Below, one piece after another: positions 1 through 64,000 of a stretch of 64,000 bases of DNA. The position numbers and the translations under genes were made by a program. The notes under the pieces are model-generated. The model did not search any database, had not been told where the DNA came from, and worked only from the letters and a program-made list of their open reading frames with translations. Source of the DNA: an uncultured Pseudomonadota bacterium (GTDB lineage: Bacteria > Myxococcota_A > UBA796 > SXON01). The first letter of the stretch is position 1. Each line of letters starts with the position of its first letter. The stretch is taken from NCBI GenBank assembly GCA_903875225.1, contig CAIQVJ010000124.1, positions 62,001-126,000 of the forward strand, given 5' to 3'.

Positions 1-761
1 CTGGTGAACGGATTTAGCGCCGAACGGAGCAGGGTGGCGGGCCCGGGCAGGCAGGTGACGTAGACACCCTTCGGGCCGAGCCGCGGAAGGAACGGGCCAG
101 GATCGCTCGCCACGCAGTCGAGCACGATGTCGAAGGGCGGCAGTCCGGCGTAGGCGTCTGCCTTCGCGTAGTCGACCACGGCGCTTGCCCCCAGGCGGCG
201 CACCCGGTCGGCGTTCTTCGCGCTGCACACCGCCACCACCGTAGCCCCCGCCGCCCGCGCGATCTGCAGCCCGAAGTGACCGACCCCGCCGGACGCCCCG
301 ACGACCAGCACGCGCTGGTTGGAGCCCTCGAGCGTGAGCCCCGCGAGGTCCCGCAGCGCCTGCAGCGCTGTCATGCCCGCGAGCGGCATCGCCGCAGCCT
401 CGGCGAACGCGAGCCCTTCGGGCATCGTGGTCACCTCCGCAACTCCCACCACGGCGTACTCAGCGGCGCCGGCGCCGGTTCCCTCGGCGATCCGGGCATG
501 CACGCGCGCGCCAGGGGCGAACCCCTGGACGCCCGGCCCGGCCTGCTCCACGATTCCCGCCACGTCGTAGGTGGGTACCGCAGGAAATTTCGCCGGCATG
601 ATGAGCCGATAGGCGCCGGAGGCCCGCTTCCAGTCGATCGGGTTCACGCTGCACGCCATCACACGCACGAGCACCTGGCCAGGGCCCGGCACGGGCTTCG
701 GCAGCTCCACAAGGCGCAGGACACCGGCGTTTCCGTAGGTCGAGTAGCTCATCGCACGCAT
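1..761 (-). CDS. Quinone oxidoreductase-like zinc-independent MDR dehydrogenase (3' end outside window)
   Basis: The leftward reading frame is open from the ATG at 761 to the window edge (about 253 residues visible). It starts MRAMSYSTYGNAGVL and carries the medium-chain dehydrogenase/reductase layout: a GroES-like N-terminal half with CSVNPIDWKRASG, then a Rossmann half with the nucleotide-binding run ASGGVGHFGLQIARAAGA and a VVDY segment. The catalytic zinc cysteine/histidine set of alcohol dehydrogenases is not visible, which fits NADPH:quinone reductase/zeta-crystallin relatives. An internal ATG at 752 is an alternative start. It is the last visible gene of the leftward run that begins at 9791, 69 bp after the carbamoyltransferase. 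The substrate cannot be inferred. Confidence 0.85.
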   Translation of the reverse strand, partial: MRAMSYSTYGNAGVLRLVELPKPVPGPGQVLVRVMACSVNPIDWKRASGAYRLIMPAKFPAVPTYDVAGIVEQAGPGVQGFAPGARVHARIAEGTGAGAAEYAVVGVAEVTTMPEGLAFAEAAAMPLAGMTALQALRDLAGLTLEGSNQRVLVVGASGGVGHFGLQIARAAGATVVAVCSAKNADRVRRLGASAVVDYAKADAYAGLPPFDIVLDCVASDPGPFLPRLGPKGVYVTCLPGPATLLRSALNPFT

Positions 762-830
762 CGCAGGCTCCGGGGAGGACCAACGTATGCACGGAGTGGG
801 GCACGTCTGCGGGCGACGTCCACCCGCCCG

Positions 831-2582
831 TCAGTCCAGCCCGAACTCCTCCGCCGCCGACTTGAGCTCCACCCGGGGCTGCTCCTCCTTCAGCAGCAGG
901 AACGATCCCATCACCAGCACGTCCATCTCGGTGCGCATGAAGCAGCGCCAGCCATCCGCCGGCGAGCACACCATCGGTTCGCCACGCACGTTCATGCTCG
1001 TGTTGATCAGCACGGGCACGCCCGTCGCCTGCCCGAACTTCGCGATCAGGTCGTAGTACAGCGGATCCTGCTCCCGGGAGACCGTCTGGATGCGCGCGGA
1101 GTTGTCCACGTGCGTGATCGCCGGCAGCGCGGGCTTGCCTTCCGCCACGGGCGCCACGAGCAGCATGTACGGCGAGGGCCGATCCAGCTGGAACCACTCG
1201 CTCACCTGCTCCTCCAGCACGGAGGGCGCGAACGGGCGGAAGCCCTCCCGCATCTTGATCTTGCGGTTGATGGTGTCGCGCATCTCGGGGTCGCGTGGAT
1301 CCCCGAGGATGCTGCGATGTCCGAGCGCCCGAGGCCCCCACTCCATCCGCCCGTGGAACCACCCCACGACCTTTCCGGCCGCGAGCAGGTCGACAGTGCG
1401 GGAGAGCAGCGCCTCCCGGTCCAGCTTCAGGTACTTCGCGCTCTGCCCGTCGAGCAGCTCCTGGACCTCCTCGTCCGAATAGCCCGGTCCCAGGTACACG
1501 CTCGGCAGGCGCGGGAGCCGCGGCTTCTTCAGGAGCCCGTTCCAGGCCCAGAGCGCCGCGCCCATCGCCCCGCCGGCATCACCCGCAGAAGGCTGGATGA
1601 ACAGGTCCTCGACCGGTGCTCGCCGAAGGATCTCTCCGTTCGCGACGCAGTTGAGCGCCACGCCGCCGGCCAGGCACAGCTTCGGCAGGCCCGTGGTCGT
1701 GACCACGTGCGTCGCCAACGCGACCATCGTGTCGTCCACGACCACCTGCAGCGAGCGCGCGACGTCCTTGTGGAACTGGGCCAGCTCCGCGTGCTCGAGC
1801 GGTCGGGCGGGCTGGCCCATCAGCGACTCGAACGCCGGCGTGTACATGCGCTCGCCGGCGTCGAAGTCGAAGTACTTCATGTCCAGGCGAAAACTTCCAT
1901 CGTCGCGCACGGTGATCATCTTGCGTATGGCATCGACGTAGAGCGGCTGGCCGTAGGGCGCGAGCCCCATGACCTTGTACTCGGCCGAGTTGATCTTGAA
2001 CCCGAGGTAGATGGTGAATGCCGAGTAGAGCAACCCCAATGAGTGGGGAAACCGGGTCTCGTTCGTGAGCACGAGGCTGTTTCCCCGCCCGGCGCCCCAG
2101 GACGAGGTGGTCCACTCGCCCACGCCGTCGACGGTGAGCACGCTCGCTTCTTCCCACCCGGAGCAGAAGAACGCGCTCGCAGCGTGCGAGAGGTGGTGCT
2201 CGGAGTAGAGCACGGCTCCGTGGTAGTCGATCTCGTCGGCGAGCACCTTCCCGATGCGCAGCTCCTTCATGATCACGTTCGGCAGACGGCGCACGAAGGC
2301 GCCGAGGCCCTGCGGAAACCGGTCGACGTGGCTGCGAATGGTCCGGTCGAACTTCTTGAACGGCTTGTCGTAGAACACCACGGCATCGATCCCGCGCACG
2401 CCGTCGGGCGTCGGGGCGAGCCCCGCCTCTCCGAGCACGTAACGGACCGCCTCCCGGGGAAAGCCGTTGTCGTGCTTCTTGCGGCTGAACGACTCCTCGG
2501 TCGCGGCAGCCACGATGCGGCCATCCTCTACGAGGCAGACAGCAGCGTCATGGTAGAAACAGGAGAGCCCGAGGATCCGCAT
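831..2582 (-). CDS. NodU/CmcH-type carbamoyltransferase
   Basis: 583 residues, the usual length for this family, which transfers a carbamoyl group from carbamoyl phosphate to a hydroxyl of a sugar or natural product through a carbamoyladenylate. The N-terminus MRILGLSCFYHDAA and the metal/substrate histidines in SEHHLSHAASAF belong to the N-terminal ASKHA-like domain. VDGVGEWTTSSWG follows. The C-terminal domain has the hallmark EWGPRALGHRSILGDPR. The acceptor is unknown. The gene starts 12 bp after the GH57 stop, so it is probably co-transcribed with the glycosidase and ketosynthase, and a glycan or glycolipid acceptor is a reasonable inference. Confidence 0.93.
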   Translation of the reverse strand: MRILGLSCFYHDAAVCLVEDGRIVAAATEESFSRKKHDNGFPREAVRYVLGEAGLAPTPDGVRGIDAVVFYDKPFKKFDRTIRSHVDRFPQGLGAFVRRLPNVIMKELRIGKVLADEIDYHGAVLYSEHHLSHAASAFFCSGWEEASVLTVDGVGEWTTSSWGAGRGNSLVLTNETRFPHSLGLLYSAFTIYLGFKINSAEYKVMGLAPYGQPLYVDAIRKMITVRDDGSFRLDMKYFDFDAGERMYTPAFESLMGQPARPLEHAELAQFHKDVARSLQVVVDDTMVALATHVVTTTGLPKLCLAGGVALNCVANGEILRRAPVEDLFIQPSAGDAGGAMGAALWAWNGLLKKPRLPRLPSVYLGPGYSDEEVQELLDGQSAKYLKLDREALLSRTVDLLAAGKVVGWFHGRMEWGPRALGHRSILGDPRDPEMRDTINRKIKMREGFRPFAPSVLEEQVSEWFQLDRPSPYMLLVAPVAEGKPALPAITHVDNSARIQTVSREQDPLYYDLIAKFGQATGVPVLINTSMNVRGEPMVCSPADGWRCFMRTEMDVLVMGSFLLLKEEQPRVELKSAAEEFGLD

Positions 2583-2594
2583 CCGGCGGCAGTA

Positions 2595-4352
2595 TCACGC
2601 GGTTTCCGTGACGAGCCACGTGGCCACCCGCTCCCCATCCGGCGCGTAGAGCCCGAGGCTGCTGGCCACCCCGACCTGCGCGAACCCGTCGACGATGGGC
2701 TGCCGCTCTGCGCCCTGAACGGACCAGCCGTCGGCGCCGCGCACCCGCACGACCCACTGGTCGGCGCGCCGGCCGACCCAGATCCGCCGGGGAGCGCCCA
2801 CGCGGGCCATCGCACCGGCCCGGACGGCGAGGACCGTGGCGGCCTGCCACCCGGTCCAGTCATCGGTGGCCCCCAGCGGTCCGATCCGCACCGCGTTCGC
2901 CTCCACGGCCTTGATGGGCACGAGGAGCCGCGGATCGGGTGCCAGGCCCATCGCCTTCCACGCTGCGGTGATGTGCCCCCGGAACAGCTCGTCGAAGACG
3001 TGCGCGAGCGGCGTCGAGAACTCGTCGCCGTACCACCAGAACCAGTCGCTGCCCTCGGCGGCGTAGACGTGTCGTGCTGCAGCGGGCGGGCGGCCGGCGC
3101 GCTCCCACGCCGCGCGTGCGGCAACGAGCAGCCCCCAGGCCACCCGGTCCTCCGGGTGCCCGATCCAGATCTGGAAGTCGGCGTTGATCCAGGATCCAGT
3201 ATGGAGGCGCGCGATGGGAACGGCGGGAACCGCCGCCACGAAGTCCGAGATCGTGCGGGTCTCCCCCGAACTGAACAGCGCGGAGAGGAAAGCCTCCCCG
3301 GCATCGGGGTAGTGCTCCCACGGGTTTTCACCGTCCAACGCCAGTAGTGCGCAGCGACCGCCCGCAACGGTGACGAGGTCGGCCGCCGCTGCGTCCCCAC
3401 CCCAGTCCTGATAGGCGAAGCCGATGCGATCCGAGAGGTAGTGGTCCCGAAAAACCAGGGTGATGCCCTTGAACCAGCCAGGGCTGCTGGCGTTCGCCCG
3501 CGGATCGGAGCGACGGAGCACGTCCTCGTCCGAGGCGGCCCAGCCAAAACCGAGCTCTGAGAACATCTCGACCACCTCGGGGCTCACGGACCCCTCGGAG
3601 GGCCAAACGCCAGCCACCCGGGCGCCCGTCCAGGCCTCCACGCGCGCGCGGCCACTGCGAAGCTGCTCGCGCGCGTCCTCGGGCCACGCAAAACCCGGGT
3701 CGGGCACGCCCGGCAGGTTGCGCTGCGCGTGCGCCGTGTTCACGATCAGCGGCAGGATCGGGTGGTAGTAGGGCGAGCAGCTCACCTCGCCCCCGCCGGC
3801 GACGAACCCACGGTACTGCTCGTGGAGCTCACGCAGGATCGTCCGCTCGACCTCCACCACGAGGTCCAGATCCGCCTGCCCGAACCCACGCCCCTGCCTG
3901 CGGAGGCGGACCAGCTCCGGAAAATCGGCGAGCGCCGAGAACCCGAACCAGGAGAGCTCCCCCCACACGATGCGATCGAGGCACTCGGCGGGTGTGAGCT
4001 CCTGGGCGGGGATGTCGCGCAGGGCGGCGAAGGCGTCGAACCAGTCGAAGCGCTTCGGGCTGCCGTACAGTGCCTGCTCGGCGAGGGTCGCCCTGTCAGC
4101 GGGGAGCAGATCCCGGAACGGAGTGGTGAGGAGGCGCAGGAGCGGGTCGACACCGCCCTGGGCGTAGTGGTCGATCTGGTCGAGCAGCGAGGGCACCAGG
4201 TTGATGGTCGCGCGCCCGCCTGTCCGTCGCAGCACCCACGGCACGTCCCGGTAGCCCCGCAGCGCATGCTTGCGGACCCAGGGGAGCACCGGCTCCCCGG
4301 ACTCGGGGTCCCGGTAGTCGGGCTGGTGCATGTGCAGCAGGATCGGGAGCAT
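2595..4352 (-). CDS. Glycoside hydrolase family 57 protein
   Basis: 585 residues from the ATG at 4352, chosen because it overlaps the ketosynthase stop (TGATG) and gives the classic GH57 opening MLPILLHMHQPDY. Other family features are GVWPSEGSVSPEV, where the nucleophile-type Glu is expected, and the late LALDGENPWEHYPDAG. GH57 enzymes act on alpha-glucans (alpha-amylase, amylopullulanase, 4-alpha-glucanotransferase, branching enzyme). The exact activity cannot be read here. The frame stays open far upstream inside the ketosynthase gene, but that extension is out-of-frame shadow. No signal peptide, so cytoplasmic. Confidence 0.9.
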   Translation of the reverse strand: MLPILLHMHQPDYRDPESGEPVLPWVRKHALRGYRDVPWVLRRTGGRATINLVPSLLDQIDHYAQGGVDPLLRLLTTPFRDLLPADRATLAEQALYGSPKRFDWFDAFAALRDIPAQELTPAECLDRIVWGELSWFGFSALADFPELVRLRRQGRGFGQADLDLVVEVERTILRELHEQYRGFVAGGGEVSCSPYYHPILPLIVNTAHAQRNLPGVPDPGFAWPEDAREQLRSGRARVEAWTGARVAGVWPSEGSVSPEVVEMFSELGFGWAASDEDVLRRSDPRANASSPGWFKGITLVFRDHYLSDRIGFAYQDWGGDAAAADLVTVAGGRCALLALDGENPWEHYPDAGEAFLSALFSSGETRTISDFVAAVPAVPIARLHTGSWINADFQIWIGHPEDRVAWGLLVAARAAWERAGRPPAAARHVYAAEGSDWFWWYGDEFSTPLAHVFDELFRGHITAAWKAMGLAPDPRLLVPIKAVEANAVRIGPLGATDDWTGWQAATVLAVRAGAMARVGAPRRIWVGRRADQWVVRVRGADGWSVQGAERQPIVDGFAQVGVASSLGLYAPDGERVATWLVTETA

Positions 4353-5986
4353 CAGCGGGGGCCGTAGCGACGGGCGGTCGCGCGCGCCACCCCTGCCGCC
4401 GGTGCGTCCACGACGAGCGCGATGGCCGATGCGGCACGCCCCTCGTCCACGAGACGACGAGCCTCGAACTCGGCGGTCCCGCGCCCGTCGCAGAATACAA
4501 GGCCGGGGCCCGTGAGTCCGAGCAGGATGGCGGCCTCGGCGAGGGGTGCACCCGGAATCGTGTAGACGAAGTGCACACGCGGCGCCCGCTCGGGGCCATT
4601 CTGCCGCAGCACGTCGAGGTAGCGCCAGTCGGCCTGGGCGCAGTTCTCCTCGCTCGAGAGCACGACCGCCTCGTCGGGTCGGGCGCCGATGTGCGCGAGG
4701 GCGACGATTCCCGCCCTCACGTACGTGTCGGCCCGGCCGAGGTTCACGGCGGCCGAGCCATCGAGCTGGCGGGGAAGCGCTGCGACCGGAAACTGCTCTC
4801 CTTCCACCACGGCTTCTTCGGTCCAGCCGCCTGGGGCGAGCGTTGCCCGCACGGCCCCCGGCGAGGGGTCCGGCTGAACAGGCCCGAACACCAGCGCGGT
4901 GTTCACCCCGCCGAACGCGGCGTTCACGGAGAGGCCAAAGCCCCCGCCCCGCCTCCCCGGCCCGCCGACCATGCCCAGTTCCGGGTCCACCTCGAGCGCC
5001 CCTGGCATCGGTCCCCCGGCCAGCATGCCGATCAACGCGACCGCCTCGATGGTTCCGGCCGCGCCGAGCGTGTGCCCGATGATCGGCTTGAGGGCGTGCA
5101 CTGGCACGGGCCGCCCGCCGAACAGCCGGGAAAGCGCCTTCGCCTCCATGGCATCGTTGAACAACGTGCCCGTCGCGTGCCCGCTCACCAGATCCACGGC
5201 GTCGGGAACGAGGGCAGGGTCGATGCCGGCGTCGCCCAGCGCCGCCACGGCCGCCCGATAGAGCCCGCCCCCGGACCGGTCCGGCGCGGTGAGGTGCACC
5301 GCATCCTGCGAGAGGCCCGTGCCCCACAGCGCGCAGAGCGGTGACCGTCCCGCCCGGAGCGCGCTCCCTGGCGTCTCGAGCAGCACCGCGGCGGCACCCT
5401 CGCCGATCATCAGGCCATCGCGGCCCCGGGTGAACGGGCGGCTCTCCCCCGCGGCCAGTGCTCCGATGCCGGCAAACCCGGCATGGATGAACGGCGAGAG
5501 CACATCCACGCCCGCGACGATCACCCGTTCGCACCGCCCGCTCCGCAACCAACCGCGCGCGACGTCGAACGCTGCCGCTCCCGAGGCGCATGCGACCGAC
5601 ACGGTGGCCAACGGCATGGTCTCGTCCCCCCAGCGCTGCGCACATCGGGCGGCCACCCTTCGGGTGGGCTGCTGGCGGTACACGTGGGCCCGGCGCTCAG
5701 GAAATCGCCCTTCGAACTCCGCGATCGCGCCGGACGTGGTGCCGACCACGAGCCCGCACGCGCGGCCCGGGTCTACGGCGTCCACGACCTGCTGGAGGAG
5801 CGCCTCGGCGTCGCCGACTGCCCCCCCGAGGCAGCCTCCGCGCACTGCCCCGACCCCGGTCGCACCGGACCACGCCCAGGGCGCGGCCCGCGAGCGCGGC
5901 CCACCCTCGGCCAGCGCGTCCAGCAGCGCGTCGATGCCGGCCCCAGCGGCGGTCTCCACGCTCACTCGGGTGACCCACGGGTTCAT
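4352..5986 (-). CDS. Beta-ketoacyl synthase with a second ketosynthase-like half
   Basis: 544 residues from the ATG at 5986 (MNPWVTRVSV). The first roughly 395 residues are a complete condensing enzyme with the catalytic triad: Cys133 in SVACASGAAA, His270 in SGHATGTLFNDAM and His305 in KPIIGHTLGAAG, then NAAFGGVNTALVFG near the end of the fold. About 150 further residues (RADTYVRAGIVALAHIG, SSEENCAQADWRYLDVL, VHFVYTIPGAPLAEAAILLGLTG) resemble the truncated beta-ketoacyl-synthase-like N-terminal domain (PF13723 type) that pairs with active ketosynthases in some polyene systems. No ACP, KR or AT is adjacent. It starts 8 bp after the metallophosphatase stop and overlaps the GH57 start by one base. 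Confidence 0.85.
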   Translation of the reverse strand: MNPWVTRVSVETAAGAGIDALLDALAEGGPRSRAAPWAWSGATGVGAVRGGCLGGAVGDAEALLQQVVDAVDPGRACGLVVGTTSGAIAEFEGRFPERRAHVYRQQPTRRVAARCAQRWGDETMPLATVSVACASGAAAFDVARGWLRSGRCERVIVAGVDVLSPFIHAGFAGIGALAAGESRPFTRGRDGLMIGEGAAAVLLETPGSALRAGRSPLCALWGTGLSQDAVHLTAPDRSGGGLYRAAVAALGDAGIDPALVPDAVDLVSGHATGTLFNDAMEAKALSRLFGGRPVPVHALKPIIGHTLGAAGTIEAVALIGMLAGGPMPGALEVDPELGMVGGPGRRGGGFGLSVNAAFGGVNTALVFGPVQPDPSPGAVRATLAPGGWTEEAVVEGEQFPVAALPRQLDGSAAVNLGRADTYVRAGIVALAHIGARPDEAVVLSSEENCAQADWRYLDVLRQNGPERAPRVHFVYTIPGAPLAEAAILLGLTGPGLVFCDGRGTAEFEARRLVDEGRAASAIALVVDAPAAGVARATARRYGPR

Positions 5987-5994
5987 GCGCTCCG

Positions 5995-6777
5995 TCACTC
6001 CCAAAGCCCCCTGGCATGACGCGCCGCAGACGGTACGGAGACGAACCCGGGCTCGCGGTCTGGCGTGAGCACCGCAGCGCACAGCCTGTTCCCGAAGCAA
6101 CACCCGAGATCGAGCCCGGTTGTGTGCCTCGTCCGGCGAGGCTCAGCCCCGAAGTAGGGCTGGTGGCCAAAATAGACATGACCGAAGCGCCCGTCGTACA
6201 CCTCGCTCCAGTAGGAGTCCTCGGGCGTCTCCTCGCCGAGCGCCACCATCCGGCCTCTCGCGTTGACGTAGCGGACGCGGAGGAGCTGCTCGTACCGATC
6301 GCGGTCCGGACGCGAGCAGGCGGCGATCACCTCGACGGGGGGCAGCTCGGTCACAGAAGGAGGCACCCCGGCGTGAACCACCAGCGCATCGTGCTCGGGC
6401 AGCCGCAGGTACAGCACCGAGCTCTCGAGAAAAGCGATGTCCGACGGGGAGAGCGCCGCGTGGACCCGCCCGATCGCCACTGCCCCGCGCACCGGGTTCG
6501 GGGCGCCGGTCTCGAGCCGGGCCTTCTCGTGGCGCCGGAACCGGGCGTGCTTGGCCTCGTGGTTGCCCTCCACCAGCGTCACGCGCTGACCCGCCTCCCG
6601 CAGCTCCCGCACGTACTGCACGACTCCGGCAGAGTCCGGCCCCTTGTCCACGAGATCCCCGCAGAACACGAGATGCTCATCGGGATGGGGTGACAGCACG
6701 TCCAGCAGCGCCCGAAGCTCGTCGAGGCATCCATGAACGTCGCCGATGACCAGCGTGCGCACGCTCGACCCCGCCAT
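5995..6777 (-). CDS. Metallophosphoesterase (ApaH/PP2A-like serine/threonine phosphatase fold)
   Basis: 260 residues from the ATG at 6777. Metal ligands of the calcineurin-like fold are all present: GDVHGC near residue 14, GDLVDKGPDS, VEGNHEAKH, and later VVHAGVP. This pattern is shared by ApaH (Ap4A hydrolase) and PrpA/PrpE-type protein phosphatases, so diadenosine polyphosphate or phosphoprotein hydrolysis is possible. The C-terminal HQPYFGAEPRRTRHTTGLDLGCCFGNRL fits the same group. The start codon shares one base with the permease stop (TGATG), indicating translational coupling. Confidence 0.88.
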   Translation of the reverse strand: MAGSSVRTLVIGDVHGCLDELRALLDVLSPHPDEHLVFCGDLVDKGPDSAGVVQYVRELREAGQRVTLVEGNHEAKHARFRRHEKARLETGAPNPVRGAVAIGRVHAALSPSDIAFLESSVLYLRLPEHDALVVHAGVPPSVTELPPVEVIAACSRPDRDRYEQLLRVRYVNARGRMVALGEETPEDSYWSEVYDGRFGHVYFGHQPYFGAEPRRTRHTTGLDLGCCFGNRLCAAVLTPDREPGFVSVPSAARHARGLWE

Positions 6778-8801
6778 CAGTCGCTCATCAGGAAGATGCG
6801 AGGACGCCCGTCCTTCACCTCGGTCTTGCCGTCGGCCCGGGTGTCGGGCCGCGTCTCGGCGTCGTCGTCGTCGGTCACCTTGGCCCAGTACCGGAGCAGG
6901 ATCTGGTAGACGAGGATGCCGGTCTCGCCCTCGCCCCACAACAGGTACTTCACGGCCTGCCCGACCGGATTCTCCCGTGTGAGCCCGAGAAAGATGCTCT
7001 TCGGCTCCACCAGCTCGCTCACGTACGCGATGGTGTTCGCGATGGCGGTCGCGTTGGAGACGGTGATCCGGTAGTCGTCGCCGATCCGCGCGATCTTCAG
7101 GCCGACCGTGGAGTCGAAGGAGGAGCGGTCGTGCGTGAGATCGATGTGGATGAAGGCCAGGGAACCTTCGACCGCGTAGTACTGTTTGAGCCGCTTCTTG
7201 ATGGCGCTGTGGCGCGCATCATGCTGCTTGACCGCCACCAGGCTGACCTTGCGGCCCTGGACCTCCTTCCAGAGGAGCTCGGAGTCGTGCGTCGTGAACG
7301 CGACCTTCTCGACCCGGAACTCGGTCGCCCGCTGGTAGCGGGAGATGGCGCTGATCACCAGCATCGACAGGATGAAGATCGACGAGATGATGATGCCGTC
7401 CGGCCGCTCGAACACGTTGTCCACGAACGTGTAGGCGAACACCAGCGTGATCACGATGAACGGGAACGCGAGCCTCGGTGTCCGGCGCTCCTCCTTCGCT
7501 TCGCGGATCAATGCGAGCGTCACGGCCACGGAGGCGGAGAGGATGAGCGCGAGCACGCCGGTCGCGTAGGCCCCGCCCTGAGCCTCGACGTCGGCGTCGA
7601 ACACGATCGTGACGATCACGTCGATCGCGATCAGCACGAGGATGAGCGGACGCGGGCTGCCCACCCAGTGCGGCGCCATGCCGAACCGCGGCAGGTAGCG
7701 CGGGATCAGGGACAGCATCGCCGCCATGGCGCTCGCACCCGCGAACCAGAGGATCAGGATGGTGCTGGCGTCGTAGAACGTGCCGAACACGTCACCCAGG
7801 TAGTGGTGTGCGAGCCAGGCGAGCGCGCGACCCGATGCCTCTCCCCCATCCCGCCATGCCTGTTCGGGGATCAAGAGGGTGGTCACGAAGCTCGACCCGA
7901 TCAGGAAGCCGGACATGACGACGGCAGCACCGATCAGGAGCTTTCGGGTGGCGCCGATCCGGTTCAGGGGAACCCCACCCGGAACATCCTTCTGGGCGCC
8001 CTTGATGAGCGGCATCACACTCACGCCGGTCTCAAAACCCGAGAGCCCGAGGGCCAGTTTCGGAAATGCCAGGATGGAGGCGAGCATGAGCCCGAGGCCA
8101 GAGCCCTTGAGCGAGAGCCCGCGCTCCCAGTTCGACCACGCCTCCGGATGGTGGGAGATCTCGATGAAGCCCCGGCCGACGACGACGAGGTTCAGCAGCA
8201 GGTACGGGACGGCGATCCACGTGGCGACGCCGATCGCCTCGTTGAAGCCCCGCAGGAACACGATGCCCAGCAGTGCGAGCAGGCCGAGGGTGATCGCAAG
8301 CTGCTCTCCCTCGAGGTAGGGCTCGAGGAAGGGGTTCTGCGTGAGATGCGCGGCCGCATCGGCCGCGGACAGCGTCATCGTGATGACGAAGTCGGTGCTC
8401 GCAAAGCCCAGCAGGCACAGGACGAACACCTTGCCCGCCCAGCCGGGGAGCAGCTTCTCGAGCATCGAGACCGACCCGTGACCGAGGTACGAGCGCCGTG
8501 CGACGGCGAGGTAGATCGGCAGGGCAGCGAACAACGTGACCAACACGAGCGCGATCGTTGCCAGCGGCGCGATCGCGCCGGCAGCGAGCAGCGCGATGCC
8601 GGGCTGGTAGCCGAGGGTCGAGAAGTAGTCGACGCCCGTGAGCCAGATGACCTTGTACCAGGGAAACTGCGGGTGGGCATGGGGAGCGCCGCCCGAATGC
8701 TCCTGCCCCTTGAGCAGCCATCGGCCCAGCGGCGTGGCCGGGGGCGCATCATCCGGCGAAGGGAGCGCCGGGAGCGTGGTGAGCAGCGGTTGTTCCACCA
8801 T
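6777..8801 (-). CDS. APC-superfamily permease with C-terminal soluble domain
   Basis: 674 residues from the ATG at 8801, preceded by GAGGGG six bases upstream. After a cytoplasmic N-terminus come about twelve hydrophobic helices, starting near WLTGVDYFSTLGYQPGIALLAAGAI, with a central KLALGLSGFETGVSVMPLI typical of amino-acid/polyamine/organocation carriers. A roughly 200-residue hydrophilic tail follows, with many charged residues and an SIFLGLTRENPVGQAVKYLL segment. The tail resembles soluble regulatory tails of KUP-like or cation-linked permeases. Substrate unknown. The start lies one base after the stop of the upstream redox protein gene. Confidence 0.8.
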   Translation of the reverse strand: MVEQPLLTTLPALPSPDDAPPATPLGRWLLKGQEHSGGAPHAHPQFPWYKVIWLTGVDYFSTLGYQPGIALLAAGAIAPLATIALVLVTLFAALPIYLAVARRSYLGHGSVSMLEKLLPGWAGKVFVLCLLGFASTDFVITMTLSAADAAAHLTQNPFLEPYLEGEQLAITLGLLALLGIVFLRGFNEAIGVATWIAVPYLLLNLVVVGRGFIEISHHPEAWSNWERGLSLKGSGLGLMLASILAFPKLALGLSGFETGVSVMPLIKGAQKDVPGGVPLNRIGATRKLLIGAAVVMSGFLIGSSFVTTLLIPEQAWRDGGEASGRALAWLAHHYLGDVFGTFYDASTILILWFAGASAMAAMLSLIPRYLPRFGMAPHWVGSPRPLILVLIAIDVIVTIVFDADVEAQGGAYATGVLALILSASVAVTLALIREAKEERRTPRLAFPFIVITLVFAYTFVDNVFERPDGIIISSIFILSMLVISAISRYQRATEFRVEKVAFTTHDSELLWKEVQGRKVSLVAVKQHDARHSAIKKRLKQYYAVEGSLAFIHIDLTHDRSSFDSTVGLKIARIGDDYRITVSNATAIANTIAYVSELVEPKSIFLGLTRENPVGQAVKYLLWGEGETGILVYQILLRYWAKVTDDDDAETRPDTRADGKTEVKDGRPRIFLMSD

Positions 8802-8802
8802 T

Positions 8803-9267
8803 TCAGCCCCTCGCCAGTGGATGTCCGAGGTCCCAGAGCACGCCGGCGACGGCCTCCGCGACGTCACCCGCCAGGGAGGTGCAATAGTCCTTCCGCTCAG
8901 CCCCCAGGAAGGGTCCGAGGGGCGCCGTGCGCAGGTTGCAGGAGGTCTCCAGCGCCCCCTCCACCTTGCGGGCCAGCGCAGCGCGGTAGCGGACGACAGC
9001 CTCGCGGAGCTCGGGGGTGACGGGGCCGGTGGGATCCGGATCCCCGAACAGTTCGCCGAGCAGCATCACCCCGGCCTGGATGGCTCCACAGGGGCCATCG
9101 CCCGTGATGCCGCCCTTTCGGAGCGACTGGTAGGGGGGTGTTGCGCACCCGAACGCCTCCGCCAGCGCGATCCCACAGGAGCGGTGCGGCGTTTCGACGC
9201 CTCGATACAGCCGCTCGACGATCGCCCGACGGGAGCCTGCATACCGCTCGCGGCCATCGTCACTCAC
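8803..9267 (-). CDS. C_GCAxxG_C_C family putative redox-active protein
   Basis: 154 residues from a GTG start at 9267, two bases after the upstream stop. Conserved cysteines occur as HRSCGIALAEAFGC, DGPCGAIQAGVML, ETSCNL and KDYCTSL, the spacing pattern of the small C_GCAxxG_C_C family, which is thought to be redox active although no reaction is established. No signal peptide. It is encoded directly ahead of the permease, so a redox role linked to that operon is only an inference. Confidence 0.75.
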   Translation of the reverse strand: MSDDGRERYAGSRRAIVERLYRGVETPHRSCGIALAEAFGCATPPYQSLRKGGITGDGPCGAIQAGVMLLGELFGDPDPTGPVTPELREAVVRYRAALARKVEGALETSCNLRTAPLGPFLGAERKDYCTSLAGDVAEAVAGVLWDLGHPLARG

Positions 9268-9269
9268 GC

Positions 9270-9791
9270 CTAGCGACCCGGAGGGCGGGCAGGCATCGCG
9301 CCCGCCGTAGCGGGGATCACGCCGCTGCCGAGCACCCAGTGCGGGCTCCCAGCGAGCTGTTGCTTGAGCTGGGCGATCTCCATCGCCTGCAGCTCGAACG
9401 TCTGGGGCTGGCCCGACTTCGGATCGAACTGGGTGGCGAACCAGCGCTCTGGCCCCGCCTTGGTCTTGTGGAGAACCAGACCCCGAGGATCGTCGTAGAT
9501 CATCACCAGGTCCTTGGAGGTGAGCGGACGGTTCGGGTCGTCCTTGGGCTCCGGCTTCGGCTCCTCCTTGGGCTTCGCAGCCGGCACCACCTTCGGCGCC
9601 GTGGCCTCGATGACCTCCTCGATCTCCCACTGCACCTCGAGGAGCTCTCCCCGCTTCAGGGTCTCGAGGTGTTCACGTACGCGCACACCGTCCTCGCCCC
9701 CGGCGAGCACGATGAGCTGCTGCTTTATCGGCTCCCGCGCGCTGTACGAGGCGGTGCGCAACTGGGCGACGAGACGGTCGACGGGTTCCAT
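9270..9791 (-). CDS. Hypothetical protein with charged Pro/Lys/Glu linker
   Basis: 173 residues, not recognised. An N-terminal helical segment (MEPVDRLVAQLRTAS to WEIEEVIEAT) is followed by a low-complexity KPKEEPKPEPKDDP linker and a C-terminal beta-rich region containing LVMIYDDPRGLVLHKTK and ERWFATQFDP. No signal peptide or membrane segment. It is the first gene of the eight-gene leftward run and is divergent from the cNMP/methyltransferase gene across a 66-bp gap that must hold both promoters. Confidence 0.7.
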   Translation of the reverse strand: MEPVDRLVAQLRTASYSAREPIKQQLIVLAGGEDGVRVREHLETLKRGELLEVQWEIEEVIEATAPKVVPAAKPKEEPKPEPKDDPNRPLTSKDLVMIYDDPRGLVLHKTKAGPERWFATQFDPKSGQPQTFELQAMEIAQLKQQLAGSPHWVLGSGVIPATAGAMPARPPGR

Positions 9792-9857
9792 CCATGTCCT
9801 GTGGTGAAGCGCGGAGTCTAATCACGGCGCGAGGGGGCGGCAGGTTAACACCAGTGG

Positions 9858-11270
9858 ATGGACTTCCTGCAGCGCTTCACCGATCGCGAGCGTGAGCGGC
9901 TGCTCAGCGTCGCGCAAACCGTCCGGCTCGTCCGCGGCCAGGGGCTGCTCAAGCGTGGCGAGCCAGGTGGGGACCTCTACCGCGTCGAGGACGGGGAGCT
10001 CGAGGTCATCGACTCGCGCAGCCAGCCCATCATCGTGCTGCAGCTGTTCGGCAAGGGCTCGATGGTCGGGGAGATGTCGTTCCTGGACGAATCCCCCCGC
10101 TCGATGGACGTGCGAGCCGCGGACGGCGCCACCTGTCAGCGCTGGGAACGGCGGACCTTGATCAAGCTGCTCCAGGAGGAGCCCTCGCTGGGATCCAGGT
10201 TCTACGAGATGGTCGCGAAGATGCTCTCCGAGCGCGTACGCGACCAGACGTTGCTCGCAGCGAGCGGAGGTCCCCGCACCAACGCCCCCGCGCGGGGAAG
10301 CGACCAGGCCGCCGCCTGGGGGCGCGAGCTGGGAGACGCGATCCGCAGCCGGTTCATGGAGATCGAGCCGGTGATCCGGCGGGACAAGGCCCTCGCTCGG
10401 CGGGAGACGCTCACCGCCCTGCACAACTTCCAGGAAGCGTTGGCCGAGGGCCAGAACCGGCTTTCAGACGTGGATCAGACCGAGTTCGGCGCATCTGTCG
10501 CCCGGGAGCTGCACCCCTACCTGATGCGTTCGCAGCTCGGCGAGCTCTCGATCGAGCGCCCGAGCGGGCACACCGGGGACCCGCAGACCATCGAGCACAT
10601 CCTGGCCAACAAGGCCGAGGGCGATGGCCCGCTCGGCGAGTTCATCGACGAGTGGCTGCTTGGCCTGCCGACGTCCCGCGGGCTGCGCGAGCGACGGGCG
10701 TTCGCCACCCAGTCCGTGCTGGAGACCCTGCCGCTGGATGCCGCCGTTCGCATCCTCGTGCTCAACGCCGGGGCGAGCCCGCTGCTGGGCGACATGATCC
10801 CCTACATGGCGCGACTCCGCGGCGAGATCATCTGCGTGGACAGCTCCCGCGAGGCGCTGACGAGGATCGATGAGCAGCTCAAGGCCCGCCCGCGGGACCT
10901 GCGCCTCAAGCTGGTGCAGGAGGATCTCGGCAATGTGTGCCTCGGGCACGCCCAGAGTCGCTTCCCGCCGCAGGACGTCCTCGTGGTGGACGGGCTCATG
11001 GACTACGTCCCGGAACGGCTGGGCGTGGCACTCCTCGGCTGGGCCGCCGGACAGCTCGCGCCGGCAGGACGCCTCGTCGCGACGGGCGTCGCCGAGGCCA
11101 ACGACGACGCCATCTACCGCTACCTGCTCAGGTGGCCGCTGGTCCGCCGCACCCGCACCGGCCTCACCGGCCTGCTCCAGAGCGTAGGCTACGTCGACAT
11201 CCGGGTCTGGGCTGCGTTGCCGGCCGGCCTGGTCGCCACGGCGAGAATGCCGGTACCTGGCGTGGGGTAG
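9858..11270 (+). CDS. Cyclic-nucleotide-binding domain fused to SAM methyltransferase-like domain
   Basis: 470 residues. Residues about 5-115 form a CRP-type cyclic nucleotide-binding beta-roll (MDFLQRFTDRERERLL, LLKRGEPGGDLYRVEDGELEV, FGKGSMVGEMSFLDESPRSMDVRA). A helical middle region follows. From about 255 the sequence is a class I methyltransferase fold: GEFIDEWLLGLPTSRGLRERR, then the SAM-binding strand ILVLNAGASPLL, acidic ICVDSSREAL and VLVVDGLMDYVPERL. The order and DEWLL...RxRR lead-in recall PhcB-like methyltransferases that make 3-hydroxy fatty-acid methyl ester signals, but this is inference. There is no DNA-binding helix-turn-helix, so it is not a Crp transcription factor. Confidence 0.82.
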   Translation: MDFLQRFTDRERERLLSVAQTVRLVRGQGLLKRGEPGGDLYRVEDGELEVIDSRSQPIIVLQLFGKGSMVGEMSFLDESPRSMDVRAADGATCQRWERRTLIKLLQEEPSLGSRFYEMVAKMLSERVRDQTLLAASGGPRTNAPARGSDQAAAWGRELGDAIRSRFMEIEPVIRRDKALARRETLTALHNFQEALAEGQNRLSDVDQTEFGASVARELHPYLMRSQLGELSIERPSGHTGDPQTIEHILANKAEGDGPLGEFIDEWLLGLPTSRGLRERRAFATQSVLETLPLDAAVRILVLNAGASPLLGDMIPYMARLRGEIICVDSSREALTRIDEQLKARPRDLRLKLVQEDLGNVCLGHAQSRFPPQDVLVVDGLMDYVPERLGVALLGWAAGQLAPAGRLVATGVAEANDDAIYRYLLRWPLVRRTRTGLTGLLQSVGYVDIRVWAALPAGLVATARMPVPGVG

Positions 11271-11361
11271 CCCCCCTTCCTCGCAAGGGCGTCCCGGCCC
11301 GCAAGCGAACTTGCGGGCGAGAGAGCGAGCCCATGACCTGAAACCCGGGTAGGATCGATGC

Positions 11362-13527
11362 GTGCTTGAGCCCGGAACCGTCGTCGATCGGTACCGCATC
11401 GAGGCGGTAGTCGCCTCGGGGGGCATGGCTACGGTCTACCGGGTCCGCCACGTGCAGCTTGGCAGCGAGCATGCGCTGAAAGTGCTGGACCTGCCCAACC
11501 AGGCCCTCAAGGATCGCCTCCTTCAGGAAGGTCAGGTGCAAGCACGGTTGAACCATCCAAACCTGGTTCGCGTGACCGACGTCGTGCCCGTGGGCGAGGG
11601 GTTCGGGCTGGTGATGGAGTTCATCAACGGCCCGACGTTGGAGCAGTGGATCGAAGCGGCGGGGGCGCTCCCGGCGGACCCGGCCGAGCGACAGGCCCGG
11701 GTGGGCGAGACGGAGCGGATCTTCCGGGGCATCCTGGCCGCCGTCTCCTACGCGCACCGGAAGGGCCTCGTGCACCGCGATCTGAAACCGCAGAACGTGC
11801 TGCTCGAGGACAACGACGGCGTCCTGAACCCCAAGGTGCTCGACTTCGGGATCGCCAAGCTCCTCCAGGACCAGAAGGCCGGCCACCTCACCCAGACGGG
11901 CTGGGGGTTGGGCACGCCCGAATACATGGCACCGGAGCAACTGAAGGCGGCCAAGGACGTCGACGCCCGCGCCGACATCTGGGCGCTCGGCTGCATGCTC
12001 TACGCGATGTACGCAGGCAAGTCGCCCTTTGCCCGGGACGACCTGCTCCAGACGTTCACCGCGCTCGGGACGGGTCAGCACGAGCCACTCGAGGACCTGC
12101 ATCCATCGCTCCCCCCGCGACTCGGAAAGGCCGTGCGCGCCTGCCTGCGCGTGACGCGTGAGGAGCGCATTCCAGACTGCGCCCGGCTCTCGCTCATCCT
12201 CTCGGGGGACTCGTTCGCGCCGGCGGAGCCCACCGAGGAGCTTCGCATCCTGCGCCCCGGCGTCCCCATCGCGACCACCCCGGTGCAGGAGATCCCGCCC
12301 GCGCCGCCTTCCAGCCCGCCCCCTCCGCCGTCCGACCCCTCGCGGAGCGCTCCGATTCCGCCGGTTTCGATGCCGGTCACCGACGCGCCACCGATGGCGC
12401 CCCGTGCCCTCACAGCCGGCCAGACCCTCTCGGTCAGCATGTTCGGCGAGGTGCTGCCGGTGGTGGTGGAGGCCGTCGAACCGCCCGTCATCAGCCGGCC
12501 GTCGCTTCCCCCGCGCCCGCGCGCCACCGGCGGGACGCTCGATCTGCCCGCGGACGAAGACCCGTTCGCGCCGCCACCGGCAGCCCCGGGCCGCTGGATG
12601 CTGTACGGCGGGATCGCGTTGGCGGGCCTCTGTTGTGCAGCGGCGATCACCGTCCTCGGCTACTGGGAGGCCACCCGCGATCCGATGGCCGGCGTCGCGG
12701 ACATCCCCGGCCCCATGCCCCCCGATCCGGCGGAGACCGTGCCAGCCCCATTGGGCGCCCCGGTGTCCCCGGGAAAGCCAGCGCCCCCCGGGGTCAGCCC
12801 GGTCGCGGGCGTGGCGGTGAACTGGGATCCAGGCGTCGGCAAGCTCCCCGGTGTGACAGCGGTGCCAGCGAGCCCAGAGCAGGTAGCGCCCACCCCGTCC
12901 GAGCCTCCTGCCCCGACCCCCGAGCCAGCGCTCCCCGAACCTGCGCTCTCCGAACCTGCGCTCTCCGAGCCTGCGCTCCCCGAGCCCGCGCCTGCGCCCG
13001 ACGCTGCCCTCGTCCTGAGCGACGACGCGCAGATCGCTTCGATGGTGAAGAAGGTCCTGACCTCCCACGCCGACGAGACCGACGCCTGCTACACCAGCCG
13101 GCTCGCCGAGAGCCCCGACCTGGCCGGCTCCTGGAAGCTCGACCTCACCGTCGAACCCGACGGCAGCGCTGACGAGATCGAGGTCAAGGCCCTCGGTGCC
13201 TCCGACGCCGGGCTGGAGTCCTGCCTCGCCGCAGCGGCCGCGCGCTGGCGCTTCACGCCGATCGATGGCCAGCAGCCGACCACGAAGACCTACCGCTTCG
13301 GCACGACCGCGAGCAACAGCGGCACGCTGGTGATCCAGGGCGATGCCCGGGATGCCTGGCTCGTCGTGGGGGGAGCCACCTACCGAGCGGGCAAGGTCCC
13401 GAGCGGTCCGTGTGGCTGGGGCGCGCAGTTCGAGAGCGGAGATGCGAGCGGGAGCGCGGTGGTGCCCGCGGACGGCACGCTCACCCTCGAGTGTCACGCC
13501 GCGCAGGCAACCTGCGAGGTCAAGTAG
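11362..13527 (+). CDS. Membrane serine/threonine protein kinase with AgmX/PglI-type C-terminal domain
   Basis: 721 residues from a GTG start. The kinase domain spans about 10-285: glycine loop VASGGMATVY, lysine in EHALKVL, HRDLKPQN near 137, DFG near 160 and GTPEYMAPEQ. A Pro-rich linker (about 295-410) leads to one transmembrane helix (about 412-435), a second Pro/Ala/Glu linker with four ALPEP/ALSEP repeats, and an extracytoplasmic domain at about 555-635 with DACYTSRLAESPDLAGSWKLDL, ESCLAAAAARWRFTP. That domain matches the TonB-C-like repeat of the myxobacterial AgmX/PglI group. It probably couples an envelope signal to cytoplasmic phosphorylation. Confidence 0.92.
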   Translation: MLEPGTVVDRYRIEAVVASGGMATVYRVRHVQLGSEHALKVLDLPNQALKDRLLQEGQVQARLNHPNLVRVTDVVPVGEGFGLVMEFINGPTLEQWIEAAGALPADPAERQARVGETERIFRGILAAVSYAHRKGLVHRDLKPQNVLLEDNDGVLNPKVLDFGIAKLLQDQKAGHLTQTGWGLGTPEYMAPEQLKAAKDVDARADIWALGCMLYAMYAGKSPFARDDLLQTFTALGTGQHEPLEDLHPSLPPRLGKAVRACLRVTREERIPDCARLSLILSGDSFAPAEPTEELRILRPGVPIATTPVQEIPPAPPSSPPPPPSDPSRSAPIPPVSMPVTDAPPMAPRALTAGQTLSVSMFGEVLPVVVEAVEPPVISRPSLPPRPRATGGTLDLPADEDPFAPPPAAPGRWMLYGGIALAGLCCAAAITVLGYWEATRDPMAGVADIPGPMPPDPAETVPAPLGAPVSPGKPAPPGVSPVAGVAVNWDPGVGKLPGVTAVPASPEQVAPTPSEPPAPTPEPALPEPALSEPALSEPALPEPAPAPDAALVLSDDAQIASMVKKVLTSHADETDACYTSRLAESPDLAGSWKLDLTVEPDGSADEIEVKALGASDAGLESCLAAAAARWRFTPIDGQQPTTKTYRFGTTASNSGTLVIQGDARDAWLVVGGATYRAGKVPSGPCGWGAQFESGDASGSAVVPADGTLTLECHAAQATCEVK
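12928..12987 (+). repeat. Four 15-bp direct repeats inside the kinase gene
   Basis: Four in-frame copies of a unit of the form GCGCTC(C/T)CCGA(A/G)CC(T/C) encode Ala-Leu-Pro/Ser-Glu-Pro repeats in the periplasmic linker of the kinase. Copy number probably varies between strains by slippage. Confidence 0.85.
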
Positions 13528-13533
13528 GCCGGA

Positions 13534-15048
13534 TCACGCCACGATGCGTTTGAGACGGTCCACGCCGCGGCCGAACAGCCCCCCGAGGCTGCGCCGGAAC
13601 AGGGCCTGGTGCCGGGAGTGGTACGGAAACCACCAGAGCTCCTTGGAGAGCCAGGGCAGCACGTCGTAGTTCACGTGACGCGCCTCGCACATGTGGCGGA
13701 GGCCCTCGTCGGAGTGCACGCAGCCGATGCCCGAGTTCTTGACCCCGGCCCAGGGGGTCTCCGCCATCGCGTGGGAGGCGAGCACGTCGTTCACCATCAC
13801 GGTCCCGGCCCGGATGCGCTCGGCCAGCTTGCGACCGTGCGCTGTCCGACGGGTGAACACGTACGCGAGCAGGCCCAGGCTGGACCGGTTGGCCTCGGCG
13901 ATCATCGCATCCTCGCCGACGACCCGCATCACCGGGATCACCGGGCCGAAGGTCTCCTTGGTGAGGATGTCCATCTCGACCGTGCAGTTGAGGAGAACCG
14001 TCGGCTCGAAGAAGAACCCTGGCCCGGCGACCCGCTTTCCGCCCACCGCGACGACAGCGCCCTTGGAGACAGCATCGTTCACCAGACGCTCGACGATGTC
14101 GAGCTGACGCTCGTTCACGAGCGGCCCGACGTCGAACTCCGCGTTGAGCATCGCGTCGCCCAGGCGCAGTGCCTTGACCTTCTCCACCAGCACGGGGACG
14201 AATTTCTCGTAGATGGCGTCATCCACCAGCAGTCGCTCGATGCTCGCACACACCTGGCCCGCGTTGGCGAGCCCGCCCCAGGTCACCGCATTGGCTGTGC
14301 GCTCCAGAGGGGCATCGGCCAGCACGAGCGCGGGAGCCTTGCCGCCAAGCTCGGTCACACACGGGATCAGCCGCTCCCCGCACATGGCCGCCACCTTGCG
14401 CCCGGTCGCCACCGAGCCGGTGAATTCCAGCATGTCGATCCCACCGTCGATCAGGGCCGCCCCCACATCGCCGTACCCGTGCACGATCTGCAGCAGGTCG
14501 GGATCCAGACCCGCCTGCAGGTAGATCTCGCGACCAAGGTCTGCCACCAGCGGCGTGAACTCGCTCGGCTTGACGACGATGGCGTTCCCCGCGAGGAGCC
14601 CCATGGCCACGGCACCGAAGGGGATCGTGAACGGGAAATTCCAGGGTGCGATGACGCCGAGCACCCCCCGGGCCTTGAAGTGGATGTAGCTGTGCCGGTG
14701 GACCAGCAGGTGAGCCGCGATCGGCTGCGGCTCCAGGATCCGCTCGCCCTCCTCCGCGAAGTAGGTCAGGAGCTCGAGGTGCTCCATCACCTCGTGGATC
14801 AGCCCTTCCGTGCGCGGCTTCCCGTTCTGCCGCACCAGACACTCGACGATGTCGTCCTGTCGCGCGAGCACCACGGCCCGGACCTTGCGAAGGAACTGCG
14901 CGCGTTCACCGACCGACTTCGCACCCCAGGCCACCTGGGCGACCCGGGCGCGGTCGACGATGGCCCGCACCTCATCGGCGGGCGTGATCGGAACCGAACG
15001 CACGAATTGGCCGTTCGCGGGGCAATGGACTTCGATGTGGGTCGCCAA
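13534..15048 (-). CDS. NAD(P)-dependent aldehyde dehydrogenase
   Basis: 504 residues, typical of the ALDH superfamily. NAD-binding region WNFPFTIPFGAVAMGLLAGNA and KPSEFTP, FTGSVATGRKV, catalytic Glu in TELGGKAPALV and catalytic Cys in GQVCASIERLLV are all present, with KETFGPVIPVMRV near the C-terminus. The substrate is not determined. It is the last gene of the leftward block containing complex III and a PnbB-like gene (32-bp gap), so it may oxidise an aldehyde from aromatic or fatty-acid breakdown. Convergent with the kinase, only 6 bp apart. Confidence 0.93.
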   Translation of the reverse strand: MATHIEVHCPANGQFVRSVPITPADEVRAIVDRARVAQVAWGAKSVGERAQFLRKVRAVVLARQDDIVECLVRQNGKPRTEGLIHEVMEHLELLTYFAEEGERILEPQPIAAHLLVHRHSYIHFKARGVLGVIAPWNFPFTIPFGAVAMGLLAGNAIVVKPSEFTPLVADLGREIYLQAGLDPDLLQIVHGYGDVGAALIDGGIDMLEFTGSVATGRKVAAMCGERLIPCVTELGGKAPALVLADAPLERTANAVTWGGLANAGQVCASIERLLVDDAIYEKFVPVLVEKVKALRLGDAMLNAEFDVGPLVNERQLDIVERLVNDAVSKGAVVAVGGKRVAGPGFFFEPTVLLNCTVEMDILTKETFGPVIPVMRVVGEDAMIAEANRSSLGLLAYVFTRRTAHGRKLAERIRAGTVMVNDVLASHAMAETPWAGVKNSGIGCVHSDEGLRHMCEARHVNYDVLPWLSKELWWFPYHSRHQALFRRSLGGLFGRGVDRLKRIVA

Positions 15049-15080
15049 CGGTCACCTCGACCCACCGAGTATCACCAACC

Positions 15081-15545
15081 CTACTCGAACCGTATCGCGC
15101 CGTCCTTCACGAAGTAGACCACGAGCATCGTCCCACCCGTCACGGTGGGAACGTGGCGACTTCCCGGCGGAAAGACGACCCAGCGATCCCTGCGCCCGTC
15201 GAAGGCGGGGCTCCCGGAGAGCGGGATGCAGAGGTCGAATTCGCCTGTGAGGTGGGTGTGCGCCGCGAGCCCGTTCGGACCCCGGGCAGGCCCGCACATC
15301 TCCACCACGTCGACGGAGTAGCCGTGCGTGTCCGCGCCGGGCTTCGCGAGCCGGCCGAACCGGACGCCCCCACCCTCGCGCGGCGTGAGCCAGCCCTCCT
15401 GGTGCGCGGAGCGAAGCGCCGCCTCGAGGTCGTCCAGCGGGAGCGTCTTGAGCGCGCGCTCGCACCCAGGCACATCCTCCGGGTGAAGCCGGGAGATCAG
15501 CGCAAGCGGAGCTGCGAGCCGGTCGAGGACGTCTTCCCGTGCCAT
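15081..15545 (-). CDS. DUF4863/PnbB-like cupin-fold protein
   Basis: 154 residues from the ATG at 15545. An N-terminal helical part (MAREDVLDRLAAPL to LTPREGGG) is followed by a cupin-like barrel: GPNGLAAHTHLTGEFDLCIPLSG, FDGRRDRWVVFPPGSRHVPTVTGG, MLVVYFVKDGAIRF. The histidines in AHTH and SRH are likely metal ligands. The family includes the 4-hydroxylaminobenzoate lyase PnbB and uncharacterised proteins near aromatic-degradation genes. It lies 4 bp after the actF stop and 32 bp before the aldehyde dehydrogenase. A longer frame upstream overlaps actF and was not chosen. Confidence 0.68.
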   Translation of the reverse strand: MAREDVLDRLAAPLALISRLHPEDVPGCERALKTLPLDDLEAALRSAHQEGWLTPREGGGVRFGRLAKPGADTHGYSVDVVEMCGPARGPNGLAAHTHLTGEFDLCIPLSGSPAFDGRRDRWVVFPPGSRHVPTVTGGTMLVVYFVKDGAIRFE

Positions 15546-15549
15546 CGGG

Positions 15550-16908
15550 CTAGTGCGCGTGCCCGTGCGCATCGTCGTGCGCATGCACGTGCACGTCGGC
15601 GGGGTTCGGGTTCATGAAGGGGTCGGTGAACGGAACCGCGGGCACCTGCGCCAGGAAGCTCGTGACCACCGTGACGAAGCCACCGACGAAGCCCGCCAGG
15701 ATGCCCAGCTCGATCGGGCCGAACGGCAGCGAGTCCTTCATCCACACCTCGGGCATCACGAGCAGAAAGCGCTCGAAGAACAACCCGGTGGCGATCACCA
15801 TCGCGACTGCGGCGAGCGAAGTGGGGAGCTTCTTGATCCCGCGCGACAGCAGGACGCTGAAGGGGATGAGGAAGCACATCGACCCGACGACCTTCGCGAA
15901 CGGCGCCCACGGGTTCACGAAGATGCGCAGCAGGAGGTACCCCGTCTCCTCCGGCATGTTGCCGTACCAGATCGGCAGCACCTGGGCGAAGAACGTGTAG
16001 GTCCAGAAGACGCAGAGGGCGAACATCAGCTTGCCGATGTCGTGGTAGTGCTTGGGGGTGATCAGGTGGGCGACCCCGAGCCAGTTGCGGGAGAACACCG
16101 AGATGATGCAGATCCAGTTCACGCCGAGCCAGAAGCTGGAGACGAAGATCCAGCCCGGGAACATGTTCGACGCCCAGTGCGGCGCCAGGCTCATCACGGC
16201 GTCGACGGCGACCATCGAGAAGATGAGGGCGTATGCGAGGATCATCACAGGCGCGAGCTTGATGTTCTTCTGGTACGCGTCCTCGACCTCGATGGCGGTG
16301 CCACGCCAACCCGCAGTGATGCGGCTCCACCATGCGGGAGCGCGCGCTCCGAGCTTCTCGGCGGCTGCGCCGAGGTCGGGCCGGAGGCTGTTTCGGACGA
16401 AGAGCATCGACAGCGTGAACAACACCAGCGTGCCCACGAGCTGGCGGCCGACGAAGAACCCCGTCTGAAGGTAGATCGCCTTGTGTGGCGACGTGATCGG
16501 GTGCTCGTGCCAGTCGTAGATGCGAAGTCCGCCCCCGATCAGGAACGCAGCGTACATCAGCCACAGGAACGGCAGGAACATCGCGAAGGACTCGCCGATG
16601 CGCTTGAACGGCCGGCCCCAGCGCCCGAGCGCTGCGGTCTGCGCGACGCTGAACATCACGCCGCCCTGCGAGGCGCCCATGAAGTACACGAGGCATGTGA
16701 GGAACATGCCGAGCGTGCGGTTCTGGGTGTCGTGGTCCCCGAACGCGAGACCGCCGATGAGGCAGAGCGCGCCGATGCCGATTGCGGCGAGGCCCGCGGC
16801 GCGAATGCCCGGAGGCACCACGTGGGGGGTACCGGCGAGGGATTCCTCGACGTCCGGACCGGGGCCCACGACCTCGCGGGCGGCGGCGATCAGGTCAATC
16901 TGGCTCAT
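15550..16908 (-). CDS. actF: Alternative complex III, quinone-binding membrane subunit ActF (NrfD-like)
   Basis: 452 residues from the ATG at 16908 (MSQIDLIAAAREVV). About ten membrane helices of the NrfD/PsrC-like fold, including GIRAAGLAAIGIGALCLIGGL, FFVGRQLVGTLVLFTLSML and NWICIISVFSRNWLG. It is shorter at the N-terminus than ActC and ends in a His/Asp-rich tail (VHVHAHDDAHGHAH). In alternative complex III this subunit and ActC form the quinol-oxidising membrane part that passes electrons to the ActB iron-sulfur and ActA/ActE haem subunits. It begins 2 bp after actE. Confidence 0.9.
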   Translation of the reverse strand: MSQIDLIAAAREVVGPGPDVEESLAGTPHVVPPGIRAAGLAAIGIGALCLIGGLAFGDHDTQNRTLGMFLTCLVYFMGASQGGVMFSVAQTAALGRWGRPFKRIGESFAMFLPFLWLMYAAFLIGGGLRIYDWHEHPITSPHKAIYLQTGFFVGRQLVGTLVLFTLSMLFVRNSLRPDLGAAAEKLGARAPAWWSRITAGWRGTAIEVEDAYQKNIKLAPVMILAYALIFSMVAVDAVMSLAPHWASNMFPGWIFVSSFWLGVNWICIISVFSRNWLGVAHLITPKHYHDIGKLMFALCVFWTYTFFAQVLPIWYGNMPEETGYLLLRIFVNPWAPFAKVVGSMCFLIPFSVLLSRGIKKLPTSLAAVAMVIATGLFFERFLLVMPEVWMKDSLPFGPIELGILAGFVGGFVTVVTSFLAQVPAVPFTDPFMNPNPADVHVHAHDDAHGHAH

Positions 16909-16910
16909 GC

Positions 16911-17567
16911 CTACTTCCCTCCGGTGGAGGCGGCCGCTGGGGCGGGCGCCACGGGTGTCACGGTCGCTGCGGGGGTCGGCGGGGCGTACTTCGTGCCGTC
17001 GAGCGTGCGGATGTATGCGACGACCGACCAACGTTCCTGATCAGTCAAGCTCACGCCGTATCGGGGCATGATGGCGCCGCCGTTCCGGATCGTGCCGTAG
17101 AGGTAGCCATCGGACCGCAGAGCCGACACAGCGCCATCGCCCGAGAGCATGGGCGCGGGGACCGGGAACCGGTTGATGCCGTTGGCGGGATCGTTGTGGG
17201 TGACAGGCCCGCCCCCCTTTCCTTCGACGCCGTGGCAGGGTGCGCAGGAGACCTGGAACAGCTTCGCGCCCTGCGCGACCGCCGCGGCGTCCACAGCGTA
17301 CGGGTCCGCCATGCCGTCCGCCTTGGTCCGGTCGACGGGCGTGATGTAGTCGTTCTGGTAGGCACCGTTGGACTTCGCCCGGCTGACCGACGCGGCGGGG
17401 CGCTGGACCGACCCCTCGGGGATCGGCGGGCGCATCTTCCACGCATACGCCTTGAACGCGCGTGCGTTCACCATGTCGACGTCCCACGGCGACGACCATG
17501 CCGCCCCGGCCACGAGCAGGCCGGCGACCAGGATCCACCGGCGGTGGTGTTTGAGTCTCTCAAGCAT
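16911..17567 (-). CDS. actE: Alternative complex III, monohaem cytochrome c subunit ActE
   Basis: 218 residues from the ATG at 17567, which lies inside the last codons of actD (8-bp overlap). An N-terminal hydrophobic anchor (RRWILVAGLLVAGAAW) precedes a cytochrome c domain with one haem motif, CAPCH in LFQVSCAPCHGVEGKGGG, and a distal IMPRYG methionine ligand. The C-terminus is an Ala/Pro/Thr-rich tail. Usual position and size for ActE. Confidence 0.9.
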   Translation of the reverse strand: MLERLKHHRRWILVAGLLVAGAAWSSPWDVDMVNARAFKAYAWKMRPPIPEGSVQRPAASVSRAKSNGAYQNDYITPVDRTKADGMADPYAVDAAAVAQGAKLFQVSCAPCHGVEGKGGGPVTHNDPANGINRFPVPAPMLSGDGAVSALRSDGYLYGTIRNGGAIMPRYGVSLTDQERWSVVAYIRTLDGTKYAPPTPAATVTPVAPAPAAASTGGK

Positions 17568-18123
17568 GGTGGCCTCCGCCTTCGCCGCCCTCGACCTCGA
17601 TGGCGCCGGAATGTTCGAGGATCTCACGAATCTTTGCGGCGTCGTGGGCCGACACCCGCTCAAGCACGATGCCGAAACAGTCGCTCGAGAAGCGCGGGTC
17701 ACACGCCTCTTCGGGCAGGTCGGTCGCCGGCAGCCGACAGTTGATCAGGAGCCCGATGAGGGTGAACAGAGAGGCCCAGAGCACCATGCCCTCGAACGCC
17801 ACCGGCACGAAGGCGGGCAGCGACACCACGGGCTTGCCGCCCGGCAGGATCATGGGCCAGTTCGCCGAGGTGAGCGACATGAGCGAGAGCGCCATGGTGA
17901 GGCCGAACGTGGCCCCGACGAGGGTGAACCACCGCACGGGGCTGGGCTCACCCTCGTAGACGGCGTCCTCCACCTCGTGGCGCGGCATCGGGGTCATCAC
18001 CATCATGTCGGTGAACCCGGCCTTCTTCAAATTCGCGATGCCTGTCATCAGGCAGTCCATGTGGGCGTAGACCGCCTTCATGGGCTTCGTCGCTGCGGTA
18101 TCGAGCGGGACTGCGGCGCTCAT
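17560..18123 (-). CDS. actD: Alternative complex III subunit ActD (DUF3341)
   Basis: 187 residues. A soluble N-terminal ferredoxin-like fold (AVYAHMDCLMTGIANLKKAGF, DMMVMTPMPRHEVEDA) precedes two membrane helices (WFTLVGATFGLTMALSL and FEGMVLWASLFTLIGLL) and a C-terminal cytoplasmic part. This is the DUF3341 layout of ActD. Its 3' end overlaps actE by 8 bp and its start is 37 bp after actC. Confidence 0.92.
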   Translation of the reverse strand: MSAAVPLDTAATKPMKAVYAHMDCLMTGIANLKKAGFTDMMVMTPMPRHEVEDAVYEGEPSPVRWFTLVGATFGLTMALSLMSLTSANWPMILPGGKPVVSLPAFVPVAFEGMVLWASLFTLIGLLINCRLPATDLPEEACDPRFSSDCFGIVLERVSAHDAAKIREILEHSGAIEVEGGEGGGHHA

Positions 18124-18160
18124 GCGACACGCTCCGGGCTGGCTTGGGTGAGGGTAGGCA

Positions 18161-19495
18161 TCATTTTGCAGCGTGCTCCGGCTCGAACTTGAGCGGCGGG
18201 CGCATCGTTTCCTTGACCTCGGCGATGGCGACCGACGGCATGATCTTGATGAACAGCAGGAACCAAAGGAAGAACCATGCGAACGACATGATCAGGATGC
18301 CGCCTTCGACCCAGGTCGGGTAGTAGTACACCCAACCGGCCGGATCGAAGGAGTGGGACAGCGAACTGGCGATGATGTTGAACCGCTCGAACCACATCCC
18401 CACGTTGATGATGCAGCTCACGACGAACAGTCCTATGTAGCTGGTCCGCACCTTCTTGAACCACCACACCAGCGGCGCGAGGCAGTTGCAGAACACCATG
18501 GTGTAGAACACCCACCAGTAGTTCCCGTGCACGCGGTCCATGAACGTGCCCCACTCGTACTGGTTGTCCGAGTACCAGGCGATGTAGTACTCCGTGAAGT
18601 AGGCGTACGTGAGGATGCCTCCCGTGAACATGCACAGCTTGGCCAGGTGCTCGAAGTGCCAGACGTTCATGTACCGCTCGAGGTTGAACAGGAGCGAGAG
18701 GGGGAGCATGAGCGTGATGACCATCGCGCAGCCCGAGAAGATGGCGCCAGCGACGAAGTACGGGGGGAAGATCGTGGAGTGCCACCCGGGCGTGTCGGCC
18801 ATCGCGAAGTCCCAGGAGACGACGGAGTGCACCGAGAGCACGAGGGGCGTGGCCAACGCGGCGAAGAAGCCGTAGGCCGCCATGTAGTGGTGCCACTGCC
18901 TGTCGGTCCCGCGCCAGCCGAGGGCCATCGCGGTGTACAGCTTCTTCGTGAATCCGGTCGTCGCGTCACGGACCGCCGCGATGTCCGGGATGAGGCCGAT
19001 CGCGAAGAAGATCGTGGAAACCGTGAAATACGTGGAGACCGCGAACACGTCCCACATCAGCGGCGACTTGAAGTTCTGCCAGAGCTGGCGCTGGTTGGGG
19101 TACGGGAAGAGCCAGTAGGCGTACCAGGCGCGCCCGACATGGATCGCCGGGAACAACGCGGCGGTCATGACGGCGAAGATGGTCATCGCCTCGGCCGCCC
19201 GGTACACCCCGGTACGCCAGCGAGAGCGCGTGAGGAACAACACGGCGGAGATCAGCGTGCCGGCGTGACCGATACCGACCCAGAACACGAAGGTCGTGAT
19301 GTACACGCCCCAGAACACCGGCGGGTGGTACCCGGCGACGCCGAGGCCGTACACGAGCTGGTAGACCCAGCACGAACCGCCCAGCGCCAGCACGATGAGC
19401 GTGAGCGTGAGCACCGCGAGGTACGCGAGATCAGGCGTGAAGAGCGGGCGGAGGACGTCCTTGTTGACGTCGCTGTAGGACATGTCCTTCATCAT
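18161..19495 (-). CDS. actC: Alternative complex III, NrfD-like quinone-binding subunit ActC
   Basis: 444 residues with about eight to ten membrane helices (LAYLAVLTLTLIVLALGGS, PVFWGVYITTFVFWVGIG, MYVP-type helices near TIFPPYFVAGAIFSGCAM). A member of the polysulfide reductase NrfD family that forms the proton/quinone module of alternative complex III. The ATG at 19495 overlaps the actB stop as ATGA, so translation is coupled. Confidence 0.93.
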   Translation of the reverse strand: MMKDMSYSDVNKDVLRPLFTPDLAYLAVLTLTLIVLALGGSCWVYQLVYGLGVAGYHPPVFWGVYITTFVFWVGIGHAGTLISAVLFLTRSRWRTGVYRAAEAMTIFAVMTAALFPAIHVGRAWYAYWLFPYPNQRQLWQNFKSPLMWDVFAVSTYFTVSTIFFAIGLIPDIAAVRDATTGFTKKLYTAMALGWRGTDRQWHHYMAAYGFFAALATPLVLSVHSVVSWDFAMADTPGWHSTIFPPYFVAGAIFSGCAMVITLMLPLSLLFNLERYMNVWHFEHLAKLCMFTGGILTYAYFTEYYIAWYSDNQYEWGTFMDRVHGNYWWVFYTMVFCNCLAPLVWWFKKVRTSYIGLFVVSCIINVGMWFERFNIIASSLSHSFDPAGWVYYYPTWVEGGILIMSFAWFFLWFLLFIKIMPSVAIAEVKETMRPPLKFEPEHAAK

Positions 19496-22400
19496 CCCTC
19501 CTTGATCACTGCGGGTTCGACGGGCTCAGCGCCCGCCGGCGTGGCTTCGGATGCCGCGGCGGCCACGTGGTGGCGAGCCTTCGCGAGATAGCGGACGCCA
19601 GGCAGGGTGTTCAACTCGCCCAGCAGCGTGTAGGCCCGCGGGTTCTCGAACAGCTTGGCGACGGTGCCGGATGCGTCCTTGGCGTTGCCGAACGTGATGG
19701 AGTTCGTCGGGCACGCCGACGCACACGCCGTGAGCTTGACGAGCGCCTTGTCGGGCACCGTCTCGCGCACATCACGCCAGGAGTCCTTGGCCGCACGCGT
19801 GCGGTGGACACAGAACGTGCACTTCTCCATCACGCCCATCTCGCGGACCGTGACGTCCGGATTGAGCATCAGGAACATCGACTCCGGCCACGTCCACGTG
19901 TGGTAGTTGAACCGACGCGCGGTGTACGGACAGTTGTTCGCGCAGTACCGCGTGCCGACGCACCGGTTGTAGATCATCGCGTTCAGACCGTCGAGGTTGT
20001 GGTACGTCGCGAGGACCGGACACACCCCTTCGCACGGTGCGTGGGAGCACTGCTGGCACAGCGACGGCATGTGCCGCACGTCCATGTGCTCCCCCTCGCC
20101 CTCGATGAACCTGTCCATCCGGATCCAGCTCATCCCACGACCGCGGCGCGCCTGGTCGGGCCCCACGAACGGGATGTTGTTCTCCAGATCGCAGGCGACC
20201 ACGCAAGCCATGCAGCCCGTGCAGCTGTTCAGATCGATCGCCATCGCAAACCGATAGGTCGGGTGCTGGGGCTCGGGGAAGAAGTCGTGGATCCCGTTCT
20301 CCTCCAACCGGCGATCCCAGGGGACCTTCTCGATCTCCACGATCTCGCCAGCCTTCCCGGTCGGGTGCGCCGCAGCCTCCTCGGCGTTCACGGCCAGGGC
20401 GATCGGGCGACCGTCCATGTTCAGGCTGCCGATCAGCGCAAAGAAGTCGGAGGTCGCGTCGGAGCGGGAGACGCTCGCCCGGGTCTGGTAGGTCGCGAGC
20501 GCGCCCGAACCGCCGTCCGTGGCCGTGGTGACCAGCTTCATGGGGCTCACGCCCCGGCCGGTGCCATATCGGCCCATGCTGGTGTGCCCGTTACCGAGCA
20601 CGATCGCCACGGTGTCCTCACGCACTCCCGGAGTCTGGAAGAAGCCGAGGGTGACCTCGCCGGAGGCGGTCTTGACCGTGACGGAGTCGGTGGACCCGAG
20701 CCCCAGGCGTTCGACCGTCTTGGGGTTCAGCTCGGCCCAGGACGTCCAGTTGGTCGTCGAGATCGGATCCGCGAGCTCCTGCGCCCACGGCCTGTTTGCG
20801 TGACGGCCATCGCCGAGGTTGGTGCTCGGGAAGATGACGAGGGCGAGGTCGTTGCCGGCGATCGCGGCGGGCATCGCGGGCAGGGCCGCCAGCGTGAGCG
20901 GGAGCGCCGACGTGGCCGCGGGGCGGAACGAGCCGCCCATCTGCCGAACGGTGACCCACCAGGCGTCGAAGGTACCCACCCCCTCGTATACCCGGCGCCG
21001 CCAGCGCTCCTGCACGTACACGCGGAAGGAGTCGTGGGCAAAACCCATCGCCGCAGCGGCAGGTGGGGGCGCGATGACCGCAGGTTCTTCCGACCCAGCG
21101 GCGACCACCGCGGGAGCCGCGGCAACCGCTGCGGGATCGGGAACGGCGAGCGCCTTCGCGAGTGTCAGCAGCACATCGCCCACCGACCTGCTGTTCTTGA
21201 GCGGCGTCATCGCGGGCTGCTGCAGGGTGTGCACGCCCGTGGTCACGTTCGCATCGCCCCAGGTCTCGAGCGAGGAGCCCGGCGGGAGCACGAGGGCCTT
21301 TGCGCGCGTGGAGTCGTCGGGCTCGTTGGCGAACTGCACGAGCAGGTCGACAGCGTCGAGCGCCTCGCCGACCTTGTCGGACTCCGGGAAGTTGTAGACC
21401 GGGTTGGCGCCGTCGATGAAGAGCACGCCGACCTTTCCGGCCCGCGCGTCTTCGAGCAGGGCGCGAGCATCCGCGTACGACGAGACGGTGCCGTAGCTCT
21501 GCTCCTTGCCGAACACCACGCTGCGGCCGATGTTCCCGCAGATGTCGTTGATCAGGAAGGTCACGGCAGCGAGATCGGTGGACCGGTCGTTCGCGTTTGC
21601 CGCTCCGCCGGGGAGGACCACCGACGGCCTGTCCGTGATCCAGTCGGCGATCTCGGTGAGCTTCTCGATCGGGATGCCCGAGAGCTGCGCCGCAGCGGCC
21701 GTGTCGACGGACGCGAGCAGCGAGGCGTTCGGGTACTTCACCTTGTCGGCGGCGAGCCGCGCGACCGCGAGCGCGACTGCCAGCTCCGTCCCGGGGTTCG
21801 GCGGCAGGAAGCTGTCCGACTGCGCGCTCGTGACCCCGATGTGGGGCTCCACGCACACGAGCCGGGTGACGAAGCCGCCGTTCGCCGGGTTCTTGGCCGC
21901 GGCCCAGCCCTTCATCATGCCCATCGCCCCGTAGGCGGTGCCGAGGAAGTCGAGTCCGAACGACAGGATCACCTGCGCATTCGCAAGCTCGTAGGTGGGC
22001 AACGTCGAAACGCTGAACGCCTGCCGGGTGGCCGCGAGCAGCGTCTCCACGCCGAGGGCCTCCCAGTGCACGCGCCGGAGCCCGACTCCGCCCGCGAACT
22101 CCCCGAGGAGGGTGTCGAGGCTACCCGTCCGGTATCCCCCGAGCCACGCCACCTGCTTGCCCGCAGCTTGTGCGGCCTTGATCGCGTCCACGACCTTCTG
22201 GGTGGCAGCGTCCCATTCGAGGCCAGCACCACCGGAAACGGGTCCCTCGACCCGCTCGGGCCCGTAGGCGCCCACGATGCCGAAGTGGCCGCGGGTGCAC
22301 AGTCCGTGCCCTTCGGTCCAGTCGGGGTTGCCCTCCACCATGACGACACGCCCTTCCCGGGCGCGGGCCACGAGGCCGCAGCCGGACGCACACTCGCCGC

Positions 22401-22566
22401 ACGCGGTCGAGAAGTACGTGGCGACTCCAGGGAGCTCGTCGTCGGGGACCTGCACGTAGGGCAGGTAGTGTTCGATGGGGGTGCGCGGATCGATCGTGCA
22501 TGCAGCGGCCGTAGCTGCGGATGCGATGCTGGCGCTCTTGAGGAAGTCGCGGCGGTTGAAGTCCAT
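19492..22566 (-). CDS. actB: Alternative complex III, Tat-exported molybdopterin-like/Fe-S subunit ActB
   Basis: 1024 residues from the ATG at 22566, giving the twin-arginine start MDFNRRDFLKSASIAS. The N-terminal part is molybdopterin-oxidoreductase-like with a Cys cluster in CGECASGCGLVAR. The cofactor is known to be absent in characterised ActB. The C-terminal third is a ferredoxin-like domain with four clusters' worth of cysteines: NSCTGCMACVVACDLEN, CQQCSHAPCEGVCP, CVGTRYCANNCPY, KCTFCVHR and CASACPTNS. It lies on the periplasmic face and links the quinol-oxidising subunits to the cytochromes. Confidence 0.95.
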   Translation of the reverse strand: MDFNRRDFLKSASIASAATAAACTIDPRTPIEHYLPYVQVPDDELPGVATYFSTACGECASGCGLVARAREGRVVMVEGNPDWTEGHGLCTRGHFGIVGAYGPERVEGPVSGGAGLEWDAATQKVVDAIKAAQAAGKQVAWLGGYRTGSLDTLLGEFAGGVGLRRVHWEALGVETLLAATRQAFSVSTLPTYELANAQVILSFGLDFLGTAYGAMGMMKGWAAAKNPANGGFVTRLVCVEPHIGVTSAQSDSFLPPNPGTELAVALAVARLAADKVKYPNASLLASVDTAAAAQLSGIPIEKLTEIADWITDRPSVVLPGGAANANDRSTDLAAVTFLINDICGNIGRSVVFGKEQSYGTVSSYADARALLEDARAGKVGVLFIDGANPVYNFPESDKVGEALDAVDLLVQFANEPDDSTRAKALVLPPGSSLETWGDANVTTGVHTLQQPAMTPLKNSRSVGDVLLTLAKALAVPDPAAVAAAPAVVAAGSEEPAVIAPPPAAAAMGFAHDSFRVYVQERWRRRVYEGVGTFDAWWVTVRQMGGSFRPAATSALPLTLAALPAMPAAIAGNDLALVIFPSTNLGDGRHANRPWAQELADPISTTNWTSWAELNPKTVERLGLGSTDSVTVKTASGEVTLGFFQTPGVREDTVAIVLGNGHTSMGRYGTGRGVSPMKLVTTATDGGSGALATYQTRASVSRSDATSDFFALIGSLNMDGRPIALAVNAEEAAAHPTGKAGEIVEIEKVPWDRRLEENGIHDFFPEPQHPTYRFAMAIDLNSCTGCMACVVACDLENNIPFVGPDQARRGRGMSWIRMDRFIEGEGEHMDVRHMPSLCQQCSHAPCEGVCPVLATYHNLDGLNAMIYNRCVGTRYCANNCPYTARRFNYHTWTWPESMFLMLNPDVTVREMGVMEKCTFCVHRTRAAKDSWRDVRETVPDKALVKLTACASACPTNSITFGNAKDASGTVAKLFENPRAYTLLGELNTLPGVRYLAKARHHVAAAASEATPAGAEPVEPAVIKEG

Positions 22567-22577
22567 CGTGCGGTCCT

Positions 22578-23288
22578 CTACTTGTGGCAGGTCCAGCAAT
22601 CCTTCAGCTCCGAGCGCCGAAGTTCCTGCTGGGTCCCATAGCTGTCATCCAATGCGTGCTGGGCATGGCAATCGAGGCACCAGCCCATCTTCAGGGAGGC
22701 GACGCGCATGTCCACCCCCATGTCCTGCACTTCCCCGTGGCACTCCTGGCACTGGACACCACCGAGCACGTGGCGCTTGTGGCTGAAGTACACGAAGTCG
22801 GGCAGATCGTGCACCTTCACCCACGGGATCGGATCCCCCTTGCCTTCCGCCCAGAACGCCTTGAGCTTCTCGAGCTCGGGCCGACCGGTCGCTGCGACGA
22901 CGTTGTGGCAACCCATGCAGACCTGCGTGGGCGGGATGCCGGCGTGCTGCCCCTTTCGGGCGCCCGAGTGACAATACTGGCAGTCCATCCCGAGATTTTT
23001 TGCATGCATGAAGTGCGGGAACACGATCGGCTGGACGATCGCCTCTGCAGGCGGATCCCCGACGGCTACGGAGAGCCCCGTCGGGAAGAACGTCATCTTG
23101 TCCACCTCGAGCGGCGAGGCCGACATCGGGATGTCGACCAACGTGTTCGGCAGGAGGTTCTTGCTGCCGATCGGGAAGATCTCTTCATCGGCGGGTTTGG
23201 CGACGGTGTTCATCGAACAGCCGGTGACGGCCCAGAGCGGGACCGTGACCAGTGCGAACACCAGCGCGGCTCCTGGCAGCGATCGCAT
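22578..23288 (-). CDS. actA: Alternative complex III, pentahaem cytochrome c subunit ActA
   Basis: 236 residues from the ATG at 23288 preceded by GGAGG. The signal peptide ends in a possible lipobox (WAVTGCSM). Five CxxCH haem motifs are visible: CQYCH, CMGCH, CQECH, CLDCH and CWTCH, with extra histidines (PHFMHAKN, SHKRH) as axial ligands. Five haems are the hallmark of ActA. First gene of the six-gene act operon. actG is not found in the window, and downstream genes are not cytochrome oxidase subunits. Confidence 0.94.
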   Translation of the reverse strand: MRSLPGAALVFALVTVPLWAVTGCSMNTVAKPADEEIFPIGSKNLLPNTLVDIPMSASPLEVDKMTFFPTGLSVAVGDPPAEAIVQPIVFPHFMHAKNLGMDCQYCHSGARKGQHAGIPPTQVCMGCHNVVAATGRPELEKLKAFWAEGKGDPIPWVKVHDLPDFVYFSHKRHVLGGVQCQECHGEVQDMGVDMRVASLKMGWCLDCHAQHALDDSYGTQQELRRSELKDCWTCHK

Positions 23289-23309
23289 GCATCCTCCTGC
23301 CGAACCGGC

Positions 23310-23337
23310 GGGGGAAAGGGAGGGAAAGGGAAAAGGG
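23310..23337 (+). other. G-quadruplex-type G-run array upstream of actA
   Basis: On the plus strand there are five runs of three or more G (23310-23314, 23318-23320, 23322-23324, 23328-23330, 23335-23337) separated only by A-tracts of 1-4 bases, which satisfies the usual four-run G-quadruplex pattern. It lies 22-49 bp upstream of the actA start codon, on the template strand for the act operon, so the transcript would carry a C/U tract there. Confidence 0.75.
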
Positions 23338-23403
23338 TAGAGTTGTACCGACGGCAATCGGGCCGACGACCGACGGCAGCGACCGGCCGCGGACGCTAAC
23401 GCA

Positions 23404-23433
23404 GCGCGGAGGCGCGTTCAAGCGCCTCCGCGC
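23404..23433 (-). terminator. Perfect 12-bp hairpin after the lipoprotein cytochrome c gene
   Basis: A perfect inverted repeat GCGCGGAGGCGC with a 6-base loop starts 10 bp past the stop of the cytochrome c gene (leftward). There is no clear U-tract after it, so it may be a GC-only terminator or an mRNA-stabilising stem. It separates that gene from the act operon. Confidence 0.6.
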
Positions 23434-23442
23434 GGGTTGTGA

Positions 23443-23952
23443 CTACTTCCCGACGAACTCGCTTTCAATGTACGCGAGCACCTGCCAGGCCTCGTCGTCG
23501 GAGAGCCCGAGGGGCGCCATGCCGGTCCCGGCCACGCCGTTCTTGACGATCCAGAACTTCACCCCGGGGGTGGAAGCGTCCCAGCGCTCCTTGTGGTGGA
23601 AATTCGCCGGGCGCTGGGGCAGAGCCATCGCGGTGGTGGTGTCGGCCATCCCGGTCTCGCCGTGGCAGGCGGCGCACTTCGCGAACACGGTCTTGCCCGC
23701 CGCGATCGCTGCGGCATCGCCCGTCTTGGGGTTCGGGCCATCGGCCTTCGCGGCCTTGGCAGCCTCATAGGCCTTCGCGGCAAACTCGTCGGGGGTGTAC
23801 GGGCCCGTCGGGGCCGGCGCCGGAGTGGCCGCCGGAGGAGGCGCCACAGGAGCGGGTGCCGGAGCAGCAGCGGGCGCCGGGGCGGCGACGGGGGCGGCAG
23901 GCTTGGAGTCACCACCGCAGGCGGTCAGAAGCAGAGCGAGAGAGAGCAACAT
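23443..23952 (-). CDS. Lipoprotein monohaem cytochrome c
   Basis: 169 residues from the ATG at 23952, chosen because CGAGG sits seven bases upstream and it gives a lipoprotein signal MLLSLALLLTACGG (lipobox LTAC). Upstream in-frame ATGs at 23979 and 23994 are alternatives. An Ala/Pro-rich linker is followed by a class I cytochrome c domain with CAACH in FAKCAACHGETG and a distal methionine in GTGMAPLG. It is likely an outer-surface or periplasmic electron carrier working with the adjacent complex III. Its gene lies 9 bp or more after the MlaD gene. Confidence 0.88.
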   Translation of the reverse strand: MLLSLALLLTACGGDSKPAAPVAAPAPAAAPAPAPVAPPPAATPAPAPTGPYTPDEFAAKAYEAAKAAKADGPNPKTGDAAAIAAGKTVFAKCAACHGETGMADTTTAMALPQRPANFHHKERWDASTPGVKFWIVKNGVAGTGMAPLGLSDDEAWQVLAYIESEFVGK

Positions 23953-24002
23953 TTGAGGACCTCGAAAAAGGCCGGTCATGTAATGTGATGTCATCCGGTT
24001 GT

Positions 24003-24929
24003 CTACGGCGGGTCCGCGTTCAGCACCTTCTCCTTTTTTCTGGGAAAGAGCCGGATGTACACCCCGTCCTCCTGGGTCACCTGCAGGATGTCTGCGCGAG
24101 TGATGTGATTCACACGATCGAGCAGTTGCGTGACATCGCCGGTCGCGGCGTCGACCTTCACGAGCGCCGCCCGCCCGTCCTTCACCGCCGCGGTGACCTC
24201 GTCGAGCAGCATGGGAACCTGATCAGGCGGAACACTCGCAACCAGGGTGTCGAGACGGGCGACTGCGCCGTCCATGCGCGTGAGCACCGGTCCTGCGTCG
24301 TCCACCGTGCGGCGCACGGCACCGAGTGTCGCGTGGGCCTCGGCGATCAATGCTGGCAATTGGCTGCTGGCAACCGCGACGTTGTGCAGGGCGATCTCAG
24401 CATCGGCGAGCATCCGCTTGGGGCGTTCGGGGTCGTCCTGGACTGCGGCGGTCAAGCTCGCGACGATCACCTTGACGTCATTGGGGTCCACGGCGTCGAG
24501 GATCGGCCCGAGGCGGGTGACGAGCTGATCGATCTCGAGCGCGCCCTGGTCCGCGACGAGCTCGTCGCCAGCGACGAGCAACGGGGCGTCGTGCGACTGG
24601 GGGATGAGCTCGACGTACTTCTCACCCAGCACCGAGCGCGCCCGCAGCGCCACCTTCGCATCCCGCCGGATCCCGGCATCGCTGTCCAGCGAGATCTCCA
24701 GCCGGGCCTTGTCGAAGTCCACGATGAGGTGATCCACGCGGCCCACCGGCACCCCCGCCACGCTCACCGCTGCGCCCTGGGAGAGCCCGGCGACGTCGGG
24801 CAACACGGCCGTGACCGCGACGGAGTCGTCCCCCAGCCGGCGGATCGCCCCGGCTTCGAGCGCAAGGAACGCGAGCAGCCCGGTGGCCACGACCACGAGG
24901 ATACCGACACCGAGTTCGTACCGAGCCAT
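24003..24929 (-). CDS. MlaD/MCE domain protein
   Basis: 308 residues from the ATG at 24929 (MARYELGVGILVVVATGLLAFL), giving one N-terminal membrane helix. The MCE domain follows (DDSVAVTAVLPDVAGLSQGAAVSVAGVPVGRVD, LRARSVLGEKYVELIPQS), then a long helical region. Such proteins form hexameric rings that carry lipids between inner and outer membrane with an MlaE permease and MlaF ATPase. Neither partner is encoded in the window, so it is an orphan or acts with distant genes. Confidence 0.9.
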   Translation of the reverse strand: MARYELGVGILVVVATGLLAFLALEAGAIRRLGDDSVAVTAVLPDVAGLSQGAAVSVAGVPVGRVDHLIVDFDKARLEISLDSDAGIRRDAKVALRARSVLGEKYVELIPQSHDAPLLVAGDELVADQGALEIDQLVTRLGPILDAVDPNDVKVIVASLTAAVQDDPERPKRMLADAEIALHNVAVASSQLPALIAEAHATLGAVRRTVDDAGPVLTRMDGAVARLDTLVASVPPDQVPMLLDEVTAAVKDGRAALVKVDAATGDVTQLLDRVNHITRADILQVTQEDGVYIRLFPRKKEKVLNADPP

Positions 24930-25055
24930 TTCGTGCGCCGTGGACCGCGGCGCTGCTAACCTGTCTGTGCCCGCCGGGAGGCGAGCCCCCAGGACACCAG
25001 CGCAAAACGGCAAGAAGCACAGGGGCGGCCTACCGGGAGGGCTCCACCTGCGGGG

Positions 25056-26408
25056 TCACCCGGGCAGGATCAGGCCCGCGCCGATGAGGCACATCTCGTC
25101 GAGGGTCGTCTCGCCGAGGCGCACGACCGAGGTCTCCGTCGCCCCGGCATCGGCGAGGGCCTGCTGCACCCCCGGGTTGGTCACCACGTTGTCGTAGGTG
25201 CAGCGCAGGCGGATCGTGTCCCCGGCACGAAGCTGTGGAAGGTCGTCGATCGACGCGTCATACACGTAGCTCCGTTGCCAGTTGAAGTCCCAGTGCGGCG
25301 TCTGCACGAGGCATTCGGTCTCCTGTTCGTCCGGCGACGGATCCGCGTGGACGACCTCCGCGAGCATGTCGACGCCCACGTAGTGCATGTGTGTACCGAC
25401 CTGGAAGATCGAGTACGGCCCCCCGCTGGGCACCGTGAACTCCATCGTCTCCACGTGCCCGGCGGTGTCCTTCGGGATCTTGAACACGGCACGCCCGCCC
25501 GGATCGTTCTCGCCGAGGAGCAGCCCCGCGGCCGCGCTGTCGGCGTTGCCGATGAGCGACACCACCGCCTCGCGCAGCGGTGCGACCTCTGTCAACCGCA
25601 GCGCAAAACCCGTCGCGTCCTCGCCGAAGCTGGCGGCACCTGCCGGGTGGTAGTGCACCTGCATGACGAGCCGCACTCCCGCCTCCAGGCGGGTGCCGGT
25701 GCCGTCCGGAGGGATCAACGGACCGCCACCCGGCGCCCATGCACCGATCAGCTGATCCGCCCCGCCGAGGCCCCCGCCGGAGCAGGCGTACCAGCCCGTT
25801 TCGTTTGCCGTCGCGCCCGAGGAGTCCACCGCCACGAGCACGTGATGCACGACAGCGGTCTCCCCGGGGAGCACCTGCAGCCCGGTGAGCCACTCCGTCT
25901 GCGTGAACCCGGGGTCGAAGCTGTAGCACATGAACACGTCACCACCGGGTTCGGGCAGGAAACCCACCGAGGGATGAAGCTCGAGTGTGGGAGAGTCGAG
26001 ATCGAGCGACGGAGCCTCCGGAAGCGCAGTCGCAGTGGCAGCGTCACCTTCCGGGGCGCCAGCGTCCGCCCAGTCCCGGAGCACCTGCTTCTCACCGTCG
26101 GTGAGCCGCTCGTCCCCCTTCCACGGCGAAGGCGGGGTGCATTCGTCCGTCTCCACAGCCCCCCAGGGGGGCATGCGACCGCCGTCCACGGCGGCGACGA
26201 TCGAGGCGGCCATGGGCGCTGCAGCCTGGTAGCTGTCAAGGGAGAACGGTGCGATCCCTCCTGACACATGGCATCCGGCACACCGCTCGGCGATGACCGG
26301 CGCCACGTCCCGATACCAGGTGACTGTGTCGGGGGTGGGGTCCGCCTGCGCGCACGCGGCCAACCCAAGCGCAGCACCGAGAGGAACCAGGAAGACCATC
26401 GGTCGCAT
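25056..26408 (-). CDS. Cytochrome c-like domain fused to copper type II monooxygenase-like domains
   Basis: 450 residues from the ATG at 26408, with GAGG six bases upstream. The signal peptide VFLVPLGAALGLAACAQ has a lipobox (LAAC). Residues about 35-110 hold one haem motif, RCAGCHVSGG, with MPPWG as a likely distal ligand. The rest resembles peptidylglycine/dopamine beta-monooxygenase copper domains: TAVVHHVLVAVD, VMQVHYHPAG and QVGTHMHYVGVDM give His pairs for two copper sites. The family hydroxylates aliphatic carbons with ascorbate. The bacterial substrate is unknown. Divergent from the MaoC gene. Confidence 0.78.
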   Translation of the reverse strand: MRPMVFLVPLGAALGLAACAQADPTPDTVTWYRDVAPVIAERCAGCHVSGGIAPFSLDSYQAAAPMAASIVAAVDGGRMPPWGAVETDECTPPSPWKGDERLTDGEKQVLRDWADAGAPEGDAATATALPEAPSLDLDSPTLELHPSVGFLPEPGGDVFMCYSFDPGFTQTEWLTGLQVLPGETAVVHHVLVAVDSSGATANETGWYACSGGGLGGADQLIGAWAPGGGPLIPPDGTGTRLEAGVRLVMQVHYHPAGAASFGEDATGFALRLTEVAPLREAVVSLIGNADSAAAGLLLGENDPGGRAVFKIPKDTAGHVETMEFTVPSGGPYSIFQVGTHMHYVGVDMLAEVVHADPSPDEQETECLVQTPHWDFNWQRSYVYDASIDDLPQLRAGDTIRLRCTYDNVVTNPGVQQALADAGATETSVVRLGETTLDEMCLIGAGLILPG

Positions 26409-26547
26409 GACGTACCTCGAACCGGCCCTGAGTACCCCGGCGAGCCACACGGCGCGGGTCCGGCAAAGGACGACTTGCGCAGCATCGCGCGGCGGGGCAC
26501 GATCCCCGGGCACGTCCGGACCCCCCGCGACGTCACGCAGGAATCCC

Positions 26548-26991
26548 ATGGCACGCGGTCATCTCTTCTCGCAGTTCAGTCCCGGCCAACGCTTCGTCAG
26601 CGTCGGGCGCACAATCACCGAAGCGGACGTGGTGATGTTCGCGGGCATCTCGGGCGACTACAATCCGCTCCACACCGACGCGACGTTCGCGGCAAAGACG
26701 CCGTTCAAGCAGCGCATCGCCCACGGCATGCTCTCCGCGTCGATCTCGACCGGGCTCGGGCAGACACTTGGCATCTTCGAGGGCACGACCCTTGCTTTGA
26801 TGGGCCAGACGTTTGAGTACAAGGGACCGGTGTTCTTCGGCGACACCATCCGGCTGGCGCTCACCGTCGACACAGCCACCCCCTCGTCGAAGGGTGGGAA
26901 GGGAGTCGTGGTGTTCAGCAGCCAGATCCTCAAGCAGGACGACAGCGTCGCGATCTCGGGCACCTGGACGGTGCTGTTCCGGGACGAGTGA
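26548..26991 (+). CDS. MaoC-like hot-dog dehydratase
   Basis: 147 residues from the ATG at 26548, with AGGA six bases upstream. The hydratase-2 signature is clear: TEADVVMFAGISGDYNPLHTDATFA, with catalytic Asp and His in GDYNPLH, then IAHGMLSASISTGLG. Likely (R)-specific enoyl-CoA hydratase or dehydratase. The final codons overlap the GTG start of the next small gene. Confidence 0.92.
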   Translation: MARGHLFSQFSPGQRFVSVGRTITEADVVMFAGISGDYNPLHTDATFAAKTPFKQRIAHGMLSASISTGLGQTLGIFEGTTLALMGQTFEYKGPVFFGDTIRLALTVDTATPSSKGGKGVVVFSSQILKQDDSVAISGTWTVLFRDE

Positions 26992-27263
26992 TCGGCGCCT
27001 TCCTCCTTTCCCACGTCGTCACGGTCACGTGCCCGCCGGGCCCGGAGTGGACGCGTGAGCGCCAGCAACGCCCGCCCATCGCGGAGCCGGCCCCCGTCAC
27101 CTCCGTGCGGGTGGAGAGGGACGATCTGCCAGTCGTGCCCTGGGCCCGGAGCACCTGGCGCCTGGACGCCACGCAGCGGTACGCGCTTGTGTGCACCTAC
27201 GCAGAGGGGGCGGAGAGCGTCGTGATCATCGATCACACCAGCCGGCTGAAGATCGCCCGATGA
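26988..27263 (+). CDS. Small Cys-containing hypothetical protein
   Basis: 91 residues from a GTG overlapping the MaoC stop by 4 bp (GTGA), ending in an ATGA overlap with the S4 gene, so it sits in a coupled three-gene operon. It has a short hydrophobic start (MIGAFLLSHVVTVTCPPG) and a later YALVCTYAEG; two cysteines could pair outside the membrane. The pattern faintly recalls the STY0301 family, but that is not firm. Confidence 0.6.
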   Translation: MIGAFLLSHVVTVTCPPGPEWTRERQQRPPIAEPAPVTSVRVERDDLPVVPWARSTWRLDATQRYALVCTYAEGAESVVIIDHTSRLKIAR

Positions 27264-27634
27264 TCACGGAGAAGGTCCGACTGGACCGCTGGCTGGTGGC
27301 CTCCCGGTGCTACAAGACCCGCCCCATCGCCCAGCGTTGCTGCGAAGACGGAATGGTCAAGGTGAATGGGGAGAAGGGCGACGCCGGCAAGATGGTCAAG
27401 GCCGGCGACACCATCGAGGCGACACGCGGAGAAAAGCTGGTGCTCTGGCGGATCGTGGCGCTCGATGTCAAGCGGGGCGACGCCACGCACGCGCAGACGC
27501 TCTACGTCGACCAGACCCCGGAGGTGCCGACCGCGCCGCCCCCGGACGCACCCCGCGAACGCGGCGCAGGCCGCCCGACGAAGCGGGACGGGCGCCTCGT
27601 GCGCGCGCTGAAGGGCGATGCGCTGGTGCCCTGA
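27260..27634 (+). CDS. S4-domain RNA-binding protein (HslR/Hsp15-like)
   Basis: 124 residues from the ATG at 27260. The S4 fold is seen in VRLDRWLVASRCYKTRPIAQRCCEDGMVKVNGE and KAGDTIEATRG. Hsp15-type proteins bind free 50S subunits carrying nascent chains. The C-terminal basic tail (GRPTKRDGRLVRALKG) is common in this group. Overlaps the previous stop by 4 bp. Confidence 0.88.
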   Translation: MITEKVRLDRWLVASRCYKTRPIAQRCCEDGMVKVNGEKGDAGKMVKAGDTIEATRGEKLVLWRIVALDVKRGDATHAQTLYVDQTPEVPTAPPPDAPRERGAGRPTKRDGRLVRALKGDALVP

Positions 27635-27697
27635 CTCCGCATTCCGTTTTCTTGATAGAGCCCTCATTTCGCCCTGAACCGCGCCGCCGAGGCTGGC

Positions 27698-28837
27698 TTG
27701 CACACGATCTCCTCGCTCAGCACCGACGACGACCCCTCCCGGTCGATCACGTCTGCTGCGGCCGAGCGACACGCCGCGATCACCCGGCCATTGTACAAGT
27801 TCACCATCGTGGCCGTCATCCTGGTCACGCTCGGAGTCGATCTGGTGCGCACGCCCGTGGGCATGCTCGCGGCCCTGGGGTTGGCGGGCGCGTGCGGGGG
27901 CGCGCTCGTCCTGGACGCTCGGGAGCGGCTGCGTTGGCTCGCCCCGGCGCTGTACATCGCCGCGGCGACGGGCTGGTTGACGTGGGCCTCGCTCGCGTTC
28001 GGGCCGGACACGGGGCTCCGTCTGCAGTTCGCCGTCCTGGTGCTCGTGGTCGCGAGCGCCCCCTGGCCGCTCTGGGCACGCATCGCCGCGCAGCTGACGA
28101 TGGCGGTCGGCTGCGTCGGGCTCCTCGAATGGGGGCTCACGAACCCACCGCCCACCCCCCCTTCCGCTGCCGAGATCCATGTCTGGTACGGCGCCAACAC
28201 GCTCGTCAGCATGCTCGGCATGGCGGTGGCGCTGGGCTTCTACCGGCGACAGGTCGCCCTCGCCGAAGCGCGACTCGCGCACGACGCAACGCACGACGTG
28301 CTGACGGGGCTGGCGAACCGTCGAAAGGTCCGGTTGATGCTGCTGAGCGAGGTCGAACGCGCCATCCGGCGTGGCGATTGCCTCGCCGTGGTGGCATGCG
28401 ACATCGACCACTTCAAGCGCATCAACGACGCCCTCGGGCACGCCGCCGGAGACGACATCCTGCGCGCGGTCGCGGAGCGCCTGCTCGAAGCGACGCGCAC
28501 GTACGACTGCGTCGCGCGCGTCGGGGGCGAGGAATTCCTCCTCGTGCTGCCCGGCTGCGACGAAAAGCGGGCGCTCATGGTGGCGGAGCGGGCCCGCACG
28601 CTGATGGAGGGGCGCGCGTTCCCCACCCGCGGGATCCTCGTGAACGCGACGATGAGCTTCGGCGTGAGCGTCCTCGCGACGGCGCCGAAAGAGAGCGCCG
28701 TCGACACGACGCTGCAGGAGGTGCTGGAGCAGTCGGATGCCGCGCTGTACTCAGCCAAGGCGGCGGGGCGGAACCGCGTGGTGCTCGCGCTGGCGGGGGG
28801 GCAACCCTCGCCGGACATGGTCGGCGGTCACGCATAG
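27698..28837 (+). CDS. Membrane diguanylate cyclase (GGDEF)
   Basis: 379 residues from a TTG at 27698 supported by GAGG five bases upstream. Five or six membrane helices occupy about 30-185, then a GGDEF domain: DVLTGLANRR, CDIDHFKRINDALGHAAGDD and an active-site GGEEF. RxxD-type inhibition motifs are not obvious. Makes cyclic di-GMP, perhaps in response to a membrane signal. Confidence 0.92.
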   Translation: MHTISSLSTDDDPSRSITSAAAERHAAITRPLYKFTIVAVILVTLGVDLVRTPVGMLAALGLAGACGGALVLDARERLRWLAPALYIAAATGWLTWASLAFGPDTGLRLQFAVLVLVVASAPWPLWARIAAQLTMAVGCVGLLEWGLTNPPPTPPSAAEIHVWYGANTLVSMLGMAVALGFYRRQVALAEARLAHDATHDVLTGLANRRKVRLMLLSEVERAIRRGDCLAVVACDIDHFKRINDALGHAAGDDILRAVAERLLEATRTYDCVARVGGEEFLLVLPGCDEKRALMVAERARTLMEGRAFPTRGILVNATMSFGVSVLATAPKESAVDTTLQEVLEQSDAALYSAKAAGRNRVVLALAGGQPSPDMVGGHA

Positions 28838-28856
28838 ATCGCCCGGGCGGGACGCC

Positions 28857-29390
28857 CTACGACTGCTCGGGGTCCTGCACCGGCGCGGGAAGCGGGCGTG
28901 CGGGAAGCCTGTCGATGAACGTGTGCACGCAGCGTTGGATCTCGTCGCGTGAACGCCGGTAGCTGCGCATGAACCAGGAGCCGTACGGATCCTCGATCTC
29001 CATGACCCCACCGAAATTGCCGAGCATCAGCACCCGGCCGTCGGCCTCGGGAAACGCCTCGTGCACACGTGTGGCGTGCCGGATCTCCATCACCAGGATG
29101 TAGGACGCCCACGCCACATGCTCAGCGTCCAGCGGGGAGCTGCGATGGGTGGTGATGTCGATCCCCAGCTCCTTCATCGCCCGGACCGAGCGCGGCGCGG
29201 CGTCGTTCCCCGCCAGGGCGTTCACACCGCAGGACCGTGCCTCGAGCGCCCAGCCGCGTTCCCTGCCGTATTCCCGGGCAAACGCCTCACCCATGGGGGA
29301 TCGGCAGATGTTCGCGGTGCAAACAAAAAGGAGCCGGTGCGGCTCGACCACCGCCGGAGCCTCCGCCCGCCCTTCACTCTCCTGCCTCAA
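28857..29390 (-). CDS. Low-molecular-weight protein-tyrosine-phosphatase family protein
   Basis: 177 residues. TTG at 29390 is chosen because GGAGG lies five bases upstream; a GTG at 29396 abuts that site and is less likely. P-loop LLFVCTANICRSP gives CX5R with Cys24 and Arg30. The general-acid Asp is in EDPYGSW. Such enzymes remove phosphate from protein or polysaccharide-system tyrosines (Wzb-like) or, as arsenate-reductase relatives, act on arsenate. A partner tyrosine kinase is not encoded nearby. Confidence 0.88.
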   Translation of the reverse strand: MRQESEGRAEAPAVVEPHRLLFVCTANICRSPMGEAFAREYGRERGWALEARSCGVNALAGNDAAPRSVRAMKELGIDITTHRSSPLDAEHVAWASYILVMEIRHATRVHEAFPEADGRVLMLGNFGGVMEIEDPYGSWFMRSYRRSRDEIQRCVHTFIDRLPARPLPAPVQDPEQS

Positions 29391-29423
29391 GAACACCTCC
29401 TGAACAGTATTGCGTGTTCGCCA

Positions 29424-31178
29424 CTAGCCCACCACAGTGATCCGTACCTCGGTCGGCACCGCACGCTTCAACTCCTGGATGAACCTGCCCCGCAGGGCCT
29501 GCCAGACCACCGTGCGCTGCGTGGCCCCGATGATGACCGTGTCGCACCCGCTCGCTACCACGACCTCGGCCACGGAGAGCGCGGCCGAATGGGACATCAC
29601 CCAGACCGGCACCGGCTCGAGGCCGAGCTGTCGAACCGTGCGGGACGAAGAAGCGAGCACCGAGAGGCCCTCCGCCGTGGGCTCGGCCTGCTGGGGGTAG
29701 AGCAGGCCCGGCACCTCGTCCACGTAGACGATGTGGACCCGGGTCAAGCCTCGCGTACGGGCGCGGTCCACGGCCTCGCGGAACACACGAGGATCCGCGC
29801 CTCGACTGGCGACCAGGATGCCCCGGGGCGACCGGGCGCCGGCGGCCCGTTCGGCCCGCACCTGGGCGAGCGTGAGAAACGGCACATCGCTCCGCGCGGT
29901 GGCCGTCGGCGGAACCACCCCGGGGATCCGCATCAACCCGCGCTCCCAGGCGCCGCTGCGGATCAGCGCGGAGACCCCTCCGCCCACGAGCAAGGAGGCG
30001 GTCAGCACACCGAGCGTCCACGGCTCGCCGAGGGCGACGCCAGCCGCGCCCGCCAACAGGAGCCCAGTCACGCATACGCCGAGGAGCGTGCCCACGCCCC
30101 GCAGTCCGTCGCGCCAACGCTGCAGATCGAGCGCGGCGCTCCCGATTCCGACGGAGAGCGTGAAGGCGAGGGCGTACATGAGGCCGAGCGTCCGGATGTT
30201 CCCCCGGGTGGCGACGAGGAGGCAGACCGAGAGCAGGCCGGACAGCAGGAGCGCCGCGGCGGGGGTTTGAAACCGGGAGGACAGCGCCACGCTCTCGGCT
30301 GGCCACGCGCGCAGGGACACCAGCACGGTCTGCACCTGAAAGCTCGCGGTCAACGCAGCGTGAGCGGCGAACAGGAGCAGCCCGGCGCCAGCCGCAGCCA
30401 CGAAGTGCGAGAGCACCGGTCCGCCGGTATTGAGCGCCAGTTCGGGCAGCAGGTGGGTGCGAGCGAGGCGCAGCGTGTCATGCGGCAGCCCCGCCGCGAG
30501 CCACATCAACCATGGCCCCGTCGCGAGGATGGCGACCCCGAGCGCCGTGAGCGCGCGTGTGGGAGTGGTGCCCCACTCCTTCATCGCCGGTGAGAGCAGA
30601 GCGCACACCTCGATCCCGGAGAACGCGAGCCAGCCGAGCCCCAGCGAGGCATGCGACCACGACTTCAACGTGAGCGGCTCGGGCTGTGTGCCGCCGTGCA
30701 GTCCTGCGCTCACCAGCACGACGGCGTTCAATCCGAGCGCGACCAGCCCGATGCCGAGCCCGGCCGGGACGATGCCGCGCACCCCCACGATGTTGATCAC
30801 GACGATCACGCCGAGCCAGCCGAGCGCCAGGCCGAGCACCGGCCCGCCCAACTGCTCCACCGCAGCGACGACGCTCACTGCCACCGTGAGGCCGAGATCC
30901 AGCACGAGCAGCAGCCCGACCAGGATGCCAATCCTCTCCCCGAACACTTCCCGCACCTGCGAAACCGCTCCGCCACCTGATGGATGCCGGCGTGTGAGCT
31001 CCGCTTCCTTCGCGACCAGCCCCAGGAAGGCGATGGAGAGCGCAACCACCAACCCAGCCCCGCCAGACCCCGCCGCCGCCAGCAGCAGCCCGGGCACGAA
31101 GTACATCGACGAGGCAACGCTCCCAAAAGCAACTGCCCAGACGAGATACCATCCGATTCGACCCTCGCCGCGGGGCAT
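29424..31178 (-). CDS. APC-superfamily permease with C-terminal UspA-like domain
   Basis: 584 residues from the ATG at 31178, preceded by GGAG five bases upstream (an ATG at 31199 is also in frame). About twelve membrane helices begin with YLVWAVAFGSVASSMYFVPG and include AFLGLVAKEAELTRRHPSGGGAV. The last ~130 residues form a universal-stress-like alpha/beta domain: RGILVASRGADPRVFREAVDRAR, VHIVYVDEVPG, VVVASGCDTVIIGATQRTVVWQALRGRFIQEL. Probably an amino-acid or cation transporter with nucleotide control. Confidence 0.87.
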   Translation of the reverse strand: MPRGEGRIGWYLVWAVAFGSVASSMYFVPGLLLAAAGSGGAGLVVALSIAFLGLVAKEAELTRRHPSGGGAVSQVREVFGERIGILVGLLLVLDLGLTVAVSVVAAVEQLGGPVLGLALGWLGVIVVINIVGVRGIVPAGLGIGLVALGLNAVVLVSAGLHGGTQPEPLTLKSWSHASLGLGWLAFSGIEVCALLSPAMKEWGTTPTRALTALGVAILATGPWLMWLAAGLPHDTLRLARTHLLPELALNTGGPVLSHFVAAAGAGLLLFAAHAALTASFQVQTVLVSLRAWPAESVALSSRFQTPAAALLLSGLLSVCLLVATRGNIRTLGLMYALAFTLSVGIGSAALDLQRWRDGLRGVGTLLGVCVTGLLLAGAAGVALGEPWTLGVLTASLLVGGGVSALIRSGAWERGLMRIPGVVPPTATARSDVPFLTLAQVRAERAAGARSPRGILVASRGADPRVFREAVDRARTRGLTRVHIVYVDEVPGLLYPQQAEPTAEGLSVLASSSRTVRQLGLEPVPVWVMSHSAALSVAEVVVASGCDTVIIGATQRTVVWQALRGRFIQELKRAVPTEVRITVVG

Positions 31179-31248
31179 GCTAACTCCAGCGGGCCGCATC
31201 TATTCGAACGCGTCGACACCGCCACCCTCCCACCCGGTTTCACCCGGC

Positions 31249-32616
31249 ATGAATGCATCCCGTCCCGCCCTGCTCGCCGCAATGGACCGGCGCCTTTGGC
31301 GTGATCTCGGTTTCGCGGATCCTGAGCCCGAGCTCCTACGATTCCTGCCGATGCTGGTGGTCGCATGGGCGGACGGCGCGGTGGCAGAAGGGGAGCGGGA
31401 GCGCATCACCGAGCGGGCAGCGGAGCTCCCGGAACGCCTGAGAGCCTGGATCCAGCAGCGCCTGCACTCGCCGCCCGGGCCGTATTTCCGCTACCAGGTC
31501 GCGCACCTTCTCACCTTTCTCTGCAGCGTGTGGCCCTGCGAGACGGGCGAGAGCCACGGGTGGCAGGCCGACGCCGAGATCTGGGCGGACGAGATCATCT
31601 CCGAGGCAAGCTGGCTGCGTCGCCTGTTCGGCGGGGTCTCGGCAGAGCGCCGCGAGCTGAACGACCTGCGAAAGATCCTCGCGGACGGGGAGATCCTCGC
31701 CACCGACCGGATCTGGGCCCTCGCACGGGGAAGCCACGCTGCCCTTGCACCCCGGCACACGGCCGTCCTGCGCGAGGAGCCCGGACAGTGTCTCCAGGCG
31801 CTGAGCATCACGCTCACCGGCAACAAGCTCTCGGAGGATGGGGCGCCCGAGCGGATCGCCGTCGCTGCGCTCTCGGTGGCGCCACGCGACCTCGACCTCG
31901 AGGTGAACCGGGTCACGGAGCTGCTCACGCGGTACGGTCACCTCCGCGAAAACGAGCGGTGGATCGTGCTCGCGGAGGAGGTCGCCCGAGCCGGGCGGCC
32001 ACTCACCCCCCGGCAGCGCCAGGAGCTCAGCATGGAGCTCGTGGAGCGACTGGGACACCCGTTCGAGGAGGTGAGCTTTGCCGAGCTGGCCTACCTCGAG
32101 GATGCGCTGGCCGTCGACGCCCACTGGGTGAGCTGGCTGCCCGGGAAGCTCGAGGAGCTGCACATCGACCGCGATCGGGTCAGCCGGAAGCAGGTGCCAG
32201 GCACCTTTCAGGCGCCGCGCGGTGAAGTCCTGGCCCAGGTGGACCCCAAGCTCGTCCCGGGCCCCCCCGGGCTGGGGTTCCGCGTGCTCGACATCCAGTG
32301 CCGATCCGTGCAGCAGCCCGGCCGCCTGCGACTGGCGAGCCCCGTGTTCCTGCAGGAGCCGCCCACCGCCGAGGCCGTCGACTGGGTCGCCCGCCACCTG
32401 CCCGACATGTGTGACCCCTGCACCCAGCTCGTGCTCGACGAGGCAGCCGGGACCTGGATGGCCGAGGTGCACTCGCACTGTCCCGAGCAGGAGAGCGCCG
32501 ACCCGGAACCCCTGCCCGACGGTCGTTCGCTGCTGGTGCCCCCCTGGGTGTGGTTTCGCGCAGCCGGTGCGCTCAACGTGCGCTTCTTTGCAGGAAAACG
32601 GAAGGCGGCCGGTTGA
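31249..32616 (+). CDS. TerB-like domain protein
   Basis: 455 residues from the ATG at 31249. The N-terminal ~150 residues are helical with a TerB-type acidic motif, LPMLVVAWADGAVAEGERERI, which in TerB-like proteins binds divalent metal. The rest is not recognised. It contains a repeated helical section and a C-terminal region with DMCDPCTQLVLDEA and HSHCPEQ cysteines. No signal peptide. The gene ends in TTGA overlapping the start of the lipoprotein flavoenzyme, so the two are translationally coupled. Confidence 0.75.
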   Translation: MNASRPALLAAMDRRLWRDLGFADPEPELLRFLPMLVVAWADGAVAEGERERITERAAELPERLRAWIQQRLHSPPGPYFRYQVAHLLTFLCSVWPCETGESHGWQADAEIWADEIISEASWLRRLFGGVSAERRELNDLRKILADGEILATDRIWALARGSHAALAPRHTAVLREEPGQCLQALSITLTGNKLSEDGAPERIAVAALSVAPRDLDLEVNRVTELLTRYGHLRENERWIVLAEEVARAGRPLTPRQRQELSMELVERLGHPFEEVSFAELAYLEDALAVDAHWVSWLPGKLEELHIDRDRVSRKQVPGTFQAPRGEVLAQVDPKLVPGPPGLGFRVLDIQCRSVQQPGRLRLASPVFLQEPPTAEAVDWVARHLPDMCDPCTQLVLDEAAGTWMAEVHSHCPEQESADPEPLPDGRSLLVPPWVWFRAAGALNVRFFAGKRKAAG

Positions 32617-33971
32617 GCCGCGGCGGGATCCGGCCATACCTGCAGCGGTTCCCGCTCGGTGCGCTGATCCTGCTCCTCGGGTGTTCAAGGCCGGCTGTCA
32701 TCGTGATCGGTGGGGGCCCGGCAGGCCTCGCCGCGGCGATCGAGGCGGCAGGTGACCACCGCCCGGTGCGGCTCTACGAGGCCCGCGCCGAGGTGGGAGG
32801 GAGCGCGTCCTTCGGCGACGCCGTGACCGCGATCCCCTCCCCCGACGCACTGCGACGGCTCGACGCCGCCAATGGCACCTCCAACGCCGCGCGCACGCGG
32901 TTCGTGACCCGGGTTCGAGCCGACGTGGTCGACTGGCTCGGCGGGATGGGACAGGTGTGGCGCCCGCTCCCCAACGACGCTGAGCCGGACGTGGAGCTGA
33001 TGACGCCTGCGGGCCGGGGGCAGAGCATCGTCGGTTTCCTCGCGCAGGCGGCGGCGGACGCAGGGGTGGACGTGCACGTGCTCACCCGGGTGACGGGCTT
33101 GAAGCGCGACGGGGACGGCATCACGGTGACACTCCAGCCCGGCGGCACGGTCCGGGCGACGGCCGTGGTGATCGCGACGGGCGGGTTCGCCGGCAACCTC
33201 GAACGCGTCCGGCAGCGCCTCGATCTGGATGCCTCCATCCCGTTGCTGCGTGGCGCCACCGACTTCGCAGACGGCAACGGCATCGATCTCGGCCTCGCGG
33301 TAGGGGGCGTCGAGCGGCTGCCGGGCCAGGTGCTGCTCTACGCGCACGGCGTACCCGACCCCGACCATGCCGGCGCCGCCTTGATGTTCGTCGATGGCGA
33401 CCGCGCGCTGGGGATCGACTCGGTGGGGACCCTGTTCGACGAGGTCCGCACGCCCCGGGGTGACAGCGGCATGAGCCTCCTCGCGCGGCCGGGGGGCACC
33501 GGTTGGGTGATCATCAACCGGCGGGCAGAGAAGGAGATCCAGCTTTGGAGCGCCGATCAGCGTAGTTTTGTCCCCGCGAGCGAGATCGGGGCACGCGGGG
33601 GGAGGCGGGGGGACGACGCCATGGACCTCGCGCGCCGGCTGGGCGTGCCGGCCGACGCCCTCGTCGCCGCGGTCCAGGCAGAGGGCGTGCGCCCGACCGC
33701 CAGCCGCCCGCTCCGGCAGGGGCCGCTGACGGCGCTCCCGCTGCGTCTCACCACGGCAAAGTCGCTCACCGGCTTGCAGATCGACCTCGACGGACACCTG
33801 CTCGACGCCTCCGGTGCGATCATCCCGCGGCTCTACGCCGCCGGCGAAGCTGCCGGCTTCGCCCACCCCTGGGAGGCTGCGCACGTCGACAGCACGATGG
33901 TCTCCGGCGCGATCCTGACGGGACGCGCCGCAGGCGAGGCGATCGTGCGGGACTTCCCGGACGGCCGGTGA
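32613..33971 (+). CDS. Lipoprotein FAD-dependent oxidoreductase (fumarate reductase/succinate dehydrogenase flavoprotein-like)
   Basis: 452 residues from a TTG at 32613 that overlaps the TerB stop; this start gives a lipoprotein signal peptide, FPLGALILLLGCSRP (lipobox LLGC). It is followed immediately by the dinucleotide-binding VIVIGGGPAGLAAAIEAA, with an acidic YEARAEVGG. Other flavoprotein marks are VVIATGGFAGNLERV, GATDFADGNGIDLGLAVGG and the C-terminal RLYAAGEAAGFAHPWEA. Related to the flavocytochrome/FrdA group acting on C=C bonds, but the substrate is unknown. A second lipoprotein of this type lies at 45508-47070. Confidence 0.83.
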   Translation: MSRGGIRPYLQRFPLGALILLLGCSRPAVIVIGGGPAGLAAAIEAAGDHRPVRLYEARAEVGGSASFGDAVTAIPSPDALRRLDAANGTSNAARTRFVTRVRADVVDWLGGMGQVWRPLPNDAEPDVELMTPAGRGQSIVGFLAQAAADAGVDVHVLTRVTGLKRDGDGITVTLQPGGTVRATAVVIATGGFAGNLERVRQRLDLDASIPLLRGATDFADGNGIDLGLAVGGVERLPGQVLLYAHGVPDPDHAGAALMFVDGDRALGIDSVGTLFDEVRTPRGDSGMSLLARPGGTGWVIINRRAEKEIQLWSADQRSFVPASEIGARGGRRGDDAMDLARRLGVPADALVAAVQAEGVRPTASRPLRQGPLTALPLRLTTAKSLTGLQIDLDGHLLDASGAIIPRLYAAGEAAGFAHPWEAAHVDSTMVSGAILTGRAAGEAIVRDFPDGR

Positions 33972-33992
33972 CAGGGGCAGCCCCGCCGGCCG
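33962..33992. terminator. Bidirectional hairpin between convergent genes
   Basis: An outer inverted repeat CGGCCGG/CCGGCCG encloses an inner GGGG-CAG-CCCC stem. It spans the flavoenzyme stop and ends 7 bp before the TrmH-type gene stop. No U-tract is present, so it is a GC-rich candidate terminator for both strands. Confidence 0.5.
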
Positions 33993-33998
33993 CGTCCG

Positions 33999-34805
33999 TC
34001 ACCTCCCCGACCCCTCCCCCATCTTCCACCGCATCTTCCGCAGCATCCCGCGCAGGACCGTGACCTCCAGCCCATCCAGCTGGGCACGCTGCAGGATCCT
34101 CCTCACCGTGCCCTCCACGAGCACCGTCTCGTGGCCGCGCAGGTAGGAGCTGAGCTCGAGTGATCGCATCCATTCGCCGATGAGCGGCTCGATCTCGCCG
34201 AGCTCCACGGGCTTTCCGGGCTCCGTGGGGCCCGGCGGGGCCCCGCGCTGTCGGCCCCCCCGTTTGCCCTCCCCCGCCGGCCTGGGCACGAACCCCGACG
34301 CCCGCGCCGCATCGAAAAGCTCCGCCCCGACGAGCAGGGCCGCCTGCGCGAGGTTCAGCGACGCGTGCACGTCCGTGGGGATGTGGATCAACGCGTGCGC
34401 GTGCACCAGCGCGTCGTTTCCCAGCCCGGTGTCCTCGGGCCCGAACAGCACGGCCACTCGCCCGCCCGCTGCGCTCACCGCGAGCGCGTCGGCAGCAAAG
34501 CCCTCCGGCTCGAAGGCCGGCCACCGGTTGTGGCGGTCGCGCGCCGTCGTCGCGTAGACCTTGGCGCAGTCGTCCACCGCCTCGGCCACCGACCGGCAAT
34601 ATCGGGCATTGTCGATCACGTCCGTGGCGTTGGGGGCCATCCACCGCGCCCGGTCCATGTCGAGCGCACGCGGAGTCACGACCGCGAGGTCGTCGATCCC
34701 CATGTTCTTCATCGCGCGGGCGACGGACCCGACGTTGCCAGACTGCAGCGGCGACACCAGGACAAACCGCACCGCGCCGAGGCGGGCGTCCACCGTCGGG
34801 TGCAT
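33999..34805 (-). CDS. TrmH/SpoU-family RNA 2'-O-methyltransferase (TrmJ-like)
   Basis: 268 residues. All three knotted-SPOUT motifs are visible: SGNVGSVARAMKNMG, VLFGPEDTGLGNDAL and HASLNLAQAALLVGAELF. The C-terminal extension (IGEWMRSLELSSYLRGHE to LRGMLRKMRWK) matches TrmJ-type proteins that methylate tRNA position 32. It starts two bases after the Hsp70 stop codon begins (TAGGATG), so it is coupled to that gene. Confidence 0.88.
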   Translation of the reverse strand: MHPTVDARLGAVRFVLVSPLQSGNVGSVARAMKNMGIDDLAVVTPRALDMDRARWMAPNATDVIDNARYCRSVAEAVDDCAKVYATTARDRHNRWPAFEPEGFAADALAVSAAGGRVAVLFGPEDTGLGNDALVHAHALIHIPTDVHASLNLAQAALLVGAELFDAARASGFVPRPAGEGKRGGRQRGAPPGPTEPGKPVELGEIEPLIGEWMRSLELSSYLRGHETVLVEGTVRRILQRAQLDGLEVTVLRGMLRKMRWKMGEGSGR

Positions 34806-34806
34806 C

Positions 34807-36738
34807 CTATTTGCCGCCGAAGAGGCCCTTCCACCAGGTGACGAACCGCCGCCAGAGACCCGGCGCCGGTACGACCACCGCTTGCTTCGCGTCGGCGGGC
34901 TTCACCTCGGGGGGCTTCACCTCTGCGGGCTTCACCTCGACGGGCTTCCCATCCTTCGCGGGGAACTGGATGACGTTCTGCTCCGACGCGACCTTCTCGA
35001 GCGGGGGCTCGGGCTCCAGCGACTCCGGCTTGATCTCTTCGAGCCCCACGTCGAGCGGCGTGACGCTGGCCGGCTCGAGCGACGGAGGCTCGCCCATCCC
35101 GCTGATCTGCGAGGCGAGGCCCGTGGTCGGCATCGTCAGCGCGAGCGGAGGCGCCACTGGAGGCGTGGGCTCATCCTCCTTCTTCCCACCCGTTGGGACC
35201 GAGCTCCCGCCCACGACCTCGACGCCGCCAGACTTCCCAAGCTTGAGCGTGCTCTCCACCGTCTGCCCCGTGCCCTTGTCGCGCGCCGTGAGGTTCAGGA
35301 TGCCCTCGGAGTCGATGTGGAACGTGACCTCGATCTGCACCTTGCCCTTCGGCGCCGGGCGGATGCCCGAGAAAACGAACGTGCCGAGCAGCTCGTTGTC
35401 GGCGCACAACTGCGCTTCGCCCTGGTAGATCCGGAGCATGATCGAGCGCTGGTTGTCCTTGGACGTGGTGAGCGTCCTCGTCTTGTAGTCGGGCAGCGGC
35501 TGGTTCTTCGGGAACAGCACGTGCATCGACCCGTCGACCTTGTTGATGCCGATGGGCATCGGGAGGACGTCGAGGAGGGTGACCTCTTCGGCGGCGCTCG
35601 CGCCGGCGAGGGAGTGCGCCATGATGGATGCGCCGATGCCTACGGCCTCATCGGGGTGCACACCCTTCGACGGCGGCCGACCCATGAAGTCGGTCACCTT
35701 GCGCTGCACCAGCGGCATGCGCGACTGCCCGCCCACGAGCAGCACCTCGTCGATCTGGGCCTTGGCGCTGCCGGCCTCCTTCAGGATGCGATCGACGTTC
35801 GCGATCGTGCGATCCACCAGATCCATCGTGAGATCTTCGAGCCGCTCACGCGTGAGCTCGATGTCGATCTCGAGCGGACCGGAGTCCCCTGTCGCGATGT
35901 AGGGGATGTGGATGCGGGTGCGCATCGCGCCGGAGAGCTCGATCTTGGCGGCCTCCGCGGCGTCGCGGATCCGCTGCACTGCAACGCGGTCGAACGAGAG
36001 GTCCACCCCGGTGTTCTTGAGGAAGGTCTCGAGCACCCACTGCATCACCCGGTCGTCGAAGTCCACGCCGCCGAGGAAGGTGTCACCGCCCGTGGCCACG
36101 ACCTCGAAGATGCGCCCCTTGATGTCGATGATGGAGATGTCGAACGTGCCGCCACCGAGGTCGTAGACGGCGATACGCTGGTTGAGGTTCCGGCCGAGGC
36201 CGTAGGCGAGCGCGGCCGCGGTCGGCTCGTTGAGCACCCGCAGCACCTTGAGGCTCGCGAGCTTCCCAGCCGTGCGGACGGCCTGGCGCTGCCGGTCGTT
36301 GAAGTACGCAGGCACCGTGATGACGGCCTGATCCACCTCGCAGCCGAGCGCCTCCTCTGCGACCTCCTTGATCTTTCGAAGGATCGCAGCCGAGATCTGC
36401 TCCAGCGTGAACACCTGGTCCCGGACCTTGATCAAGACCTCGGAGCTCTCGCCTTCCACCAGCTCGTACGTGAAGACCTGCCGGATCTTCTCGATGGTCT
36501 TCGAGTGGAAATTCCGCCCGATCAACCGCTTTGCGGCCGCGACGGTGTTCGTGGGGTTGAGCTGGGCCTGACGCTTCGCGTCCTGTCCGACGAGCCGCTC
36601 CCCCTTCTCGTTGATCGCGAAAACGGACGGGATCGTCGATGCGCCGCCCTTGTACGTGATGACCCGGGGCTTGCCGTTCTCTACGATCGCGGCGCAAGAG
36701 TTCGTGGTTCCGAGGTCGATACCGATGGCTTTGCCCAT
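34807..36738 (-). CDS. Hsp70/DnaK-family chaperone with atypical C-terminus
   Basis: 643 residues from the ATG at 36738 preceded by AAGGA. The ATPase domain is complete (KAIGIDLGTTNSCAAI, VYDLGGGTFDISI, LLVGGQSRMPLVQ) and the beta-sandwich substrate domain is present (DVLPMPIGIN to LNLTARDKGTG). The helical lid expected after it is missing. In its place is a Pro/Glu linker with KPAEV/KPPEV repeats and an aromatic, basic end, LWRRFVTWWKGLFGGK, which looks like a membrane- or partner-binding amphipathic helix. This is a second, specialised Hsp70 rather than housekeeping DnaK. No DnaJ or GrpE nearby. Confidence 0.9.
   Translation of the reverse strand: MGKAIGIDLGTTNSCAAIVENGKPRVITYKGGASTIPSVFAINEKGERLVGQDAKRQAQLNPTNTVAAAKRLIGRNFHSKTIEKIRQVFTYELVEGESSEVLIKVRDQVFTLEQISAAILRKIKEVAEEALGCEVDQAVITVPAYFNDRQRQAVRTAGKLASLKVLRVLNEPTAAALAYGLGRNLNQRIAVYDLGGGTFDISIIDIKGRIFEVVATGGDTFLGGVDFDDRVMQWVLETFLKNTGVDLSFDRVAVQRIRDAAEAAKIELSGAMRTRIHIPYIATGDSGPLEIDIELTRERLEDLTMDLVDRTIANVDRILKEAGSAKAQIDEVLLVGGQSRMPLVQRKVTDFMGRPPSKGVHPDEAVGIGASIMAHSLAGASAAEEVTLLDVLPMPIGINKVDGSMHVLFPKNQPLPDYKTRTLTTSKDNQRSIMLRIYQGEAQLCADNELLGTFVFSGIRPAPKGKVQIEVTFHIDSEGILNLTARDKGTGQTVESTLKLGKSGGVEVVGGSSVPTGGKKEDEPTPPVAPPLALTMPTTGLASQISGMGEPPSLEPASVTPLDVGLEEIKPESLEPEPPLEKVASEQNVIQFPAKDGKPVEVKPAEVKPPEVKPADAKQAVVVPAPGLWRRFVTWWKGLFGGK
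34897..34956 (-). repeat. Four 15-bp repeats in the Hsp70 tail
   Basis: Four units beginning GGGCTTC on the plus strand (three nearly identical GGGCTTCACCTC, the fourth diverged) encode Lys-Pro-(Ala/Pro)-Glu-Val repeats in the linker before the C-terminal aromatic helix. Confidence 0.8.
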
Positions 36739-36802
36739 GGATCCTTTTTTCTCCGCCGCGTGGCGGGCGAGCAACACTCCGCCGGTAGGCGGATTGCGTG
36801 GT

Positions 36803-36832
36803 GGATTAGCACGTCCCGCGGCCTATAGTCAA
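36803..36832 (-). promoter_or_regulatory. Possible sigma70-type promoter for the Hsp70 gene
   Basis: Reading leftward, TTGACT (36832-36827) and TGC-TAATCC (−10 at 36808-36803) are separated by 18 bases, 65 bp upstream of the start codon. The -35 is a 5/6 match; the -10 is poor but has an extended TG. No CIRCE inverted repeat is seen. Confidence 0.3.
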
Positions 36833-36914
36833 ACCCCGGGCCGGGGGGATCTGCGATTCTCAGGGCTTTGACGCATATCCGGGGGCACGCACGGGGCCGG
36901 AAGACCTCGTCCGC

Positions 36915-36937
36915 GGGCCGGGGGATGCCCCCGGCCC
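36915..36937 (-). terminator. Strong GC hairpin after the zinc dehydrogenase
   Basis: A perfect 10-bp stem (GGGCCGGGGG with CCCCCGGCCC) and 3-base loop lies 11 bp downstream of the dehydrogenase stop in the leftward direction. No U-tract follows. Confidence 0.55.
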
Positions 36938-36948
36938 CCGGGGCGGCG

Positions 36949-38109
36949 CTATTCCCCGTACTCCACCATCACCTTGCCATCGGTGCGATCCGTGCTCTTT
37001 TCCAGCGCCGCCAACGCCGATGAGAACGGCATGCGGGTGGTGATCATGGGCGCCACGTTCAGGACTCCGCGCTCCATCATCCGCAGGATGTTCGGAAAAC
37101 AGCCGCCGCCGACGTGTCCGCGGGCGCCAGCGATACGCGCGGCCTGGGTGACCAGGACGTCCAGCAGGACGGGCGCGCGCTGACCGGTGCGGCCGAGGTA
37201 GACCATCTTCCCGCCCGGCGCGAACGCGAGCTCGATCTCGGGCATCGTCTGCAGGGCGGCGCCGGCTGCCTCCACCAGCATGTCGGCGCCCCAGCCCCCG
37301 GTCAACTCCCGGATCACCTCGTGCGGGCGACAGGTGCGCGGGTCCACCGCCACGTCGGCCCCCATCGCACGCGCGACCGCCAGCCGCTCCGGCATCGTCT
37401 CGAACGCGCAGATGGTCGCAGCCCCGCTCGCGCGCCCGAGGGCGATGGCGCCGAGGCCGATCGGGCCGCAGCCGAACACGGCGAGGTGCGATCCGGGCAG
37501 CATGCCTCCCGCAGAGACGAACATCCCGTTGTACGAGCAGGCGATGGGCTCGACGAGCGCCCCGATCTCGCACGCCTGCTGGGCACTGCCCAGCCGTTCC
37601 GCCAATCCGTTGATCTTCCACAAGAACCGTTCTTTCGATGCGATGAGGGGCGCATACGCCCCCGGCGCCGAGAACCCGACCATCTCGAGGTGCGGGCACT
37701 GGTTGGGCCGACCGATGCGGCACGCTTCGCACACCCCGCAGTTGAGCATGCCCTCTGCCGCGACCAGATCGCCCGGCTGCAGGAACCGCACGTCCGGCCC
37801 CACCTCCACGACCTCCCCCGTGTACTCGTGGCCGCAGATGCAGGGCATCTTCACGGGCCCGGAGAACAGGATGTAGCCTTCGCTGTCACTCTCGTAGCAG
37901 TGGGTGTCGGATCCGCACACGCCGCACGCGCGGATGCGCAGCAGCACCTCGTCGCGCGCCGGGGTGGGGTCGGGAACTGTCTCCCACGAGAACACCGGCT
38001 TGCGGTAGACCTGCGAGGCCATGCCCGCTTTCCCACTTCGAAGCTCACGTTCCGAGAGCGCGTACCCCGGCCGCGGCGCCCACTCCGCGTTCATCACCAC
38101 TGCCTTCAT
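36949..38109 (-). CDS. Zinc-dependent alcohol dehydrogenase-family protein (sugar/inosose dehydrogenase-like)
   Basis: 386 residues. Catalytic zinc ligands are in GVCGSDTHCYES and CGHEYTGEV; the structural-zinc cysteines are in NCGVCEACRIGRPNQC. The Rossmann domain has VFGCGPIGLGAIALG. The long N-terminal lead (MKAVVMNAEWAPRPGYALSE) and the YILFSGPVKMPC segment are like scyllo-inosose 3-dehydrogenase and related cyclitol/sugar dehydrogenases, which is only a similarity judged by eye. It begins 26 bp after the CheA-like gene. Confidence 0.87.
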   Translation of the reverse strand: MKAVVMNAEWAPRPGYALSERELRSGKAGMASQVYRKPVFSWETVPDPTPARDEVLLRIRACGVCGSDTHCYESDSEGYILFSGPVKMPCICGHEYTGEVVEVGPDVRFLQPGDLVAAEGMLNCGVCEACRIGRPNQCPHLEMVGFSAPGAYAPLIASKERFLWKINGLAERLGSAQQACEIGALVEPIACSYNGMFVSAGGMLPGSHLAVFGCGPIGLGAIALGRASGAATICAFETMPERLAVARAMGADVAVDPRTCRPHEVIRELTGGWGADMLVEAAGAALQTMPEIELAFAPGGKMVYLGRTGQRAPVLLDVLVTQAARIAGARGHVGGGCFPNILRMMERGVLNVAPMITTRMPFSSALAALEKSTDRTDGKVMVEYGE

Positions 38110-38135
38110 GTCGACCTCACTTCAGGAGAGCTGGA

Positions 38136-39578
38136 TCAATTCAGTCCGCCGGCCGGCATTTCCGGAGCGACAGCGGCGACGCCGCTCGCGAGGCTCCACG
38201 GGTCGAGCACAAAAAGCACCGATCCGTCCGGAGCGAGCGTCGACCCGGTCACCTGCGGCAGGCGGCTGATGGGGAACGGCGGCGGGCTCACCAGCGCCTC
38301 GACGGTGCCGACCAGCCGATCGATGTCGAGCCGCTGGCCATCGCGCAGGTAGAGGAAGGTCTGGTTCGCCGTCGGCGCCGGAGCGGTCTCGTCCAGGGCG
38401 CGGGACGGCACGCCGAACGTGAAGCCATCCAACTGGATCAGCGTGAGCTCACGCAGCTCCACCTTCGCCGGCAGGTCGAGGCGGAACCGGGTACCGCGGC
38501 CCGGGATCGTGGTCACGGTCATCTTCCCGCCCTGCGCCTCGATCGTCGCGCGCACGGCACCGAGGCCGTGCCCGCGCCCGGCATGCAGCCCGACCTCGGA
38601 CGCCGTGGTGACGCCGGCGCGCATCGCCAACTCCACGGCATCGCCGTTGTCGACCCCGGCAGCGAACCTCAGGGCCTCCAGGTCGAACCCGCGACCGTCG
38701 TCCGTGAAGATGATGGAGATGGAGGCCCCGTTGCGCTCGGCGGTGAGCTGCAGCAGCGCCACCCCCGGCTTGCCGCACGCGGCGCGATCCGCGGGCGCCT
38801 CGACGCCGTGGATGATCGCGTTGGTGAGCAGGTGCACGAACGCGCCCTGAAGCGCCGAGAGCAGCACGGGGTCGACCAGCGTGCCCTCACCGCGCACGTC
38901 GAGTCGAACCTCCTTCCCGTAGAGGGCAGCGACCGACCGCACCTGGCGCCGCAGGGGCGGCATCACCGAGTCGAAGGTCACCTGCCGGAGCTCGGCCAGC
39001 GCGGTGTACAGCCGCCTCGCCGCCGAGTGCACGCGATCCACCTCGGCTCGCACACGCTCGTCGTCCGGCACCAGCCCGCGAAGGCGCGTGGATGCGGCGA
39101 GCACCTCGGTCAATGCGTCCGATGCCAGCGCACCGCGCGGACGATCGGTGCCGTCTGCCTCCTCGTCCTCCTCCTCGGCCGAGGGGAGGAGCAACGTGAA
39201 CGCGGTGGTGCCCGACGTTCGCAGGAACGCGCGGGCGCGCTGCTCCAGGGCGGTGGCGGGCGATGGCTCCTCGCCGATCACCACCTGATCGATCTGGCGG
39301 GCGATCATCTCGATGCCGTCCCGGGCGAGCTGCAACGCCTGGGCGTCCCCCGCGACGCGCTGCTGCCGAACGGCCTCGAAGACGTCTTCCAACACGTGGG
39401 CGAGCAGGGTCATGGCCGCAAAGCCCATCGTCGCGCTCATGCCCTTGAAGGTGTGGAAAAGACGCATCAGGGTCTGGGCGTCGCCGTCCTGGAGCGGGCG
39501 GCCGAGCACGACCTCGGCCTGCGACGTGAGGCGACGAGCCTCGTCGACGAAGAGCGCGCGGTACCGACTGTTATCCAC
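38136..39578 (-). CDS. Orphan CheA-like histidine kinase
   Basis: 480 residues. The order is an HPt domain (phosphoacceptor His in LFHTFKGMSATMGF), an acidic linker, a dimerisation/HATPase region (RQVTFDSVMPPLRRQVRSVAALYGKEV, HLLTNAIIHGVE, DDGRGFD, GRGHGLGAVRATIEAQGG) and a CheW-like C-terminal domain (LIQLDGFTFGVPSRAL, VLFVLDPWSL). The P2 domain of typical CheA is absent. No CheY, CheW or receptor genes are adjacent, so its partners are elsewhere. Divergent from the glycosyltransferase by 59 bp. Confidence 0.88.
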   Translation of the reverse strand: MDNSRYRALFVDEARRLTSQAEVVLGRPLQDGDAQTLMRLFHTFKGMSATMGFAAMTLLAHVLEDVFEAVRQQRVAGDAQALQLARDGIEMIARQIDQVVIGEEPSPATALEQRARAFLRTSGTTAFTLLLPSAEEEDEEADGTDRPRGALASDALTEVLAASTRLRGLVPDDERVRAEVDRVHSAARRLYTALAELRQVTFDSVMPPLRRQVRSVAALYGKEVRLDVRGEGTLVDPVLLSALQGAFVHLLTNAIIHGVEAPADRAACGKPGVALLQLTAERNGASISIIFTDDGRGFDLEALRFAAGVDNGDAVELAMRAGVTTASEVGLHAGRGHGLGAVRATIEAQGGKMTVTTIPGRGTRFRLDLPAKVELRELTLIQLDGFTFGVPSRALDETAPAPTANQTFLYLRDGQRLDIDRLVGTVEALVSPPPFPISRLPQVTGSTLAPDGSVLFVLDPWSLASGVAAVAPEMPAGGLN

Positions 39579-39637
39579 GGCGCCAGCGTAGCCGCTTTTT
39601 GTGACTCGCGCCGAGCGGTTACCCGAGTCCAGCAGCT

Positions 39638-40837
39638 GTGAACATCCTCCTCGTCCATTCGTTCTGGCATCCGCGCGGGGGGGACACCACGTCGCTCGCG
39701 CTGCAACAGGCTGCGCTCGCCGAACGCGGCCACACCCTCGTGCCGTTCGGCCAGCGCCATCCCGACAACGAACCGCAGGCCGGAGATGCCGCCTGGCCCG
39801 GCTGGGTCGATCCCGCGAGCCCGCCGACGCCCTCGCGCATCTGGTCGTTCGAGTCCGCGCGCGCGCTCAGGCGCATGCTGGCGGCAGGATCGCCCCGGTT
39901 CGACGTCGCACACGTGCATCACCTGCATCGCCACCTCACCCCCTCGGTCCTCCGGGTCCTCCACGAAGCGGCGATCCCCGTCGTGTGGACCCTTCACGAC
40001 TACGAGCTCACCTGCGCGACCGCGAACCACTACCGGCAGGGGCAGCCCTGTGTCGAGTGCTCGTCGGGCACCCTGCTGCCCGCCCTGCGGCACGGCTGCG
40101 CGCGCAGCCCCACCCGCGGGCGGAGCACCCGCTCCCGGCTCGAGGCCAGCGCCCTCGTCGCCGAGAAGCTCGCCCATCGGGTGCTCGGCGCCATTCGCTG
40201 GGTGGACGCCTTCGTGGCGCCGAGTCGCTACCTCGCGGACCACGTCGCAGCCGCGCTGCACGGGGCGCGGATCGAGCACATCCGAAACCCGCTGCCCGCG
40301 GCCCGATGGGTAGACGGTCCCCGCGAAGGCGTGCTCTACGCCGGCCGGCTCGTCGAGGAGAAGGGCGTGTTCGACGTGCTGACCATCGCCCGCGCGCTGC
40401 CGGAAACGCAGTTCACGCTCCTCGGGGATGGTCCGCTGCTCGGCGCCGTCCGAGCCGCAAACCTGCCGAACGTGCAGGCCCGCGGCGCAACCCCGCGCGA
40501 CCGGGTCCTGCAAGCGATGCAGTCGGCTGCGGCCGTTCTCGTCCCCTCGCGATGGCCGGAGAACGACCCCTACGCCGTCACCGAAGCGCAACGGGCCGGG
40601 GCCGTGGTGTTCGCCTCGCGGATCGGCGGCATCCCCGAGCAGATCTCGTCTGGCAGCGACGGCGTGCTGTGTCCGCCCGGAGATCCCGCCGCCTGGATCA
40701 CACCGCTGCGCAGGATGCTCGGGTCCGCCGAGCAGGCCCACGAGATCGGTGTCCGGGCTCACCGCCGCGTCCAGACGGAGCGCGATGCCCGAGACATCGC
40801 GATATCGCTGGAGCGGCTGTACGTCTCGCTTGTCTGA
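39638..40837 (+). CDS. Glycosyltransferase family 4-type
   Basis: 399 residues from a GTG start. The N-terminal domain has MNILLVHSFWHPRGGDTT and a cysteine-containing insertion (CATANHYRQGQPCVEC, HGCARSP) found in many GT4 enzymes that act on surface polysaccharides. The C-terminal GT-B half has VLYAGRLVEEKGVFD, LLGDGPLLGAV, VPSRWPENDPYAVTEAQRAGA. Likely adds a hexose to a lipid-linked glycan. First gene of a rightward glycan-type cluster. Confidence 0.9.
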   Translation: MNILLVHSFWHPRGGDTTSLALQQAALAERGHTLVPFGQRHPDNEPQAGDAAWPGWVDPASPPTPSRIWSFESARALRRMLAAGSPRFDVAHVHHLHRHLTPSVLRVLHEAAIPVVWTLHDYELTCATANHYRQGQPCVECSSGTLLPALRHGCARSPTRGRSTRSRLEASALVAEKLAHRVLGAIRWVDAFVAPSRYLADHVAAALHGARIEHIRNPLPAARWVDGPREGVLYAGRLVEEKGVFDVLTIARALPETQFTLLGDGPLLGAVRAANLPNVQARGATPRDRVLQAMQSAAAVLVPSRWPENDPYAVTEAQRAGAVVFASRIGGIPEQISSGSDGVLCPPGDPAAWITPLRRMLGSAEQAHEIGVRAHRRVQTERDARDIAISLERLYVSLV

Positions 40838-40855
40838 TCCGGCCCGGAGTCCCCC

Positions 40856-42367
40856 CTGAAGGCCCTCTTCTACGTCCCACCGCCCGAGTACAATCGGCGC
40901 AACATGCCCATCGACAGGCTGTATGGCTGCAACTTCGGCTACGACTACAAGCCTCCGGTCCACCTGCTGCAGCTCGCCACCTATGCCCGGGTACACGCAG
41001 GTTGGGACGTGCGTTTTCTGGACTCGCCCGCAGAGGGGATCACCGCGCGCGCCTTTGAGCAGGCCGCCGCTGATGAACATTGGGACGTCTCGGTCTCGTG
41101 GTCGACCTATCTCTCGGCGGAGGAGGACCTGCGGGCAGCGAAGGTGCTGCGGCGCGCCAACCCGGCGATCCACAACGTGTTTGCCGCAATGGCGCCCACC
41201 TGGAAGCCCGAGGAGTTCGTCCGGGACGGTCAGACCTGGGCGCTCCTGGGGGAGCCCGAGCACACGCTGTGTGAGCTCGCGGAGGTGTGGAAGGGCGCTC
41301 GCACGCGCGAGGCGGTGAACGGGCTCGCCTGGTGGGACCACGGGGTCAAGCGGAGCGGGTTTCGCGACCTGCTGGACGTGCCGAGCCTCCCGATCCCCGA
41401 TCGCCGGCTGCTCCTGGGCACATACCGGGCAAACCGGCTCGACAGGTACCCGGTCACCGCAGCCGTCTTCTCCCGGGGCTGCGGCTTTCGGTGCACGTTC
41501 TGCACACCGAACGCCGTCGACCAGACCATCGAGCTCGAGTTCAAGCGCCTGCAACCCACGTACAAGGACCGCCCCCCGCTGCGCAAACGTACGGTCGATC
41601 AAGTCGTGGCAGAGATGGAGGAGATCCACGCCCTCGGGTACCGGGGCGTGGAGATCGCCGACAACGTGCTCACCTGGGGAAAGACGCGCACGACGGAGAT
41701 CTGTGACCGCATCGCGCCCCTCGGCCTGCAGTGGATCGGGCTCGCGAGGGCGAACATGCTGCACGACGTGGACATGGTGCGCTCGATGGCCAGGGCCGGA
41801 TGCACGATGATCTACATGGGCTCCGAGAGCTTCGACGATGGCCTCCTGGACGACATGGCGAAGGATCTGAAGGTGAAGGACGTCGTGAAGGCCGTGCAGG
41901 TGTGTCGCGAGGCGGGGGTGGAGCCCGAGGTGAGCGTGCTCATGGGCGCCTCGCCGAAGGAGACCTGGGCCACGCTGTTCCATTCCTGGCGTGCCGCTCG
42001 CCAGCTGGGCACCCGGTTCGTGCACTTCTCCGTGGCCCTGCCCTCGCCGTCCACGGAGCTCTACGACCTCGCGATTCAGAACGGATGGTTCATCGATGGG
42101 GATTTCGTGCCCGCCGACAACAGCAAGGACGTGATCGTGAACCTGCCGCACCTCTCCGCCCGGGAGCTGCGCCTGGCGCTGAAGCTGGCCTACGCGGCGC
42201 AGTACCTCTCTCCCAGGGGGATCCGCCAACAGGTCGGCCACGTGGGATCCGTGACCGACCTCCGCCACAAGAGCCAGAGCGCCTTGAAGCTCTTTCGGTT
42301 CCTCGGGGAGCGCGATCAGGCACGGAAAGGCGCCATCCCCCCGGGCCGAGTGACCGCCGCTGTGTAG
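40856..42367 (+). CDS. B12-binding-type radical SAM protein (probable CTG start)
   Basis: 503 residues if translation begins at CTG 40856, which has GGAG six bases upstream and gives the family-like start MKALFYVPPPEYNRRN. The first in-frame ATG is 40904 (487 residues) and would cut away the beta strand that opens the B12-binding fold. The N-terminal third is Rossmann-like with LLGEPEHTLCELAEVW; no DxHxxG cobalamin motif is seen. The radical SAM cluster CGFRCTFC is in FSRGCGFRCTFCTPNAV. Members modify lipids or glycans, or do C-methylation. The reading frame is the same as the upstream glycosyltransferase, separated by its TGA. Confidence 0.85.
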   Translation: MKALFYVPPPEYNRRNMPIDRLYGCNFGYDYKPPVHLLQLATYARVHAGWDVRFLDSPAEGITARAFEQAAADEHWDVSVSWSTYLSAEEDLRAAKVLRRANPAIHNVFAAMAPTWKPEEFVRDGQTWALLGEPEHTLCELAEVWKGARTREAVNGLAWWDHGVKRSGFRDLLDVPSLPIPDRRLLLGTYRANRLDRYPVTAAVFSRGCGFRCTFCTPNAVDQTIELEFKRLQPTYKDRPPLRKRTVDQVVAEMEEIHALGYRGVEIADNVLTWGKTRTTEICDRIAPLGLQWIGLARANMLHDVDMVRSMARAGCTMIYMGSESFDDGLLDDMAKDLKVKDVVKAVQVCREAGVEPEVSVLMGASPKETWATLFHSWRAARQLGTRFVHFSVALPSPSTELYDLAIQNGWFIDGDFVPADNSKDVIVNLPHLSARELRLALKLAYAAQYLSPRGIRQQVGHVGSVTDLRHKSQSALKLFRFLGERDQARKGAIPPGRVTAAV

Positions 42368-42409
42368 TTTTCGACGGAAGTCGGCGGGAGATCAGTTTGC
42401 CACCCCTGC

Positions 42410-42423
42410 GGTTTCAAAAATAC
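42410..42423 (+). promoter_or_regulatory. Motif GGTTTCAAAAATAC in the only leader of the lipoprotein/WecG pair
   Basis: The motif lies 36 bp upstream of the IPT/TIG gene in a 91-bp gap. Almost the same sequence (GGGTTTCAAAATAC) lies upstream of the leftward flavoprotein gene at 53339-53352. It may be part of a shared promoter or operator. Confidence 0.25.
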
Positions 42424-42458
42424 GCTATCCTTCGCATCCGAACCGATAGACTGCTGCC

Positions 42459-43688
42459 GTGAATCGCACCCCCCCCCCCACCGCCTCCCTGCTCCCCTCG
42501 CTGGCCATGCTGACACTCGCGTCGGCGTGCAGCTTCGGCATCTACGACCCGGACCACCCCTACACCCCAGACACGGGCGTGTTGGACTCCGGCGCCGATG
42601 CAGACACGGATGCAGACGCGGATGCCGACGCCGACGCCGACGCCGATGGGGACTCCGACACCGACGCCGACTCCGATGCCGACGGTCTCAGCATCGTGAG
42701 CGTCACGCCCGACTACGGGACGACGGCGGGCAACGCCCAGGTCGTAATCAAGGGCGGGCCGTTCGACTCCACGGCCTCCGTCCGTTTCGGCGGCAGCGCC
42801 GCGACCGTCGACTCGGTCACCAGCAACGAGATCCACGTACACACCCCGTCGGCCTCAGCCGAGGGCGCGGTGGACGTGAAGGTCTCCACCAGCGCCAGCT
42901 CCGGAACGCTCACCAGCGGGTTCTACTACCTCGAAGACGCCACCGGGCGGACAGGCGTCCTCGGCTCGATCGGCTGGTACCACTACGTCGGCTCGGCCTG
43001 GGACACCTCGGTGCAGGACGAGGGCACCGCCTGGTACACCTTCACGGCACCGACGGACCTGACCTACGCGAAGCTGTGGACATCCACGATGGACACCTGC
43101 GCGTCCGGCTACACGACCTCGGCGTCGCTCTACTACTACGACTACGGGGTCGCGACAGCTACGTGGAACGGCTCCAGCGGGCCCCCGCTGAACTTCGGCT
43201 GGGACGCCACCTACGGCCAGTACAGCATCGCTTCGCTCACCAACACGCAGTTCGTGCAGAACGGGACCTACGACCAGGCCACGCTCTCGGGCACCGACTT
43301 CCCGCCGTTCTCGATGCCGAACATCGCCCGCACGCCAGGGTCGTTCACGGTCAACACCCCGAACATCGGCGGGGGCACGGTGCCGAACGTGTCCAAGTCG
43401 GCGCTCAGCCTGGGGTGGACTACCGCCGGCACCGGCGATTTCATCGTGGTGGACCTCGCTCTCCTGAGCGCCGACACGAGCACGATCGTCGAGGACGTGA
43501 GCTGCGCCCTCAACGACGACGGCAGCTTCACGGTCCCCTCCAGCGTGTGGCACTCCTGGGCCGCGAGCCGGTACCTGCTGGTCACCGTGGGCCGGGCCAC
43601 GTTGGGAACCGGCAAGGTGCCCTACAACAACGGGGACTCCCAGGTGGCGGGCATCTACTTCGTAGCGGGCGTCGCCCGGACCCAGTAG
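42459..43688 (+). CDS. IPT/TIG-domain surface lipoprotein
   Basis: 409 residues from a GTG start. The signal peptide ends in a lipobox (LTLASACSF), followed by an Asp/Ala/Thr-rich linker (about residues 45-73) and an IPT/TIG immunoglobulin-like domain (VTPDYGTTAGNAQVVIKGG to VDVKVST). The remaining ~250 residues are beta-rich and Tyr/Thr/Ser-rich with no recognised fold. Likely exposed on the outer membrane. It lies between a radical SAM gene and a glycosyltransferase whose start directly abuts its stop. Confidence 0.85.
   Translation: MNRTPPPTASLLPSLAMLTLASACSFGIYDPDHPYTPDTGVLDSGADADTDADADADADADADGDSDTDADSDADGLSIVSVTPDYGTTAGNAQVVIKGGPFDSTASVRFGGSAATVDSVTSNEIHVHTPSASAEGAVDVKVSTSASSGTLTSGFYYLEDATGRTGVLGSIGWYHYVGSAWDTSVQDEGTAWYTFTAPTDLTYAKLWTSTMDTCASGYTTSASLYYYDYGVATATWNGSSGPPLNFGWDATYGQYSIASLTNTQFVQNGTYDQATLSGTDFPPFSMPNIARTPGSFTVNTPNIGGGTVPNVSKSALSLGWTTAGTGDFIVVDLALLSADTSTIVEDVSCALNDDGSFTVPSSVWHSWAASRYLLVTVGRATLGTGKVPYNNGDSQVAGIYFVAGVARTQ
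42592..42683 (+). repeat. GAYGCN repeat encoding Asp-Ala linker
   Basis: A run of imperfect six-base GAYGCN units encodes DADADAD-like low-complexity sequence. Similar linkers occur at 55770-55860 and in the 56-kb gene. Prone to slippage. Confidence 0.8.
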
Positions 43689-44417
43689 GTGGCTCCCGTC
43701 GTCGATGTGCTCGGCGTGGGCGTACACGCGCTCGATCTGCCGGCCTTGCTCCGCACGGTGGACGATCTGGTGCTGCGTGGCCGGGCCACGGTGGCCTACG
43801 CGAACGTCCACGTGCTCAACGAGGCGATGGAGAACCCGTCGCTGCTCGCCTTCCTGAACGCAGCAGACGTCTGCTACTGTGACGGCGCGGGCGTGGTGCT
43901 CGGGGCGCGTCTGTTGGGGCGCTCGCTCCCCGAGCGGATGACAGGAGCCGACTGGATCTGGGACCTCGCCGCCCACGCCGAAGGCCGCTATCGGCTCTAC
44001 TGGCTGGGGTCTGAACCGGGCGTGACCGCCGAAGCGGCGAACGTCCTCAAGGCACGTCACCCCGCCCTCGACATCGTGACCGACCACGGGTTCCACGCGA
44101 AGACCGGACCCGAGAACGACGCACTGATCGCGCGGATCAACGAGGCCATGCCCGCGATCGTGCTGGTCGGCATGGGCACCCCGGTCCAGGAGCTTTGGGT
44201 CGAACGGAACCGCGAAGCCATCCAGGCGCCCGTGGTGTGGGTCCTGGGCGCCACTGCGGACTTCGTCAGTGGCAAGGTGAACCGCGGGCCGGTCTGGCTG
44301 CACCGCAACCAGGAGTGGCTCGCCAGGCTGATCACCGAGCCCCGCCGCCTCTGGCGCCGCTACCTCATCGGCAATGGCGTGTTCCTCGCGCGGGTGCTCA
44401 AGCAGCGCGTGGCCTGA
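43689..44417 (+). CDS. WecG/TagA/CpsF-family glycosyltransferase
   Basis: 242 residues from a GTG that directly follows the previous stop (TAGGTG). Hallmarks are VAYANVHVLNEA, DGAGVVLGARLLG, ERMTGADWIWDLA, YWLGSEPGVTAEAA, ILVGMGTPVQELW-like VLVGMGTPVQELW and GATADFVSGKVNRGP. These enzymes transfer ManNAc-type sugars onto lipid carriers in surface polysaccharide synthesis. Here it may complete the same pathway as the GT4 enzyme. Confidence 0.92.
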   Translation: MAPVVDVLGVGVHALDLPALLRTVDDLVLRGRATVAYANVHVLNEAMENPSLLAFLNAADVCYCDGAGVVLGARLLGRSLPERMTGADWIWDLAAHAEGRYRLYWLGSEPGVTAEAANVLKARHPALDIVTDHGFHAKTGPENDALIARINEAMPAIVLVGMGTPVQELWVERNREAIQAPVVWVLGATADFVSGKVNRGPVWLHRNQEWLARLITEPRRLWRRYLIGNGVFLARVLKQRVA

Positions 44418-44430
44418 CCGGCTGGGGGCC

Positions 44431-44763
44431 TCAGACCTTGTCCCCCACGGCGATGAGCCCGAACACCAGGATCACGTAGGCGGCGACCGCAGCCATCACC
44501 ACCGCCGACAGGCCTGCCGCCACGACTCCGGCGAGGATTCCCGCCGTGCCCATGGCCCGCTCCGAGGCGTCTGCACCGCGCTGGACCTGACTCCCGGCGT
44601 ACACCGCGTAGCCCCCCAGCGGGAGGGCCACCATGTAGGGTGCGTAGCACAGGCAGGGGGCGATGGCGGCGCAGATCAGCGCGAACACGCCGGCATACAT
44701 CGCCTGCGACGCTTGATGGGTCGGAGCGGCGGGGGAGTCGGCGTAGCCATAGGGATCGGGCAT
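44431..44763 (-). CDS. Small membrane protein
   Basis: 110 residues with three membrane segments (MYAGVFALICAAIAPCLCY, YMVALPLGGYAVYAG and ILAGVVAAGLSAVVMAAVAAYVILVFGL) after a Pro/Gln-rich N-terminus. Resembles DUF4190-type small membrane proteins. Follows the 205-residue exported protein at 58 bp. Convergent with the WecG gene, 13 bp apart. Confidence 0.72.
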   Translation of the reverse strand: MPDPYGYADSPAAPTHQASQAMYAGVFALICAAIAPCLCYAPYMVALPLGGYAVYAGSQVQRGADASERAMGTAGILAGVVAAGLSAVVMAAVAAYVILVFGLIAVGDKV

Positions 44764-44821
44764 CTTGCGGAACTAACCCGGACCGATGCCCCGACGTCGT
44801 CCGGGAGCGGCCGCCCCTGGA

Positions 44822-45439
44822 CTACAGCGCGTAGCTGACAGACCGCGTGAACAGCAGCGTGGGCTTCGTGCTGCTGGCCGCCAGCTTGGACACCTTCACC
44901 TCGAGCACACCGCTGGCTCCAGAGACCGGTGCGAAGAACCGGTAGAATTCGACCGACGGGCCCTTCACGGACACCGTCTCCTTCATCACCTGGGTGCGCT
45001 GTTCCCCGATCTTCTTGCCGTCGGCGTAGACCTCGCCGATCAACCAGTACGCGTTGCCGTCGAAGCCGGCCCCGTTCACGGCGTACAGCACGGGGAGCTC
45101 GACCACCACGGAGTCCGCGGTGGTGTACACCACGCTGGGACCCCAGTTGTCGGCCAGCGGGGCCTTGCCGTTGAAGTCGAGCCCCATCTTGCCCGGACCG
45201 CTCGGCACGACGACCTTGGGAGCGGGCGGTTCTACGGCGATCGGCGCCGCGATCTGGATGTCCTCGTCGGTGTTGAACGCGCTGGCGTCCGGGACGTCGG
45301 GCGGCTTGGGCTTGTCGTCCGTCTTGAAGAAGTCGTCGTCCTCTCCCGCGACCGCGTCGTCGGCATGGGCGAGGCTGGGCGAAGCGCCGAGCGTCACGAA
45401 CCCGAGGAGGGCGGCGAGGGCATACGTAGAAAGGCGCAT
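44822..45439 (-). CDS. Exported hypothetical protein
   Basis: 205 residues from the ATG at 45439, with GGGAG seven bases upstream. Sec signal peptide MRLSTYALAALLGFVTLGASPSLAHA. An acidic, Pro-rich segment (DDDFFKTDDKPKPPDVPD) is followed by a beta-rich domain (VVYTTADSVVVELPVLYAV, YWLIGEVYADGKKIGEQRTQ). Function not recognised. It has its own consensus-like promoter. Confidence 0.78.
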   Translation of the reverse strand: MRLSTYALAALLGFVTLGASPSLAHADDAVAGEDDDFFKTDDKPKPPDVPDASAFNTDEDIQIAAPIAVEPPAPKVVVPSGPGKMGLDFNGKAPLADNWGPSVVYTTADSVVVELPVLYAVNGAGFDGNAYWLIGEVYADGKKIGEQRTQVMKETVSVKGPSVEFYRFFAPVSGASGVLEVKVSKLAASSTKPTLLFTRSVSYAL

Positions 45440-45467
45440 CGAAGACTCCCTGAAGGTTGACACCCGA

Positions 45468-45495
45468 ACGATAGACGAGATTCGGCAATTGTCAA
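45468..45495 (-). promoter_or_regulatory. Sigma70-type promoter of the exported-protein gene
   Basis: Reading leftward, perfect TTGACA (45495-45490), 16-base spacer, TATCGT (45473-45468, 4/6), then the start codon 29 bp downstream of the -10. A second TTGACA on the opposite strand at 45457-45462 makes the two -35-like hexamers an inverted pair, so an operator is possible. Confidence 0.65.
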
Positions 45496-45507
45496 CAGGA
45501 AGTGGTT

Positions 45508-47070
45508 TTATTTCAGGACCCCACCGTACCGTGCAATACGGTCCCGGGCCGCGTGTTCGCCAGCCACCCGCCCGCCCAACACCACGGCAGACAAGGACCC
45601 GGTGAACCCGGCATCGCCCACCAGGCTGCCGCCCGCCATGCCCGTCAATTCACCCGCAGCGTAGAGCCCCGGGATCACTCGACCGTCCACCGCGAGCACC
45701 CGGCCCCGGATGTCCACGTCCACCCCTCCGAACATCTTGGCGACGGAGACGGCGACGGGCATTGCAAAGTAGGGCGGCTCGTCCACCGGCTGGGCGTTCT
45801 GCACCGAGGACCGGAACGTGTCCCCCTCCCCCGCATACACAGCCCGATCGTAGGCCTCGATGCTCGCCGACAAGGCCGACGAATCCACGTCGATCGTCTG
45901 ACCCAACGCGTCGAGGGAGTCGCCCCGCGCCGCGAACCCGTCGTCGACCATGTCGGTGATCGTGTAGGACATCCGGGCATCTGCACCATCGTCGCAGGTG
46001 AACGCGCCGGTGAGCGTATTGGTGTCGAAGACCATCCACGCCGCCTGGTGATCCACGACCGCCTCGGCCGTACGGAGGTCGTTCATGGCCGACTCGTCGA
46101 CGAAACGCTGTCCGGCGGGGTCCACCCAGGGCACGGCGAACTGGAAGGGCACCCGCATCTCGACGGTCGCATCGCTCGGGCAGCGCGAGGCATGGGCGTA
46201 CAGGCCCACCGCGGCGAGGTTCTGTGTCGCGGCCCCGAGCCCGGTCAACATCTCGAGCCCGTTGCCGTCCGCCCCGGACCAGGAGGCCCGCGTGAGCACC
46301 ACACCCTCGAGATCGGGCCGCGCCTCCCGCACCCTGTCGAGGTTCCAGCCGAACCCGCCGGTGGCCACCACCACGCCGCGCCCCCTCACCGTCCCGACCT
46401 CGTCGGTCTCCACGTCGCGCCATTGCACGCCGGTGACCCTTCCGGTCGCGTCCTGCTCGAGCCCGAGGGCTTCGACGCCCATCCAGATCACCTCCGGCGG
46501 CAGCTGCGCATGAAGCACGTCCACGAGCTCGGCCCCGCCCCCGCTGATCATGTGGATGCGCGGCGTGTCTCCACCCGAAGGGTCCAGTACGGGCGGGCCC
46601 CAGCCCAACCCCAGCCCCGCCAACCAGTCGTGCACCTCGGGGATGTTCGCGTTCGCAAAGCGCTGCACCCATTCGTCACTCACGTCCCCGCCCGTGATCG
46701 CCGGCCACTCCGCGAGGAGCTGCTCCGGCGAGTCCTCGATGCCGGCCGCAGCCTCTTCCGTCGAGCCGCTGAACAACATGAGGGCCGCCTGATTCGCCGC
46801 CCCGCCCACGGTGTCGGCATCGCGCTCCAGCAGAACCACCTGCGCCCCTGCGGCCCGCGCCTCGATGGCGGCGGACATCCCCGCGACCCCCGCGCCAATC
46901 ACGATCACCCGGTTCGGCACCGGGTCGGGCTGCGTCGGGCCGGCGCCCGTGTCGCCCCGGGCCGGCTCCAGCGAGGGAACAGGCAAGCCGGCGCTCGCCA
47001 GTCGGGTTGGGCTCCCCGACACACCGTCAGGTGGGCGGCAAGCCAGGAGGCAGAGGAGCAGCACAACCAA
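45508..47070 (-). CDS. Lipoprotein FAD-dependent oxidoreductase (fumarate reductase-like)
   Basis: 520 residues from a TTG at 47070; start codon uncertain. Short lipoprotein signal VVLLLCLLACRPP (lipobox LLAC), a Pro/Thr/Gly linker, then dinucleotide-binding VIVIGAGVAGMSAAIEARAAG with an acidic LLERD. VVVATGGFGWNLDRV, WSGADGNGLEMLTGLG and C-terminal GLYAAGELTGMAGGSLVGDAG fit the FrdA/KstD-type flavoproteins. FrdA-like active-site residues cannot be assigned by eye. Exported as folded only if Tat; here the signal looks Sec/lipoprotein-type, so FAD would be loaded outside. Confidence 0.82.
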   Translation of the reverse strand: MVVLLLCLLACRPPDGVSGSPTRLASAGLPVPSLEPARGDTGAGPTQPDPVPNRVIVIGAGVAGMSAAIEARAAGAQVVLLERDADTVGGAANQAALMLFSGSTEEAAAGIEDSPEQLLAEWPAITGGDVSDEWVQRFANANIPEVHDWLAGLGLGWGPPVLDPSGGDTPRIHMISGGGAELVDVLHAQLPPEVIWMGVEALGLEQDATGRVTGVQWRDVETDEVGTVRGRGVVVATGGFGWNLDRVREARPDLEGVVLTRASWSGADGNGLEMLTGLGAATQNLAAVGLYAHASRCPSDATVEMRVPFQFAVPWVDPAGQRFVDESAMNDLRTAEAVVDHQAAWMVFDTNTLTGAFTCDDGADARMSYTITDMVDDGFAARGDSLDALGQTIDVDSSALSASIEAYDRAVYAGEGDTFRSSVQNAQPVDEPPYFAMPVAVSVAKMFGGVDVDIRGRVLAVDGRVIPGLYAAGELTGMAGGSLVGDAGFTGSLSAVVLGGRVAGEHAARDRIARYGGVLK

Positions 47071-47226
47071 AGTGTACAGGTGACGCCTGACGTTCTCAAG
47101 TCGCCTCGCGCGGGTTTGGCGCCCTGGACTACCGGATCAGCAGCAAGTCAGCTCGATCAGCACAGGAACCCGTTCCGCCGCCGCGCAGCCCGTCCCGAAC
47201 ATGTCATTCCGGGGGTAGCACCGGGC

Positions 47227-48765
47227 TCAGATCCCGACCCCCATCGCCAATGTGAGCTGCGCGGTCCACCCCACGTGCGCGACACCAGCGTCGGTGTACC
47301 ACAGGGCCCCACCGCTGCCCGCGAGACGTGCCCATGCAAAGCCGGGAGGGGTCCATGCGACGGCGAGCACGGGCACCGGCGTGATGGTCGGCGAGAGCAG
47401 GGGGGGATCCCCCGCTGCCTGCAACAACCAGCCCTGGAGGCCCACCCCGGCGCGCAATTGGACGGTGCCCGGGGCGAAGGGGCGCTCCACCACGAGGCTG
47501 CCGGAGAGCGTCGGCTGCGGCCACCGCAGCGTCGTCGACCCCTGCCCCACCACCTCCCAGGCGCCGCCCAGCAGCCGCGGCAGGTGGGCCTCCGCGAAGA
47601 TCAACGGTGCGCTCGCCGGTCCGACGCCGAAGCCGACTGCACCCCCACCGGCGCCAAACCGGACGTGGTCGCGCCCCAGCACCGACTCGATGTCCACGCG
47701 ACGGCCCGAGGCGACGTTCACGCGCTGCCGGGCGACGACCGGACCCTCATTGGGCGCCACCAGCTCCAACCGGTGCGCCCCCGGATCGAGCACCACCTGA
47801 CCGGGGAGCACCCCCTTGTCCTGCCCGTCCACCCGCACCCCGTAGCCATCGAGCGAGCGCCGGTAGCTCGCTGCCAGGGCCGCTCCCGGCTGCGCCCTCG
47901 CGCCCGAGAGGATGATCGGGTCCTCCCCGAGCACCTCCGCCCGGGCCCACGCCCGCTGCGTGCCGCCGGTATAGGCGAACGCGGCCGTACGGGCGTATTC
48001 GTGGGCCTCTGTCACGGTCACGGCGCCGTCCGCGTCGGCGTCTCCGGGGTACCGAGCGGTGTCCGGGCGCGGCTGCAACGCCTCCAGGAAATACGCGGTG
48101 TACACGTCGTGGCCAAGCTGCGACGACTCGCGCGCGGTCTCGGAGAACGCGCAGACCCCGATCACGATCGTGGCCTCGGAGACCGAGTACAGCGGCACAA
48201 TCGGGTCGCCCTTGGTGCTCGCCAGCTGATCCCGTACGTCGGCCGGCAGGGCACTCTTGCCCTGGCCCGAGTGACAGGTCGCGAACACTGCGACCTTCTG
48301 ACGCGACGGCAAGCCGTCGAGCCAGGTGACGACCTCCGCCTGGGGCACAGCCGTGCGGGCGACAGCGTCGAGACGCGTGTCCGACGCCACGACGAACGGC
48401 GCAAGGCGCCCGTCGGATCCATGGGCGAGCGTGCCGTGCGAGGACACGTAGACGAAGACCGTGTCCTCGGGTGAATCCGCGATGGCGCCGATCTCGGCCA
48501 TCGCGTCCCGGATGCCGTCCGCCGAGGTTGCCACGGGATCGGTGAGGGTCCAGACCCGGTCGAAGTGCCCGTCCTCCATGAGCGCGTCGGAGACGGCCTC
48601 CGCGTCGTCGTCCGCGAACTGAAGCGCGGGGAAAGCCGGATCGGCGAAGGACTCCGGGCCGATCACCAGCGCCAGGCGCTCCCCGCGGAACGCGGCGTCC
48701 CCGCCCGCAGGCGGCGGAAGCCGGACGGCACCGGCGAGGGCGATCGCGACGTACGCGAGGATCAC
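47227..48765 (-). CDS. Exported caspase-like (C14) protease with C-terminal envelope domain
   Basis: 512 residues from a GTG at 48765 that overlaps the anti-sigma stop (GTGA). Signal-like start VILAYVAIALAGAVRLP, then a caspase fold with catalytic His110 in VYVSSHGTLAHG and Cys164 in VFATCHSGQGKS, both intact. Later, a short YGVRVDGQDKGVLPG region resembles a PEGA domain, followed by beta-rich, porin-like sequence to the C-terminus (LVVERPFAPGTVQLRAGVGLQGWLL). Orthocaspases usually cut after Arg/Lys; specificity here is unknown. Gene is coupled to an ECF sigma/anti-sigma pair. Confidence 0.85.
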   Translation of the reverse strand: MILAYVAIALAGAVRLPPPAGGDAAFRGERLALVIGPESFADPAFPALQFADDDAEAVSDALMEDGHFDRVWTLTDPVATSADGIRDAMAEIGAIADSPEDTVFVYVSSHGTLAHGSDGRLAPFVVASDTRLDAVARTAVPQAEVVTWLDGLPSRQKVAVFATCHSGQGKSALPADVRDQLASTKGDPIVPLYSVSEATIVIGVCAFSETARESSQLGHDVYTAYFLEALQPRPDTARYPGDADADGAVTVTEAHEYARTAAFAYTGGTQRAWARAEVLGEDPIILSGARAQPGAALAASYRRSLDGYGVRVDGQDKGVLPGQVVLDPGAHRLELVAPNEGPVVARQRVNVASGRRVDIESVLGRDHVRFGAGGGAVGFGVGPASAPLIFAEAHLPRLLGGAWEVVGQGSTTLRWPQPTLSGSLVVERPFAPGTVQLRAGVGLQGWLLQAAGDPPLLSPTITPVPVLAVAWTPPGFAWARLAGSGGALWYTDAGVAHVGWTAQLTLAMGVGI

Positions 48766-49481
48766 GGTCCGACCTCGAGGCGCACGGCGTCGAAGCGCGT
48801 GCCCGCCGTGCCGTCCGGCCACTCCGACATCACGGTCGCCAGGGGTAGGGGCCCGGCCGTCACGCCTGCCACCAGCGTGACGGGCCCCGGCACATCGTCC
48901 AGGGCCAGGGCCAACCAGTCCCCTTCCCAGGTGGCTGGCCGCGCACCCGCGGCCTCGACCACGGCGGACTGCCCCTCGGGCGGCATCAGCACGTGCCGCC
49001 GACCCGCCCCGTCCACGGCGAACAGGTAGCGGGCGCCTGGGCCGTCGGTCTCGATCTCGGCGACCACCACGGCGTCGGGGCCGACCCGGTCGCCCTCGTG
49101 CAGCCGCGCTCCGGCCACACCCCCGTGGGTGAGCGCGAGCGTGAGGTGCACCGCGGGCGCGGTTGCCCTGCCCTTCTCCACGAGCTCATCGCGGGGCGGT
49201 CGCGTCGCCACCGCAAAGAATGCCACCGCGGCAACCGCCAGGGCAAACCCCAGGAAGCGCTGGGTGTTGGAGCCCCGGCGGGCGGACGGGAGGCGCAACG
49301 GCGGGGGGGTGACCGGCGGCGCGTCTTCGGCCTCGAGCAGCCTCGCGAGCGTGTCGTCGTCGAGCAGGGCGGCACACTCCTCGCACGTGTCGAGGTGATC
49401 GAGCAGTGCGGCGCGGGCGGGCTCGGCGAGCGTGCCGGCGAGCCAGTCGTCAAGCTGGCTGCGGGTCAGGTGGGTGCTCAT
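48762..49481 (-). CDS. Membrane anti-sigma factor (zinc-finger ZAS-like)
   Basis: 239 residues from the ATG at 49481 overlapping the sigma-factor stop (ATGA). N-terminal LDDWLAGTLAEPARAALLDHLDTCEECAALL contains the HxxxCxxC of the zinc anti-sigma domain. One membrane helix (FLGFALAVAAVAFFAVA) follows, then a periplasmic beta-rich domain (VVVAEIETDGPGARYLFAVDGAG). Likely holds the adjacent ECF factor until a periplasmic signal arrives. Confidence 0.88.
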   Translation of the reverse strand: MSTHLTRSQLDDWLAGTLAEPARAALLDHLDTCEECAALLDDDTLARLLEAEDAPPVTPPPLRLPSARRGSNTQRFLGFALAVAAVAFFAVATRPPRDELVEKGRATAPAVHLTLALTHGGVAGARLHEGDRVGPDAVVVAEIETDGPGARYLFAVDGAGRRHVLMPPEGQSAVVEAAGARPATWEGDWLALALDDVPGPVTLVAGVTAGPLPLATVMSEWPDGTAGTRFDAVRLEVGP

Positions 49482-50047
49482 CCGGCTTCCTCCCAGAGTG
49501 TATCGAGGCGGCGGGCGGCGTAGACCCGGGCCCAGAGGCGGAACCGGTGCAATCGTGTCGTCACTGCGGTGACCGTCACGCCCATGCGCTCGGCGATCTC
49601 GCCCGTCGAGGCCGGGGGATCGCCGTAGAACAGCGACGCGGTCTCCTTCAGCACGGCGTCCGGGCAGCCGTCCAGGACCATACGCCCCAGGTGGTCCCGG
49701 TCCGACGAGGGCACGGGCGGCGGCTCTGCCTTCCACGTCGAGAGTGCATCGGCCTCGCGTCGGCGGGTCTCCAGCCAGTGCAGGCAACGACGACGGGCGA
49801 TCACGCGCACCCAGCCGGGGAACGCGCCATCGTCCTGCAGATCGGGGAGTGCCGCGAACGCGGCGGCGAAGCTGTCCTGGCAGAGGTCGTCCGCCGAGGC
49901 CTTGTCCCCGCGGCAGAACGTGAGGCAGTAGCCGTACACCGCGGGGGCGTGCGTGGCGTAGAGCTCACGCCATGCCGCCGCGTCGCCGCGTCGAGCCCGG
50001 GTGATCAGGAGGGAGGAAGGGGGCATCCAGCGGCCAAGCGCTACCAT
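49478..50047 (-). CDS. ECF-type RNA polymerase sigma factor
   Basis: 189 residues from the ATG at 50047, preceded by GGAG. Sigma2: ARRGDAAAWRELYATHAPAVYGYC to DDLCQDSFAAAFAAL; sigma4: GEIAERMGVTVTAVTTRLHRFRLWARVYAA. Length is normal for ECF factors. Transcribed with its anti-sigma and a caspase-like protease. The promoter recognised is unknown. An alternative start is the ATG at 50026. Confidence 0.9.
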   Translation of the reverse strand: MVALGRWMPPSSLLITRARRGDAAAWRELYATHAPAVYGYCLTFCRGDKASADDLCQDSFAAAFAALPDLQDDGAFPGWVRVIARRRCLHWLETRRREADALSTWKAEPPPVPSSDRDHLGRMVLDGCPDAVLKETASLFYGDPPASTGEIAERMGVTVTAVTTRLHRFRLWARVYAARRLDTLWEEAG

Positions 50048-50105
50048 GTGCCAGCTCCATCGACGCTTGTGCATCGGTCGAACTGCGGATCCGCCTCCTC
50101 GGGAG

Positions 50106-50516
50106 TCACATGCGGACCGAGAGCCCGAGGCCGACCTGAAGCTCGGGCGCCTCGCCCCAGGGCACCACACCGTCCACTCGGGCCTGCAGCCCCAGCCCCC
50201 AGAACATGAGCCAGCCCGCGCGTACGCCAGCCCGCGCGGCGAGCCGGGGGTCCCCGAACGCGTCATGCACCTCGGGCATGAGCGCCACGCCCAGCCGGAC
50301 CCAGCGGCTGTCGACCGGCAGGAGCAGCAGGCCCGCCGCGGCGGAAGCCCGTCCGTCGAGGTCCGCGCCGATCTCCCCGGCGACGCCCAGGTGGCGCACG
50401 ACGCCGTAGTCGGCAGCCCCGTGAAAGGCTGGGGCCGTGCCGTCGAGGCCGGCGGAGAGGGAAGCGGTGACACGGTTGGGCTCCGCGTGGGCGAGTTGGA
50501 ACAGGAACAGGATCAT
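50106..50516 (-). CDS. Small outer-membrane-type beta protein
   Basis: 136 residues from the ATG at 50516 (ATGA overlap with the mini-protein gene). Signal peptide MILFLFQLAHAEP, then alternating hydrophobic strands (VTASLSAGLDGTAPAFHGAA, WLMFWGLGLQARVDGVVPW) ending in LQVGLGLSVRM, compatible with a small beta-barrel. Function not recognised. Fourth gene of a chained operon. Confidence 0.7.
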   Translation of the reverse strand: MILFLFQLAHAEPNRVTASLSAGLDGTAPAFHGAADYGVVRHLGVAGEIGADLDGRASAAAGLLLLPVDSRWVRLGVALMPEVHDAFGDPRLAARAGVRAGWLMFWGLGLQARVDGVVPWGEAPELQVGLGLSVRM

Positions 50517-50704
50517 TGGATCTCCTCGAGGGTTGGGGAACGAAGGGCGAGCGCACAGATGCCGGGCTGCTTGTCGCCAGGGCGGTGGTGTCGACAACCC
50601 GTGTGTGGGCAGGCACGGCGGGGGGCGACGTGGGCCTCCGCGGGCCCCGTGGCGACGAGCGCGGCGGCGGCGCAGCCCATCGCGAAGACGTCTCGCCGGG
50701 TCAT
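50513..50704 (-). CDS. 63-residue exported Cys/His mini-protein
   Basis: From the ATG at 50704, overlapping the lipocalin gene stop (ATGA) and ending in an ATGA overlap with the next gene, so its reading frame is locked between two coupled genes. The N-terminus MTRRDVFAMGCAAAALVATGPAEA looks like a Tat-type signal with an AEA cleavage site. The mature part of about 38 residues has CPHTGCRHHRPGDKQPGIC, a compact Cys/His set suited to metal or disulfide. No family recognised. Confidence 0.7.
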   Translation of the reverse strand: MTRRDVFAMGCAAAALVATGPAEAHVAPRRACPHTGCRHHRPGDKQPGICALALRSPTLEEIQ

Positions 50705-51852
50705 GGTTGCTCCTCGGTCTCCGAGCCGAACTCGATGGTGTAGGGCACCAGGCTCTCGCTCGCCATCGGCGCAAGCTGACCGACCGGGTCATCCACCTCA
50801 CCGGGGGGCGCTGCGGAGTGGTACAGGCCCCGGAACAGGGGGGCGTCCGCGCCCACCTGCTCTGCGAACCCGAGCACGCTCACGTCGGAGCCGTCCACCG
50901 TACCGGCAAACCGGGCCGGGCCGGCCCACATCGCGGCCGGGAAGACCCACAGCTCCTGATCCGTACGCTCGGCCTCGACCACGAAGTCGAAGGTCTCGCC
51001 GGTCACCTTCCACGCCACCGGCCACCGGGCGCCGCTGCGTCGGCTCTTCCACCACTGGGTCGGCTCCACGCGCATCTTCGTGGGGTCGATGGGCGTGATC
51101 TCCCCGTCCGGCGCGGACATCCAGGCCAGGGTGCCGGGTACGCCGCCCATCCCGTCGTTCTGGATCCACCCGATCGAGAGGTCGCGCCCGTCCGGCAGGT
51201 TCGCCGAGAACCACTCGAACCCGTCCACGTTGGGGTCGTAGAGCCGCCCCCACTGGTGCTTGCTGAACCCCACGCCCTCCACCTGCCGCACCTTGTTGCC
51301 CTCGATCCACCGCCCCTCGACGGCCATGCCCTCGTCCTGGTCCCACATGGACGTCGCGTGCGGCGCCAGCTGCACCCGTCCTCCAACTCCCGGGAGGGTT
51401 GGTGCTCTCGTCGGGGTCAGGCGTAGCTCGGTCCGCACCGGGCCCGCACCTGCCGAGAGCACGAGCGCGCCGCCCTCCTCGTGCAGCGACCAGTTGCCGT
51501 GGAACGGTCCGCCCTTCGAGAATCCGGCGGAGAAGAAGTCGGGAAAGCTCTCGCGGTCTGCAGTCCACGAGTGCTCGGGCGTGGCGACCCGGACGTACGC
51601 AGCGTGGAACGGGTTTGCGCCGAGCGGCACCGGCACGAGTGCGACCGTGTCGAGGTCCGTGCGCTCGACGACGAAGCCCACGAACACGTCGAGCGGCTCG
51701 CCCGTCGCGATGTCCTGCAGGCGGGCGTGGATGTGCCACCACTCCGTCTGGGCGTCGTCGTGCGGCCCGAAGTCGATGGTGGGGAGGACGAAGGCGCCCG
51801 GGGGGATCGCCTCGAGATGATGTGTGGCACAAGCGAGCAGAAAGAGAATCAT
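50701..51852 (-). CDS. CrtC/AttH-like lipocalin lipoprotein
   Basis: 383 residues from the ATG at 51852 (ATGA overlap). N-terminus MILFLLACATHH has a lipobox (LLAC). The EWWHIHARLQD motif and duplicated beta-rich halves (GFSKHQWGRLYDPNVDGFEWFSANL) are those of the hydroxyneurosporene synthase/carotenoid 1,2-hydratase and AttH group. With a desaturase-like neighbour, action on a carotenoid or other polyprenyl lipid is possible. As a lipoprotein it would act in the envelope, unlike CrtC. Confidence 0.8.
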   Translation of the reverse strand: MILFLLACATHHLEAIPPGAFVLPTIDFGPHDDAQTEWWHIHARLQDIATGEPLDVFVGFVVERTDLDTVALVPVPLGANPFHAAYVRVATPEHSWTADRESFPDFFSAGFSKGGPFHGNWSLHEEGGALVLSAGAGPVRTELRLTPTRAPTLPGVGGRVQLAPHATSMWDQDEGMAVEGRWIEGNKVRQVEGVGFSKHQWGRLYDPNVDGFEWFSANLPDGRDLSIGWIQNDGMGGVPGTLAWMSAPDGEITPIDPTKMRVEPTQWWKSRRSGARWPVAWKVTGETFDFVVEAERTDQELWVFPAAMWAGPARFAGTVDGSDVSVLGFAEQVGADAPLFRGLYHSAAPPGEVDDPVGQLAPMASESLVPYTIEFGSETEEQP

Positions 51853-53285
51853 GAGACACCTCGAAGGTCGTCATGGAGCGCTGCCACAGCCTGCCGGCCC
51901 GTGCGAACAGCGTTCTCCATGCAGGGAAAATCAAGCGGGGAGCGGATCCAGTCTCCAGCCAGGTACAGGCCGTGGACGGGGGTGCGGGTGAAGGGCTTGA
52001 ACACGAGCGAGCCCGGCTCGGAGTTCCAGTACCGACGATGCGGGCCGCGGCTGCGGACGACCGTGAAGTCGATGACCCCCTCGCGGTCGAAGCCCTCCCA
52101 ACCCGGGATCCGTCGAACGCCTGCCAGGGACTGCTGCAGCAGGCTCTCGTCGTCCATGTCCTCGAACCCGGCCTCCTGCCCGACAAAATGCAGCGACGCA
52201 CCAAACGATGGGTCATTCCGCAGGTGGGGATAGTTTGGCTTGTTGTCCACCACGAAGCCGAGCGGCTCGGGCAGGCCGCACACAACCGTACGTGGCCCCT
52301 CGGTCACGCTCGCCCGGTGCCACACCTGCATCGCGAGCGGCGCGACGGTGGTGATCCGCGGAATGCCGGACAGCCCGGGCACCTGCAGCGCCTCCGCAGG
52401 CAGCACGGCCTGCAGGCAAGGCGCCGGGAGCGCGAGGATCACGGCGTCGAAGTCGGTCATGCGCTCCTCGGGGCCCGTCGGCACCGGGCCCTGGTGGGGA
52501 CAGGACGGGGGGTGCGGGATGGGCGAGGCAAACCGCAGCGCCGTCACCCTGCCGCCCTCTACCTCCACCCCCGTCAACTTCCGCAACCGGATGATGGTGG
52601 AACCGAGCGACTGGATCCGCGCGGCCACCCGCTCCCACCAGATCTCGCTCATCCCACCTGCAGGAAACCGCGCCTCCGCCGTGTTGTAGTCGCGCCCCAT
52701 GATGCGAATGGCCTGGAGCATCGAGTAGGCCGAGATCTCCCCCGGCCAGTTGAGTTGGGCCTCGCGGGTGCACCGGAAGGCGTTGGTCGCCATCATGGAG
52801 GCGGGCAGGCCCCGCTCGGCGCACCACGCGGTGAGGCACAGGTCGTCGAGGTGCTCGGGCACCCCGGCGGCCAACTCGATCATGCCTCGGCTGAACACCG
52901 CTCCAAACGCGAGCTTCTCACCGAGCGTCATCCCCGTGTAGCGCAGACCCTCGAACAGCGTTCGCGGCGTAGAAGGGGTGAAGTGCAGGTGGTGCGCTGT
53001 TTCGTCGCGGTCCTCCCAGATGATGAACTCCATCCGGCCGGAGACCGAGGTCGCGCGCATGTCCACGCCGGACCGGTGCAACAGCGCGCGCATCTCGTCG
53101 TAGAACCCGGCCACGATGTGCTGCCCGTGCTCCACGACGCGGCCCTTGTCATCGCGCCAGGAGCACGCCTTGCCGCCCACGAGGTGGCCCATGCCCACGA
53201 GCGTGACCTCGTGGCCCGCGGTGGCGGCGGCCTCAGCGGCTGAGAGGCCTGCGGGGCCTGTTCCGACTACGACGACCTTTGCCAT
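51849..53285 (-). CDS. Carotenoid/hydroxysqualene desaturase-like FAD oxidoreductase
   Basis: 478 residues. Start VVVVGTGPAGLSAAEAAATAGHEVTLVG gives a dinucleotide-binding fold, then GGKACSWRDDKGRVVEHGQHIV, typical of phytoene desaturase/HpnE-like amine-oxidase family enzymes. C-terminal GLYLAGDWIRSPLDFPCMENAVRTGRQA is the FAD-binding end of this family. No signal peptide. First gene of the four-gene coupled operon; its leader contains GGGTTTCAAAATAC. Confidence 0.88.
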   Translation of the reverse strand: MAKVVVVGTGPAGLSAAEAAATAGHEVTLVGMGHLVGGKACSWRDDKGRVVEHGQHIVAGFYDEMRALLHRSGVDMRATSVSGRMEFIIWEDRDETAHHLHFTPSTPRTLFEGLRYTGMTLGEKLAFGAVFSRGMIELAAGVPEHLDDLCLTAWCAERGLPASMMATNAFRCTREAQLNWPGEISAYSMLQAIRIMGRDYNTAEARFPAGGMSEIWWERVAARIQSLGSTIIRLRKLTGVEVEGGRVTALRFASPIPHPPSCPHQGPVPTGPEERMTDFDAVILALPAPCLQAVLPAEALQVPGLSGIPRITTVAPLAMQVWHRASVTEGPRTVVCGLPEPLGFVVDNKPNYPHLRNDPSFGASLHFVGQEAGFEDMDDESLLQQSLAGVRRIPGWEGFDREGVIDFTVVRSRGPHRRYWNSEPGSLVFKPFTRTPVHGLYLAGDWIRSPLDFPCMENAVRTGRQAVAALHDDLRGVS

Positions 53286-53502
53286 TCACATCTCCGGGGT
53301 TCACGGAGAAGGAGCGTGGCCGGGGTCGGATGTCACAGGTATTTTGAAACCCGCCGAAAATTGTCGGAGACAGAGTTGGCGGGCTCTCGGGCAGGGTCGC
53401 GAGCGGGGATCCGCCGGTTGCCGCCCGTTGGGCCTCTCGCGGCAAGAAGGCGCTCTCCTCCACGTGATCCCGAGCATCGCGACCGTCGGGCAGCGCCACC
53501 GA

Positions 53503-53564
53503 CCGACCGTTCGCCACCTGGATGCACAGGACGCCGACCGCTCGCCACCTGGATGCACAGGACG
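53503..53564 (-). repeat. Two 31-bp tandem repeats, family A
   Basis: Units 53503-53533 and 53534-53564 differ at only one base. Each contains CGCCACCTGGATGCACAGGA. The reverse complement of family B matches this unit at 18 of 31 positions, mainly at CTGTGCA and CGGTC blocks, so A and B are diverged copies in opposite orientation. Confidence 0.85.
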
Positions 53565-53645
53565 CCCGCTGGCCCCGAGCTCCGGATCCGACAAGCGCCA
53601 GTAATTTCGATCCGCGCGGCTACCCACGGACCCGCGGGGCCCCCC

Positions 53646-53769
53646 GGCTGTGCACTCGACACCCGATCGGTCCGCCGGCTGTGCACTCGACACCCGATCG
53701 GTCCACCGGCTGTGCAGTCGACCCCCGATCGGTCCGCCGGCTGTGCACTCGACACCCGGCCGGTCGCAA
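53646..53769 (+). repeat. Four 31-bp tandem repeats, family B
   Basis: Units start at 53646, 53677, 53708 and 53739, contiguous with no spacer. Units 1-3 differ at one to three positions; unit 4 decays at its right end. Each contains palindromes GTGCAC and CCGATCGG (unit 3 has GTGCAG). No coding sense. Confidence 0.9.
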
Positions 53770-53821
53770 CCGTCGAGGTCCGCTACGGCCCCCTCGCCCG
53801 CTCGAACCCCGATCCTGCGCG

Positions 53822-53999
53822 GTGCTCCTCACCCTGCTCCCGATGCTCCTCATCGCCCTCGCGTGTGCCGCCCCGCTCCCGGTGCTGCCCCGCGGGGAGG
53901 ACCCGACGCGCTGGCACACCCCTCGATCTGCTCGCGGGCGAGCCCCGGATCGACGTCTCGGACCTCGGCGCCCACTGGTACGACACATCCGAGGCGTGA
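53822..53999 (+). pseudogene. Frameshifted mini-lipoprotein
   Basis: From the GTG at 53822, LLTLLPMLLIALACAAPLPV is a clear lipoprotein signal (lipobox LALAC-type) followed by RGEDPTRWHT. The frame is then lost near the CCCC run at about 53921. The alternative frame continues with LDLLAGEPRIDVSDLGAHWYDTSEA and a stop at 53999. Joining the two gives a small lipoprotein of about 59 residues. Either a pseudogene or a sequence error. Family unknown. Confidence 0.55.
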
Positions 54000-54017
54000 G
54001 TCGGGGTAGACGCTCCG

Positions 54018-54602
54018 ATGCCGACATTCTTCCCCACCCCCGCCGACTTCCGCGCCTGGCTCGTCGCCCACCACATGGAACGCCCTGAGCTGCTCGTCGG
54101 GCTCCACAAGGTCGGCTCGGGTGTGCCCAGCATCACGTGGCCGGAGTCGATCGACGAGGCGCTGTGCGTCGGCTGGATCGACGGGGTCCGCCACAGCCTC
54201 GGCCCCACCAGCTACACGATCCGCTTCACCCCACGCAAGCCCACGAGCAACTGGAGCGCGGTGAACATCCGCCGGGTCGCCGCGCTCACGGCCGAGGGGC
54301 GCATGCTGCCGGCAGGGCTCGCGGCGTTTCAGGACCGGGTCGAGGCGCGGTCCGGCGTGTACGCCTACGAGCAGCGCGAGGGCGCCACGCTCTCGCCCGA
54401 GCAGGAGGCCACGCTCCAGGCGAACGCAGCGGCCTGGGGGTACTTCCAGGCGCAGCCCCCCTGGTATCGCCGTACGGCGAGCTACTGGGTGGTGAGCGCC
54501 ATGCGCCCGGAGACCCGACAGAAGCGCCTGGACACGCTGATCGCCGACTCGGCCGCCGGCCGGCCGATCACCGCCCTGGCACGGCGGGGCCCAGCGGTCT
54601 GA
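54018..54602 (+). CDS. YdeI/OmpD-associated family protein
   Basis: 194 residues. Family marks are MPTFFPTPADFRAWLVAHH, ITWPESIDEALCVGWIDGVRHSL, YTIRFTPRKPTSNWSAVNIRRV and the C-terminal PPWYRRTASYWVVSAMRPETRQKRLDTLI. YdeI-like proteins have been linked to peptide resistance and porin, but their chemistry is unknown. Cytoplasmic. Starts 18 bp after the mini-lipoprotein remnant. Confidence 0.9.
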   Translation: MPTFFPTPADFRAWLVAHHMERPELLVGLHKVGSGVPSITWPESIDEALCVGWIDGVRHSLGPTSYTIRFTPRKPTSNWSAVNIRRVAALTAEGRMLPAGLAAFQDRVEARSGVYAYEQREGATLSPEQEATLQANAAAWGYFQAQPPWYRRTASYWVVSAMRPETRQKRLDTLIADSAAGRPITALARRGPAV

Positions 54603-54664
54603 CGCCGCGCGCGCCCGTCGGCGGGACAGACGATGCCGCCCCAACAGGGCGATAGGAGCCCGTG

Positions 54665-56014
54665 ATGCTGCTCCTCCTCACCACCGTCGCGCACGCCGCC
54701 ACCCTCCAGGTCGGGCCCGACAAGGCGTACCCCACCCCTTGCGCGGCGGCCGCAGCCGTCGCTGACGGGGACACCGTGGAGATCGACGCCGGGACGTACA
54801 CCGGGGACACCTGCGCCTGGACCGCCAGCAGGCTCACGATCAAGGGGGTCGGCGGGTTCGCGCACCTCGACGCCGCGGGGCAGGCCGCTGGAGGCAAGGC
54901 GATCTGGGTCATCCAGGGAGACGACACCACCGTTTCGTGGATCGAGTTCTCCGGCGCGACGGTGGCCGACAAGAACGGCGCGGGCATCCGGCAGGAGGGG
55001 ACCAACCTCACCGTGAACCACTGCTCCTTCCACGACAACGAGAACGGAATCCTCGCCGGCGACGATCCGGAAAGCGACATCGTCGTGACCAACAGCGAGT
55101 TCGCAGACAACGGCTACGGCGACGGGCAGTCCCACAACCTGTACATCAACCACGTGCGGAGCTTCACCTTCAGCTTCAGCAACAGCCACCACAGCTACAT
55201 CGGCCACGACCTCAAGTCGCGGGCGTACGCCACGTACGTGCTCTACAGCCGGCTCGCCGACGACAGCGACGGCCAGGGCAGCTACCAGATCGACCTGCCG
55301 AACGGCGGCCTCGCGGTGGTGCTGGGCAACATCGTCCAGCAGGGCGCGGAGGCCGAGAACGGCGGCATGCTCAGCTTCGCGGAGGAGGGCGCGAGCAACC
55401 CCGAGCAGGCGCTCTACGTGGTGAACAACACGTTCGTGAACGACCGCGGGTCGGGCACGTTCGTCACCAATGCCTCCGCTGCCGACGCCGTGCTCGTCAA
55501 CGACCTCTTCGTCGGTGGTGGGACAGCGCTCGACGGACCGGGCGCGGAGACGACCTGCCTTGAGACGGACGCTCCAGGCTTCATCGACGGGTCGGAAGGA
55601 GACTACACCCTGGCCGACGACTCGCCCGCCATCGATGCCGGCAGCGATCCCGGTGCGGCGGGCGACCTGTCGCTGTGGCCGGCCTGGGAGTACACCGGGG
55701 CGGACGACGGGGAGGCGCGCCCGGTGGTCGCCGCCCTGGACCTCGGCGCCTACGAGTGGGGCCGGGCCGACCCGGGCGCGGACACCGGTGCCGACAGCGG
55801 CACCGACTCCAGCGGTGACTCCGGGAAGACTGACGACACCGCGGGCAAGCCGGGCGCGGACGGGTCGACGGCGTGCGGCTGCGCGAGCGCCGCGAGGCCG
55901 CCGCCCGGCCTTCCGCTCGTACTGGGGCTCTTCCTGCTGGGCCGCCGTGCGCGACGACGCACGGAGAGCACCCAGCCGAGAGGAAAGAGCAGAGCGAACG
56001 CCCCGCTCCCTTGA
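54665..56014 (+). CDS. Secreted right-handed beta-helix protein with MYXO-CTERM-like tail
   Basis: 449 residues from the ATG at 54665 (AGGAG six bases upstream; the GTG at 54662 is an alternative). Signal peptide MLLLLTTVAHA. Residues about 15-360 form beta-helix turns (NHCSFHDNENGILAGDD, VTNSEFADNGYGDGQSHNLYIN). A DTGADSGTDSSGDSG linker precedes a tail of ACGCASAA, hydrophobic LPLVLGLFLLG and RRARRR, then 17 residues. This is the layout of sorting tails in Myxococcota surface proteins. The last 265 bp overlap the opposite-strand gene. Confidence 0.87.
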   Translation: MLLLLTTVAHAATLQVGPDKAYPTPCAAAAAVADGDTVEIDAGTYTGDTCAWTASRLTIKGVGGFAHLDAAGQAAGGKAIWVIQGDDTTVSWIEFSGATVADKNGAGIRQEGTNLTVNHCSFHDNENGILAGDDPESDIVVTNSEFADNGYGDGQSHNLYINHVRSFTFSFSNSHHSYIGHDLKSRAYATYVLYSRLADDSDGQGSYQIDLPNGGLAVVLGNIVQQGAEAENGGMLSFAEEGASNPEQALYVVNNTFVNDRGSGTFVTNASAADAVLVNDLFVGGGTALDGPGAETTCLETDAPGFIDGSEGDYTLADDSPAIDAGSDPGAAGDLSLWPAWEYTGADDGEARPVVAALDLGAYEWGRADPGADTGADSGTDSSGDSGKTDDTAGKPGADGSTACGCASAARPPPGLPLVLGLFLLGRRARRRTESTQPRGKSRANAPLP

Positions 56015-57324
56015 GACGGAGCGGATGCGCAACCGCAGCCGCCCTCTGCCCCCGCAGCGTCATCGGCGGTGTCGTCCGCGCTGCCCGTGTCGCCCGTGGT
56101 TCCAGAATCCGCAGCGTCACAGGGGAGGCCGCTCCACATGCCGAAGGCAAGCGCGCCCGGATCCGCTCCCCCAGAGACCTCGAACGCGCCGATGTCCGCC
56201 GTCGCGTCCCGGGACCGGCCGCAGAAGTCGGTCCCCAGCACGACCTCGGTGGCGACGCCGGCATCCACGAGCCCGCCCTCCGCAGTCGGCCAGACGTCCA
56301 GGTTCGCCTGATCGGCAAAGCAGGCCGCCCCGCACTCGACGTTCCCCTCCATGGGGATCCCCGGGACAGATGCGGGGATCGCCGTCGCGCCGTCCCGCTG
56401 GAAGCCCGCGTTGTCCTGAAGCTCCAGGTCTGCGCCCGCCTCCCAGCCCGAGGTGGAGAACGCCGCCCCGCCATCGCCGATCGCGGTGTTCCCCACGATG
56501 TGTACGCCATGGACGAGCCCGCGCCCCCCGTAGTCGTAGCTGACGATCCCGCCGCCCACTGCACCCACGACGATGTTGTTCCGCACGATGACCGGGCCAC
56601 CGCCGATCTCGATGGCGCCGGAGGCCCCGCCGTGCACCAGGTTCTGCTCCACGGTCGAGGTCACGCTCCCGTCGTCGCTGCCGTAGATCTCGATGCCGGG
56701 CCCCTGGGTGCCGCGGATGGCGTTGCGGGCCACCGTTCCCCAGGAATTCAGCTTGATCTCCATCGCGTAGCCGACCGCGGACGACACCACGCCGTCGAAC
56801 ACGTTGTCCTCGATCCGGAGGTCGGTCTGCACGCACGACCCGTCGTGGCAGCCAAAGTACAGGCCCGTCGCCTGCAGATCGGAGAACGTGCACCCGAGCA
56901 CGGCGTTTCCGTCGCCATCGACGCTGTTCGCGGAGACCGAGATCCCGCCCACCTCGGTGAACGTGCAGTCCTCCACGGTCACCCGGCTCCCGTCCTTGAT
57001 CTTGATCGCGTCGATGTCGGGCTGGGTGGGACCGAACGCGAGCCCGCGGAGCGTGACGTCGCTGGCGAGCACGTTGATGACGTTGTCGGATGCGCCGTCG
57101 TAGACGATCCGGGGCGGCGAGCCAGGATCCGCTCCCGCTACGACCACCGGCGCGCCATCGGTGCCGCCGTGGTCGATGGTGCACGGGCCTGCGTAGTCCC
57201 CCGCCGCGAGGCTCACGGTGTCTCCCCCAGCGGCGGTGCGGATCGCGGCGCACCAGTCGTCGTCGGGGGTGACCGGGATGGTCGCGGCCTGCGCGAAGGC
57301 CGGGAGCAGCAGGAGCAGGGTCAC
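55750..57324 (-). CDS. Secreted right-handed beta-helix protein with overlapping sorting tail
   Basis: 524 residues from a GTG at 57324 that overlaps the downstream-membrane-gene stop (GTGA). Signal TLLLLLPAFAQA, then a beta-helix (RVTVEDCTFTEVGGISVSANS, RIEDNVFDGVVSSAVGYAMEIK) and a DSGTTGDTGSADDTADDA linker. The sorting tail is GGCGCASAPS, hydrophobic FALLFPLGWVL, RRRARR. Unlike normal tails about 60 further residues follow the Arg cluster, all encoded antisense to the neighbouring gene. Probable surface protein; substrate unknown. Confidence 0.86.
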   Translation of the reverse strand: MTLLLLLPAFAQAATIPVTPDDDWCAAIRTAAGGDTVSLAAGDYAGPCTIDHGGTDGAPVVVAGADPGSPPRIVYDGASDNVINVLASDVTLRGLAFGPTQPDIDAIKIKDGSRVTVEDCTFTEVGGISVSANSVDGDGNAVLGCTFSDLQATGLYFGCHDGSCVQTDLRIEDNVFDGVVSSAVGYAMEIKLNSWGTVARNAIRGTQGPGIEIYGSDDGSVTSTVEQNLVHGGASGAIEIGGGPVIVRNNIVVGAVGGGIVSYDYGGRGLVHGVHIVGNTAIGDGGAAFSTSGWEAGADLELQDNAGFQRDGATAIPASVPGIPMEGNVECGAACFADQANLDVWPTAEGGLVDAGVATEVVLGTDFCGRSRDATADIGAFEVSGGADPGALAFGMWSGLPCDAADSGTTGDTGSADDTADDAAGAEGGCGCASAPSQGSGAFALLFPLGWVLSVRRRARRPSRKSPSTSGRPGGGLAALAQPHAVDPSAPGLPAVSSVFPESPLESVPLSAPVSAPGSARPHS

Positions 57325-59102
57325 GGCTTCTTCTCCTCCAGGTACCCCAGCGCCTTGAGCATCTGCAGGGTCTGGCTGTCCTGCGATGCGCCCACGATCG
57401 TCCCGCCCGACTGCAACGCGTGCACAAGCTGATCCAGGGCATCGCGCTCCGCCCCGCTCTGCAGCGACGTCAGCTCGCCCGGATCGTTCGAAAGGTCGAA
57501 GTACTCCGGGTCCTTGTCCGAGTAGAAGATGATCTTCTCCTCCGGCAGGCGCCGACTGTGGGCGACGGGTGGCACCTCCACCATCCGGCCGGCGACCGTC
57601 GACGAGTACACCGGCTCACTGTCGCAGGTCCCATCCTTCAGCGTGGGCACCAGCGAGCGACCGTCGCGCTGCACACCGTCGTCGATGCCGAGCAGCCCGA
57701 GCACCGTCGGCACGAGATCGACGCCACCGACCTGGCAGCCCACGCGTACCCCTGCGGTCGCCGCCGCGGGGTACCGGAGGATCAACGGCACCCGCAACGA
57801 CGGATCGTACAGGTTGTCGCCGTGGTCGAACAGGTAGCCGTGCTCGGTGAAGCTCTCGCCGTGATCGGCCGTGACGACGAGGATCGTGTTGTCGAGGTTG
57901 GGGCCCAGCGCCGCCACCACCTCCCCCACGGCAGCGTCGACGTACTCGATCTCCTTGTCGTAGGCCTCCTCCAGCCAGGTCACGTCGGTGACCCTGCGAT
58001 CCACCGCGGGCCAGTAGAACGGCAGGTTGAGCGGCGTGCCATCCGTGGGTGGCGGCCCGAGCTGACCGTGGCTGTCGTAGGGGCCGTGCACGTCGTAGAA
58101 GTGCACGAGGGCGAAGAACGGCCCGCCCTCATTCGCCTTGATCCAGGGGATCGCTCGCGAGAGCGTCAGATCCGCGGGCCGCTCCCGCAGCGCGTGCTCC
58201 TTGATGGCGATCTGGTTCCAGGCCTTGATCAGGGAGAGGGACTGGAGGCCGGCGACGCGCCCGAAATCATCGTCCCAAACGTCGACGCCCTGCCCCCAAT
58301 CGTACTTGCCGTGCAACGGAAACCCGCTCACGAAGCCCGCTGTCCGATACCCACGCGCCGCCAGGGCGCGCCAGATCAGCGCCGGGCGGTCCCCCAGCAC
58401 CGTGCCGTTCGCGACGATGCCCGAGCGGTAGGGCGCGATGCCGGTGAGCATCGCAAGGTGGGAAGGCTCGGTGATGGGCGCCGCGGCGATCGCCTGGTCG
58501 AAGGTCACCCCCTCCCTGGCGAGGCGGTCCAACGTCGGGGTGTTGATCGCGTGGCCATACGGCCCGAGCCGGTCCATGCGCGTGGTGTCCAAGCTGATGA
58601 TCACCACGTTCGGCCCGGGTCCACCCGTGTGTGGGCTCGGCTGCACCCGGACGAAACCGACGATCGCCCCGAGCGCCGCCACGCCCAGAAGGGAGACCGG
58701 TCGGACCCGTCGCAGCACCCGGTCCGCGAAGAACATGGGCAGGAAGCCGAGGGCAAAGGCCACCGGCACGCCCACGAAGACCTTCGGGTCCCGCAGGTAC
58801 TCGTTCAGCACGTACTCGAACCGGTAGTTGATCGAGAGGTGCATGCCCACGAGCACGCCCCACACGAGGCCGTACGGCCGGTCGAGCACCCACCCCCGAA
58901 CCCGGCTACCCGCCACGGAGCCTGCCACGGCGACCGGTACGACCAGCAGGGACGTGAGCAGGAACGTGACGACGAGCAGGGTCTCGAGGTCCGCCAGCGC
59001 CCAACCCGCCTTGGGCGTGGCCCTGGCCGCGACCTCCACACCCGCAGACATGGCGGCGAGGGCGACTGTGTGGCGCATGAGGGCCGAGGACGTCGGGGTC
59101 AT
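57321..59102 (-). CDS. Membrane sulfatase/alkaline phosphatase-superfamily hydrolase
   Basis: 593 residues from the ATG at 59102; ATG 59120 is also possible. Three or four N-terminal membrane helices, then a sulfatase-like domain: PNVVIISLDTTRMDRLGPYG with metal Asp, ITEPSHLAMLTG in place of the Cys/Ser-X-Pro-X-Arg sulfatase motif, VHFYDVHGPYDSHG, VVTADHGESFTEHGYLFDHGDNLYDPSLRVPLIL. Without the formylglycine cysteine a phosphodiesterase/phosphoethanolamine- or phosphoglycerol-transferase activity with Thr as nucleophile is more likely. Coupled to the beta-helix gene. Confidence 0.85.
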   Translation of the reverse strand: MTPTSSALMRHTVALAAMSAGVEVAARATPKAGWALADLETLLVVTFLLTSLLVVPVAVAGSVAGSRVRGWVLDRPYGLVWGVLVGMHLSINYRFEYVLNEYLRDPKVFVGVPVAFALGFLPMFFADRVLRRVRPVSLLGVAALGAIVGFVRVQPSPHTGGPGPNVVIISLDTTRMDRLGPYGHAINTPTLDRLAREGVTFDQAIAAAPITEPSHLAMLTGIAPYRSGIVANGTVLGDRPALIWRALAARGYRTAGFVSGFPLHGKYDWGQGVDVWDDDFGRVAGLQSLSLIKAWNQIAIKEHALRERPADLTLSRAIPWIKANEGGPFFALVHFYDVHGPYDSHGQLGPPPTDGTPLNLPFYWPAVDRRVTDVTWLEEAYDKEIEYVDAAVGEVVAALGPNLDNTILVVTADHGESFTEHGYLFDHGDNLYDPSLRVPLILRYPAAATAGVRVGCQVGGVDLVPTVLGLLGIDDGVQRDGRSLVPTLKDGTCDSEPVYSSTVAGRMVEVPPVAHSRRLPEEKIIFYSDKDPEYFDLSNDPGELTSLQSGAERDALDQLVHALQSGGTIVGASQDSQTLQMLKALGYLEEKKP

Positions 59103-59167
59103 TCGCCGGGCTAACTCCATCAAGACGGGGGAGCGGCCGCCCCGGGCCGGACAGGCTAACCGCGCGC

Positions 59168-60787
<1,620 letters not shown>

Positions 60788-60807
60788 TCCGGGCTACGTT
60801 GTACGGG

Positions 60808-63087
60808 ATGCGCACCCTGCTGATACCGGGGTCGTCCCCAGGGCGGCCCGATCTCTCCCCACTCGCAGCAGCGCTGGTGGAGCAGGGGTGCACACTCACC
60901 GAACAGGCGCCCGCCGACCTCGTCTTCTCGGCCCCCGACGAACTCGACGCTGCCCGTGTGTCGAACCCGGACGCCGTGATCGTCCTGCTCATCCCGGACC
61001 TCTCAGCGCTGCAGACCATGGGAGAGTTGGCCGATGACGCGCTGCTCTGGCCCTGGGCATTGCCGAACGGCGCGCCCGCCGAACCCGCCGCGCTCCGATC
61101 GCGGTTGCAGATCCTCATCCGTTGGGCCCGCCGGACGTCGCGTGCCCTGACCGCCTCGCGGGCCAACGAGCAACGCGCCCGAAGCATCGCGGCCGCAGCC
61201 TCCGAGGGCATCATCATCTACGACGACGCCCGCATCCTCTACGCGAACGAACGACTGTCCCGCATGATCGGGCGCAGCTCCGCCGAGATGGAGGGGCGGC
61301 CGTTTTCGGACTTCGCCTCGCCGGAGGAGATCCAGCGCGCCGGGGAGCGGCTCGTCAACGGCGACCGCCACGCGGATCTGGAGTTCACGCATGCCAACGG
61401 CGCTGCGCTGCCCGTCGAGGTCACGATCCGGGAGGGCTACTGGGAAGGGAAGGCGGCCCACATCGCGACAATCCGGGACCTGACCGTGCAGCGCGCGAGG
61501 GAGGCCGCGGACATGAGGCGGGAGGCCCGCCACACGGCCCAACTCGCCGCCCAACTCCGCGCGCTCGAGGAGTCCAACACCCGCTTCCGGGTGGCAGCCC
61601 GTGCGACAAACGACATCCTCTACGATTGGGACGTGTTGACAGGCGCGATCGTGTGGAACGACGCGATGCGCACGGTCCTGCGCTACACGGGAGACCTGGA
61701 CGCCGCAGGGATCCAGTGGTGGGCCACCCGGATCCACCCCGGGGACGCCGATCGGGTCTCGGCCTCCCTGGACTCCGCCATGCGGGCCGGGCATGAGGGC
61801 TGGACCGAGAGCTACCGGTTCACGGCGTTGGATGGCACCGTCCTCGACGTGATCGATCGGGGCGTGTTCATCCGCGACGAGGCAGGCCAGTGCACGCGGA
61901 TGATCGGCGCGATGATGGACGTGACGGGCCGCAAGCAGCTGCAGACCCGCCTGGTGCTCGCCGACAGGCTCGCGGGCGTCGGCACGATGGCAGCGGGAGT
62001 CGCCCATGAGCTCAACAACCCGCTCACGTGGGTGCTCGCGAACATCCGGCTCGTGCAGGAGTCGGTGGGAGAGAGCCTGCCGCTCCCTGCGCTCCGGGCC
62101 CTCGAGCACGCCGCCCAGGGCGCCGACCGCATGCGGTCGATCGTCTCCGACCTCAAGGTGTTCTCGCGGAACGAGCTGCACGCAGCCGAGCCCGTGGACC
62201 TCCGCGCGACCCTGCAGTCGGCCATCCGCATCGTAGCCAGCGATCTCCGCGCCCGGGCCAGCCTGGAGCAGACCGACCGCACGCTCGGGTCACTCTATGT
62301 GTTGGCGAACGAGGCCCGTCTGGCGCAGGTCCTGCTGAACCTCCTGGTCAACGCGGTGCAGGCCATCGACCCCGGGCAGCCCGAGCGCAACCGGGTGCTG
62401 ATCGACGTCGCGCTCGTCACCGGGGCCCCGCCGATGCGCAAGGTGGCGATCGAAATCGACGACACGGGGTGTGGCATCCCGCCAGCCGTCCGGGGGCGCA
62501 TCTTCGACCCCTTCTTCACCACGAAACCGCCCGGCGAAGGCACTGGCCTCGGGCTCTCGATCGGACTGCAGCTCATCCAGGAGATGGGCGGCGAGATCAC
62601 GCACGTGCCCCGCCCGGGTCGGGGCACCCGTTTCCGGGTGGTCCTGCCGCTGACGGACCTGCGACCGAAGCCCTCCCGCGCGGGCATGTCCCTGCCGCCG
62701 ACGACCAGCACGACCACCCAGGCACGCGTGCTGGTGGTGGACGACGAAGAGATGATCGTCGACATGCTCGGCCAGATCCTGGCGCCGGAATTCGAGGTGG
62801 TGGGTGAACACAGGTCGCTCAACGCGCTCGCTCGCCTGCGAGCGGGCGAGCGGTTCGACACCATGCTCTGCGACGTGATGATGCCGGATCTGAACGGGAT
62901 GGAGCTGTACCGGGAGACGCTCGCGCTCGCTCCCGAGCAGGCGCGGCGGTTCATCTTCGTCAGTGGCGGGGTGAGCAACCCCCAGGTCCACGACTTCCTC
63001 GTCGGGACCGGCAGGCTCGTCGTGGAGAAGCCCTTCGACCTCCACGCGCTCCGGGCGACCGTGCGGAAAGTAGCGGGCCGAGGGTGA
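60808..63087 (+). CDS. Hybrid PAS sensor histidine kinase with C-terminal receiver
   Basis: 759 residues from the ATG at 60808, 20 bp after prfC. The N-terminal ~110 residues look like a degenerate receiver. PAS domains lie at about 130-230 (GIIIYDDARILYANERLSRMIG) and 265-385 (NDILYDWDVLTGAIVWNDAMRTVL). The HisKA domain has the phosphoacceptor in AAGVAHELNNPLTWV. The ATPase domain has LLNLLVNAVQAI, DDTGCGIPP, FFTTKPPGEGTGLGLSI. A receiver follows with the phospho-Asp in LCDVMMPDLNG and Lys in VVEKPF. No membrane helices, so cytoplasmic. Confidence 0.93.
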   Translation: MRTLLIPGSSPGRPDLSPLAAALVEQGCTLTEQAPADLVFSAPDELDAARVSNPDAVIVLLIPDLSALQTMGELADDALLWPWALPNGAPAEPAALRSRLQILIRWARRTSRALTASRANEQRARSIAAAASEGIIIYDDARILYANERLSRMIGRSSAEMEGRPFSDFASPEEIQRAGERLVNGDRHADLEFTHANGAALPVEVTIREGYWEGKAAHIATIRDLTVQRAREAADMRREARHTAQLAAQLRALEESNTRFRVAARATNDILYDWDVLTGAIVWNDAMRTVLRYTGDLDAAGIQWWATRIHPGDADRVSASLDSAMRAGHEGWTESYRFTALDGTVLDVIDRGVFIRDEAGQCTRMIGAMMDVTGRKQLQTRLVLADRLAGVGTMAAGVAHELNNPLTWVLANIRLVQESVGESLPLPALRALEHAAQGADRMRSIVSDLKVFSRNELHAAEPVDLRATLQSAIRIVASDLRARASLEQTDRTLGSLYVLANEARLAQVLLNLLVNAVQAIDPGQPERNRVLIDVALVTGAPPMRKVAIEIDDTGCGIPPAVRGRIFDPFFTTKPPGEGTGLGLSIGLQLIQEMGGEITHVPRPGRGTRFRVVLPLTDLRPKPSRAGMSLPPTTSTTTQARVLVVDDEEMIVDMLGQILAPEFEVVGEHRSLNALARLRAGERFDTMLCDVMMPDLNGMELYRETLALAPEQARRFIFVSGGVSNPQVHDFLVGTGRLVVEKPFDLHALRATVRKVAGRG

Positions 63088-64000
63088 GCGACCCCGCGGG
63101 CCGCCGACGCCGGCTCCTCGTTCTGGCGGTGCTGGCCGCACTGGGCCTGTGCGGGCTCCTGCTCTGGCTCCGGCACGTGGACAAGGCCCCGAAGGGACGC
63201 GCCCGGACCGCGAGGTTGCCGACCATGTCCGGCCCCCGGCCCGACACGGGGCACGCCACCGCCGCGCCCGAGCACGCTGCCGACAACGACTTCGCGACCA
63301 TCCAGTGCACCGTGAGCACCCACGCCGACGTGCACATCCCCCCGGGCCGCCTGTACGCCACGGCGGTGGACGTCGATGATGCGGACGATGGCAGCGTCAT
63401 GGACGGGACCGCCAACGGGGACGAGTTGATCCTCACGGTGCCCCCGGGGCGATGGGCGCTCACCTGGGGCGTGGGCAACCTGCCGACCGGGTTCCCGATC
63501 GGCACGGTGGACCTCGTCGAGGGCGAGGTGTTCCACTGTGCGCTGGCCCCGAACGGCGTGCCCATCAGCGGGGTCGTGGTGGACCCCCATGGAGAGCCGG
63601 TGCCCAACGTGCGGGTGGAGGGGTGCGGGCCCGGGAAGCCCACAGACTCCGACGGCCACTTTGCGTTCACGGTCCCCTTCGGACTGCTGCGCGGCGCCGA
63701 GCACGCGTGCGCCCTGCGCGCCCGCTTCGAGGACGGCCTGCTCGCCCGCTACAGCGATCCGGCCCACGTCACCGCCCTCACCCCCGGGCCCTTCACCCTC
63801 ACGCTCGACCCCTCCCCGGTCGCGGGCATGGGCATCACGCTGCGCTCGCTCGATGATGGGCTCTACGTCGGCTACGTCCACCCGGGGACCCCCGCGGAGG
63901 ATGCCGACCTTCGCGTAGGAGACAAGCTCCTCTCGGTGGATGGCCACGACACGGAGGGGATGACCCCGATGCAGTTCATCCCCTACGGTGTCGGCGCCGA
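63084..64000 (+). CDS. Membrane-anchored PDZ-domain protein (truncated by window end)
   Basis: A GTG at 63084 overlaps the sensor kinase stop (GTGA), and the frame is open to the window end (305 residues visible). One N-terminal membrane helix (RRRRLLVLAVLAALGLCGLLLWL), then a beta-rich carboxypeptidase-regulatory-like segment (PISGVVVDPHGEPVPNVRVEG, SDGHFAFTVP) and a PDZ domain from about residue 245 (GMGITLRSLDDGLYVGYVHPGTPAEDADLRVGDKLLSVDG). Coupling suggests it works with the sensor kinase, perhaps in envelope sensing. Confidence 0.8.
   Translation, partial: MSDPAGRRRRLLVLAVLAALGLCGLLLWLRHVDKAPKGRARTARLPTMSGPRPDTGHATAAPEHAADNDFATIQCTVSTHADVHIPPGRLYATAVDVDDADDGSVMDGTANGDELILTVPPGRWALTWGVGNLPTGFPIGTVDLVEGEVFHCALAPNGVPISGVVVDPHGEPVPNVRVEGCGPGKPTDSDGHFAFTVPFGLLRGAEHACALRARFEDGLLARYSDPAHVTALTPGPFTLTLDPSPVAGMGITLRSLDDGLYVGYVHPGTPAEDADLRVGDKLLSVDGHDTEGMTPMQFIPYGVGA

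Follow-up and report, generated by a model that had tools for sequence, protein, structure and literature searches.

A three-gene unit encoding an ECF sigma factor, a zinc-finger membrane anti-sigma factor and an exported caspase-like protease was found in the window, the whole 64-kb stretch of DNA analysed here, and it probably represents a self-contained envelope-to-nucleoid signalling cassette in which the caspase is the activator and acts as site-1 protease on its own anti-sigma factor. The original prediction had named the protease as either output or activator of the regulatory pair; the comparative evidence favours the activator and adds a specific predicted bond. What was established directly is the order of the genes and how far it is conserved, the invariance of the catalytic and acidic residues, and the match between the motifs of the two proteins. 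The features are compiled in Table 1.

Table 1 Features of the trio and its upstream neighbours in the window; a slash marks a predicted bond
Feature	Position	Strand	Evidence
ECF sigma factor, 189 aa	49478..50047	-	Pfam Sigma70_r2 1.3e-13; TIGR02937 51.6 bits
Zinc-finger membrane anti-sigma factor, 239 aa	48762..49481	-	zf-HC2; aligned family A1
HxxxCxxC zinc motif (H29-x3-C33-x2-C36)	49374..49397	-	sequence; zf-HC2
Predicted TM helix, residues 76-92	49206..49256	-	hydropathy maximum 2.56
Predicted site-1 cleavage bond K103-G104 (ELVEK/GRAT), anti-sigma factor	49170..49175	-	alignment column, 93/95
Exported caspase-like protease, 512 aa, GTG start	47227..48765	-	Peptidase_C14 36.4 bits
Signal-peptide-like N-terminus, residues 1-11, A-x-A-G end	48733..48765	-	A11 and G12 each conserved 36/40
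Asp54, predicted S1-pocket Asp	48604..48606	-	invariant 87/87; region of 'NDAH' motif in solved metacaspases
Catalytic His110	48436..48438	-	invariant 87/87 trios
Catalytic Cys164	48274..48276	-	invariant 87/87 trios
Predicted self-processing bond K185-G186 (ASTK/GDP), post-Cys loop	48208..48213	-	loop motif in 74/87
Glu213, acidic residue, possibly S1 pocket	48127..48129	-	invariant 87/87
PEGA/Ig-like beta region, residues 301-362 (about)	47680..47865	-	pLDDT 52-75 in this block only; no Pfam match
Gly-rich C-terminal region, residues 365-512, possible outer-membrane beta-barrel	47230..47673	-	conserved in window clade; model unreliable
Small barrel-like secreted protein, 136 aa, upstream of sigma	50106..50516	-	homologues upstream in L036, L037, L040, L041, L042, L043
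CrtC/Lipocalin_9 lipoprotein, possible target gene	50701..51852	-	Pfam 1.7e-17; syntenic in L037, L040, L042, L043
FAD amine-oxidase/desaturase (HpnE or phytoene-desaturase-like)	51849..53285	-	Pfam 2.9e-26; HpnE 130 bits, under cut-off; syntenic in L037, L040, L042, L043

All three genes are located on the minus strand, and the gene order, the coordinates and the two overlaps reported originally, ATGA between the sigma and anti-sigma genes and GTGA between the anti-sigma and caspase genes, were confirmed from the sequence. The sigma gene has a second possible start at 50026. An alternative GTG further upstream of the caspase gene (48822) would add a basic n-region; in the relatives, the start lies mostly at the overlap and not at the upstream GTG. 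A shared promoter motif upstream of the sigma gene was not evident by eye in the window clade, and the single promoter-like match between 46900 and 50700 is located downstream of the trio (47071-47099). Region 2 of the sigma factor was recognised by PF04542 with 50.9 bits (cut-off 24) and residues 25-174 were matched by TIGR02937, which spans regions 2-4 (cut-off 42.9 bits); region 4 scored 22.1 bits with PF08281, under the cut-off of 25.7, with half of the model covered. The anti-sigma factor has the features of a class I zinc anti-sigma factor, a zf-HC2 domain (Pfam, 3.6e-6, 27.4 bits, cut-off 22.2), the HxxxCxxC motif and one TM helix. The caspase-linked anti-sigma factors are strongly diverged, with a mean column identity of 23%, and in paralogue clade 2 (L045-L075) most of them are without HxxxCxxC, the TM helix and an Arg-Gly site being kept. 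DUF4384 was considered for the periplasmic part of this protein and dropped, one of 30 members having matched (E 0.0016).

When 94 relatives were searched with the caspase as query, orthologues with 43-57% identity, mostly full-length, and paralogues with about 35% were found. In this first set, the sigma and anti-sigma genes precede the caspase gene in the same order wherever the contig reaches far enough upstream. The order was found in 87 trios of the first collection and later in 36 further trios across the phylum; this conservation is far above chance. With the anti-sigma family as query, nearly every homologue was found to lie in such a trio, and this search revealed a third caspase clade, whose anti-sigma profile matches 140 of the 284 genomes of the phylum, probably the Myxococcota. 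The distance matrices of the 87 full trios correlated with r values of 0.915 (sigma-caspase), 0.817 (sigma-anti-sigma) and 0.777 (anti-sigma-caspase). The window's genome contains at least three trios (contigs C124, C132 and C35). In another genome (G068), two complete trios are located in tandem (L073:1358-7459); in one of them both proteins have a Lys site, in the other both have an Arg site. Plasmid records, when searched, contained distant caspases only.

The genes around the trio are conserved as well, but differ between clades. In the window clade they are the genes upstream of sigma listed in Table 1, of which the one encoding the 136-aa protein had no Pfam match. In paralogue clade 2, an apolipoprotein N-acyltransferase is encoded upstream and an anchor-D lipoprotein downstream, and in clade 3 a conserved lipoprotein is encoded downstream. 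Downstream of the window's caspase gene lies a gene for an FAD-binding flavocytochrome-c-like protein with a lipoprotein-like N-terminus (45508-47070, minus strand), which has no homologue among the genes conserved downstream of the trio in the window clade. Beyond the desaturase gene, overlapping open reading frames on both strands (53316-53999) encode repeated peptides (e.g. RRLCTRHPIGPPAV), pointing to a short tandem repeat in the DNA. That other clades have other conserved neighbours means that the trio can sit among effector genes, and this would suit a caspase that is a mere output of the sigma regulon, an envelope stress protease, with another protease cutting the anti-sigma factor. The overlapping genes, which imply co-expression, and the many caspases found without this sigma/anti-sigma pair point the same way; what this explanation leaves aside is taken up below with the cleavage motifs. 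A toxin-like or cell-death module, in which the caspase kills or lyses the producer or its neighbours and the sigma/anti-sigma pair is a safety lock, is highly improbable: myxobacteria do undergo programmed cell death and a metacaspase role in autolysis has been suggested (PMC3501461), but neither an immunity gene nor a toxin-like partner was found, and several parallel trios per genome, with differing C-terminal domains and neighbours, look rather like a sensor set.

The protease itself matched Peptidase_C14 of Pfam (5.8e-9, cut-off 21.4 bits) and, with 63.7 bits, the profile of EACC1-associated caspases (NF047832), under its curated cut-off of 140. By sequence, metacaspases matched best; by fold, the best matches were a bacterial homologue of caspases and MALT1, a paracaspase specific for Arg. 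The fold search rests on a poor model, built from a two-sequence alignment (window protein and L035; mean pLDDT 42), and is used as weak support. The His-Cys pair noted originally is intact (H110/C164) and invariant in the 87 trios, as are Asp54, Glu213 and D242. The invariance of Asp54 and Glu213 fits the need of a pocket for a basic P1 residue. In TbMC2, the pocket aspartates are D95 and D211 (PMC6426788); the counterpart of the first is D54, found in all 87 trios, and the position of the second, two residues before the Cys, is occupied by Asp in 78 of the 87 and by Ala in the window clade. The protease is probably exported, as proposed originally, judged from its hydrophobic, signal-peptide-like N-terminus with the conserved A-x-A-G, although the n-region is free of Lys and Arg. 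The envelope-type C-terminal domain of the original prediction fared less well: the PEGA/Ig-like stretch and the Gly-rich, barrel-like tail hint at it, but the barrel was not confirmed in the model, and the C-terminal region had no match in Pfam. This region differs from clade to clade and may serve in sensing or as an anchor in the outer membrane; the last residue is F, W or Y in 32 of 89 trio proteases and Ile in the window protein. An FRG motif directly before the caspase domain (R27-G28) in the window clade was not counted as a site.

A basic residue followed by a small one marks a single position in the anti-sigma factors. At one aligned column after the TM helix, 93 of 95 caspase-linked anti-sigma factors (the exceptions being L119 and L127) carry Lys or Arg followed by Gly (87), Ser (4) or Ala (2), against a median incidence of 24% at the other columns, and two of seven anti-sigma homologues without a caspase have the site there. 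It lies at a median distance of 13 residues from the hydrophobic core, and K103-G104 of the window protein about 11 residues outside the membrane. The predicted bond is placed where known site-1 proteases act and is compatible with regulated intramembrane proteolysis. Counted independently of the column, Lys/Arg-Gly was present within 45 residues of the TM helix in 68 of 78 linked versus one of seven unlinked anti-sigma factors (Fisher p 1.1e-4), with 47% in shuffled linkers and 24% in later blocks of the same proteins, numbers to be read with the shortness of the motif and the non-independence of sequences inside one clade in mind. Two of seven zf-HC2 anti-sigma factors with a TM helix and no caspase have the dipeptide in these 45 residues, at other positions. 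In the later set of 35 trios, mostly from other families, 29 of 34 anti-sigma factors have an Arg two residues before the P1 residue, most linkers reading R-x-K followed by Gly, Ser or Ala, with a mild bias from the A5 profile that found this set and includes the motif column; L229 is without the site, and R-x-K-G is present in the linkers of L208, L211 and L231, which were read. At one locus (L220:1-6501), genes for a sigma factor and for an anti-sigma factor that has the site (TREKGSA) are followed by no caspase gene over the next 2.8 kb; the protease of this pair may be encoded in another part of the genome.

The same dipeptide is found in the protease. The loop after the catalytic Cys contains Lys/Arg-Gly in 74 of the 87 trio proteases (background 27%), and most of the others are lipoproteins with Lys/Arg-Gly in the stretch that joins the lipidated Cys to the caspase domain (TRVKGF, QRDKGF, WRNKGF, LQPRGF and others). 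This tether site was present in 13 of 13 lipobox proteases matched by regular expression, in L074 and in the lipoprotein cases fetched later (L185, L186, L193 and L194); the lipoprotein clade is approximately one lineage plus L044 and so amounts to about two independent cases, and the eight lipoprotein controls for the motif background are too few to rely on. The group L187-L191 has no self-site. In the later set, 32 of 34 loops have the Arg two residues before P1, and most loops read T-R-x-K-G. Since caspases without the sigma/anti-sigma pair also have it frequently (23 of 44, in a set with a few contig-end trio members), the loop site reflects specificity and not pairing.

The two sites agree clade by clade. 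The position before the bond is occupied by Lys in clade 1, that of the window (9/9 anti-sigma factors, 8/8 loops), by Arg in clade 2 (26/28 and 27/27) and by Lys in clade 3 (30/34 and 30/32). Only in clade 3 do both proteins often have an Arg two residues before this position (23/34 and 28/32). Single P1 mismatches between partners (L049, L065, L116, L120, L124 and L186) are to be expected if the protease accepts both basic residues. The simplest reading of these motifs, as predicted from the aligned sequences, is that a single specificity serves for two substrates, namely the protease's own chain and the anti-sigma factor. A caspase that is only an output of the regulon leaves both the juxtamembrane Lys/Arg-Gly of the linked anti-sigma factors and the clade-wise agreement of P1 and P3 with the protease's own site unexplained, and we consider that role unlikely. 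It is quite improbable, too, that Lys/Arg-Gly is a docking or structural element through which the caspase binds the anti-sigma factor, is regulated by it or co-senses with it, without a cut. The motif does lie at the edge of a conserved beta domain, with a Gly that is near-invariant in the alignments, but the matching dipeptide in the protease has a different structural context, a loop or a lipid tether, and cutting after Arg or Lys is a known activity of non-animal caspase homologues (PMC6426788, PMC3501461).

Taking the caspase as activator, we infer proteolytic activity, its specificity, both cleavages, site-2 processing, the regulon and a trigger. The protease would be a Lys/Arg-specific caspase that processes itself and serves as site-1 protease on its own anti-sigma factor. 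In this model, the anti-sigma factor would keep the ECF sigma factor at the inner membrane, and the exported protease would reside in the periplasm, perhaps held at the outer membrane through its C-terminal domain, with a specificity for Lys/Arg followed by Gly, Ser or Ala. On activation, it would process its own loop at K185-G186 and cleave the anti-sigma factor between K103 and G104. The latter would be the site-1 step of regulated intramembrane proteolysis, after which a general site-2 protease and cytoplasmic proteases would free the sigma factor. The freed sigma factor would probably drive transcription of its own operon, and perhaps also of the neighbouring genes for the CrtC-like protein and the desaturase.

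There is about an even chance that the trio proteases form a new site-1 protease class in bacteria, made up of exported caspases of the type of MALT1 and the metacaspases, each encoded beside an ECF sigma and an anti-sigma factor of its own. In such a class, self-site and anti-sigma site would have co-evolved, and each trio would be an insulated line, several of which could run in parallel in one genome. The role of bacterial caspase homologues is a long-standing question, and one large family gains a predicted substrate, bond and pathway; if the model is true, caspase-family proteases are direct transcription activators in bacteria. With several trios per genome and lineage-specific cut sequences, they would also be a natural case for how parallel lines avoid cross-talk.

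In systems of the DegS-RseA-RpoE type, the site-1 protease is a serine protease encoded elsewhere. The trio shares with these and other site-1 systems a membrane anti-sigma factor and a periplasmic juxtamembrane site-1 cut, here predicted, but the cut would be made by a cysteine protease of clan CD whose gene lies together with those of its own sigma pair. With MALT1, metacaspases and orthocaspases, the trio protease has in common the caspase fold, the His-Cys dyad and, as predictions, the basic-residue pocket and self-processing: MALT1 cuts after Arg, also at its own N-terminal site (PMC11165066), and orthocaspases self-process (PMC5756287). Unlike these, it is probably exported, has a possible envelope-type C-terminal region and is paired with an ECF pathway. 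The EACC1/EACC2 systems have a caspase domain related by profile, in some with an ECF sigma neighbour (Kaur 2021, PMC8195603), but the trio protease is below the family cut-off, no EACC domain was recognised, and it is exported and comes with a membrane anti-sigma factor. In the ECF54 context, CHAT-type caspases occur and protease control of the ECF sigma factor has been proposed (PMC8999054); there, an anti-sigma factor is missing and the protease is proposed to act on the sigma factor directly. In the open-access literature, no paper was found that links a caspase to the cleavage of an anti-sigma factor.

The view that the arrangement matches no nameable system was only partly right. Operons of sigma-70 and metacaspase genes were reported in 2012 from Myxococcus (including M. 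xanthus), Anaeromyxobacter, Haliangium, Sorangium, Ralstonia and Fibrobacter (Asplund-Samuelsson 2012, PMC3501461), and they likewise combine a caspase-family gene with sigma-70 in the same broad bacterial group. Compared by description and not by gene sequence, they and the trio are very probably the same kind of unit. This association, vague so far, becomes testable with point mutants: the 2012 survey names no anti-sigma factor, export, cut site or mechanism, whereas the trio combines a membrane anti-sigma factor and a probably exported protease with a predicted bond in each.
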